Source: a virus. From it: a stretch of 31,708 nt of DNA. Of the stretch, positions 1 to 31,708 are shown one piece after another (within the stretch, counting starts at the first letter, position 1; every line of letters starts with the position of its first letter). Both the position numbers and the translations under genes were made by a program. The stretch covers positions 1 to 31,708 of the IMG/VR virus record IMGVR_UViG_3300010885_042814; one strand, given 5' to 3'. The notes under the pieces were generated by a model, which worked only from the letters and a program-made list of their open reading frames with translations, ran no database searches and had not been told where the DNA came from.

Positions 1-84
1 ACCGAGGCACCTGCTGAGGAGACCGAGGCACCTGCTGAGGAGACCGAGGCACCTGCTGAGGAGACCGAGGCACCTGCTGAGGAG
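1..84 (+). repeat. Four perfect 21-bp tandem repeats (TEAPAEE codons)
   Basis: Four identical 21-base units run from 1-21, 22-42, 43-63 and 64-84 with no substitutions. The array is cut by the left edge, so more copies may exist. The period is a multiple of three, so copy-number change would keep the frame and only lengthen the acidic linker. Perfect identity at synonymous sites points to recent expansion. Confidence 0.95.
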
Positions 85-462
85 ACCAGCGACGACAATG
101 AAGCGCCTGATGACGAGGCAGCTGACGTCGAGAAGACTTCTACGAATGATGACGCACCCGAGGATGACTCGACCGGCGATGAAGCCGTGGCCAATAACGA
201 GGCCAGCGAAGACTTCAACCAGTCAGAAGTGATTCTTAACGCGCTTCATGAGATGAGGAAGGAGCAAGAGAGTAGTGCAGACACTCTTCGCGAAGCAGTA
301 AGTGCGCTTGCTGATCGCTTGGAGACTGTGGAGAAGCGGACTGCTCGGCGCACTGGCCTACCCGGTCAAGACGTCGAAATAGAGTCGGTTGAGAAGTCTT
401 CTGGGCTTCGTAGCGTGATTCAGTCCGCCGCCACGGGTCGTCGCATTACTATCTCCGACTGA
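1..462 (+). CDS. C-terminal part of an acidic scaffold-like protein (5' end outside window)
   Basis: The reading frame is open from the first base, so only the last 153 residues are visible. The visible part starts with four exact copies of the heptapeptide TEAPAEE, continues through a very acidic Asp/Glu-rich linker, then a predicted coiled coil (about residues 70-115) and a short basic tail. It ends one base before the major capsid ATG. An acidic, helical, low-complexity protein directly upstream of an HK97-type capsid gene usually is a scaffolding protein or the scaffold half of a protease-scaffold fusion, which fits here. No protease motif can be seen because the N-terminus is missing. 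Role inferred from position and composition; the coding call itself is firm. Confidence 0.75.
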   Translation, partial: TEAPAEETEAPAEETEAPAEETEAPAEETSDDNEAPDDEAADVEKTSTNDDAPEDDSTGDEAVANNEASEDFNQSEVILNALHEMRKEQESSADTLREAVSALADRLETVEKRTARRTGLPGQDVEIESVEKSSGLRSVIQSAATGRRITISD

Positions 463-463
463 G

Positions 464-1420
464 ATGAGTATCAGTAACGAACAGCTTCTACGCAAGGCAA
501 CTCTTTCGAGCACCGACTTTGGCGGCTCGGGCGAGGCTCCGCTCTCCGTAGCTCAGGTAGACCAGTTCATTGAGCTGATGTCCGCTGAGCAGGTAATGCT
601 GAACGACGTTCGTACCGTCACCTCTACTTCTTCGAAGTGGCAGGAGTCTATCGTTGACTTCTCCTCCCGTATTGCTCGTGCCGGCACCGAGGGCTCGCGT
701 CTTGGATCTGGCGACCAGGTTAAGCCAAGCACCGGCATCGTCGAGATCAGCACCGTTCTTCTCCGCGGCGAGGTTCCCGTCACTGACGAAGTGATGGAGG
801 ACAACGTAGCACGCGACAACTTTGCTGATTCGCTCGAGCGGACGATTGCTTCGCGCTTCGGCTACGACATTGAGGACCTCATGGTCAATGGCGACACCGC
901 GTCCGGCGACTCTTACCTCGCTCAGTTTAACGGCTGGCTCAAGTTGGCTCAGGGCGCGGGCGGAAACGTCACCGCTGCCTCGTCTTACGGCCAAGACTAC
1001 CAAGAAATCTTCAAGCAGCTTCTCGTTTCTCTGCCTGACCGCCACAAGCGGAACCTGGCTCAGACTGGCCGCTTCTACGTACCGAAGCGTCTCGAGGAGA
1101 AGTACCGTGACATCCTCTCGACCCGCGGTACTCCGCTTGGCGACGTCACGCTGGAGGGCAACAACGCTCTAAAGTACCAGGGCATCGAGATCCGCGGAGT
1201 CCCAAGCTTCGCAATCGCTTCTGGCTCGCCGGACACGGGCAACGTACTTCTTGCTCACAGCGACAACCTTTACGCAGGATTCCGGCGCTCAATGACAATG
1301 GAGACTTATCGCGATCCTCGTGAGGGCGCAACTTCCTTCGTCATCACCGCCAGGGTCGATGCCAAGATCGCCGTCGTTGGCGCAACGGCAGTCGCCACCA
1401 GCGTGTCGGTCGAGCCCTAA
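464..1420 (+). CDS. Major capsid protein, HK97 fold
   Basis: This 318-residue protein has the features of a HK97-type major head protein: an N-terminal arm, a segment rich in short beta strands with an E-loop-like stretch (about 65-110), the 'GYDIEDLMVNGD' type P-domain helix near residues 140-150 that is common in these proteins, and a C-terminal A-domain-like beta region ending in alternating V/A/T. It should build the icosahedral shell. It starts at the first ATG after the scaffold-like gene, one base past that stop codon, and is followed by a small head protein. No cleaved N-terminal scaffold is present in this chain, in keeping with a separate scaffold gene upstream. The family call rests on pattern recognition and position. 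Confidence 0.85.
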   Translation: MSISNEQLLRKATLSSTDFGGSGEAPLSVAQVDQFIELMSAEQVMLNDVRTVTSTSSKWQESIVDFSSRIARAGTEGSRLGSGDQVKPSTGIVEISTVLLRGEVPVTDEVMEDNVARDNFADSLERTIASRFGYDIEDLMVNGDTASGDSYLAQFNGWLKLAQGAGGNVTAASSYGQDYQEIFKQLLVSLPDRHKRNLAQTGRFYVPKRLEEKYRDILSTRGTPLGDVTLEGNNALKYQGIEIRGVPSFAIASGSPDTGNVLLAHSDNLYAGFRRSMTMETYRDPREGATSFVITARVDAKIAVVGATAVATSVSVEP

Positions 1421-1436
1421 GAAGTAGGTCTGAGTA

Positions 1437-1736
1437 ATGGCCAAGGGGAATCTTGACAAGCTCGCAAGGCGCGTCGCCGGTAATCCGGCTGAGCTTTGCG
1501 TAAACGTTGTCTCCGGTGCAGGATCTGCGACCAACATCGCAATCTCTGGCATCGAGCGCAATGATCTACTCGTCTCCGTCTTGGAGCTGCAGCCGCCGAC
1601 CGCTGCGTCTGGCAACGCTGTGAAGGGCGATAGGACTGCTGAAGCAAGCATCACGTCGTCTGGGAACATTCAGCTTTCGACGACTAGCACCACCGGGAAC
1701 CAGCTTCTCGTCATCTGGTATAAGGTTCGTCCGTAG
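1437..1736 (+). CDS. Small head-associated protein, decoration-protein candidate
   Basis: A 99-residue protein with a basic N-terminus (MAKGNLDKLARR) followed by beta-rich sequence with many Ser/Thr/Val residues and the segment DRTAEASITSSGNIQLSTT. It lies 16 bases after the capsid gene. Small beta-rich proteins directly downstream of the capsid gene are often shell decoration or stabilising proteins, so this is a candidate, but there is no diagnostic motif. It has no membrane segment or signal peptide. Confidence 0.6.
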   Translation: MAKGNLDKLARRVAGNPAELCVNVVSGAGSATNIAISGIERNDLLVSVLELQPPTAASGNAVKGDRTAEASITSSGNIQLSTTSTTGNQLLVIWYKVRP

Positions 1737-1744
1737 GTTCCGCC

Positions 1745-2140
1745 ATGGCTCTCGTCGTCGTGGACGCCAGCGGGTCGTATCGCACCGGATCGTTCCTCTT
1801 TACTGAGGGCGAGAACGAGTGCAACGACGAGAACGTTCTCTCTGAGATTGAGTCGCTAGGATACGACTGGATCACAGTTAAGCGCGACAAGACTTCTTCG
1901 GAAACGAAGAGCGCATCGGACAGGGGCGGCGAGGCTCGAGACAAGGGGAGCAACGTGCAAACAACAGAGTCCTCGCCGTCCGTGTCCGACGCCGCCCTAA
2001 AGTCTGATGACGTCAAGAAGACATCTTTCGAGTGCCCATCACCTGACTGCGACCGCACGTTCAAGAACACCGGCGCCCGGACAACTCACGTTCGCACCAA
2101 GCACCCCGAGCTTCTCGAGGCTGACAAGCAGGAGGACTAA
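1745..2140 (+). CDS. Head-region protein with C-terminal C2H2 zinc finger
   Basis: A 131-residue protein in three parts: an N-terminal beta-like segment (about 1-45), a Ser/Asp/Lys-rich disordered linker (about 46-92), and a C-terminal C2H2 zinc finger with C97, C102, H115 and H120 (C-x4-C-x12-H-x4-H). The finger keeps the aromatic residue after the cysteines (F106). It lies in the capsid-to-connector operon between two small structural genes. The N-terminal part resembles short structural proteins of tailed phages that sit after the capsid gene. The finger could bind DNA inside the head or hold a protein contact; nothing in the sequence decides which. The zinc finger is clear; the overall role is unknown. 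Confidence 0.65.
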   Translation: MALVVVDASGSYRTGSFLFTEGENECNDENVLSEIESLGYDWITVKRDKTSSETKSASDRGGEARDKGSNVQTTESSPSVSDAALKSDDVKKTSFECPSPDCDRTFKNTGARTTHVRTKHPELLEADKQED

Positions 2141-2503
2141 GTGGGACTGACGACTAGGACAGTCACAGTCACCACGACGGGAACAGCTGGAAGTGCCACT
2201 GGCTCAGCGCAGCTTGGCGTGCCTCCGTGCGCAGTCATGGCTGTGAAAGTTGACTTCACAAGTCAGCCCGGAACGACTGACACCACAATCACGTCTGACT
2301 CAAGAACGATCCTTTCGCTAAGCAACAACAACACAAACGCTCTCTTCTTTCCGCGGACGCCGCCTGACGACACTGCGGGGGCAACTCTCTCCAGCAATCC
2401 GCACACGCCTTTCATCACAACTGGAGCACCTATCTCCATCTCTGTCGCTCAAGGCAACGCTAACGCATCCGCTCTTAAAGTCACTTTTGTTCTGGGTGCG
2501 TAA
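2141..2503 (+). CDS. Small beta-rich virion protein of unknown function
   Basis: A 120-residue protein starting with GTG directly after the previous stop; GGAGG at 2131-2135 sits five bases upstream and supports this start. The sequence is almost all Thr/Ser/Ala/Val strands (TTRTVTVTTTGTAGSATGSA) with a proline-rich loop in the middle, as expected for a beta-sandwich. Its TAA overlaps the next ATG (TAATG). Position between capsid and connector suggests a decoration or head-completion role; I do not recognise the family. Confidence 0.6.
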   Translation: MGLTTRTVTVTTTGTAGSATGSAQLGVPPCAVMAVKVDFTSQPGTTDTTITSDSRTILSLSNNNTNALFFPRTPPDDTAGATLSSNPHTPFITTGAPISISVAQGNANASALKVTFVLGA

Positions 2504-3108
2504 TGGCACTTGCATCACTCGCTGACGTTAAGCGAACGCTTCAGCTTCCCGAGACAACAACTGAGGAAGATTCACAGCTCACAAAGGCGCTTCAGGTCGC
2601 AGAGGACTGGATGACGCGGGTGTACCTCCGCTACAACTACTCTTCAACGGTGAAGAAGTTCTGGGACGTCCGCGAAGATGAAGATCTTTTCTTGCCAGAA
2701 GGAGCAACCGTTGTGTCGGTGCAAGTGCAGACATCTCCAAACGGAACACTTCGAACTCTTGGCGCAGCTGAGTACGACGTGGAGGACAACCGCGTGCGGT
2801 TGCGTCCAAGCATCTACGAGTACCCATACCCAACAACGGGAACAGACACGTTCGTTGCGAAGAGAGTCCTTGGGACCAACAACCGCGTGGACATCACTTA
2901 CTCTGGAGTGACTGTGCCGTCGCCTGTGCGAGACGCAACCGCTGGCCTCGCTGCGTGGGTCTGGCAGTCGCAGCCAATCACCACAAAGGGAATCACGTCT
3001 GAGAGCATTGGCGACTACTCGTACTCGCTAAGTGACACAGGCGAGATCCCAACGTGGATTAAGATGATGGCACGTCCATACCGCGCAAGACGCTCGCTCG
3101 TTCCGTAG
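2503..3108 (+). CDS. Head-tail connector (adaptor) protein, HK97 gp6 / SPP1 gp15 type
   Basis: This 201-residue protein begins with the helix-loop-helix pattern of adaptor proteins (LADVKRTLQLPETTTEEDSQ, then a second helix with AEDWMTRVY) followed by a beta-rich insertion (about 50-135) and a C-terminal helix region ending in basic residues (RPYRARRSLVP). Adaptors of this type form the ring below the portal. Its position three genes before the head-closure protein agrees. The start overlaps the previous stop by one base. The N-terminal half is the recognisable part; the middle is longer than in the minimal family. Confidence 0.75.
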   Translation: MALASLADVKRTLQLPETTTEEDSQLTKALQVAEDWMTRVYLRYNYSSTVKKFWDVREDEDLFLPEGATVVSVQVQTSPNGTLRTLGAAEYDVEDNRVRLRPSIYEYPYPTTGTDTFVAKRVLGTNNRVDITYSGVTVPSPVRDATAGLAAWVWQSQPITTKGITSESIGDYSYSLSDTGEIPTWIKMMARPYRARRSLVP

Positions 3109-3116
3109 GTCCGCAC

Positions 3117-3130
3117 TACCCTATCTGTCA
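3117..3130 (+). promoter_or_regulatory. Candidate leaderless promoter before the 3131 gene
   Basis: The sequence CCGCACTACCCT ends in a TAnnnT -10 box (TACCCT, 3117-3122), eight bases before ATG 3131. There is no purine-rich ribosome binding site. The same CCGCACTAC string stands before the holin gene at 12912-12920. No good -35 box is visible. The box would put the first transcribed base at or next to the A of ATG. Confidence 0.45.
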
Positions 3131-3463
3131 ATGCCGAGAACAGTCATCCCCATCACAGACGTCACTAGGACGGGAACCACTCAGCCGTCGCAGACGAGCG
3201 GCGACGCCTCAAACAATCACTACCTCGCTTACAACGACGGTCGTGTGATGCTTGAGCTGACTGCTGCGAGCGGAACAGTCGTTTACACGATCATCACTCC
3301 TGGGACGGTGGACGGACTTGCTGTGTCTGACTTGACTGTCTCTGTCACAACCACGCCGAAGGTTGTTGGACCGCTGCCGCCCGCAGTGTACAACCAAGCA
3401 GACGGCACCGTCAACATTGACGTAGACTCAGCAAACGGGCGCGCTCGAGCTTACAGACTTTAG
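3131..3463 (+). CDS. Small Ig-like / beta-sandwich virion protein
   Basis: A 110-residue, beta-rich protein of a kind common in actinophage head operons: SGDASNNHYLAYNDGRVMLEL, then a TITPGTVDGLAV-like strand pair, a PLPPAVYNQADGTVNIDV segment and a terminal ARAYRL. It has neither a signal peptide nor Cys. It lies between the adaptor and the head-closure gene, so it is probably a virion protein (decoration or connector accessory). It has no Shine-Dalgarno sequence and appears to have its own leaderless start. The exact role is unknown. Confidence 0.6.
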   Translation: MPRTVIPITDVTRTGTTQPSQTSGDASNNHYLAYNDGRVMLELTAASGTVVYTIITPGTVDGLAVSDLTVSVTTTPKVVGPLPPAVYNQADGTVNIDVDSANGRARAYRL

Positions 3464-3473
3464 GGGGGTCCTT

Positions 3474-3857
3474 GTGGCCTTCGCTGGTCTCCTTCCGCAC
3501 GTCGCCACAGTTATGCGGCGTCGCACAGTGAATGGTGAGCAGACTCTTGACCGCTTTGGTCAGCCTACTCGCAACGAAGAGGCATACGACACTTACCGCT
3601 GTCGTGTGACAACTGGGTCTGGTGGCGAGCAACTAGGTGAACGAACTCGCGACGTTGCTGTGACAACTCACAAAGTGTTCTTCCAGCTTGGCGCAAACAT
3701 TCGCGAAGACGACATCATCAGCATCTCAGGGCATGAAGGCAACCTTCTCATTAAAGACGCAATCATCACACGCATAACAGAGCCGTATGGAATGCGTCAT
3801 CGTCACCATGTTGAAGTTGAGATACAGACGCAACGAGGGGTAAAGTCAGTCCCATGA
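3474..3857 (+). CDS. Head closure / head-tail joining protein
   Basis: A 127-residue protein that starts with GTG; the G-rich stretch at 3464-3469 is a good ribosome binding site. The sequence reads as a small beta-barrel stopper: HVATVMRRRTVNGEQTLDRFGQPTRNEE at the N-terminus, a middle strand with ANIREDDIISISG, and a final strand pair ending HHVEVEIQTQRG. This pattern matches the head-closure family (SPP1 gp16 / phage head-tail adaptor) in which the barrel plugs the connector. Its ATGA overlap with the next gene and its place between adaptor and gp10-like protein support this. Confidence 0.75.
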   Translation: MAFAGLLPHVATVMRRRTVNGEQTLDRFGQPTRNEEAYDTYRCRVTTGSGGEQLGERTRDVAVTTHKVFFQLGANIREDDIISISGHEGNLLIKDAIITRITEPYGMRHRHHVEVEIQTQRGVKSVP

Positions 3858-4231
3858 GAATCGAAAAGACATGGCACGGCGACGAGATGATTAAGAGGTC
3901 GCGGCGCGCAAACGGAAGAGCAATCATTGCGGTTGGAGAGCGCACTGCTGCTAACAGCAAGAAGTACGCTCACGTTGTGTCAGGAAACTTGCGTCGCTCT
4001 ATCCACGCAGCCAAGACGCAGACAATGGGCGAGGTGCCCGCAACGACAAGCAACGTCAGCACCGGAGCAACGCGGCGCGCTGAGGTTGCGGTTGAAGTTG
4101 GGTCTTGGATGGAGTATGCGTGTGTTGAAGAAGTCGGCCGCGGACATCGCTTTATGCAGCCAGGATGGGAAGAGACGCAGCCAACTGTGTGGCCAACGAT
4201 CAAGCGAGCGTATGACGAGGAAGGGCTATGA
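3854..4231 (+). CDS. HK97 gp10-like tail-completion / neck protein
   Basis: A 125-residue protein with the usual gp10-family layout: an N-terminal helix, the phrase YAHVVSGNLRRSIH near residues 36-50, a beta segment with VGSWMEYACVEEVGRGHRFMQPGWEET, and a final helix. The 'VSGNLRRSI' and 'Y...VE.G.....PF/FMQPA' signatures are typical of this family. Such proteins act at the head-tail interface during tail completion. It overlaps its neighbours on both sides by four bases (ATGA), so it is translationally coupled. Confidence 0.8.
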   Translation: MRIEKTWHGDEMIKRSRRANGRAIIAVGERTAANSKKYAHVVSGNLRRSIHAAKTQTMGEVPATTSNVSTGATRRAEVAVEVGSWMEYACVEEVGRGHRFMQPGWEETQPTVWPTIKRAYDEEGL

Positions 4232-4656
4232 CGAACCGCGTTCCAGTCTCTCCTGCTGAGCTCTTGATGGTGATCGTCAATAACGAAGTCGACCGCACAC
4301 TCATACCAGCTGGTGCAGTTGTTGGGCAAGCAACAGATGCGCAGCAGCAAGCCGGTGTCGTTGCCATTGTTGCTTCTGGTGACGGCCGTCCGGAGATGTA
4401 CGCTCCAATCTTGTGGCCTCGGCTGCAGATGAGGTGCGTTGCTCCAACTCTGTCCCACACCGACCGCATGGGACGACATCTATACGAACTTCTCCACGAC
4501 CACCCGCGAACCGAAGTGCGCGATAGCGAGGGCAACGAGTGGCTTGTGAATGGAGTGTACATCTCAACTGCTCCGTCAGACCACTGGGATTCCGCTGAAA
4601 CATGGGAGAATCTACTCTTCGCGACCATGTGCGTTGCTACGCAACCTATCCCTTAG
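4228..4656 (+). CDS. Tail terminator-like / minor neck protein
   Basis: A 142-residue mixed alpha/beta protein placed exactly where tail terminator proteins (gpU/gp17-like) are found: after the gp10-like gene and before the tail tube gene. It starts at an ATG overlapping the previous stop, with GAGGAAGGG upstream. It contains ILWPRLQMRC and HTDRMGRHLYELLHDHP, similar to the helix-strand pattern of terminators that bind dimension-limiting sites on the tube. Assignment rests mainly on gene order; sequence support is weak. Confidence 0.6.
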   Translation: MTNRVPVSPAELLMVIVNNEVDRTLIPAGAVVGQATDAQQQAGVVAIVASGDGRPEMYAPILWPRLQMRCVAPTLSHTDRMGRHLYELLHDHPRTEVRDSEGNEWLVNGVYISTAPSDHWDSAETWENLLFATMCVATQPIP

Positions 4657-4680
4657 GTCTCGCGGCGGTTCGGGCGGCTT

Positions 4681-4696
4681 TACAATCACCACAGGT
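4681..4696 (+). promoter_or_regulatory. Candidate -10 promoter box before the 4697 gene
   Basis: TACAAT (4681-4686) matches the -10 consensus at five of six positions and stands ten bases before ATG 4697. The bases before it (GGCTT) partly resemble the CGCnC upstream part seen at other leaderless starts here. No convincing -35 box is present. If used, the leader would be only a few bases long. Confidence 0.35.
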
Positions 4697-4906
4697 ATGG
4701 CAACTGCGAACGCAAAGAAGCTCATCTACAAGGGCACCGCTGATGTGTTCAAAGACGATGCTGCTGGCGTCGTATTCGAGAAGGACGGGGACGCTGTTGA
4801 GGTGTCTGCTGACGTTGCTGAGAAGCTCGTCGCTCTGCCCGGCCACTCGTTCGAGACCGTTGCTGCCCCGGTTGCTGCGAAGCCAAAGGAAGGTGCTAAG
4901 TCGTAA
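4697..4906 (+). CDS. Small tail-region protein of unknown function
   Basis: A 69-residue protein; the ATG at 4697 is preferred because upstream in-frame residues lie inside the previous gene and do not read like protein. It contains TADVFKDDAAGVVFEKDGDAVEVSADV, a short beta-rich acidic core, and a lysine/alanine tail. It is coupled to the tail tube gene by a TAATG overlap. Small proteins at this position may be tail or head-tail accessories. I do not recognise the family. Confidence 0.6.
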   Translation: MATANAKKLIYKGTADVFKDDAAGVVFEKDGDAVEVSADVAEKLVALPGHSFETVAAPVAAKPKEGAKS

Positions 4907-5472
4907 TGCCGACCAACTGGGCACCCTTTGACATCTTGGCTGGTCCTGCTGACGTCTACGTCGCAGCGACTGGTACTTCGTTTCCTACTGTGTCCGGAAG
5001 CGTATCTGCTTGGACCGCTCTTGGAAAGACTGAGGGCGGAGTGACCGTTCGTCACACCCAGAACGTAGAGATGCTTTCGAGCGACCAGGACACCGGTCCT
5101 CTTAAGGCTCTCCGAACTGAGGAAGGTCTCGAGGTTCAGTGCAACCTTGTCTCTCTCACGCTGGAGAACTACGCCAAGGTGATGAACTCCGCAACCGTGA
5201 CTGCCGCAGCCGGACCACCCGCCACAAAGGAGATTCCTCTTTACCGCGACGTCAACGTTGGCCTCTTCGCACTACTTATTCGCGGCCGGTCTCCTTACGG
5301 AAACTTCAACTCGCAGTATCAGATCCCAGTCGTTTGCCAGACTGACGAGCCAGAGATTGAGCATGTGAAGGACGACAAGTCCATCTTGGCTTGCACTTGG
5401 ACCGCGCTCGTTGACCCGAACGCCGCAACGACTTCGGATCGCTTCGGAAAGCTTATCGCCCAGACCTCGTAA
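4906..5472 (+). CDS. Major tail tube protein
   Basis: A 188-residue protein with the pattern of siphophage tube subunits: an N-terminal segment (ILAGPADVYVAATGT), a 'GKTEGGVTVRHTQNVEML' strand that resembles the common start of the tube beta-sandwich, a GLEVQCNLVSLTLENYAKVMN helix/strand junction and a C-terminal strand with CTWTALVDP. It is followed by a coiled-coil gene, chaperones and the tape measure, which is the normal order. It should polymerise around the tape measure to form the tail. Confidence 0.8.
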   Translation: MPTNWAPFDILAGPADVYVAATGTSFPTVSGSVSAWTALGKTEGGVTVRHTQNVEMLSSDQDTGPLKALRTEEGLEVQCNLVSLTLENYAKVMNSATVTAAAGPPATKEIPLYRDVNVGLFALLIRGRSPYGNFNSQYQIPVVCQTDEPEIEHVKDDKSILACTWTALVDPNAATTSDRFGKLIAQTS

Positions 5473-5482
5473 GGTCACTGAC

Positions 5483-5677
5483 ATGGAAGCTACGGGCACA
5501 GGCACAAAGCCACAGCCCCAGGCCACCGGTGATCCTGGGATAGAGAACTTCGTTGCCGCAGCGCGGCGCGATGTGAAACGTCTGCACGAGCAGACGCGTA
5601 AAGTAAACCGCTCGCTGGCTCGACTTGAGGATGAGCTTCGCAAGCACGGAATCCAGATGGAGGTCGTGAATGACTGA
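5483..5677 (+). CDS. Short coiled-coil protein between tail tube and chaperone
   Basis: A 64-residue protein whose second half (about residues 20-58) is one strongly charged helix with heptad spacing (VAAARRDVKRLHEQTRKV). The ATG at 5483 is chosen because the frame before it lies in the tube gene and AAGG at 5471-5474 precedes it. The end overlaps the chaperone start by eight bases. Its role is unknown; location suggests a tail assembly factor. Confidence 0.55.
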   Translation: MEATGTGTKPQPQATGDPGIENFVAAARRDVKRLHEQTRKVNRSLARLEDELRKHGIQMEVVND

Positions 5678-6038
5678 TTATGTGCGCGAGCTTAGCACGA
5701 AAGTTGAGCCCGCATCAAAGTTCACAGTCGATGGTGAGGAGTACGAGCTTCACACTTTCGAACATCTGTCTCCAGAAGAGGAGGCGGAGGTGACGGCGCT
5801 GTTTGCACGTCACGCTAAGTTGAGTGAGTTGCTCAACGAAGCACCAAACGTGAAGAAGGGCAAGGAGATTGCTTCCCGACTTCGCGGATCACGCATCGCT
5901 CTCTTGAGCAAGCTTACGACTTGCCCAGAAGACGTCATTGAGAAGCTGCCGATGTCAGGACAGGCGCAACTCTTTGAGGCGGTGCAGGAGGAGGTCGGTG
6001 ACGCTACCGATGAGTCGTCAGATGGACAGGACATCTAG
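5670..6038 (+). CDS. Tail assembly chaperone, first frame (gpG-like)
   Basis: A 122-residue acidic protein directly upstream of the tape measure and overlapping a second small frame: the classic gpG/gpGT position. It starts with a short beta pair (FTVDGEEYELHTFEHLSPEEE), followed by helices, and ends in an acidic tail. In siphophages this protein coats the tape measure during tail assembly. The second frame (6010-6366) overlaps its end in the +1 register, so a ribosomal shift or re-initiation would supply the longer form. No typical slippery heptamer was found. Confidence 0.7.
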   Translation: MTDYVRELSTKVEPASKFTVDGEEYELHTFEHLSPEEEAEVTALFARHAKLSELLNEAPNVKKGKEIASRLRGSRIALLSKLTTCPEDVIEKLPMSGQAQLFEAVQEEVGDATDESSDGQDI

Positions 6039-6366
6039 TAGCGACCTTCGCGCAGAGGCAACCAACCTCTGGCCAGCTCTTTCCTACCACTATGGACTGA
6101 GCTTCGAAGACATCACACGCATGCCGCGGTGGGCGCGCCGGCTTTACGCCGAAGCGCTCCCGCGGCTTCGCGCTGAAGACTTGCAGCTTTCGATTGAAGC
6201 TGCGTCGTACCCTCACATGAAGCCTGCTGCGCAGCGCAAGATACAGCGATCGCTGGAGCGCGCTCTTAAAGACTCGTCTAAGGAGCAGCTCACTGACGAC
6301 ACTGACTTCCAGAGTCGAATGGATGATGCTGGCATTGGTCTTGAGGAGGTGAGTGGCAATGCCTGA
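6010..6366 (+). CDS. Tail assembly chaperone, second frame (gpT-like)
   Basis: A 118-residue helical protein (from ATG 6010) rich in Arg, Ala and Leu, with NLWPALSYHYGLSFEDITRMPRWARRLY-type sequence that I associate with second-frame chaperones of actinophages. It overlaps the preceding gene by 29 bases and the tape measure start by eight. Relative to the first frame it is in +1 (equivalent to -2), not the -1 of lambda. AGGAGGAGGT at 5986-5995 is 14 bases before ATG 6010, too far for a normal start, so the product could instead be made by frameshifting from the first frame. The exact start is therefore uncertain. Confidence 0.6.
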   Translation: MSRQMDRTSSSDLRAEATNLWPALSYHYGLSFEDITRMPRWARRLYAEALPRLRAEDLQLSIEAASYPHMKPAAQRKIQRSLERALKDSSKEQLTDDTDFQSRMDDAGIGLEEVSGNA

Positions 6367-9300
6367 GTTAGGTAAGGCAACATATGAGATTGTCTTAAAC
6401 ACAAGGAAGTTCGAGCGTGATCTGAAGAAGACAGAGAAGGAGACCGATCGCTCAACGAAGAATATGAGCAGCGACTTCCGTGACGCGGAGTCAAGTGTCG
6501 ATTCACTCATCTCCAAGATCGGTAGAACGGGCACAGGGATTCGATCTATGTCTCGAGGCGCAGAACGAGACTTCAACGCTCTCGAGCGGAAGATAAAGAA
6601 ACTCAACCGTTCAGACCTTGACGTGCAAGTGAACCTCGGTCTCGATCGCACTCTACGGGACCTCAACACGCTTAGAGGACGACTACTCGACCTGCACGAA
6701 AGATCCTATGATGTTGACGTCAATGTCCGCGGAAGCGCATTCGCAGAGCTTGCAGCGATTCGCCTTGAGATGGTCGGGCTGAACAAGCACATCCTTGTGT
6801 CGCGCAATGGCTTCGGGATGATGTCGAGAATCTTCGGGCGCGGTGGCGTCGTTATGCGCGGCGCGATCAGTGGAGTGACGAATGCTTTTGAGTTCCTGGG
6901 CAAAGGCATCTCGTTCATTGGTGACATTGGATCAAAAGTGTTTGAAGCGCTCCAAGGTCCAATCGGCAAAGTTGGCATGGGTGTCTTTAGCTTGTCGTCA
7001 AAGCTTGGCGAGCTACTCCCGTTCCTTGGTCGGCTTGGGCCGCTACTCGGCGTGATCATCGCAGCCGTGGCTCTTCTTATCGCTGGCATCGTAGCTCTCA
7101 TTCCGCTCATCGTTGCGTGGGTAGCGTCTCTTGGGCAAGCAATCGTTGCGGTCGGTGCACTTGGCGTAGCTCTTATTGCTCTCCTGCTGCCAGCTCTTGC
7201 CGGGGGCGGCGCAGCCATACTTCGCTTCAAAGACACTGTGGAAGACGCTGGGTCTGCGGCGTCAAAGCTTAAAGACGCAGCAAAGAGTCTCGCAACAACT
7301 TTCAAAGACGTCACTGCCGGTGGCGCCGACGCTGCTCTCCTAGGCATACGCGACGCAGTGACTATGCTTGAGCCAATGCTTCGGAAGCTCAAGGATAACT
7401 TCACAGCTCTTGGCCAGTCCATAGGCAACATGGTCCGCTACTTGGGTCAGCAGTTTAGCAGTCCATTCTTTACCGAAGCTTTCGGGAAGCTGTTAAACGC
7501 TGGGCGTAAAGCTTTCGGACCTTTGGGCAAGATCATTGTGAACCTGTCGAAAGTGCTCACTAACATTGCTGTCGCTGCCATGCCTTACTTGCTCGCTGGC
7601 TTCCGTGCGATTGCTGGCGGCTTGAAAGGATGGGCACAAGGTACATCAAACACAAAGAAACTCAGCAACACAATCGGTGGACTCGTAGAGCATCTCTCTG
7701 TGTGGTGGGACCTCTTGAAGAACATTGCTGGAATGTTCGGCGACCTCTTTGGGCTGGTGGCAGACGAAGGAAAGGGCGCCACATCATGGCTCAACGACGC
7801 TGTGGTTCAGCTGCGTGAGTTCATCAACTCAGACTTAGGCAAGTCAGCGATTAAGACTTTCTTCCAAGAGATGATCCCGCTTGCTGTTGAGTTCCTTGGG
7901 TTCGTTGGGAAACTCATCGTGCTCTTCCTTCAGTTTGTTCAGTTTGCGGCGCCCGCGTTCACCGGTATCTTTAAGATCTTCAACTTCGTGCTTGACGTCT
8001 TGAACTTCATCATGGTGTATCTGAACAAGCTTCCGACTTTCGTCAAGGGGTTTGCTGTTCCGTTCTCGTTCATTCCTAAAGTGATCAACTTAATCATCAC
8101 CGTTGTGAAGCTGCTCGTGTCGGTTATGGCGTCCGCGGCCAAGTCGGTCGCAAGCGCGTGGGCAGCAGCAAGAGGGTCTCTTGCCGTAGTGTGGAACGCA
8201 ATCAGAAACATCGCTGTGAACACATGGGCAAAAGTTAAGAACGCTGTGGTGAACTCTGTTCGGTCAGCGGTGAACTGGCTTAAGACTGCGTGGACGAACG
8301 TAAAGGGATTCCTCGCAAGTCTGTGGGCCAGCATGAAAGCTGGGGTCGTCAACTTCGCAAAGGGCTTGAGAGATGGTGTGGTCAATGCTGTGAAGGGCGG
8401 GCTTAACGAAGTCATCAGCTTCTTGAACAGCGTCATTGGGATCTTGAACAAGTTGCCATTCATAGAGATTGGAACGATCGGATCTGTCGGCGGCGGAAGT
8501 AGCGGAAAGACTGGAACAACTGCTGGGCGAAGCATGGGAGTCGTTCGCAACCGAGCAACAGGAGGCAACTACGCGCCGCAAGCACTTGCGCGAGGAGGGC
8601 GCGTCAATCAGCCAACCGCAATCGTTGGCGAAGAAGCACCGGCTCATCCAGAGTTTGTGATTGCGACGAATCCAGCATACCGCTCCAGAAACATTCAGTA
8701 CTGGATGCAAGCAGGACACATGCTTGGCGTCCCAGGCTATGCTGAGGGCGGAATCATGGGCGCGCTGTCAGACGTCGCAGGCGTGATCGCGGGCGCTGTG
8801 AATCCTGTGAGTCTTGCGTCGAAAGTTCTTGGGACACTTCCATCCCCAGCAGGCGCGATGCCAGGATGGCTTGAGCCGATGGGAGCAGGCATACTTGGTA
8901 AAGCAAAAGACTGGGTGATGGAGAAAGCCAGCGTCACAAACCTGCTTAGCTCTGTCATTTCATCAATGGGCGGAGCAGGATCGTTTGAGAGCTGGGTAGA
9001 CTCACACACCGTCGCAACAACCAATGCAGTAGGTCAGCGGTTCGGCCTCTCGATGACGTCAGGATATAGAAGTCCCGGGCACAACAAAGCTGTGGGCGGA
9101 GTCTCTAACTCCCTTCACACTCATGGGTCGCCGTCAAATCCTGGAGCAACAGACTCAGTTGGCTCTTCAAGCGGCATGTCGTCAGCGATGAGCTTTGCTC
9201 GTTCAAACATTCCACTTAACGAACTTCTTACTCATGATGTTGGCTCTGGTCTCCACATGCACATGGGGTTCTTTGCGAAGGGCGGAAAGGTTGGCGACAA

Positions 9301-10165
9301 GAAGAAAGAGAAGCGCATCAAGGGATTCACAGCGCAGGAGTCAAAGCAGATCCGTGCACTTCAAGATGCGTACCGAGCAGCTCTCGGGACGAGGGGCATT
9401 GGTGATGACTTAACCACACTTGCTAATCTCCAAGACTACATGCGGACGCACCGCAGGAGTAAGCCTATTCAGCCGGGGCCAGATAATCCGTTCTTACCTG
9501 ACCCTGCTGCTGTTGTCGCGGGAATGCTTAAGCGCTCAGGACAGAGTCGTGGAGACCTTATGACAATGCTAGCAATGGCCGGTGGCACCCGAGGGTTCAC
9601 TGACGATTATGCGGTGATGCGTCTCATAATCCAGCAGAGCCAAGGTCGTGTGGCGCAGACGCAAGCAGACCTTAGCCGCGGGAAGAAGATACTTGACGAC
9701 TTGCGTAATAAGAGAGACGATGCTAAAGACGCAATGAAAGACGGTAAGACAGCAAAAGCGCGTGCTGCTGCCGCAGACAGATACAAGAGACTCAACAAGT
9801 CCATTGAGGCCGCAAAGACTTTCGTTAAGCTCCAGCAAGGAACGCTTAAGACAAGCCAGAGCACTCTTGACTCAGACATGATTCGTTATGGTCAAGCACT
9901 TACACCGTTCTGGGACTTCAGGTCAACTGCTAACCAATGGCCGGTGCCGCTCGCAAAGGGCGGTGTTGTGTCGTCGCCTACGCTGGCTCTCGTTGGTGAA
10001 GCAGGCACAGAGATTGTTGCGCCAGAGAACATGCTTCGCGAGATCGTGAGCGAAGGCGGGAGTAAGCGTGACGTGACTCTCAACTACACATTCACACAAG
10101 CGCCCGAGGATCCGTACACGCTACTGCGGCAGAGCGAGTTCGCTGCTAGGAGCGCGTTCAGCTGA
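6359..10165 (+). CDS. Tape measure protein with embedded M15-like peptidase
   Basis: A 1268-residue protein that sets tail length. ATG 6359 is preferred over GTG 6353 because GAGGAGGT (6343-6350) is then eight bases away. Order of regions: coiled coil (about 1-140), hydrophobic segments (about 150-310, including a long Leu/Ile/Val/Ala stretch around 225-290), further helices, Gly/Ser-rich linker (about 700), a GG-x-x-x-x-P-T-x-x-VGE repeat near 745 and again near 1200, and between them a peptidase-like domain (about 870-970). That domain has SGYRS (about 898), SLHTHG, GATD and HMHMGF, the order of the zinc ligands in M15-type D-Ala-D-Ala peptidases. An extra loop separates the first His from the Asp. 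It could open peptidoglycan during DNA entry. Confidence 0.85.
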   Translation: MPELGKATYEIVLNTRKFERDLKKTEKETDRSTKNMSSDFRDAESSVDSLISKIGRTGTGIRSMSRGAERDFNALERKIKKLNRSDLDVQVNLGLDRTLRDLNTLRGRLLDLHERSYDVDVNVRGSAFAELAAIRLEMVGLNKHILVSRNGFGMMSRIFGRGGVVMRGAISGVTNAFEFLGKGISFIGDIGSKVFEALQGPIGKVGMGVFSLSSKLGELLPFLGRLGPLLGVIIAAVALLIAGIVALIPLIVAWVASLGQAIVAVGALGVALIALLLPALAGGGAAILRFKDTVEDAGSAASKLKDAAKSLATTFKDVTAGGADAALLGIRDAVTMLEPMLRKLKDNFTALGQSIGNMVRYLGQQFSSPFFTEAFGKLLNAGRKAFGPLGKIIVNLSKVLTNIAVAAMPYLLAGFRAIAGGLKGWAQGTSNTKKLSNTIGGLVEHLSVWWDLLKNIAGMFGDLFGLVADEGKGATSWLNDAVVQLREFINSDLGKSAIKTFFQEMIPLAVEFLGFVGKLIVLFLQFVQFAAPAFTGIFKIFNFVLDVLNFIMVYLNKLPTFVKGFAVPFSFIPKVINLIITVVKLLVSVMASAAKSVASAWAAARGSLAVVWNAIRNIAVNTWAKVKNAVVNSVRSAVNWLKTAWTNVKGFLASLWASMKAGVVNFAKGLRDGVVNAVKGGLNEVISFLNSVIGILNKLPFIEIGTIGSVGGGSSGKTGTTAGRSMGVVRNRATGGNYAPQALARGGRVNQPTAIVGEEAPAHPEFVIATNPAYRSRNIQYWMQAGHMLGVPGYAEGGIMGALSDVAGVIAGAVNPVSLASKVLGTLPSPAGAMPGWLEPMGAGILGKAKDWVMEKASVTNLLSSVISSMGGAGSFESWVDSHTVATTNAVGQRFGLSMTSGYRSPGHNKAVGGVSNSLHTHGSPSNPGATDSVGSSSGMSSAMSFARSNIPLNELLTHDVGSGLHMHMGFFAKGGKVGDKKKEKRIKGFTAQESKQIRALQDAYRAALGTRGIGDDLTTLANLQDYMRTHRRSKPIQPGPDNPFLPDPAAVVAGMLKRSGQSRGDLMTMLAMAGGTRGFTDDYAVMRLIIQQSQGRVAQTQADLSRGKKILDDLRNKRDDAKDAMKDGKTAKARAAAADRYKRLNKSIEAAKTFVKLQQGTLKTSQSTLDSDMIRYGQALTPFWDFRSTANQWPVPLAKGGVVSSPTLALVGEAGTEIVAPENMLREIVSEGGSKRDVTLNYTFTQAPEDPYTLLRQSEFAARSAFS

Positions 10166-11067
10166 TGGAGTATGGAGTCCGCATGACGCTTGAGAGCAGC
10201 TATGGCACTCTCTACTTGAACAAAGAGCCAGCGCTAAGTTCTGACGCTACGTCGTACATCCACCTCTCTAAGTTTGATGGCGCAGATGGCGCCGACCTTC
10301 GGTTCACATCGCTTGACATTCCGCAACGCGATGGATCTGTTGTGTACGACTCGTTCGAAGGGTCTAAGACCCTTGCGATGGAAGGTGTCCTTATGAGCGC
10401 AACGCGGAGTGGCCGTGCTGCTCTTGCTCGAGAGCTCCGTGCGCACGCACGCGCGCTGAGCAAGTCTTCTGGGACACTGAAGTTCTGGACATCTGATTAT
10501 CTTGCTGGGCAGCAGATGACTGTTCGTCTTGCTGACCGCTTAACCGTTCAGGGCAGCAGGCCGACGAAAGAGTTCCTCTTGCCGCTTGTGGCTGAGGACC
10601 CACGCATTTACTCGCAGACACAGCAGAGCCAAGACACTGAGTTTGTGCTTGCTGGTGGTGGCGGCGGCCTTGTGTTTCCTGCCACACTTAACATCACGTT
10701 CGCAGAAGGAAGCTCTGACGGCGCGGGCACGTTCACCAATGGCGGTGATGCTCCGTCGTACCCTGTTGTTCAGATTCACGGACCCATCACTTCACCAGTC
10801 TTGCGCAACGTCACCACCGGAAAGACGATGTTCATCAACTCGGGCGGCCTCTCTATCGCAGCTGGAAGCTACGCGGAAGTTGACATGCTTAACGAGACGA
10901 TACGTCTAAACGGCTCAGCAAGCCAGCCGCTTGTTGCTTACGTGAACGAGCTTACATCTTCGTTCTGGCCGCTTGAGCCTGGTGCCAACACCATACGTCT
11001 CTCAGGGGACAATCCAAGTGGGACGACAACGATGGCGCGCGTGATCTGGCGCGACGCTTGGAGCTAA
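10165..11067 (+). CDS. Distal tail (Dit-like) protein
   Basis: A 300-residue protein following the tape measure, the usual place of Dit. The N-terminal half resembles the phage tail Dit fold: short strands with DIPQRDGSVVYDSFEGSKTL and a helix region RELRAHARALSKSSG, then the LPLVAEDPRIYS segment that closes this domain. The C-terminal half (about 165-300) is beta-rich and contains SYPVVQIHGPI, similar to a carbohydrate-binding galectin-like Dit extension. The start overlaps the tape measure stop (TGATG). A second ATG at 10183 has a better spaced GGAG (10174-10177), so the protein may begin six residues later. Confidence 0.7.
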   Translation: MEYGVRMTLESSYGTLYLNKEPALSSDATSYIHLSKFDGADGADLRFTSLDIPQRDGSVVYDSFEGSKTLAMEGVLMSATRSGRAALARELRAHARALSKSSGTLKFWTSDYLAGQQMTVRLADRLTVQGSRPTKEFLLPLVAEDPRIYSQTQQSQDTEFVLAGGGGGLVFPATLNITFAEGSSDGAGTFTNGGDAPSYPVVQIHGPITSPVLRNVTTGKTMFINSGGLSIAAGSYAEVDMLNETIRLNGSASQPLVAYVNELTSSFWPLEPGANTIRLSGDNPSGTTTMARVIWRDAWS

Positions 11068-12243
11068 GTGGCTGGGCCCGGGACAAACCGCTCGCCTGCG
11101 AGCCGGCAGTGGAAGGTGTTCATTTGCGACTTGAACGGCCGCAAGATTGAAGACATCACGTCGGTCACTAGAGACAAGAAGTACTCTGAAGTCTTGAACA
11201 CTCCTTCGCAGTTCTCTTTCACCGCAGACACCGCGAACGAAAAGCTATCGCAACTTCACAGCGATGGACGTCCTGTGCTTGACTCGTTGTGCCGTGTTGT
11301 GAAAGCGTACCGATCTGAGTACAACGAGTCAACTCTCGAGGATGAGTTTGTGCTGCGGTTTGCTGGGAGGGTCTGGTCGCTTGAAGACGTCGGCGACGAC
11401 AACACCTATTCAGCTGCGGTGGTCTGCTACGACGCTCTCCACATGCTCTCAAAGCGTGTGTGCCTTAACTCTGTTGGGTCGCCGTTCTCAGTCTCGTTCT
11501 CAGGCGGAGGCACAAGCACTCTTACGACGCTCATTGATCGAACGAACACTTACGCTGGTCATTGCGGTCTTGGGACAGGCGGAACGATTAACACTTCGCC
11601 GTCTCAGACAGTTGACTGGTCGCTCAAGAAAGTAAGCGAGGCTGTCTCAGAGTTGACGTCTGCGGACGTTGGCTTTGACATCAGCATCACACCGCTTGAC
11701 ACAGAGACTGGGATCTTGGGCAACTTGAACTGCTACTACCCAGCGCGAGGAAGCAGGCAAGACGGCGCACTCCTCGGTTGGCGAGCGCTGCCACACAACC
11801 TCTTAAGTGTGAACCGCGTCTTCGACCCAGAGCTTGCGGCTAACGTGATCTGGGGTGTAGGCACAGCAACAGTTGGCGACGACCAAGTCACCACGAACTT
11901 TGTGGATGACGACGAGAGTTCATTCTCAACGTTCGGGCAGCTTGAAGAGATTGTTGAGTACCAAGACGTGAACAACATCACATACCTCGAGACGCTCGTT
12001 GGCGCAGACCTCATTGCTCGACGACCTCCGACGGAGACACTTGCTTTTGTGCCAACTCCAACGAGCAACTCTCCTGAGCCGTGGAGCGACTTCGTGACGG
12101 GAGACTCCATAACCGTCCGCATCGGGAGTGACTTGCGCGGTGGACTCCGGAGGTATCAGCGCATCTTTGGCTTTGGCTTGGACATCTCAAACGACACAAG
12201 CATTGAGACAATGACCTTTGTCTTGACGGAGAGTGGCGCATGA
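11068..12243 (+). CDS. Minor tail protein, Tal/baseplate-hub-like
   Basis: A 391-residue protein starting with GTG, with GGAG shortly upstream in the end of the Dit gene. It opens with a strand-rich segment (WKVFICDLNGRKIEDITSVTRDKKY) typical of hub proteins that cap the tube, followed by VLNTPSQFSFTAD and a region with FAGRVWSLEDVGDDNTYSAAV that looks like the gp27-type hub fold. It should sit at the tail tip, below Dit. No peptidase motif is seen in it. The family call rests on gene order and the N-terminal pattern. Confidence 0.65.
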   Translation: MAGPGTNRSPASRQWKVFICDLNGRKIEDITSVTRDKKYSEVLNTPSQFSFTADTANEKLSQLHSDGRPVLDSLCRVVKAYRSEYNESTLEDEFVLRFAGRVWSLEDVGDDNTYSAAVVCYDALHMLSKRVCLNSVGSPFSVSFSGGGTSTLTTLIDRTNTYAGHCGLGTGGTINTSPSQTVDWSLKKVSEAVSELTSADVGFDISITPLDTETGILGNLNCYYPARGSRQDGALLGWRALPHNLLSVNRVFDPELAANVIWGVGTATVGDDQVTTNFVDDDESSFSTFGQLEEIVEYQDVNNITYLETLVGADLIARRPPTETLAFVPTPTSNSPEPWSDFVTGDSITVRIGSDLRGGLRRYQRIFGFGLDISNDTSIETMTFVLTESGA

Positions 12244-12911
12244 GGATTCACAGACGGTACGCACCGCTGCTGCGCGGTGGCGGCAAAGGCGGAGTGTCGC
12301 CAACAGTCATTCAAGATCTGCAGCGCGGACAGCGTCAGCGCGAAACAACAAGACCCGCAACAATCGGGTGGTCTGACGGAACAACGACACGCACACGCAT
12401 CGGGCGGCACACCACGACAGAATATGGGCTGCGAGTCTGGGACTCTGCCGGCGTGCTTGACCATGACTTCACTGGGAAGACACCGCAGGCGCGTGGAGTC
12501 TCAGCGAGCGCTTCGCTTGCGTCAGGGACAACGCCCGTTGTGCGAACGCTTGGCACAATCACGTATGACACTGACACGTTCTACACTGCTTCGCCTTCAT
12601 CACGCTTCGTTGTTCCAAGCGGAATGGGTGGACTCTACATGGTCACAGCGCAGATGGTGTTCGCAGCCGCTGGCGGCGGCAACGTTCGCGCGTGCGTGAT
12701 TCTTGTGGATGGGACATACGAGTTCGAGAACAGAGCTGTTGGGCAAGCAGGAGGCTTTCCAACCGCGCGTGAAACAAGAGTCTCTACGAGCGGTCTTGTG
12801 AGTCTTGCGGCTGCGCAATATGTGCAGCTCGCAGCAGAGCAAGATTCTGGCGGAGCACTTAATGTCAGTGGACACATCGAGATTGCGCGTGTCGGGTCTC
12901 TCCCGTCGTAG
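12240..12911 (+). CDS. Minor tail protein with C1q/TNF-like C-terminal domain
   Basis: A 223-residue protein. The first 90 residues are Thr/Arg/Gly-rich and may attach to the tail tip. From about residue 110 on it has SRFVVPSGMGGLYMVTAQMVFAA, then RACVILVDGTYEF and YVQLAAEQDSGGALNVSG, the strand order of a C1q/TNF-like jelly roll that forms trimers in many phage receptor-binding tips. It starts at ATG overlapping the hub stop by four bases. It is the last tail gene before the holin candidate and is a plausible host-binding protein. Confidence 0.6.
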   Translation: MRIHRRYAPLLRGGGKGGVSPTVIQDLQRGQRQRETTRPATIGWSDGTTTRTRIGRHTTTEYGLRVWDSAGVLDHDFTGKTPQARGVSASASLASGTTPVVRTLGTITYDTDTFYTASPSSRFVVPSGMGGLYMVTAQMVFAAAGGGNVRACVILVDGTYEFENRAVGQAGGFPTARETRVSTSGLVSLAAAQYVQLAAEQDSGGALNVSGHIEIARVGSLPS

Positions 12912-12917
12912 CCGCAC

Positions 12918-12929
12918 TACGATAAAGGT
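12918..12929 (+). promoter_or_regulatory. Candidate leaderless promoter before the holin gene
   Basis: CCGCACTACGAT holds a -10 box TACGAT (12918-12923), six bases before ATG 12930. It shares CCGCACTAC with the start at 3131 and fits the pattern CGCnCTAnnnT seen before the portal and the M15 peptidase. The intervening AAAGG could also act as a weak ribosome binding site. Confidence 0.5.
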
Positions 12930-13148
12930 ATGAACATCGTTAAGACAGCATACGAAGCAGTAAAGAGCTGGTATCACCGTGAACCTGCTCGAGTCGTCGC
13001 ACTTGCGGTGGCGGCAGTGGTTGCGCTCGCGCAACTGCTTGACCTTGGTGTTGACCAAGGAACGGTCTTCATTGTCGTTGGCACGGTGCTGGCGGTTGTG
13101 TTCGGCGGCGAGGTCACTCGTCGCAAGGTCACTCCCGTCAAGAAGTAA
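12930..13148 (+). CDS. Holin-like protein with two membrane segments
   Basis: A 72-residue protein with an N-terminal amphipathic stretch, two hydrophobic segments (about residues 21-38 and 43-60) joined by a short turn with Asp residues, and a basic C-terminal tail (RRKVTPVKK). Size, double membrane helix and charged tail fit a class II-like holin that makes holes in the cytoplasmic membrane for lysis. It stands at the end of the tail operon, while both endolysin-type enzymes are on the opposite strand about 8 kb away. Membrane topology is read from hydrophobicity only. Confidence 0.65.
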   Translation: MNIVKTAYEAVKSWYHREPARVVALAVAAVVALAQLLDLGVDQGTVFIVVGTVLAVVFGGEVTRRKVTPVKK

Positions 13149-13340
13149 GTGTGCGGAGAGCTCGCAAGCGGCGTGGGGATGTACAGCCACTCGCAGCGCG
13201 AGCTCTCCTTCATGCTCCACTGCGACCGGTGCGGGCAGCGAATCTCTGAGTTTGAGATCCGCCAGGAGTACGTTCCTGAGCCAGCTAACTTGGACTTGAC
13301 TCCAGAACAGCTCCGATTGCTGGCCCTAGAGACCAGATAA
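13149..13340 (+). CDS. Small CxxC protein of unknown function
   Basis: A 63-residue protein beginning with GTG immediately after the holin stop; ATG 13179 is another possible start. It has one CDRC pair (CxxC) in LHCDRCGQRISEFEIRQEYVPEP, resembling half of a zinc knuckle, so metal binding would need a dimer or the Cys at position 2. It is the last gene of the plus-strand operon. No family is recognised; being short and close to the operon end, it is called mainly on coding continuity. Confidence 0.5.
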   Translation: MCGELASGVGMYSHSQRELSFMLHCDRCGQRISEFEIRQEYVPEPANLDLTPEQLRLLALETR

Positions 13341-13352
13341 TCTCGCTTTCAG

Positions 13353-13380
13353 AGCCCGCAGATGACGATCTCGCGGGGCT
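13353..13380. terminator. Imperfect hairpin between converging operons
   Basis: The arms AGCCCGCAGAT (13353-13363) and ATCTCGCGGGGCT (13368-13380) pair across a GACG loop with two single-base bulges. It lies in the 86-base gap between the last plus-strand and the last minus-strand gene, where a two-way terminator is expected. There is no T run on either side, so a simple intrinsic terminator is not shown. The remaining bases to 13426 hold no gene or other clear signal. Confidence 0.4.
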
Positions 13381-13426
13381 ACAAAGCAAACTGGTTAGGT
13401 TCTACCCGAACGAACAGCCGGAGCTG

Positions 13427-13660
13427 CTAGTCACCCATCAGCTTCTCTAGCTCACGCTCAACTCGAGCGCGACGAATAACCTCGTCCTTTGTGCCAAACG
13501 GACGGGTGGCCAAGTCGTGGCGACGCTCCGCGTAGAGCTCGTCAAGGCGGGCAGTCATCCTTGACACAAGGACTGGGTCGCGCTGCTCCACGTCCTTCAG
13601 CCACTCACGCTGGCGACGGGCAGCAGCAGACTGAATCTTGCTGAGGGTAGAGCGACTCAC
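13427..13660 (-). CDS. Small basic helical protein of unknown function
   Basis: A 77-residue protein, almost wholly helical, with many Arg, Glu and Leu residues (IQSAAARRQREWLKDVEQ). It starts with GTG in a four-base GTGA overlap with the gene before it, so it is translationally coupled. It is the last gene of the portal operon. I recognise no family; location suggests a head-assembly accessory. Confidence 0.55.
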   Translation of the reverse strand: MSRSTLSKIQSAAARRQREWLKDVEQRDPVLVSRMTARLDELYAERRHDLATRPFGTKDEVIRRARVERELEKLMGD

Positions 13661-13908
13661 TCTGTGACAAGCTTTGCTCGTGAGTAAACTCCACCGCCAG
13701 CATTAAGCTCTGCAGCGAAGGCTGGAAGATACTTGTCTGGCTGGGTGCGCGGGTACCAGCTGCCATCGTCGCCAGGGACTGTGTCGCGCAAGCGAACAGC
13801 AGCGTCAGCAATCCCAGTCCCAGTGACGATGCCATCAACATCCATCGCAATGCCAGCCAGTTCGTACTCGCCAGTCTCTGTGTTCAAGTTGTAAAGCTCT
13901 ACTTTCAT
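13657..13908 (-). CDS. Small protein of the portal operon, unknown function
   Basis: An 83-residue protein with alternating short strands and turns: an N-terminal MKVELYNLNTETGEYEL strand pair, then GIVTGTGIADAAVRLRDTVPG and a tail with YLPAFAAEL. GGAGGA inside the last codons of the kinase-like gene, seven bases before ATG 13908, is a good ribosome binding site. It is coupled to the following gene by GTGA. No family is recognised. Confidence 0.6.
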   Translation of the reverse strand: MKVELYNLNTETGEYELAGIAMDVDGIVTGTGIADAAVRLRDTVPGDDGSWYPRTQPDKYLPAFAAELNAGGGVYSRAKLVTE

Positions 13909-13911
13909 GCG

Positions 13912-16593
13912 TTATCCTCCAAGCATTGAGTCGACGAGTTCGCTAAGAGCAACGACTCCATACGCGTACCCATCGCGGACGTTGTGTTCTCCAGCAACAA
14001 TACTCGGTCCTGGATGCACTCCGTCTTTCAGCAGCAACTCGATCCGACGAAACATGTTTGTCGCAGCAGCACTTGAGAGTCCAGCAGCTTTGAACATCTT
14101 TAAGAGCTCTGACTTGCGGTCTTTCAAGTCTTGAAGTATCTCCATGTGCTCGGGTCTGATCGTGCGGCCCTTTGCCATTGACATGAACGTGTCGTTCACC
14201 CACTCAAACTCATTCTCTGACAAGCACAGCCCATTGTCTATGACGTGCATCTTGCCATCATCATTGAACCAGAAGTTATTTGTGTGACGGTCAGTTTGAC
14301 CCGTCACAGCATCAAAGAGCGCAGCCAGCTCAATGTCTTCCTCGGTGGTTTCGCTGCCGTCGCCTGCGACGTTGGCGACTTCGCCCTTGAGCATGTTCTG
14401 AACGGATACTCTCTCGAGGTCAGCTGGATCGCTCACAGGAGCATCCGCAGCTCGCCTCTCCATCGAGATCATGTCTCGCTCTTCAGGTGTTAGAGCTCGT
14501 ACCCCGACTGATGGCGCTGGCACGCCCATCATCTCAGCAATCTGCCCCGCCATCCATTCACGTGAGTGATCTTGGCCTTCTGGAATCCCGTACTTCTGTG
14601 CCTGCCCTTGGCCGCCCTCGCCAGCAGTCTTAACGATGACCTTTGTTCCATCTTCGAGTTCGCCCTTCATCGCGTAAGAGATTCCTTCGCCTATGAGAAC
14701 AGTCACGTCCTTGATCGGCGACTGAGCAATAGGCATGTCTTCGCCCGCCATTGTTGCGCCTGCTGGTATCGCTCGCCCGGGGAAGAACTCGTCTGGCCCA
14801 GGCATGATAAGCTTTCGCGCTTCATCATAATCGCTCTGAAGCTTAGCAGCTTCTGCTGTCAAGCCACGGTTCTTGAGGGCGTTAATGATTGCTTCCACAG
14901 GATCGTCACCACTTCCCACTAGGACAAGATTCCTGTCGCCAGGGTCGTAGCCGCCACGGCGAAGAACTTCTGGGTCTCTGTTTGGAAGTCCAGCAGCAAT
15001 CACTCTATCTTGCACGCCGTTGTAAGCGTCACGAGCTTTTCTGAGCGCGTCCACAGCCTCAAAGTTAATCTCCGGATCGTCTGCTGCACTAAGTTCTTTA
15101 AGCTTCTTTATGTTGTCGTCAGACACGACTCCATCGTTATGCTCTCGTATAACGTTGTGAACTCTACTGATCTCAGCGAGAAGTGTCTGAAGTTCTTCGT
15201 CGGTCAAAGATCGTGGACCTTCGTACATAGTGTTCGTTAGGTAGCCGTGCTGCCACACGTCGAGCTCACTGAAGTCTTCAAGCGCATCAGCGAGAGCAGT
15301 GTGGCCAAAGTCTGTGTCAGTTCCTACGTGCATGTCAGCGATTGCTCGCATGTCGTCGAGATTCATCTTAAGGTCGGTAAGAGCGTCTTGAGCATAGTTA
15401 GCGTGTACGCCAGCGTAGTCCCAGAGCTCGTCACCTTCTAAGCCCTTCGCGCGACCACGCTGAATAGCTTTATCGTACTCATCAAGCTTCTTGCTCATGT
15501 CAGCAAGTCTACGCATAAAGTCACGCTCATCCTTGAATCCGCGACGCACATCCCGCAACACCTTCCTAGCTGGACTAATCTTATCTTCGCTCACTAAGTC
15601 TACCTTAGTCGGGAGGAGAGCTGCGATTGCACCACGGTACGCACGGCCAGCGTCAGCAATGTCAACAGCTATCGCTTCACGTTCTGGCTTGTCAGCATCG
15701 AAGAGAATCTGTTCTGCCTCAGCGGCAACGTTCTCTATCCGCTCAGCTCTCTCACGCTCAGCAAAGTCTTTCCTCGCAGCTTCGTTCGCTTCTCTTTCTT
15801 TCTCCTCCTCGCGAATGCGTGCCTGCTCAGCGAGCTTAGCGCGACGCTCTTCAATCTTTTCTTTAGCGTTTGGATCGACTCGTCTGAACTTCCCAAACTC
15901 CCAAAGCACTGCTGCATTCTTACGTCGCTTTGCTCTGACTTTTACCTGGCCTGCGTAGCGAACTGCTCCTGACTCTGAGTCGCGTACCCATACATCAAGC
16001 ATGAACTCTTTGCTTCGCTTCGGGTTCTGGCCAAGAGCAGGTGCCCACGCAAACACTTCTTCGTTCTGGAGCCCGCTACTGCGACCTTCGCCAATGGCAT
16101 CCGCAATCTGATTACGACGCGTCCTGACGAGACGCTTCATTGGCTCGGGATCCACAGTGTCACCAAAGCGGCCTTGAATCTTAATGTCGCCAAAGCCACG
16201 GAACTCAACTCCCGGAGGAATGATGGAGGGAATGGTCTCGTCGGGCTCGCGGACGGGAACACCGCGACCTGCGCGAGCCCCTGGCTCAATGGCAGCGACG
16301 TCCGTTCCGGCACGTCGCCGGTTCATAGCTTCTCTACCTTGCCGCTCTCTTTGGTTAATCCCCTCAACGACTGCCTCGAGCTCAGCGACTGCCAAGTCTG
16401 GGTCTACGATGAGGTCAGACAAGTCAGCGTTGAGAGACTCAGCGAACCGCCCAAACATGTCGCGAGGATGAAGCTTTGGATCCCATGGCACTCTTGGACG
16501 GTTAATGCCGCCAATCTTACTCACGCTTTCTTTCTGCCTCTGCTTGCGGAAGCGCTCTTGCTCGCGCTTTGCTTTGTCGGACAAGTACCCCAT
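13912..16593 (-). CDS. Head-operon protein with C-terminal PI3/4-kinase-like domain
   Basis: An 893-residue protein directly after the minor head gene. ATG 16593 is chosen because it overlaps the preceding TAA by one base (TAATG); an upstream in-frame start would run into that gene. Order: basic N-terminus; motif W37-D-P-x-x-H-P-R44 with G48-R-F50; mixed regions; a Glu/Arg/Ala-rich coiled coil (about 245-300); helical middle; kinase-like domain (about 630-880). In that domain K655 (VIVKT) fits the ATP-binding Lys, then comes an REWMAGQIAEMM helix, DRH-x-x-N at 768-773 and IDNG at 785-788, with a DDG turn between. Spacing and residues match PI3/4-kinase and related HipA-like catalytic and metal loops. 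Its substrate is unknown. Confidence 0.75.
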   Translation of the reverse strand: MGYLSDKAKREQERFRKQRQKESVSKIGGINRPRVPWDPKLHPRDMFGRFAESLNADLSDLIVDPDLAVAELEAVVEGINQRERQGREAMNRRRAGTDVAAIEPGARAGRGVPVREPDETIPSIIPPGVEFRGFGDIKIQGRFGDTVDPEPMKRLVRTRRNQIADAIGEGRSSGLQNEEVFAWAPALGQNPKRSKEFMLDVWVRDSESGAVRYAGQVKVRAKRRKNAAVLWEFGKFRRVDPNAKEKIEERRAKLAEQARIREEEKEREANEAARKDFAERERAERIENVAAEAEQILFDADKPEREAIAVDIADAGRAYRGAIAALLPTKVDLVSEDKISPARKVLRDVRRGFKDERDFMRRLADMSKKLDEYDKAIQRGRAKGLEGDELWDYAGVHANYAQDALTDLKMNLDDMRAIADMHVGTDTDFGHTALADALEDFSELDVWQHGYLTNTMYEGPRSLTDEELQTLLAEISRVHNVIREHNDGVVSDDNIKKLKELSAADDPEINFEAVDALRKARDAYNGVQDRVIAAGLPNRDPEVLRRGGYDPGDRNLVLVGSGDDPVEAIINALKNRGLTAEAAKLQSDYDEARKLIMPGPDEFFPGRAIPAGATMAGEDMPIAQSPIKDVTVLIGEGISYAMKGELEDGTKVIVKTAGEGGQGQAQKYGIPEGQDHSREWMAGQIAEMMGVPAPSVGVRALTPEERDMISMERRAADAPVSDPADLERVSVQNMLKGEVANVAGDGSETTEEDIELAALFDAVTGQTDRHTNNFWFNDDGKMHVIDNGLCLSENEFEWVNDTFMSMAKGRTIRPEHMEILQDLKDRKSELLKMFKAAGLSSAAATNMFRRIELLLKDGVHPGPSIVAGEHNVRDGYAYGVVALSELVDSMLGG

Positions 16594-17522
16594 TAAACAG
16601 ATTCTACATCGCGGAGTGGAAGTGGTGGGTCTTGGCCGTGCCATGTCTCAGCAGGCGGAAGCCAGTCTGCGTCGTACACTGGGACAAGAGTGCACCGGCA
16701 GTTTGGATGCTTGGGAGGCAGCTCAACATCTGTGACGACCCATGGATTCTGCGCAGCGATCTCGACGCAGTCGTCGCAGGGCGGGTAAGACTTGGGAGGC
16801 CCGATGCTTGGACCTGACGCGATGACCCAGTCAACTTGAGTGACTCCGTTCAAGTAGAGAGCATTAAAGTTCGTTGTCTCCCAGACAGCAGCAGTCTCGG
16901 TTCTGGCGATGCGTTCTGCTTGCCATCTGCGAAGCACGCTCCACTCGCGCTCAATCTCCGCAACAATCTCACCCATTGCTTTTGGCTTTGCTGGGTCAGT
17001 TGCTCGAATGATGATGTCACGGAGTCTGTCCAAGTGTTCGTTCGCAGCGAGCGCAAGAACCTTTGACCCGCGCACAGCGTGAATGTCGCGGGCCATGTCT
17101 CGAGGCGTCGTCCAGCGGAAAGTCTGGTTGAGTCCGAGCGTGTCCAGAGTGTGCTGTCCCGACTCTTCGCTGACTTCGCGAGCGAGACCAAGGTAAACAG
17201 CAACTCCTCCGCCAGCAAGCGCTCTGATGCCTCCAAAGATGCGCCTGAGCAAGCGGTCAAGTCTACTCGGGTCTGGGTCTCCACTGCGAGCTTTGCCTAC
17301 TTTGCTCCACATGTCTTGCGCAAGCTCTATCGCAGGCACAAGGTCAACCTCGTTGCTTGGCTTGAGCCACTGCTCGAACGAATGTGATGTTCTCTCTATC
17401 CACCGCTCACGAGCACGCCATCCAGCGCGCAGCATCGCAGCATCGTTCCTTGTGTTGACCTTCAGCAAGTCAAGCGCAAGGTACGCCTCACTGAGATCAG
17501 CGAGGTCTTTACTCCGCGCCAC
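16593..17522 (-). CDS. Minor head protein, SPP1 gp7 / Mu gpF-like
   Basis: A 309-residue protein from GTG 17522; AGGAG lies ten bases upstream. An in-frame TTG at 17591 exists, but it would add a very basic stretch that is only the portal gene read in another frame. The C-terminal part holds the family signature: a R-x-E-T-A helix (IARTETAAVWETTNFNALYLNG), CDDC, and HPNCRC (about 272-277) followed by a strand. This domain is found in proteins that sit inside the head at the portal. It overlaps the portal gene by 14 bases. The Cys/His set could bind a metal. Confidence 0.85.
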   Translation of the reverse strand: MARSKDLADLSEAYLALDLLKVNTRNDAAMLRAGWRARERWIERTSHSFEQWLKPSNEVDLVPAIELAQDMWSKVGKARSGDPDPSRLDRLLRRIFGGIRALAGGGVAVYLGLAREVSEESGQHTLDTLGLNQTFRWTTPRDMARDIHAVRGSKVLALAANEHLDRLRDIIIRATDPAKPKAMGEIVAEIEREWSVLRRWQAERIARTETAAVWETTNFNALYLNGVTQVDWVIASGPSIGPPKSYPPCDDCVEIAAQNPWVVTDVELPPKHPNCRCTLVPVYDADWLPPAETWHGQDPPLPLRDVESV

Positions 17523-18993
17523 TTGTGGGTGGCTCCTGTGGCGGCTCTTGCGGCGGCGGCGTTTCCTCAGGGACGTTGCGTCGTTGTTCAAGGATTGCGC
17601 GGATACGACTTGCCACCTCTTGCCTCATCGGGTCTGTTGGGTCGCCTTCGCTAACGCCTGGTGGGGTGATGCTCGGGAGAACACCGCCCTGGAGCTCAAA
17701 GTAGAACTTGTTGCCTCGTGGATCTTCATTTGGGAGAGGCACAGCGCCAACGCGCTGACGAGCTTCGTTGAGCATGAGGACGTTGCCCGTGAACGACCGA
17801 ACGGCCAAGTCAAGATCCTGCCCCTCCTCTGTGAGGTCAAGTTCCTCAGGATGCCACGTCCATTCTACGTCACGGCCGAACGGAGACTCAGTCTCAATGA
17901 ACGTGTTCATGCGCGCAGACATCAGCGCTTGGCTTGTCGAAATGACCGCTTCTTTGTAGATGAGTGAAGCATCCTTAGCAACGTCGCCGCCGAGAGCTCC
18001 AACCTTCACCATGCCAAGACGCTCAGACGGGATGCGGTGCGCCACTAAGATGGCTGCGTCTCCTCGAGCTTGTAGTCGCTCAAAGCTCATGTCGCCCTTC
18101 AAGTCGGAGAGCTGCTTAAACTCAATCTTGCCGTTGCCGGCGATAGGAATGACAATGTTGCGGTGAGGCTCCTTCAAGTCAGTCTTGAACGCTTGATGAA
18201 GTGCTTCTTCCATCTCCGGATCATCCTCCAAGTTTGAGAGGATCACAGCCCACCGTGGCTCACGCCGGTTCTCAAAGTACATGATGTTGTCGTCGCGTGC
18301 TGCGAGCGATAGAGAGATCCACCCAATGGCTGAGACGTATGTTGGGATTCCATACCACGACGACCGACGTGATGGCCTCTTGAGCACAATGATCTCGTTC
18401 GCAACTTCGTTAGTGATCTCGTCAGCGCTATCTTTCACAGCACCAGTGGTGCGGTCAACAACACGAGTGTCGCCAGGGAGCCATCGCTTAAACCACACGC
18501 GGCGACCGTGGCGGATCTGGCAGATGCGTACGCCATCACGGTGGAAGCGCGTCGTGTGCGCGGGTATGTGATACCAATGACGAACGATGCCTTGTGCGTC
18601 GCGTGCGAGCTCGATCGCGCCCCACCCGACCGTCTCAACATCGCCCCAAGTCGAAAGCAAGAGTTCGTGGGTAGTCATCTCGTCGTCAGACGATAGGTCT
18701 GCGAGCCAAGCATCAAGACCTTTGCGCTGGTCAACATCTGCGTCTTCAACTCGAGGGCGGTACTCCCACCCAGTGCCAACGACGTCGTTTGTCTTCTGCT
18801 CTATCGCAGCAGCGTGAATGGGGTGTGACTCAGCAATGAACACAAGTTGCTCCACCTGGAACGGGGGCGCTTGGATTCCGTGCGAGTACTTGAATGGGTC
18901 AACGGGAAGCTGCTGGCTCCACTCACCAATCTTGTCACCCGACTTAGTGAAGGTCATAACCTTCATCATCTTGCCGCTTTTGTCTTCTGCCAT
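17509..18993 (-). CDS. Portal protein, PBSX-type
   Basis: A 494-residue protein forming the twelve-fold ring through which DNA enters the head. Typical portal features are a N-terminal YSHGIQAPPFQVEQLVFIAESHPIHAAAI region, the stem and wing parts with 'SAIGWISLSLAARDDNIMYFENRREPRWAVIL', and the 'RGDAAILVAHRIPSERLG' segment, characteristic of the PBSX family. The tail is Pro-rich. It is the first gene of its own transcription unit, follows a terminator, and the ATG is seven bases after a TACAAT box without ribosome binding site. Opposite strand to the capsid gene is unusual. Confidence 0.9.
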   Translation of the reverse strand: MAEDKSGKMMKVMTFTKSGDKIGEWSQQLPVDPFKYSHGIQAPPFQVEQLVFIAESHPIHAAAIEQKTNDVVGTGWEYRPRVEDADVDQRKGLDAWLADLSSDDEMTTHELLLSTWGDVETVGWGAIELARDAQGIVRHWYHIPAHTTRFHRDGVRICQIRHGRRVWFKRWLPGDTRVVDRTTGAVKDSADEITNEVANEIIVLKRPSRRSSWYGIPTYVSAIGWISLSLAARDDNIMYFENRREPRWAVILSNLEDDPEMEEALHQAFKTDLKEPHRNIVIPIAGNGKIEFKQLSDLKGDMSFERLQARGDAAILVAHRIPSERLGMVKVGALGGDVAKDASLIYKEAVISTSQALMSARMNTFIETESPFGRDVEWTWHPEELDLTEEGQDLDLAVRSFTGNVLMLNEARQRVGAVPLPNEDPRGNKFYFELQGGVLPSITPPGVSEGDPTDPMRQEVASRIRAILEQRRNVPEETPPPQEPPQEPPTSGAE

Positions 18994-19006
18994 CGGAGAG
19001 ATTGTA
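18994..19006 (-). promoter_or_regulatory. Leaderless promoter of the portal operon
   Basis: On the minus strand TACAAT (19001-19006) is followed by exactly seven bases and then ATG 18993, with no ribosome binding site. The preceding bases GTCGCCC give CGCCCTACAAT, which fits the pattern CGCnCTAnnnT. Transcription would begin at the A of ATG, as in the leaderless messages common in actinobacteria. A -35 box is not convincing. Confidence 0.6.
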
Positions 19007-19010
19007 GGGC

Positions 19011-19046
19011 GACAAACGAAAGCAGCCCAGCTTCTGCTGGGCTGCT
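19011..19046 (-). terminator. Intrinsic terminator after the DUF932 gene
   Basis: A perfect 11-bp stem (AGCAGCCCAGC / GCTGGGCTGCT, 19021-19046) with a four-base loop is followed on the minus strand by TTTCGTTTGT (19011-19020). It lies 25 bases past the DUF932 stop and just upstream of the portal promoter, so it separates the two units. Confidence 0.85.
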
Positions 19047-19070
19047 CCGCTGCTCGTGCTGTGCCTGTGC

Positions 19071-19964
19071 TTACGCGGTCATCAGCTCATACGCTGCATC
19101 GCGCGCGTTCCGCCCCGCCCCGAAGAGCGACCCGGTGAGGCGGGCATTGTCCGTCCGGGGCTTGCGCGCCCAGTCGTAGTACTCGCCGATGGCGTTCAGA
19201 GCGCCCCACTGAGTTCCGCGGAACCCTTCGATGGTTGCGCTCGTCTTGTAGTTGGTGACGATGTCATCAGCCACCTTCTCCACGTCGGTCAGCTGGCCAA
19301 CGATCCGCTCGAACGACTCGTCAGAGATCCTCGTCTCCGCAAGCTGCCCCATCTTCTCGCCGAAGTCCTCCATGTAGGAGAACGTCAGCTCGAGCGAACG
19401 GCGTGCTTCGCTGAGTCGACTGTCCATCGTCCCGACGTGACGCACAGACCACTTGCGGGTGGTTGTGTTCAGCGCCAGGTTGAGCGTGTTCATGCACACG
19501 ACCCGCACAGGAGTGACAGCGGCTGTGATGCCGGTTGTCCCGTCGTGTGAGTTCATCAGCATGAGGTAGGTGTCGACCGGGTCCTCGCCTGCGATCATCA
19601 CAGACTCAGGAATCCGCATCATCATCCAGATCCACCGACCGTCGCGAAGTGCGCCGGCTGTCTCGTACTTGGCAGACCCGTCGTCCACGAGTGCGTCTGC
19701 GAACGCGAATGCGTCCTTGTTCTGCAGTGGCGTGTACTGCTCGCCAACCACTCCAAGAACCTTCTTGTCAGACATCCGCGTCGTGGCGTACTTGCCTGGG
19801 ATTGTGTCTCCGCCCACCAACTGAATGGGGAGCTTCTCCACAGCCCAGTCAAGTCCCGCCTCACGGAGGGCGTCCGATGCGGTAAGCTGCTCATCCACAA
19901 CGGTTCCCAAGCCGTGCCACGGGATTTCCCGGACAGACATCATGGTTTCTACTGCTGCTGGCAT
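19071..19964 (-). CDS. DUF932 phage/plasmid-like protein
   Basis: A 297-residue protein of the DUF932 / TIGR03299 type: the N-terminal WHGLGTVVDE, then VVGEQYTPLQNKDAFAFADAL and TAGALRDGRWIWMMMRIPES, TYLMLMNSHDGT and RVVCMNTLNLAL. The family is common in phages and plasmids but its function is unknown. It has a clear ribosome binding site (AAAGGAG) in a leader shared with the amidoligase gene. Its sequence is GC-rich (about 67% on the line at 19141) compared with the portal and lysis genes. It ends before a strong terminator, so it is a single-gene unit. Confidence 0.85.
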   Translation of the reverse strand: MPAAVETMMSVREIPWHGLGTVVDEQLTASDALREAGLDWAVEKLPIQLVGGDTIPGKYATTRMSDKKVLGVVGEQYTPLQNKDAFAFADALVDDGSAKYETAGALRDGRWIWMMMRIPESVMIAGEDPVDTYLMLMNSHDGTTGITAAVTPVRVVCMNTLNLALNTTTRKWSVRHVGTMDSRLSEARRSLELTFSYMEDFGEKMGQLAETRISDESFERIVGQLTDVEKVADDIVTNYKTSATIEGFRGTQWGALNAIGEYYDWARKPRTDNARLTGSLFGAGRNARDAAYELMTA

Positions 19965-20038
19965 GTGATACTCCTTTCGCTGCGAGAGGGACTATTCCCA
20001 CTCCTGCGAATCGTATCAGGTAAGTCTTGTGAAGTCTA
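19965..20038 (-). promoter_or_regulatory. Promoter and leader of the DUF932 gene
   Basis: The -10 box TACGAT (20010-20015) is preceded by TG in the extended position; TAGACT (20033-20038) lies 17 bases upstream as -35 and overlaps the stop of the secreted-protein gene. The 12-base string ATCGTATCAGGT (plus strand, 20010-20021) and the AAAGGAGTA leader are repeated before the amidoligase gene, suggesting common control. Confidence 0.65.
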
Positions 20039-20779
20039 GCGAATCGTGCAACTTTGTGAAGATGAAACTGTGTTCGCAGGAGCGCCCGAATAAGTGAACG
20101 TGCCTCGGAACTTCCAAGATCTTGAAGCGCATCTTGCGTGAACATAATGCTCAGTGATTCGTACTCGCTTACCCTTGCGCTTTATGACACGCTTCCACGA
20201 GCGTTGCACTCGGGTAGAGAACTCAACGATTGCGGAGTTAAGCGGAAGCGCAGGGATCGTCACGTCAAGCACAGACCCGAAGCCACTCTTTCCGTAAGGC
20301 TTCAACACACCAACGAGTGTGGTGCCTAGGGCAACAGCGTTCGTCCACGAATGCAACACAATGACTGGGTGACCGCTCTGCGGCGGTCCATTGAATGCGG
20401 TGATCTCCGCGTCAAGGATTGTGTCAGTGAAACCAGCGAGTGCAACGCGTCCAGCGCCCGTGCCAACGATGCTTGTGGGGCAGGCAGCACGAGCCATTGC
20501 GGCAGAGATGCCGTTCAAGTTTGCTCGGCACACGGGCAAGCCAGCTGCCGTGAACACGAAGTCATCGTCGAAGAAGATCTGCGCTCGAGTGGCTGGAGCA
20601 ATCTGCTCTCCAGCAACAACTGCGCCTGTGGTGGTCAAGACAGCGATGGATGCAGCGCTACGCTTGACTTTTGCGTGCTTCACCGGAGCACCAGCGACTG
20701 AGATTGTCTGAGTGTTAGATGCGCTAGCATCCGCAGCAAAGACAAGGAACACAGCAGCAATGATTGCGATGACTCTCAT
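20036..20779 (-). CDS. Secreted actinobacterial-type protein in the lysis cassette
   Basis: A 247-residue protein with a signal peptide (positively charged start, hydrophobic core to about residue 15, likely cleavage near ASA-SN at 20-21). The mature part has four Cys, a basic turn (KRVIKRKGKRVR) and a C-terminal FRGTFTYSG strand. It resembles a family of secreted proteins that I associate with Solirubrobacterales and relatives: an N-terminal PVC, an AACP, a VGTGAG segment, an AFNG loop, and RCASRSWKFRGTFTY. It overlaps the lysozyme stop by four bases (ATGA) and has GGAG upstream, so it is co-translated with lysis genes. It may act at the envelope. Its function is unknown. Confidence 0.65.
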   Translation of the reverse strand: MRVIAIIAAVFLVFAADASASNTQTISVAGAPVKHAKVKRSAASIAVLTTTGAVVAGEQIAPATRAQIFFDDDFVFTAAGLPVCRANLNGISAAMARAACPTSIVGTGAGRVALAGFTDTILDAEITAFNGPPQSGHPVIVLHSWTNAVALGTTLVGVLKPYGKSGFGSVLDVTIPALPLNSAIVEFSTRVQRSWKRVIKRKGKRVRITEHYVHARCASRSWKFRGTFTYSGAPANTVSSSQSCTIR

Positions 20780-21330
20780 GACTTGCTCCGGAAGAGGTCG
20801 CCTTCAGCCTTGCGCCGTCGCACCAAGCCAGGAAGTTCTTCGCCGCCTGCGTGAGTCCAGCGGTTCATCTCGCTGGGGACTGATGCGTAGTCGCCAGCAT
20901 TCAACTTCTTCAAGAGGGTGCTGCTTGTGAACGCGCCAATGCCTACGTTATAGACGAAGCTCACAAGCGCGTCAAGTTGGTTCTGGTTGAGCTTTACTCG
21001 CGTGAGATGATTCACAGCATCAGCTGCTGCGCTTGCTTCTTCGTGAAGCATCTGAAGTGCCTGCCCACGAGTGACGCCCTTGCTCCATTTAGTCTTGTCT
21101 GCTTTGGTGCAGTTGCCATAGTGCAAGAGCGTCCCATAGCCGACAGTGCAGTGGCCAGCGGGATCGTTGTATGGCTTTGAGTAGAAGCCTTCGAACTCAG
21201 CAATGAACGCAGCACCGTCCTGCGACAACTCCGTTGCTCGCGCCTCTTGCCTGCGCAAGCTAGCGATCTTCTTGCGAACTCGCTTAACTCTCTGGAGCAA
21301 GAAGCGAAGACGACGCTTGAGACGGTTCAT
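20776..21330 (-). CDS. Lysozyme of the T4/GH24 type
   Basis: A 184-residue enzyme that cuts the glycan chain of peptidoglycan. The first 35 residues are strongly basic and helical; the lysozyme domain follows. E47, D56 and T62 have the same spacing as E11, D20 and T26 of T4 lysozyme, within AEFEGFYSKPYNDPAGHCTVGYGT. Other family parts are LNQNQLDALVSFVYNVG and the C-terminal RRRKAEGDLF. It lacks an obvious signal peptide, so it should depend on the holin. It starts in a TAATG overlap with the M15 gene. The basic N-terminus may help it bind the wall. Confidence 0.9.
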   Translation of the reverse strand: MNRLKRRLRFLLQRVKRVRKKIASLRRQEARATELSQDGAAFIAEFEGFYSKPYNDPAGHCTVGYGTLLHYGNCTKADKTKWSKGVTRGQALQMLHEEASAAADAVNHLTRVKLNQNQLDALVSFVYNVGIGAFTSSTLLKKLNAGDYASVPSEMNRWTHAGGEELPGLVRRRKAEGDLFRSKS

Positions 21331-21698
21331 TAGAAAGTCTTCTTAGACGGCTTGGCTTTGCCTGGCTTGAACGCAAGGTGAAGGTGGTCGTAGTGACCTG
21401 ACGTTCTCCACAGCACTTCAGCGAACTTGCCACTGAACCTTGCGTACACCCAAACCTTTGCGCGGTCAAGCCGCGACCAGTTGCCATTAGCAGGCACAAA
21501 GTCAACAGCAAGTCCCTTGGTGTGATAAGAGCCAGGAGCACCACCGATCGCAGCGTTGTGCTCGGGCGACCGATACATCGAAGTTATGACGAGGCCAAAC
21601 TTCTCTGCGATCCTCTTGCCATAGACGAGAGTGGTCTGGTGCTTCTCGCCGCGAGGGAACACTCCACGCCGCTTTGCTGTCTTCTTTCGCTTTGCCAT
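21330..21698 (-). CDS. M15-type peptidase (endolysin)
   Basis: A 122-residue enzyme of the D-Ala-D-Ala carboxypeptidase/endopeptidase type, hydrolysing peptide cross-links or stem ends. The zinc and catalytic residues are visible: SMYRSPEHNAAIGG, then SYHTKGLAVDF with H59 and D66, and GHYDHLHLAF with D104 and H107. The first 16 residues are very basic. It is short, consistent with a bare catalytic domain. It pairs with the GH24 lysozyme in one cassette, giving two cleavage specificities. Its ATG has no ribosome binding site but follows a TAAGAT box by six bases. Confidence 0.85.
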   Translation of the reverse strand: MAKRKKTAKRRGVFPRGEKHQTTLVYGKRIAEKFGLVITSMYRSPEHNAAIGGAPGSYHTKGLAVDFVPANGNWSRLDRAKVWVYARFSGKFAEVLWRTSGHYDHLHLAFKPGKAKPSKKTF

Positions 21699-21710
21699 GA
21701 GACTATCTTA
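21699..21710 (-). promoter_or_regulatory. Candidate leaderless promoter of the lysis cassette
   Basis: On the minus strand TAAGAT (21705-21710) stands six bases before ATG 21698, preceded by TTCGCTC, giving the pattern CGCTCTAAGAT. No ribosome binding site is visible. It lies in the 37-base gap after the metallopeptidase gene. Confidence 0.5.
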
Positions 21711-21735
21711 GAGCGAAGAGTAGTGTAGAGTGCTG

Positions 21736-22386
21736 TCACTCTGAGAATCGGTAAGCGATGTACCTCAGCCGCTCGTTATTGCAGTGGTGCTCGCCGTTCT
21801 GGTCGAGCAGTAGCAAACCGTCTTTGCTTAGCGACAGTAGCTGTCCTAATAGAGATGTTGGGGGGCCATCTAAGACGACTTGAGCGAGGACTCCTGTTTC
21901 CCTACCAGTTGCGAATCTCGCCACGCGACGCACGCGCCTGACGCGGTCTGCAGTAGTCATATGAACGCCTGCCTTGCTGAACTCAGTTGCGTGGACAGAC
22001 GCAGCCTTAGCACTGTGGAATCGCTCAAGCATGCCAATGAAGGTCGTGACAAACTCAATGCCGTGCGCTGGGAAGACTGACGAGACAACGTGATGCGTGA
22101 CTTCGTGAAGTAGAATCTCCATGCGAACTTCGCCGCTCTGTCGAATCACACACTTGTCTCGCATGTAAGCCAGCCGCCCACTGTCACCGGGGAACTCTTC
22201 CACCAAGAGAGACTGGACGCGGTAGGCATCGCACACGCGAGCAACGATGGTGTTGGCTTCGGCTGCAGCAACAGCAACGCGCGGCAACTTGCTCCACGCA
22301 GCTTCCTCAGCAGCAATCACACGAGCACGCTGGAAGTCTGTGACTGCCGGCGGCTCGTGTGGAAGGTCAGCTGGCCGCGTGATCAT
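21736..22386 (-). CDS. Zinc metallopeptidase-like protein, TIGR04338-like
   Basis: A 216-residue protein with the zinc motif H94-E95-V-T-H98 and a further H108 in AHG, in LLHEVTHHVVSSVFPAHGIEF. This H-E-x-x-H plus later HG pattern resembles the actinobacterial TIGR04338 metallohydrolase type. No signal peptide is seen, so it should be cytoplasmic or virion-associated. It is the last gene of a four-gene operon that starts with the amidoligase and overlaps the cyclotransferase stop by four bases. Composition is nearer 53% GC on the line sampled, between its neighbours. Substrate unknown; it could release or mature a conjugate made by the operon. Confidence 0.7.
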   Translation of the reverse strand: MITRPADLPHEPPAVTDFQRARVIAAEEAAWSKLPRVAVAAAEANTIVARVCDAYRVQSLLVEEFPGDSGRLAYMRDKCVIRQSGEVRMEILLHEVTHHVVSSVFPAHGIEFVTTFIGMLERFHSAKAASVHATEFSKAGVHMTTADRVRRVRRVARFATGRETGVLAQVVLDGPPTSLLGQLLSLSKDGLLLLDQNGEHHCNNERLRYIAYRFSE

Positions 22387-23000
22387 CCTTCGACAGCTTC
22401 AAGCTCAAAGAGCTTGCGTGTTGCGATGCTCATGCCGTGGAAGAAGTCATCTTCGCTTGTGTCGTAGAAGTCATCGTCCGCAACATCGCCCCACTCGAAG
22501 CCATCGTACTGCGGCGCTGGCTTTAGCCTCTTAGGTCCGTCGGACACAAACTCCGTGATGCCGATTGCTCGCAACTCGCGGTACACGTCCTTCACAGCGA
22601 AGGTCAGCACCTTGTGGGGGAGGACGAAGTCGCTGTACCCACGACGGATGGTTGCGAGGTAGGAGCTGCTCGGCGGAGTAATCCCGTCCTGCTTAACCAT
22701 CACATAGGTGATTGCCTTCATCGTTCCGACAGCGGTTTCGACTTCAACCTCGCGGCGATCGTAGAGGTGTGGCGCTCCTTCGTAGCGGTCCAGCGACTTC
22801 ATGTCTTCGTCGGTGCACCACCACAGTCCGCCCCACACGTCTTGGCCGCTGGCCTGCTCGATGTCAGCGACACCGCGGAAGGTCAGTTGCCAGTCGCGCA
22901 AGAGTGCGGTCCGCCAGCGCTCAGCTGTTGGGCACCGTGCTGCCATCGCGCGCGTGTCCAAGTTGGAACCGTATGCGAAGTAGAGAGTTCTGCCTTTCAT
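22383..23000 (-). CDS. Gamma-glutamylcyclotransferase / AIG2-like protein
   Basis: A 205-residue protein. The N-terminal LYFAYGSNLD (YGSN at 10-13) is the classic phosphate- or substrate-binding loop of the GGCT/AIG2 family, and E74 in LDRYEG is the expected catalytic Glu. These enzymes remove gamma-glutamyl groups by forming pyroglutamate. It is encoded two genes after an amidoligase and is coupled on both sides by ATGA overlaps. An amidoligase with a cyclotransferase is a pairing described for phages and bacteria, where one makes and the other breaks a glutamyl bond. The C-terminal third (after about residue 130) is acidic and less typical. Confidence 0.8.
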   Translation of the reverse strand: MKGRTLYFAYGSNLDTRAMAARCPTAERWRTALLRDWQLTFRGVADIEQASGQDVWGGLWWCTDEDMKSLDRYEGAPHLYDRREVEVETAVGTMKAITYVMVKQDGITPPSSSYLATIRRGYSDFVLPHKVLTFAVKDVYRELRAIGITEFVSDGPKRLKPAPQYDGFEWGDVADDDFYDTSEDDFFHGMSIATRKLFELEAVEG

Positions 23001-23266
23001 CGTAGGTCCTCCAGTTCCTTGTCGTCTCGTATGATCTTGAGCATACCCGCCGCTTCTAGGCCGTGGATGAACTCCTTGGCTGAGATCGCCGGGTCAATCT
23101 GTATGTCTCCCGCGGACCAGATGTAAGCCCGCTTGACCAGCACCTCACGAAGCTCGTCATCTGACAGATCGCTGTTCCACGGCATATCGGAGATACCGTT
23201 GAGCAGCGCTTGCCACGTAGGCGCTGTCTGGTGGTGGCCGTCTGGCCAGATTACCTGGACTGTCAT
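22997..23266 (-). CDS. Small protein of the amidoligase operon
   Basis: An 89-residue protein with an N-terminal strand (MTVQVIWPDGHHQTAPTW), then an acidic middle (DLSDDELREVLVKRAYIWSAGD) and a helix with SAKEFIHGLEAAGMLKI. It lies between the amidoligase and the cyclotransferase with four-base ATGA overlaps at both ends, and GAGGTGG precedes its ATG. No family is recognised. A small acidic partner between the two enzymes might be a substrate or regulator of conjugation; this is inference from position only. Confidence 0.65.
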   Translation of the reverse strand: MTVQVIWPDGHHQTAPTWQALLNGISDMPWNSDLSDDELREVLVKRAYIWSAGDIQIDPAISAKEFIHGLEAAGMLKIIRDDKELEDLR

Positions 23267-24429
23267 GCGACCACCTCACCAGCGCGACGGGCGCGGGAGC
23301 GGAACCCGGTTGCTCGGTTCTGAAGGTAGGTCCGCTCCGGCGACCGGCTGAAGCCGATTGCGTCGAAGAGCTTGGCGACACTGTCCTGCTGGCCGATGCC
23401 CTCGCGCTGCTGGCCTACCGCGTCAGCCATGCTCATCAGCATCTTGACCCAAGCGCCGACCTTCTTGAACTCGACGCTGCCGCCGTGCTGCCGGAACTCA
23501 ACCGTGCCGAGTCGTGGGAAGGCGCTCACGTTCACGGTCTTGTACTTGTCGAAGCCGCTCAAGTTGCGGACCCGGTCAAGACGGTGAAGCTCGTCCTCCC
23601 GCCACTCACGGCACCATCTGCCATTGCGCCTGCTTGGCGAGACGAGCCAGTTGATGAGCTTCTGATTACTCACGTAAGCGCGGACGAGCTTGCGGATCCC
23701 CGCGGCCTTCGCGTCACGCATCTCCAAGTGAATGTGGATGCCGCAAGAGCGGTCAGCCTTGCCACCCGCAGACTTCAGGGCGGCGCACGCAGTCTCCAGC
23801 TGCCGCATTCCGTCCTCACCCTTGAGGATGGGCGACACCAGCTCGAGGCCGTATGTCTCGCCTGTGCGAGTGTTGCGAACCGACTGGTCGTACTTGATGG
23901 CCCACTGCCCGGATGACGCAGAGGCAGGGGCCCAGCCGCGACCGCGGCGAACCTCAAGACCTGCTGCCTCAAGGGCGTCGTACACCTTTGCGCGTGTGGT
24001 GCCATTGAACTCAAGCTCAACGCCGAAGCGTCGCTCAAGCCCAAGCGCTGCGAACAGTCCGCCTGCGCGGCGGGGATTGCGTCCAGCGCGACGTCCGGTG
24101 GCGTTGGCTGCTGCGTGATGCAGCAGCGGCAGCGCGTTCTCTGGTTGGACTGGGTACGCGCCGCCACGCAGGTTGCGTGGGTACGCGCCGTGGACCCGCA
24201 TGCGGAACCGAGCATCGTCGCTCAGATCCTCGCCGGCGGACCACATCGCTTCAATGTTTTCGTCGGGGTAGTCGCTCATGTCCGCCTTCAAGTCGAAGCG
24301 GACGAAGCCGGATCCTGGGACTGCCCAAGCGAACACAATGCCGCGTTCGTTGAGCAGACGAGCGTAGTTGCGCGACGGAGCGACCCGGTACTCAAAGCCA
24401 AGGTCTGCGATCTGGTCCTCGTACTTCAT
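23263..24429 (-). CDS. Amidoligase-like (COOH-NH2 ligase) enzyme
   Basis: A 388-residue protein. The ligase domain (about 131-345) shows RFGVELEF (135-141), YGLELVSPIL (194-202), CGIHIHL (229-235) and TVEFRQHGGS (309-318), the metal and ATP-binding pattern of the glutamine-synthetase-like amidoligase family (Pfam Amidoligase_2). It should form an amide bond between a carboxylate and an amine. Residues 1-130 form an extra domain I do not recognise, containing an SRNYARLLNERG strand. The gene has a good promoter and the AAAGGAG site, heads a four-gene operon, and is GC-rich (70% on the line at 23881). Target of conjugation unknown. Confidence 0.85.
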   Translation of the reverse strand: MKYEDQIADLGFEYRVAPSRNYARLLNERGIVFAWAVPGSGFVRFDLKADMSDYPDENIEAMWSAGEDLSDDARFRMRVHGAYPRNLRGGAYPVQPENALPLLHHAAANATGRRAGRNPRRAGGLFAALGLERRFGVELEFNGTTRAKVYDALEAAGLEVRRGRGWAPASASSGQWAIKYDQSVRNTRTGETYGLELVSPILKGEDGMRQLETACAALKSAGGKADRSCGIHIHLEMRDAKAAGIRKLVRAYVSNQKLINWLVSPSRRNGRWCREWREDELHRLDRVRNLSGFDKYKTVNVSAFPRLGTVEFRQHGGSVEFKKVGAWVKMLMSMADAVGQQREGIGQQDSVAKLFDAIGFSRSPERTYLQNRATGFRSRARRAGEVVA

Positions 24430-24582
24430 GTTGCTACTCCTTTCGTTCGACTAACTTGAGAACATCCTACCAGGTTCTGAGAGACTTGTCAAGGAAATCT
24501 TGAGATTCTCTTTAGAGCCCGATTCCTTTACTGTGAACAGATCGTATCAGGTCTGCCCGACAGATGCAACTGCGAATGAAAC
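24430..24582 (-). promoter_or_regulatory. Tandem promoters and leader of the amidoligase operon
   Basis: This 153-base gap holds a near-consensus promoter: TTGACA (24487-24492), 17-base spacer, TAGGAT (24464-24469). A second one lies upstream: TTGCAT (24564-24569), 17-base spacer, extended -10 TACGAT (24541-24546). The second shares ATCGTATCAGGT with the DUF932 promoter. The leader carries AAAGGAGTA, also shared. No strong terminator for the fibre operon was found here. Confidence 0.75.
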
Positions 24583-25146
24583 TTAGTAGAGCATCATTGC
24601 TGGAACTGTCACACCGAGCGTTGGGAATCCGGTCGGAGCAGTGGCTGCGAACGTCCCAGCGGTTTGCGACCACCCAGCTGCGAGAGACACCGCGCCTTGG
24701 AAAGTAGCGGTGCTGGATGAGAAGGTAAGCGAGATCCAGTAGTAGCCGGGCGTCGCTGCGTAGGTGCTTGCGAAAGCAACTGACTGAACAGTGTTCGCTG
24801 TTGCTTGAGCCACGGTGGCGGTTGTCTCCGCAAGCTTGTTCACACTAGCGTCCCACAAGCCAACTTTAACGTTGCCGCTCGCTGTTGAGCCGACGCGGTA
24901 AGAGACACCTGTGAACGTTGTAGTAGAGAGCACTTGAACGAACGCGGTGCGCTGGTTGTTCGTTGCGCCTGACGCGGTGCTCGCAAGAGCGGTGCAGAGA
25001 TGCTGTGGGGTGCCAAAGTACTGTGAATAGTTAATGGCACCAGCACCGTCCACGTAAGCCTTCGTTGCTGCGTCAGTGTTCGCAGTGGGCGTGGCGAGCG
25101 AGGTGATCTTGTTTGACCCAACGTCAAGAGCTGCTTTCACTTTCAC
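24583..25146 (-). CDS. Tail fibre / receptor-binding protein, short
   Basis: A 187-residue protein starting with GTG in a overlap with the gene before it. Residues 1-35 carry the fibre joint motif (NKITSLATPTANTDAATKAYVD), also present in the long fibre. The remainder is a beta-rich C-terminal domain: TAFVQVLSTTTFTGVSYRVGS, VKVGLWDAS, and GYYWISLTFSSSTATFQG, a layout I know from phage tail tips that bind hosts. It ends the fibre operon. The C-terminal part has no trace of enzyme motifs. Confidence 0.65.
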   Translation of the reverse strand: MKVKAALDVGSNKITSLATPTANTDAATKAYVDGAGAINYSQYFGTPQHLCTALASTASGATNNQRTAFVQVLSTTTFTGVSYRVGSTASGNVKVGLWDASVNKLAETTATVAQATANTVQSVAFASTYAATPGYYWISLTFSSSTATFQGAVSLAAGWSQTAGTFAATAPTGFPTLGVTVPAMMLY

Positions 25147-25310
25147 TCGTCGTCACCTTCCTCTTGCGCGATCTGGCTGAGGATCTCGATGCGCCCAAGC
25201 TTGCGCTCGCGCTGTGCTTCGAGCTCAGCAATGTTCTGACGAGCAGCAGCAATCTCTTCGATGAGCTCGTTGTAAGCTGCTACCTCCGCCTTCAGTTGTG
25301 AGTCAGTCAT
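25143..25310 (-). CDS. Small coiled-coil protein in the fibre operon
   Basis: A 55-residue protein, one long helix with heptads (ELIEEIAAARQNIAELEAQ) and an acidic end. ATG 25310 is chosen because AGGAGGT precedes it by four bases; the open frame further upstream is only a shadow of the fibre gene. It lies between two fibre genes and could be a fibre assembly chaperone. Confidence 0.7.
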   Translation of the reverse strand: MTDSQLKAEVAAYNELIEEIAAARQNIAELEAQRERKLGRIEILSQIAQEEGDDE

Positions 25311-25318
25311 GTGACCTC

Positions 25319-26728
25319 CTAAGACTTGCCGATGATGGTGACCCTGTGAGTGTTCGCAGACACCGAGGATCCGAACGTCACAGTGACGTCGCCACTTGAC
25401 GCAACGGAGATGTCTGGGAAGACGACGTCTCCGGTTGAGACTTCCTGCACCTGCACATGAAGTTCGCGGCCAGCTGCGAGGCCGTGTGTTGCTTGCGTGA
25501 CTGAGATCGTTGTGCCAGAGCCGTGCGTGGCGCTGGAGTAGAAGCCTGTGGCTGCGAGGTTCTGACGAGCTCCCGACGCAGTGCTTGCGCCTGTGCCGCC
25601 GTACCCAGTCGCAACTGTGGTGCCCTGCCACACGCCGGTCCCAATCGTTCCAAGAGTTGTGATTGTGTTCTGGCCGGCGTAAGTGCTTGCGATCGTAATG
25701 GCGTCCGACGACACCGTGATCTTGTCTGCTGTGCCAACGACGTTCAGCGTGTTCCCAGACTTCGTCATGCCGTCTCCAGCGGTTATCTGTCCAAGCCCAG
25801 AGAACTGAGTGAATACGAGTGCAGTGGAGTCGATCGTGATGGAGTCGTTCGTCGTTAGCACCCATCCGGAGTCGCCGTTCGTTGTGCCTTCGTTGACCCA
25901 AACAGCGAGGCCGCCGGTGACCTCAGCGTTCGCATCAGCGTCGGTGGCTCGCGACCACGACCCAGACGCAACAACATAGATGCCGTTCGCTGACCCAGTG
26001 CTCTGGTCCTTGACGAGCACACGGTCACCAGCAATGACGGAGACGCTGTCAATCGTTTGCGTGCCGGAGAGCGTGATGTTCGCCGTGGTGGCTGCGCGGA
26101 CCGACGGCTTCCAGTCAATGCCAACTGCTGCGGAGTCTACATAAGCCTTCGTTGCTGCGTCTGTTGAGTTAGACGGCGTCGCAAGGTTAGTGATTGTCTG
26201 CGAGTTCAACGAGACGCTTGCATTGGGAGCAGCCATCTCGTTAAGCTTGCTTGTGCGGACCTGAGTGTCAAAGTCTGAGATGGTGCTTGCGGTCTGCGTG
26301 CCCGTATGATTCGCTCGAGCAAGAGGGTCGGTGGCAAGCTTAGAGAGTGCAATGGCTGCGGAGCCAGAGATGTCAGCGTTCACAATGCTTGAAGTGAGTG
26401 AAAGCTTGGAGTATGAGATGGCTGCTGACGCTGAAACGTCAGCATTCACAATGACGCCGCTTGCGATCTGCGGAGAGTCTGCCGTGCCAGCGAGGTCTCC
26501 CGCGAGCTGAATCTTGCCCTTCACAGACGCTGTGGCGTCTGGGGTGTTGCCGCCAACTGCAGTGAACGTCAGTGGCGAGGTGCTTGTGCAGACTCGAAGC
26601 TCAGACGAAGACGTGTTGTAGTAGAGCTGCCCAACCACACCCGTGCCTGGGTCAGACGAAAGATTCTGAATCTTTGCGTTCTGGAGCTCGTTCTGGCTCA
26701 GGTTGACGTTCGCAACGAACTTAGGCAT
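25319..26728 (-). CDS. Long tail fibre protein
   Basis: A 469-residue fibre rich in Ser, Thr, Ala and Gly. It has repeats of the type IVNADVSASAAISYSKL and IVNADISGSAAIALSKL (about 90-130), the joint motif ITNLATPSNSTDAATKAYVD (about 180-200) followed by GIDWKPSVRAATTANITLSG, and then beta-helix-like sequence. The C-terminus (about 375-469) is a separate beta domain ending THRVTIIGKS. Such proteins extend from the tail tip and bind the cell. It starts right after the previous stop and lies away from the main tail operon. Receptor unknown. Confidence 0.75.
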   Translation of the reverse strand: MPKFVANVNLSQNELQNAKIQNLSSDPGTGVVGQLYYNTSSSELRVCTSTSPLTFTAVGGNTPDATASVKGKIQLAGDLAGTADSPQIASGVIVNADVSASAAISYSKLSLTSSIVNADISGSAAIALSKLATDPLARANHTGTQTASTISDFDTQVRTSKLNEMAAPNASVSLNSQTITNLATPSNSTDAATKAYVDSAAVGIDWKPSVRAATTANITLSGTQTIDSVSVIAGDRVLVKDQSTGSANGIYVVASGSWSRATDADANAEVTGGLAVWVNEGTTNGDSGWVLTTNDSITIDSTALVFTQFSGLGQITAGDGMTKSGNTLNVVGTADKITVSSDAITIASTYAGQNTITTLGTIGTGVWQGTTVATGYGGTGASTASGARQNLAATGFYSSATHGSGTTISVTQATHGLAAGRELHVQVQEVSTGDVVFPDISVASSGDVTVTFGSSVSANTHRVTIIGKS

Positions 26729-27196
26729 CTAGTTGAAGAATGCCTTTCCTGTGAATGCCGACCCGAAAGAGATCGTCGTTGTGTTTGCGTCCTGGTAAAT
26801 CACTTCGCCTATAACAGTAGTGTTCGACGAATCCACAACAGTGACGGAGCAGTACTTGCCCAGGCCGTGCGTCACGCTCCATGTTGCGGAGGCAGTTGAC
26901 TGCGTGTGAACGTAGTTGACTGAGGAGCCTGGGATGCCTTGCGGTCCCTGTGGGCCTTGCGGTCCAGTCGTTGCTTCGGTGATGACGGCGGTGGTCTCAG
27001 TGACAGAGATTGTCACGTCGTCAACCGTTCCATCAAGAACAGTCGCCACAGTCTCTGTGACGTCAATCGAAATGTCACCAGCGTCGTCCGCTGTCACAAC
27101 GACGTCGTTCTCTACAACCTCAACGGTTGCGACGTCGTCTGACGAGCTCACAACGACGTCGTTCTCTACAACCTCAACGGTTGCGACGTCAGTCAC
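26729..27196 (-). CDS. Collagen-like fibre protein
   Basis: A 155-residue protein. GTG 27196 is preferred because GAGGT lies five bases upstream; a TTG at 27217 is less likely. It starts with a Val/Asp-rich tandem (DVATVEVVENDVVV twice, about 3-34), then acidic strands, a short collagen-like segment GPQGPQGPQGIPG (78-90) and a C-terminal beta domain (HTQSTASATWSVTHGLGKYCSV) of a kind often seen at the tip of phage fibres. The G-x-y segment should form a trimer. It is followed at once by the long fibre. Confidence 0.75.
   Translation of the reverse strand: MTDVATVEVVENDVVVSSSDDVATVEVVENDVVVTADDAGDISIDVTETVATVLDGTVDDVTISVTETTAVITEATTGPQGPQGPQGIPGSSVNYVHTQSTASATWSVTHGLGKYCSVTVVDSSNTTVIGEVIYQDANTTTISFGSAFTGKAFFN
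27094..27190 (-). repeat. Perfect 43-bp direct repeat, period 54
   Basis: Two identical 43-base copies, 27094-27136 and 27148-27190, separated by 11 bases, encode the doubled DVATVEVVENDVVV segment of the collagen-like fibre. The period is 18 codons. Exact identity at synonymous sites points to a recent duplication that keeps the frame. Confidence 0.9.
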
Positions 27197-27536
27197 GCGT
27201 GACCTCTGCGTCCACAAGCACGTCGCCTGCCAAGAGCGGCGTGACCGTGGCGCCGCTCACAAGCTCAAGATCATACACGTAAGAGCCAGCAGGGATGTCG
27301 TCAGTCACAGAAGCTGGGACGCTGAACGTGATTGTTCCAGCAGCGCCGCCAAGAGTGATGTAGTTAGACGTCGTCCACGAGAGCACAACGGTCGAGCTGC
27401 TAACAGACGACCGAGCTTGCATCCGCGCTGTGTAGCCCGTTAGGTTCACAGCAGCATTGTTCACGCTCCATGTGAACTGCTTGGAGAACGTGGAGCCTTG
27501 ACGAACTCGGAATGTGTAGTTAGCGGGGTAGCTCAT
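27189..27536 (-). CDS. Ig-like tail protein of the fibre operon
   Basis: A 115-residue beta-sandwich protein: YTFRVRQGSTFSKQFTW, NLTGYTARMQARSS, TITFSVPASVTDDIPAGSYVYDLEL, and GDVLVDAEVTRD. This strand order is common in small Ig-like virion proteins at the start of phage fibre or baseplate operons (BppU N-terminal type). It overlaps the collagen-like gene by eight bases. The gap to the previous gene is 18 bases with AGGG before the ATG. It may attach fibres to the tail tip. Confidence 0.65.
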   Translation of the reverse strand: MSYPANYTFRVRQGSTFSKQFTWSVNNAAVNLTGYTARMQARSSVSSSTVVLSWTTSNYITLGGAAGTITFSVPASVTDDIPAGSYVYDLELVSGATVTPLLAGDVLVDAEVTRD

Positions 27537-27554
27537 ACCCTACTAACTCTACGG

Positions 27555-30500
27555 TCAGGAGCGGTGCTTGCGGAGCAGGCCAGCGACGATGCTTGGCGAT
27601 GATGACTTGGTCACAGACTTCTTGATCTGAAAGATGCCTCGCATCTCGCTGATCGACATCGTCAAGAGTGTGTCCTTGCTGAAGCCACGCGCCAAGAGAA
27701 CGTCTTCAAGCTCCATACGAGTCATCCTACTCACTGGCTTCACAATGCCGCTCTTCTCATCAGAAGTTAGTGGTCCTGCGAGGCCACCGCTTGGGAGCAT
27801 CGTTGGTACTCCTTCGCGAGTCTCAAGCTCTTTGATTCTGTCGTTGATGCGCTTCAGTTCGCTGACGAGTGCTTCACTCACAGGGTGGTTCATGTCTTGA
27901 CCCTTCGCCTCAGCGCGAGCAAGCTGTTTCTCACGTAGCGCTTTCAGTGCGCCAAGCTCTTGTCTCTCTGCGTTTCGCTTTGCTTGCAGCTCTTCGTTCT
28001 GCGCCATCACCTCAGGTGCCATTTCTTGGCGTCTTGCGAGCGCCTCACGGGCGCGCTGCGCTGCTTCGTCTCCGCCGCCAGACCGTACATCTTGCAGAGC
28101 TGACTCAAGATCTTCGTCTGCCCGACGGAACCTCGAGTTCAAGTCTGATTCTTGCGAAGACGAACTTCCCATTCCAGCCTCAATCTCAGCAGCCAGGTCT
28201 TCTTCGTCTGGACTTGGACGGTCAGCTTGCTCTGCGGCGGAAGGAACTGCGATGCCAAGAGCTGAGTTGAGAAGCCGGTTGAGCTCCTCAGGGTCATCGC
28301 CCATCAGTGCTTCTTCAATCTGCTTGGCGAGACTGGGATCGTTATCTGGCAAGTTCTCGAGGATGTTGCGCTCGCGAGGGGTGAGCTCGATCGGTGCGTC
28401 AGCAACCATCATCTGGAAGTTCTTAATCCACTGCGGGATCTCGCGTTGCTCAAGAGCGGCGATTGCTTCTTCGTGCATCTCGCCCGTGTGCGAAGGATCG
28501 TTCAAGTACTCCTCAGCAATACGACTGCGCTCCATCTCCCACTCATCGTCGCTGCGAATCTCACCGCGCCTCATCTTCTCGTCAAGCTCGTTCACGCCGC
28601 GGTTGTAGAGCTCAAGATTCAGCTTCAACTCGTCAATCATGTTGCTCCGGCTCTCACCTTCTTGAAGGCGAACCTCAAGCATGTTTGCGAAGTCGTCGCC
28701 GACGTTGCCCCAAGTCTGCTTAAGACCGCTGAGGTCGTTGCTCGCAGACTCACGGTGCGAGAGTTCCCAGCCAAGGCTCCACGCGTCGTCAGTCATCTGC
28801 CGCACCCGAGCTGGGTCTGGCTTGCCTGGGCCGCCCTGCGCTTTCAAGTCGCCATAGTCAGCGATTGCGTTCTGGATGGAGTTGCGGTCAACGTCCGTAA
28901 GTTGCACTGTCTCGCCGCCCTTCCCATCGAGCTTGGCAGCGAGGCTGTTGTAGAAAGCCAACCTGCGCCCAACCATTGAGTCTTCTGGCGCGTTGCGAAC
29001 AATCTGCCACCCGTCCATCAAGTCTTTCTGCTGCTCGCCCATCACCAGCAGAGCTGCTCTTATGGTGTCGATCTCCTGGTCAGTGAACACAGCAGGAGTG
29101 GTTTCTTCAGGAGTGTCAAGCTGCGGCTCCCATTCACCGGTCACAACCTTGTCAAGCGCCCAGAACTCGAAAGAGTCGCCACTCTTCTGACCTTCCGCTC
29201 TGAACTCATCTTGAATCTCGTCGAAGTCTCCATACCTGCCAAGCCGCACGTCAGACATCACCTCGTTGGCGAGAGTCGAGAGGTCTCGGTTCGAGAGTCC
29301 AGCAAGGGCGTCACGGCCAATGTTCTCCGGGCGGTTCGCAAAGTTGTCTGTTCCGTTCGGCGGAAGATCTTCCATAGCTTTCACAGCGCCAGCAAGCTCG
29401 ACCTTGTCGTCTGCAGAGAGATTTGTGTCGAAGGTAAGTGACCCAACAAGAGTCTTTGCGTGCGCGATGACGGAGCGGCGCTGGCTGCGGTCGCTCAAGT
29501 CGGGCAGTCCGCGAAGCGCGGACGAAGCATTCTTCAGCTCGTCTGCGATGTCACCGTCGAATCGCTCTGCTGCAGAGTCAAGTGCGCGGCCAATGAGCGA
29601 GAGGCGCATTCCAACTCCGGGGCCAAAGGCGTCAAGGAGAGAGTTCTCCCACATCTGGCGCCACTGCCCACCAAGACCGCCGATTGCTCCAGACGGCCAG
29701 CGAAGCTGTCGTGGGTCGAATGACTTCCGCAGCGACTTCTTGACCTTGAACATCGCTCGCATCTCAGACACAGTCATTCCGCGAACGGTCTCCGGAAGAA
29801 CGCCGCGCCGCAAGAGAACGTCGCGCAACTCTGCTTGGGTCATCTTGCCGACTGGCTTCTTCATCATGTCGCGCTCATCAGACGTAAGTGGTCCTTCGCC
29901 GTCGTTGCTAAGCGCCTTTGCTGCCTCTTCAACCTTCGCGGTAAGTACGCCGTGCTGTTCCCATGTTAGCCCGAAGAGCATCTCGTCGCGTAGATCTTTC
30001 TGCGCTTGACGAGTAAGGTCTCCGTCTTCAGCGATTCGCTCTTCCTCTCTGTCGTAATCCAAGCCTTGGCCGATCATGTCCTGGGCGATAGACGCAAAGA
30101 GTTCGTCTGCGTTCCTGCCCACTGAGCCATCGTAGTTCCCGCCGTTCAGTGTGTTGTCCTGCCAACCTTTGCGCGGCCCGCCTTGCTCGTCTTGTGCGTC
30201 TGGAATGTATTCCTTGAATGCATCCCACTCCTTACGTGTGAGCTTAAGACCGCCGGGGCCCTCGTACTTCTTCCACTTGACGCCCGTTGTCTCGGGTGCG
30301 GATGGCTCAGGTGTGGATGGTGCGGGTGCGGACGGTGCGTTGCCGCCGTCGCCGCCGTCGCCGCCACTGCGAAGGCCGCCATCGTTCTCGCGAGCTTCAA
30401 CGTTCCGTCGCACGTCTACCTCAAGCTTATCGAGAATATCAGCGAACTGCTCCTCAGTAAGTCCGTTAAAGAACGTATCTCTGAGATCTTCATCCTCTGC

Positions 30501-31499
30501 TTTTGTCGGTGGCCTGTCTTGTACTCTCTCGATGTTGGCAAGCTCGTTGTGGTACTCGTCTATCTGACCACCCATTGGCCCTACGACTTCTTCAAGTTGA
30601 TCGGAGGTGATGGATTCTTGCCAGTTCGCTATGTCCTCAACACCGGCGTCGTCCAAGAATATACCAACGGCTGCTTCTTCTTTCGCGTCGAACTTCACAA
30701 GCTCAGGTGTTAGAACTTCGTTGGAAGCGCCACCGCCGCCGAAGTACTGAGCGGTGCGGTTGTCAAGGATGTCGCGGATCTCCTTGTCTGCCTCAGCGTG
30801 CGAGGCATTCTTCATGTTGTCCATCATTGCGTTAAGATCGTCTGCCATGTCGGCGAGTCCCTGCGAAATCATGCGGTAAGAGAGCTCGTCTTCGTCGTCA
30901 TCTTGCTCCATTGCTCGTGCAGACACTTCAGCCATTCGCTCCGCTTCAGCTTCAACTGCACGCGATAGCGAAGCAACCTCAAAAGACGACAAGTCTTCTT
31001 CGTTCTTAATCTTTTCCTTGAGTGCATCAAGCCGCTTCGCTCCAGCAAGGTGTTCCCTTGCTGTTTCGTCCACAGCTTCCCACTCGCCTGAGCCTTCTTC
31101 CTCAAACCTAAGCTGCGCACGAGCTGTGGCTGCGAGGTCTCTCTCATTCCTCGCCATGTTCTGCAGCGAAAGAAGTACGCGGTCCTCTTGCTCGCTTATG
31201 ATGCTTTTGACGCTCGGACCAGAAGCTCCTGACGACTTAGCGTCAAGATCGTTCCACTCCACGTCGTTGATGTCACCACGGACAGCGTCTGCGAACGAAG
31301 CTTGGTTGCTGTCGTTCTTGTTCAGTGTGCGAAACACGTCAAGAAGAATCTGTGCTGCGCTATCGGGCATCCCGTCTGGACGGAACTGACCACCAATCTC
31401 GATGGTGCCCTTTGGCCAGCGTGGGTGGTCAGTAGGGTTCCACGTTGCTTTCACAACGTTTGCTTGCGCTGACTTCACGAGAGACTCAAAGTACCTCAT
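27555..31499 (-). CDS. Large two-module protein with W-N-P-x-x-H-P-R motif, probably virion-associated
   Basis: A 1314-residue protein; ATG 31499 is chosen because AGAAGG lies shortly upstream and the start overlaps the previous stop (TGATG). Module 1: W20-N-P-x-x-H-P-R27-W-P with GGQF at 36-39, acidic helical part, Pro/Ala/Glu-rich linker (about 395-415), and a 58-residue repeat at 536-593. Module 2 starts with F594-D-P and RWPSG...GGQW, continues as acidic helices and ends with a second copy of the repeat at 1242-1299, 32 of 58 residues identical. There is no membrane segment, signal peptide or enzyme motif. Glu, Asp and Arg are plentiful. Its motif is also in the kinase-like head protein, so a head or internal virion role is possible. 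Function unknown. Confidence 0.7.
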   Translation of the reverse strand: MRYFESLVKSAQANVVKATWNPTDHPRWPKGTIEIGGQFRPDGMPDSAAQILLDVFRTLNKNDSNQASFADAVRGDINDVEWNDLDAKSSGASGPSVKSIISEQEDRVLLSLQNMARNERDLAATARAQLRFEEEGSGEWEAVDETAREHLAGAKRLDALKEKIKNEEDLSSFEVASLSRAVEAEAERMAEVSARAMEQDDDEDELSYRMISQGLADMADDLNAMMDNMKNASHAEADKEIRDILDNRTAQYFGGGGASNEVLTPELVKFDAKEEAAVGIFLDDAGVEDIANWQESITSDQLEEVVGPMGGQIDEYHNELANIERVQDRPPTKAEDEDLRDTFFNGLTEEQFADILDKLEVDVRRNVEARENDGGLRSGGDGGDGGNAPSAPAPSTPEPSAPETTGVKWKKYEGPGGLKLTRKEWDAFKEYIPDAQDEQGGPRKGWQDNTLNGGNYDGSVGRNADELFASIAQDMIGQGLDYDREEERIAEDGDLTRQAQKDLRDEMLFGLTWEQHGVLTAKVEEAAKALSNDGEGPLTSDERDMMKKPVGKMTQAELRDVLLRRGVLPETVRGMTVSEMRAMFKVKKSLRKSFDPRQLRWPSGAIGGLGGQWRQMWENSLLDAFGPGVGMRLSLIGRALDSAAERFDGDIADELKNASSALRGLPDLSDRSQRRSVIAHAKTLVGSLTFDTNLSADDKVELAGAVKAMEDLPPNGTDNFANRPENIGRDALAGLSNRDLSTLANEVMSDVRLGRYGDFDEIQDEFRAEGQKSGDSFEFWALDKVVTGEWEPQLDTPEETTPAVFTDQEIDTIRAALLVMGEQQKDLMDGWQIVRNAPEDSMVGRRLAFYNSLAAKLDGKGGETVQLTDVDRNSIQNAIADYGDLKAQGGPGKPDPARVRQMTDDAWSLGWELSHRESASNDLSGLKQTWGNVGDDFANMLEVRLQEGESRSNMIDELKLNLELYNRGVNELDEKMRRGEIRSDDEWEMERSRIAEEYLNDPSHTGEMHEEAIAALEQREIPQWIKNFQMMVADAPIELTPRERNILENLPDNDPSLAKQIEEALMGDDPEELNRLLNSALGIAVPSAAEQADRPSPDEEDLAAEIEAGMGSSSSQESDLNSRFRRADEDLESALQDVRSGGGDEAAQRAREALARRQEMAPEVMAQNEELQAKRNAERQELGALKALREKQLARAEAKGQDMNHPVSEALVSELKRINDRIKELETREGVPTMLPSGGLAGPLTSDEKSGIVKPVSRMTRMELEDVLLARGFSKDTLLTMSISEMRGIFQIKKSVTKSSSPSIVAGLLRKHRS

Positions 31500-31708
31500 C
31501 AGACCTTCTTCTTTCCGCACCTTGAGCAGGTGCCGTCAATGATCCACGACCCGCCGCAGTGGCATCCGCCCTTCTGCTCGATACTTGTGCTGGCGAGATC
31601 GCTTGTTGTCATCGTGTCTTTGTTCATCAAGTTTCTAACAGTACCCGTTGCGACATCTTTGCGAAGCTTCGACGCAACTGACGCAGCCCACTTGCGTCCA
31701 GGGTCGCC
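31499..31708 (-). CDS. C-terminal part of a zinc-ribbon protein (N-terminus outside window)
   Basis: The minus-strand frame is open from the right edge to a TGA that overlaps the next ATG by one base. The last 69 residues are visible: a basic helical part (GRKWAASVASKLRKDVATG) and a C-terminal zinc-ribbon-like element with CHC, then CSRC (C-x-C-x9-C-x2-C) in GGCHCGGSWIIDGTCSRCGKK. It could bind metal, and through it nucleic acid or protein. The missing part prevents a family call. It is upstream of and probably co-transcribed with the 1314-residue gene. Confidence 0.65.
   Translation of the reverse strand, partial: GDPGRKWAASVASKLRKDVATGTVRNLMNKDTMTTSDLASTSIEQKGGCHCGGSWIIDGTCSRCGKKKV

What the first reader, a model, noticed from the sequence alone, without database searches (positions are those of the whole stretch)
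13912..16593. PI3/4-kinase-like domain in a protein of the portal operon
The last 250 residues of the 893-residue protein show an ATP-lysine candidate (K655), DRH-x-x-N at 768-773, a DDG turn, and IDNG at 785-788. PI3/4-kinases have the same order: GDRHxxN, DDG, HIDFG. The protein follows the minor head gene, so an enzyme could be packed into the head and delivered with DNA, or act in assembly. The usual F of the metal loop is replaced by N, so activity is not certain.
Basis: partly seen in the sequence, partly recalled or inferred. Interest (0 to 1): 0.8.

Follow-up and report, generated by a model that had tools for sequence, protein, structure and literature searches.

The report
Phage head-associated PI4K-fold kinase effector
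A virus of bacteria or archaea carries, beside the genes for its DNA-packaging gate, a protein that ends in an intact-looking kinase enzyme and begins with a short motif shared by many other proteins encoded beside such gate genes, which suggests that the enzyme travels inside the virus head and is injected into the host cell with the DNA.

Summary
The domain is real. On the minus strand, residues ~618-870 of the 893-aa protein (16593..13912) form a kinase of the PI4K-II/Fam20/HipA fold (AlphaFold pLDDT 80, pTM 0.82; best solved match PI4KIIbeta, Z 18.6 over 228 residues). Lys655, Glu679, Asp768-Arg-His-x-x-Asn773 and Asp786 are kept in distant homologues, and IDNG, IDHG or IDKG is normal in this family, so N in place of F is no sign of inactivity. 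It is not a PI3/4-kinase in the strict sense (below Pfam's threshold); the nearest cellular family is actinobacterial SCO1664/TIGR03843, function unknown. In other phages and haloarchaeal viruses the domain follows portal or MuF genes, is fused to MuF, portal or an HK97-gp10-like protein, or sits beside ADP-ribosyltransferases; in Actinophytocola it ends proteins of type-VII-secretion-like loci. That is the pattern of a portable injected effector. The N-terminus holds WDPKLHPRDMFGRF. A DNA search for this motif, blind to context, found 78 viral loci, in large proteins that mostly follow a portal or portal-MuF gene; several are ADP-ribosyltransferases or further kinases. I read it as a candidate head-packaging tag. 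Packaging, activity, substrate and tag function are inferred, not shown.

The parts
13912..16593 (-). 893-aa protein: N-terminal tag-like motif, long middle region of unknown fold, C-terminal kinase domain
   Evidence: TAATG overlap with the MuF gene
16444..16485 (-). motif WDPKLHPRDMFGRF (residues 37-50), candidate head-packaging tag
   Evidence: same motif class in many portal-adjacent viral proteins
13984..14742 (-). kinase domain, residues ~618-870 (modelled: 13915-14745)
   Evidence: HMM hits; AF2 pLDDT 80, pTM 0.82; PI4KIIbeta Z 18.6
14629..14631 (-). K655, ATP-binding lysine candidate
   Evidence: invariant in A4, at least 90% in A5
14557..14559 (-). E679, candidate helix-C glutamate
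   Evidence: invariant in A4, at least 90% in A5
14275..14292 (-). catalytic loop D768-R-H-x-x-N773
   Evidence: D, R and N invariant in A5
14230..14241 (-). metal loop I785-D786-N-G788
   Evidence: D invariant in A5; IDNG, IDHG, IDKG variants in homologues
16593..17591 (-). MuF-like minor head protein, directly upstream
   Evidence: Phage_Mu_F E 6e-4; phrog_4728 head morphogenesis E 4e-12
17509..18993 (-). portal protein
   Evidence: PF04860 6e-12; phrog_12 2e-24
27555..31520 (-). 1321-aa protein of the same strand with two long-form tag motifs (31383-31442, 29661-29720)
   Evidence: no family hit
13657..13908 (-). 83-aa ORF 3 bases after the kinase stop, with GGAGG before its ATG; accessory or immunity candidate, untested
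464..1420 (+). major capsid protein (opposite strand)
   Evidence: PF05065 5e-12; phrog_1623 1e-68

Best explanation
The protein is a virion-cargo effector: a kinase of the PI4K-II/Fam20/HipA fold made with the head genes, carried in or on the head beside the portal, and injected with the DNA, where it phosphorylates a host target (a protein more likely than a lipid) early in infection. The N-terminal HPRD..GRF motif is proposed as the docking tag that brings it to the assembling head, standing in for the direct fusion to MuF or portal seen in relatives. Shown by computation: kinase fold, intact active-site residues, head-gene neighbourhood, recurrence of domain and motif beside portal/MuF genes in unrelated viruses. 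Inferred: catalytic activity, packaging, injection, substrate, tag function.
For: Fold: pLDDT 80, pTM 0.82; PI4KIIbeta Z 18.6, rmsd 3.4 over 228 aa, Fam20C 14.8, CtkA 14.3, actin-fragmin kinase 12.9, HipT 12.3. Active site kept. Context: MuF then kinase then ART (L015); MuF+ART then GNAT+kinase (L019); portal-kinase fusion then MuF (L016); portal then kinase (L021). MuF-kinase-ART fusion in Mycobacterium prophages; minor capsid protein 2-kinase fusion in Micromonospora phage pMLP1; haloarchaeal HHTV-1 gp13 and HSTV-2 gp16 in head clusters. Same domain ends a WXG100-linked protein in Actinophytocola. Motif: 78 loci from a blind pattern; in 17 representatives 4 ARTs, 2 kinases and 1 portal; 9 of 10 examined upstream genes are portal or portal-MuF.
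Against: No virion proteomics or biochemistry was available for any member. The motif could be a linker, a prohead-protease site or a DNA-handling element. The Mx1, Phrappuccino and Onyinye kinase proteins lack the motif and have no MuF fusion that I could see. The middle ~560 residues are unexplained. The window's own architecture is seen only in one near-identical contig pair.
Confidence: 0.62

Rival explanations
1. Assembly or structural role: the protein is a minor head or vertex component whose kinase phosphorylates capsid, portal or scaffold in the producing cell, or only binds nucleotide.
For: Tight coupling to MuF and portal; fusion to portal (L016) and to an HK97-gp10-like protein (HSTV-2 gp16, N-terminal part recognised by eye).
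Against: The kinase is missing from the annotated head clusters of phages with related portals that were examined, and ARTs and GNATs take the same position; it also ends type-VII-linked proteins.
Confidence: 0.17
2. Polymorphic-toxin role in lysogens or against competitors: the kinase harms rival bacteria or superinfected cells and a small downstream gene gives immunity.
For: Kinase module in WXG100-linked proteins; small ORFs of 83 and 77 aa follow the kinase; MuF toxins are a described class (PMC5576092).
Against: No immunity family was recognised; no integrase or repressor was identified, but the record is a fragment.
Confidence: 0.12
3. Lipid or small-molecule kinase, for example on inositol-containing metabolites (a rival on the substrate, not on delivery).
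For: Closest solved fold is PI4K-II; the cellular cousin SCO1664 is reported as invariably linked to the mycothiol gene mshC (PMC4255298).
Against: The same fold holds protein kinases (Fam20C, CtkA, HipA) at Z 11-15; viruses of haloarchaea and Myxococcus carry it too.
Confidence: 0.2
4. The motif is not a packaging tag but a linker or a prohead-protease cleavage site between effector domains (a rival on the motif only).
For: It occurs both at N-termini and between domains, up to four times in one protein.
Against: Most blind hits are at residues 5-35 of the protein, where a linker has no use; a cleavable tag would still be a tag.
Confidence: 0.3

Closest known systems
SCO1664 family (TIGR03843), actinobacterial chromosomal protein of unknown function
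   Same: Same kinase core; all 10 members of A4 match the model (best 2e-26); the A4 profile finds 123 of 296 Actinomycetota genomes, mostly one gene each
   Different: Window scores 38 bits against a cut-off of 172; cellular copies form a separate clade (99/99) and are short chromosomal proteins
PI4K type II and PF00454 PI3/4-kinases
   Same: Fold (Z 18.6) and order K / DRHxxN / DxG
   Different: Below Pfam threshold; lipid substrate unknown; N for F in the metal loop; viral head context
Polyvalent and MuF-delivered effectors (PMC5512222, PMC5576092, PMC9503650)
   Same: Effector enzymes encoded beside or fused to MuF and portal, ARTs and GNATs as neighbours
   Different: No PI4K-fold kinase in the passages of these papers that I searched; their polyvalent kinase lacks the C-terminal subdomain; in the window the MuF is a separate gene
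HipA, HipT, CtkA, Fam20C kinases
   Same: Same structural superfamily (Z 11-15)
   Different: Sequence only weakly HipA-like (Pfam HipA_2 E 0.007, HipA_C E 0.06, below threshold); different gene context
T4 Alt/IP capsid-targeting sequences
   Same: Short N-terminal signal on injected head proteins (general knowledge)
   Different: Different sequence; the motif here is longer, can be internal and repeated; function untested

Membership tests
PF00454 PI3/PI4 kinase | Score over the Pfam gathering threshold (27.1 bits) | tested here: not met
   Window 18.2 bits (full) and 20.3 bits (domain); relatives pMLP1 29.7, L025 28.0, L074 28.3, Mx1 34.4, L028 43.9 do pass
PF00454 PI3/PI4 kinase | PI3/4-kinase fold with Lys, DRHxxN and DxG | tested here: met
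   Z 18.6 to PI4KIIbeta; residues kept
PF00454 PI3/PI4 kinase | Phosphoinositide kinase activity | not testable with these tools
   Needs biochemistry
SCO1664 (TIGR03843) | Score over the curated cut-off (172.4 bits) | tested here: not met
   38.2 bits
MuF polymorphic toxins | Effector fused C-terminally to a MuF domain | tested here: not met
   In the window MuF is a separate gene; fusion exists in pMLP1 and the Mycobacterium prophages
MuF polymorphic toxins | Cognate immunity gene | tested here: inconclusive
   Small ORFs follow, no identity
Polyvalent-protein kinase (Iyer 2017) | Loss of the C-terminal kinase subdomain | tested here: not met
   Model has C-lobe helices after the metal loop (186-241 of the model)
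HipA toxin | HipA_C or HipA_2 over Pfam threshold | tested here: not met
   E 0.064 and 0.0072, below cut-off
HipA toxin | Adjacent HipB-like antitoxin | not tested
   Neighbouring small ORFs were not scanned for HipB
Virion-packaged effector | Presence in purified virions | not testable with these tools
   No proteomics available; the HSTV-2 virion paper is not held

The most novel reading that the evidence does not exclude
A short portable motif, W[DN]PxxHPRDxxGRF with its long form ending GGQF/GGRW (and GHPFRGNQW as a second form in some phages), is a head-targeting signal by which tailed viruses of bacteria and archaea load diverse effectors, among them a new class of injected PI4K-fold kinases.
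Probability: 0.45. Interest if true: 0.88.

Novelty: new variant of a known kind. Interest (0 to 1): 0.72.

Why it matters
Injected phage effectors are known mainly as ADP-ribosyltransferases, nucleases and peptidases. A PI4K-fold kinase in the same slot, found in viruses of Actinomycetota, Myxococcus and haloarchaea, adds a class of enzyme that could be tested at once in isolated phages. The motif, if it is a loading signal, would let one read a virus's injected proteins from sequence alone and would make an open question (how internal head proteins are chosen outside T4) directly testable.

Tried and rejected
Close relatives: searches with the whole protein and with the portal gave, in viral contigs, only a near-identical contig, and no phage record for the kinase protein. 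Sequence search of solved structures gave only chance matches. Plasmids: no match. Reading the metal-loop N as inactivating: rejected, as homologues share it. Literature searches for GHPFRGNQ and for phage with PI3/4 kinase and virion gave nothing; broader ones found only the polyvalent and MuF papers; subscription journals are not covered, so novelty of the motif is not proved. The first AF2 model with 10 rows was weaker (pLDDT 62) and was replaced. The motif regular expressions were shaped on these loci, so counts inside the kinase loci are partly circular; the blind DNA scan and the upstream-gene test are the independent parts. Tree: the window row has a long branch (2.25) and its place among phage kinases is unsure; some phage rows are duplicates and L013 (a prophage) was mislabelled as SCO1664. 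No promoter or terminator match near the gene end.

Full report
What was checked. The finding's protein lies on the minus strand, ATG 16593 to stop 13912, 893 aa. Its start overlaps the stop of the MuF-like gene as TAATG, and the portal gene lies just upstream. The window is a 31.7-kb linear IMG/VR virus record; one other contig is 99.97% identical over the shared stretch.

The domain is a kinase. Against profile libraries the domain scores PF00454 at E 6e-4 (below gathering), phrog_3162 at 4e-10 and TIGR03843 (SCO1664) at 1e-9. Ten rows (the window, viral contigs and Actinophytocola) align with invariant Lys, helix-C Glu, DRxxN and DxG; with 16 rows the D, R, N and D stay invariant and the Lys and Glu are at least 90% conserved. 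AlphaFold with these 16 rows gives pLDDT 80 and pTM 0.82. Against solved structures the best matches are PI4K-II beta and alpha (Z 17-18.6, 223-235 residues, rmsd 3.3-3.8), then Fam20C, CtkA, actin-fragmin kinase, HipT and HipA. These include both lipid and protein kinases, so fold alone does not name the substrate. The N of IDNG is ordinary: homologues have IDNG, IDHG, MDNG or IDKG.

Where else it occurs. In viral contigs found by a catalytic-loop pattern: MuF then kinase then ADP-ribosyltransferase (L015), MuF+ART then GNAT+kinase (L019, GNAT recognised by eye), portal-kinase fusion then MuF (L016, L017; the portal part recognised by eye), three kinase-bearing genes in one cluster ahead of a MuF gene (L018), portal then kinase (L021, L022). 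In isolated phages and prophages: MuF-kinase-ART fusions directly after the portal in Mycobacterium prophages, annotated only as minor capsid-ART fusions; an ART-annotated protein of Onyinye; Phrappuccino gp195; Myxococcus phage Mx1, GNAT+kinase beside a GNAT/ART/NUDIX protein; Micromonospora phage pMLP1, minor capsid protein 2 fused to the kinase. A fold search of viral models also led to haloarchaeal viruses: HHTV-1 gp13, two genes before the Mu gpF-like gene gp15, and HSTV-2 gp16, three genes after the major capsid gene. Some of these are already labelled PI3K/PI4K catalytic domain or kinase in public records, so the presence of such a domain in phages is not itself new.

Outside viruses. 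Two Actinophytocola genomes carry the domain at the end of proteins in loci that, in L028, have WXG100-like and YbaB-like neighbours, the layout of type-VII-secreted polymorphic proteins. The A4 profile also finds 123 of 296 Actinomycetota genomes, mostly one short gene each, which fits SCO1664/TIGR03843; in the tree these form their own clade (99/99) apart from viral and type-VII copies. SCO1664 has no known function and is reported as invariably linked to mshC (PMC4255298).

The motif. Residues 37-50 read WDPKLHPRDMFGRF. Related strings stand at the N-terminus of, or between domains in, most viral kinase proteins found here, and in neighbouring MuF, ART and GNAT proteins of the same loci; the 1321-aa protein of the window has two. 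A degenerate DNA pattern for W[DN][PA]xxHPRDxxGRF, blind to gene context, hit 78 viral stretches, one of them the window's own twin contig. All lie in open frames, mostly at residues 5-35 of proteins that are often over 1000 aa; shuffled proteins give 0.05 motifs against 80 seen. By sequence they fall in 24 groups, one of them with 43 members. Of 17 representatives, four are ADP-ribosyltransferases, two carry the kinase and one is a portal protein; two more kinase-bearing proteins (L117, L124) belong to the same group as L136, and L093 has the kinase in a neighbouring motif-bearing gene. Of ten upstream genes examined, nine are portal or portal-MuF proteins (for L134 the portal is several genes away). 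HHTV-1 gp13, a kinase protein of an archaeal virus, also has the motif: WNPALHPRGPDGKF. Streptomyces phage Gilgamesh has it at the start of a giant protein soon after its portal-MuF fusion gene. Kinases fused to MuF or to an HK97-gp10-like protein, and those of type-VII loci, lack the motif, as if fusion made it needless; Mx1, Phrappuccino and Onyinye lack it without such a fusion and do not fit this rule. Phages with GHPFRGNQW use that form in several neighbouring proteins (L015, L019), as if the form were matched to a virus-specific partner.

Reading. The simplest account is an injected effector loaded at the head: head-cluster position, swapping with ARTs and GNATs in the same slot, alternative fusions to head proteins, and reuse in type-VII loci. 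The concept of MuF- and portal-linked effectors is established (PMC5512222, PMC5576092, PMC9503650). What appears new, within the open-access texts that could be searched, is the PI4K-fold kinase as a recurrent warhead and the short motif as a candidate loading tag. Not shown: activity, substrate, packaging, injection, tag function. The middle part of the protein (about 560 residues) is unexplained.

Noticed in passing
window 27555-31520 (-): 1321-aa protein without family match carries two long-form motifs and a repeated stretch (KPV..MT..EL.DVLL.RG) ahead of the second motif and near its end.
   Followed up: partly
window 13657-13908 (-) and 13427-13660 (-): Two small ORFs (83 and 77 aa) directly after the kinase gene, the first with a GGAGG before its ATG; accessory, chaperone or immunity candidates.
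   Followed up: partly
window 22383-23000 (-) and 23263-24429 (-): By eye, a gamma-glutamylcyclotransferase-like (YFAYGSNLD) and an amidoligase-like (RFGVELEFNG) gene close together on one strand; not tested with profiles.
   Followed up: no
L018 1485-2582, 5108-6961, 7251-8453: Three motif-bearing proteins with kinase matches in one viral cluster, ahead of a MuF protein with an RNA-ligase match; L018:5108-6961 and L093:10690-12591 have a long insert between the kinase lobes.
   Followed up: partly
L093 78-12591: Five of six consecutive large ORFs carry the motif, one of them four times.
   Followed up: partly
L145 9436-12738: HHTV-1 gp13 combines the motif, two HExxH-like metallopeptidase strings (by eye) and the kinase.
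   Followed up: partly
L027 and L028, around 8001: Kinase domain at the end of type-VII-secretion-type proteins of Actinophytocola; L027 has two copies in one very large frame.
   Followed up: partly
G237:C82:70969-71301: Weak kinase match (E 4.5e-10) inside an open frame of 20,955 codons in an unnamed actinobacterial genome.
   Followed up: no

Follow-up and report, generated by a model that had tools for sequence, protein, structure and literature searches.

A small protein family linked to phage amidoligases, seen from a four-gene amidoligase-cyclotransferase operon of a siphovirus-like phage

Introduction

The pairing of an amidoligase with a gamma-glutamyl cyclotransferase (GGCT) has been described in phages, where it is treated as a putative 'peptidoglycan modification module' (PMC5498523, PMC11945000). 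In relatives of LUZ24, phiEco32 and RIO-1, the module comprises an amidoligase, a GGCT, a glutamine amidotransferase (GATase) and an ATP-grasp enzyme, and later papers cite Iyer et al. 2009 for it. A cassette of this kind is also found in Arthrobacter phages, for which the available sections of the genome paper mention only the GGCT, the amidoligase and gene 99 (PMC5513430). Phage amidoligase cassettes have long been annotated under a cell-wall hypothesis that has gone untested.

Here we analysed an operon in a viral sequence of 31,708 nucleotides (IMG/VR record IMGVR_UViG_3300010885_042814, in full, hereafter the window). The initial annotation, made from the sequence alone, read it as four coupled genes that include an amide-forming and a gamma-glutamyl-breaking enzyme, and took this pairing to be a known one; both points held, the latter through the phage literature cited above. 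As judged from sequence comparison, what is newly recognised here is the small protein encoded between the two enzymes, a conserved third component of a known kind of cassette.

Results and discussion

Organisation of the operon

The four ORFs run on the minus strand from 24429 to 21736 and encode, in this order, an Amidoligase_2 enzyme, a small protein, a GGCT-type enzyme and a protein with an HEVTHH motif (Table 1). All three junctions are ATGA overlaps (23266-23263, 23000-22997 and 22386-22383). Such overlaps by themselves are ordinary for phage operons; it is the reappearance of three of these genes in other loci that exceeds chance expectation. The amidoligase ATG is preceded by the ribosome-binding site AAAGGAG, and just upstream of the gene lies a promoter whose -35 box is perfect; a search for its exact pattern gave a single match in the window and none in any of 100 shuffles. 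The gene of an M15 peptidase starts 37 nt downstream of the operon.

Table 1. Features of the operon and its surroundings (positions in the window)
Feature	Position	Strand	Basis
Sigma-70-like promoter, TTGACA-17-TAGGAT (17-nt spacing), TG before the -10 box	24464..24492	-	pattern search
Amidoligase, 388 aa; residues 131-388 predicted as GS-fold catalytic domain, residues 1-130 disordered	23263..24429	-	PF12224 8e-37; AF2 + Foldseek
Small partner protein, 89 aa, from an amidoligase-linked family without previous description	22997..23266	-	profile + neighbourhood survey
Gamma-glutamyl cyclotransferase-like enzyme, 205 aa, with a C-terminal extension of ~60 residues	22383..23000	-	PF06094 7e-14
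HEVTHH putative metallopeptidase, 216 aa, distant TIGR04338/Rv0185 relative	21736..22386	-	weak NCBIfam match
M15 peptidase (endolysin-like); neighbouring gene, not counted in the module	21330..21698	-	PF08291 7e-13
GH24 phage lysozyme; neighbouring gene, not counted in the module	20776..21330	-	PF00959 1e-44

The phage is tailed and siphovirus-like, with capsid, portal, tail tube, tape measure and Dit genes recognised in the record. Another contig from this phage was 99.97% identical over the 10.5 kb compared. The 31.7-kb record, which may be a fragment, gave no match to class-II glutamine amidotransferases (PF13522) or to RimK-type ATP-grasp ligases (PF08443). A second COOH-NH2 ligase (PF14395) was likewise without a match in the record, and the control genomes gave none either.

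Several other features of the record were observed. The contig starts with a short direct repeat (1-87), in which positions 1-45 are identical to 43-87. Beside a portal gene and a gene for Mu F-like head morphogenesis, the minus-strand ORF at 13912-16644 codes for a protein of 910 aa whose C-terminal part weakly matches the SCO1664 family and a PI3-PI4-kinase-like domain. A TIGR03299/DUF932 phage-plasmid-like protein is encoded at 19071-19964 on the minus strand; in the phage collection this family is commonest among actinobacterial phages. The tape-measure protein (6353-10165, plus strand) contains a Peptidase_M15_3 segment at residues ~888-931 that is related to the separate M15 peptidase.

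Linkage of the small protein to amidoligases

Single-protein searches of IMG/VR with the window proteins returned only the second contig of the same phage, and neither the small protein nor the peptidase matched anything in searches of phage records, so relatives surfaced only through an alignment-based search with the amidoligase. These scans provided 80 viral and 80 genome loci, and architectures were read in 172 loci. The divergent sets of small proteins held too few conserved stretches for alignment scans of their own.

When the ORFs around the amidoligases were clustered, the most frequent neighbour family proved to be a protein, mostly of 76-120 aa, homologous to the 89-aa protein of the window. 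Because the loci had been fetched through the amidoligase, position and strand were tested separately. All 96 profile matches among 12,326 ORFs (91 loci and five copies of the window's own sequence) lay on the amidoligase strand, 0-1.2 kb downstream of it, with none elsewhere. The profile gave no match against reversed sequences, and one built without the window sequence still recovered the window protein at 9e-13. In the reverse direction, a search from a small-protein subfamily found an amidoligase in 18 of 19 viral loci, and the contig of the nineteenth extends only 458 bp upstream of the match.

The small protein was present in 91 of the 172 loci, directly after the amidoligase in 61 and, in 21, directly after a class-II GATase that itself follows the amidoligase. 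It accompanied 60 of 106 amidoligase clusters (70% identity), and its presence was strongly clustered on the amidoligase tree. About half of the surveyed loci, mainly of clostridial prophages and Paenibacillus, were without it, which indicates that the small protein is not required by every Amidoligase_2. Pairwise distances of the amidoligases and of the small proteins were correlated (r=0.72, n=83 loci; permutation maximum 0.11), so the two have diversified together. This correlation demonstrates co-inheritance rather than contact, since linkage alone can produce it. In three loci (L085, L093 and L124) the small protein seemed to be fused, but this was traced to over-long ORF calls from distant start codons.

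The recurring association of all four genes envisaged in the initial annotation was borne out for three of them. The triad of amidoligase, small protein and GGCT was found in about eight other viral lineages, and exactly this gene order was seen in loci L057, L058, L063/L064, L073, L075, L076, L079 and L083 as well as in the window. The peptidase did not follow this pattern: a comparable HExxH gene occurred at the operon in one of 172 neighbourhoods, that of the window itself, the three other motif matches being unrelated or incidental. The four-gene reading is thus specific to this phage.

We also observed a member of the TIGR03299/DUF932 cluster behind the GGCT gene in the triad loci L064 and L073. 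In a set of clostridial prophage-like loci (L138, L143, L145, L147, L151-L153, L157, L159 and L162), the amidoligase and GGCT genes stood just before the terminase and portal genes. Upstream of the amidoligase, most of these carried a DUF4314-type small protein (~75 aa; Pfam match from the L139 member), and none in the set had a member of the new small family.

Structure and conservation of the amidoligase

The family assignments of the amidoligase and the GGCT are secure. The amidoligase scored 127.8 bits against PF12224, for which the curated cut-off is 22. Fourteen residues (G136, E138, E140, D181, E196, H232, H234, R267, N300, E311, R313, H315, K323 and W327) were invariant over 69 diverse amidoligases and are all kept in the window enzyme, including the putative active-site residues of the GxExE motif, D181, H232/H234, N300 and E311xR313. 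In the AlphaFold2 model, the catalytic domain was confidently predicted from about residue 131. Residues 1-130, which the initial annotation had singled out for structure prediction, were modelled with low confidence and no confident fold, and the alignment hardly covers this stretch.

A Foldseek search with the model returned glutamine synthetases, YbdK, gamma-glutamylmethylamide synthetase (GmaS) and Dop with probabilities of 0.99-1.00, at low TM-scores (0.3-0.4) that are partly owing to the disordered N-terminal 130 residues. No relation to solved structures was detectable by sequence. On the amidoligase tree, the nearest sequences by path were those of L044, Ottawa, L067, L082 and Kovu, all accompanied by a GATase, but this placement is unsure because the branch of the window enzyme is long.

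Fold and conserved residues of the small protein

The small protein had no informative Pfam or NCBIfam match, and four of 72 family members matched phrog_16392, a group of unknown function. The AlphaFold2 model (mean pLDDT 88.9) shows the order strand-strand-helix-helix-helix-strand. A fold search of the PDB with this model matched no solved structure, and a viral structure library contained the same fold in four uncharacterised phage proteins (TM ~0.63-0.78). The most conserved residue was Arg46, found in 65 of 66 sequences, followed by Phe66 and Leu70. Across these 66 sequences there was no conserved Lys, Glu, Asp, Gln or Cys, no acceptor residue and no C-terminal motif, and the C-termini were divergent. 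Such conservation is more in line with a binding or regulatory subunit than with a substrate of conjugation.

The initial annotation had suggested a tag substrate. The small protein would then be a substrate, a tag or an amino-group carrier, like Pup or LysW, that the amidoligase attaches to a target, or whose glutamyl group it attaches, while the GGCT and the peptidase reverse or process the conjugate. The obligatory linkage to a ligase, the appearance of the GS-fold depupylase Dop among the structural matches and the peptidase gene in the same operon are in keeping with such a scheme. However, a confidently predicted three-helix/three-strand domain with divergent C-termini, in which no Glu, Gln, Lys or Asp is invariant, speaks against a tag, and the peptidase is missing from all other loci. 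We therefore regard the tag scheme as unlikely; the small protein shows the behaviour of an obligate ligase partner, and its conservation suggests that it is probably a structural or regulatory one.

The GGCT-type enzyme and the HExxH protein

The GGCT-type protein aligned with human GGCT at 6e-12, with the YGSNL motif and the catalytic Glu in register. In locus L074 (1273-3967), the amidoligase is followed by a Peptidase_C26 (PuuD-like) gamma-glutamyl hydrolase, and no GGCT was recognised nearby. This is again a pair of maker and breaker, and points to the same chemistry. Two unusual forms were noted: a GGCT gene that seemingly encodes two tandem GGCT domains (L016:1371-2609), and a single ORF containing both amidoligase and GGCT in L149, either a real fusion or an assembly or frameshift artefact, which was left out of the evidence.

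The HEVTHH protein, like the small protein, had no Pfam match. It contains the pattern HEVTHH...HGIEF and shares HExxH followed by HGxEF with the TIGR04338 (Rv0185) metallohydrolases; the match to this family (E=3e-6) spans only residues 87-141, and its 27.1 bits are well under the curated cut-off of 90. Distant relatives were present in two actinomycete genomes, and one of them, that of L198, aligned with the window protein over the HExxH/HGxEF region at 5e-6 (two-sequence E-value). Speculatively, this phage-specific addition might trim a peptide product or a host protein.

A lineage-specific HExxH peptidase could also speak for a modification of proteins in counter-defence or host takeover, and protein modification has been proposed for other phage-borne ligases, the R2K ATP-grasp enzymes (PMC4431377). 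Yet PADLOC matched none of the proteins and no defence genes were recognised around the operon, so the defence role raised in the initial annotation appears quite improbable.

Proposed function of the operon

We favour, with slightly better than even confidence, the explanation that the operon is a gamma-glutamyl-amide module, in which a ligase with an accessory subunit is counteracted by the GGCT, with the HExxH protein as an addition of this phage. As a GS-fold carboxylate-amine ligase, the amidoligase would use ATP to activate a carboxylate, most likely the gamma-carboxyl of a glutamyl group, and join it to an amine or ammonia. The GGCT-type enzyme would strip gamma-glutamyl groups as 5-oxoproline, making the modification transient or keeping it in check.

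PurS of PurLQS and GatC of GatCAB are subunits of ~80-100 aa in amide-forming enzymes and are often encoded with a glutaminase. By analogy to these, the 89-aa protein may be a dedicated non-catalytic subunit of the ligase, serving in assembly, substrate docking or the delivery of ammonia or an amine, with Arg46 at its functional surface. The frequent GATase suggests such ammonia or amine delivery in relatives; its absence from the window, whose record may be incomplete, counts against the explanation.

The target is a matter of choice among candidates, either a cell-wall precursor or a small metabolite. Late in infection, the module might alter stem-peptide amidation or the cross-linking amines in order to exclude superinfecting phages or to time lysis; this is compatible with the favoured explanation and concerns the target alone. 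A cell-wall role of this type was proposed for LUZ24/phiEco32/RIO-1-type phages (PMC5498523, PMC11945000, PMC10580990). In the present phage the reading is favoured by the M15 and GH24 peptidoglycan hydrolase genes directly downstream of the operon, whereas in most relatives the module is surrounded by genes for replication or packaging and not by those for lysis. GGCT enzymes depend on the alpha-amine of the L-gamma-glutamyl group being free, and the D-iGlu of stem peptides is acylated. This argues against D-iGlu of peptidoglycan being directly shared as a substrate, and it is not obvious that the pair acts on peptidoglycan itself. We hold the cell-wall target to be possible, at rather less than even odds. 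Both enzymes are better matched by a small gamma-glutamyl amine, or by an amine that has received a gamma-glutamyl group, than by D-iGlu.

Auxiliary nitrogen metabolism, in which soluble gamma-glutamyl amides or amino acids are made and recycled for the infected cell, is another tentative reading. The folds closest to that of the amidoligase include those of gamma-glutamylmethylamide and naphthylamine synthetases, and the available text of a study of Phage-ZRK32 (PMC10945688) assigns amidoligase, GATase and GGCT genes a role in nitrogen metabolism. That role was deduced from growth with added phage rather than from assays of single enzymes, according to the same text, and the reading leaves a specific partner protein unexplained.

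A bolder form of the gamma-glutamyl-amide explanation, which we find conceivable but somewhat doubtful, is that the small protein represents a new, widespread class of accessory subunits for GS-fold amidoligases in phages. Together with the GGCT it would complete a reversible gamma-glutamylation machine with a dedicated target, and the metallopeptidase would have been recruited in this phage to release or process that target. For biochemical reconstitution, the conserved partner of one large amidoligase branch is a missing component. Since the cultivated Arthrobacter phages Laroye, Salgado and Ottawa carry this partner, its function is directly testable.

Comparison with known systems

With glutamine synthetase, YbdK and gamma-glutamylmethylamide synthetase, the amidoligase shares the predicted fold of the catalytic domain, from which we infer a glutamyl-activating chemistry. 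The likeness of the small protein to PurS and GatC is one of working principle only, as its model has no structural match to either.

Like the phage peptidoglycan-modification module, the window has the genes of an Amidoligase_2 and an AIG2/GGCT enzyme grouped in a single block. It differs in having neither the GATase nor the RimK-type ATP-grasp ligase and in adding a peptidase and the small partner protein, which goes unmentioned in the accessible parts of the published accounts of that module.

The cassette of the Arthrobacter Laroyevirus phages and Ottawa consists of the GGCT gp97, the amidoligase gp98 and the GATase gp99, and its amidoligase is related to that of the window (37-42% over the matched part). 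Here, unlike in the window, the GATase lies between the ligase and the small protein, the GGCT is upstream and there is no HExxH gene. The same small-protein family is encoded after the GATase in 14 such phage records, annotated only as a hypothetical protein. These include the cultivated phages Laroye, Salgado, Kovu, Ottawa and their relatives, and in the circularly permuted Laroye-type records the small-protein gene is gene 1.
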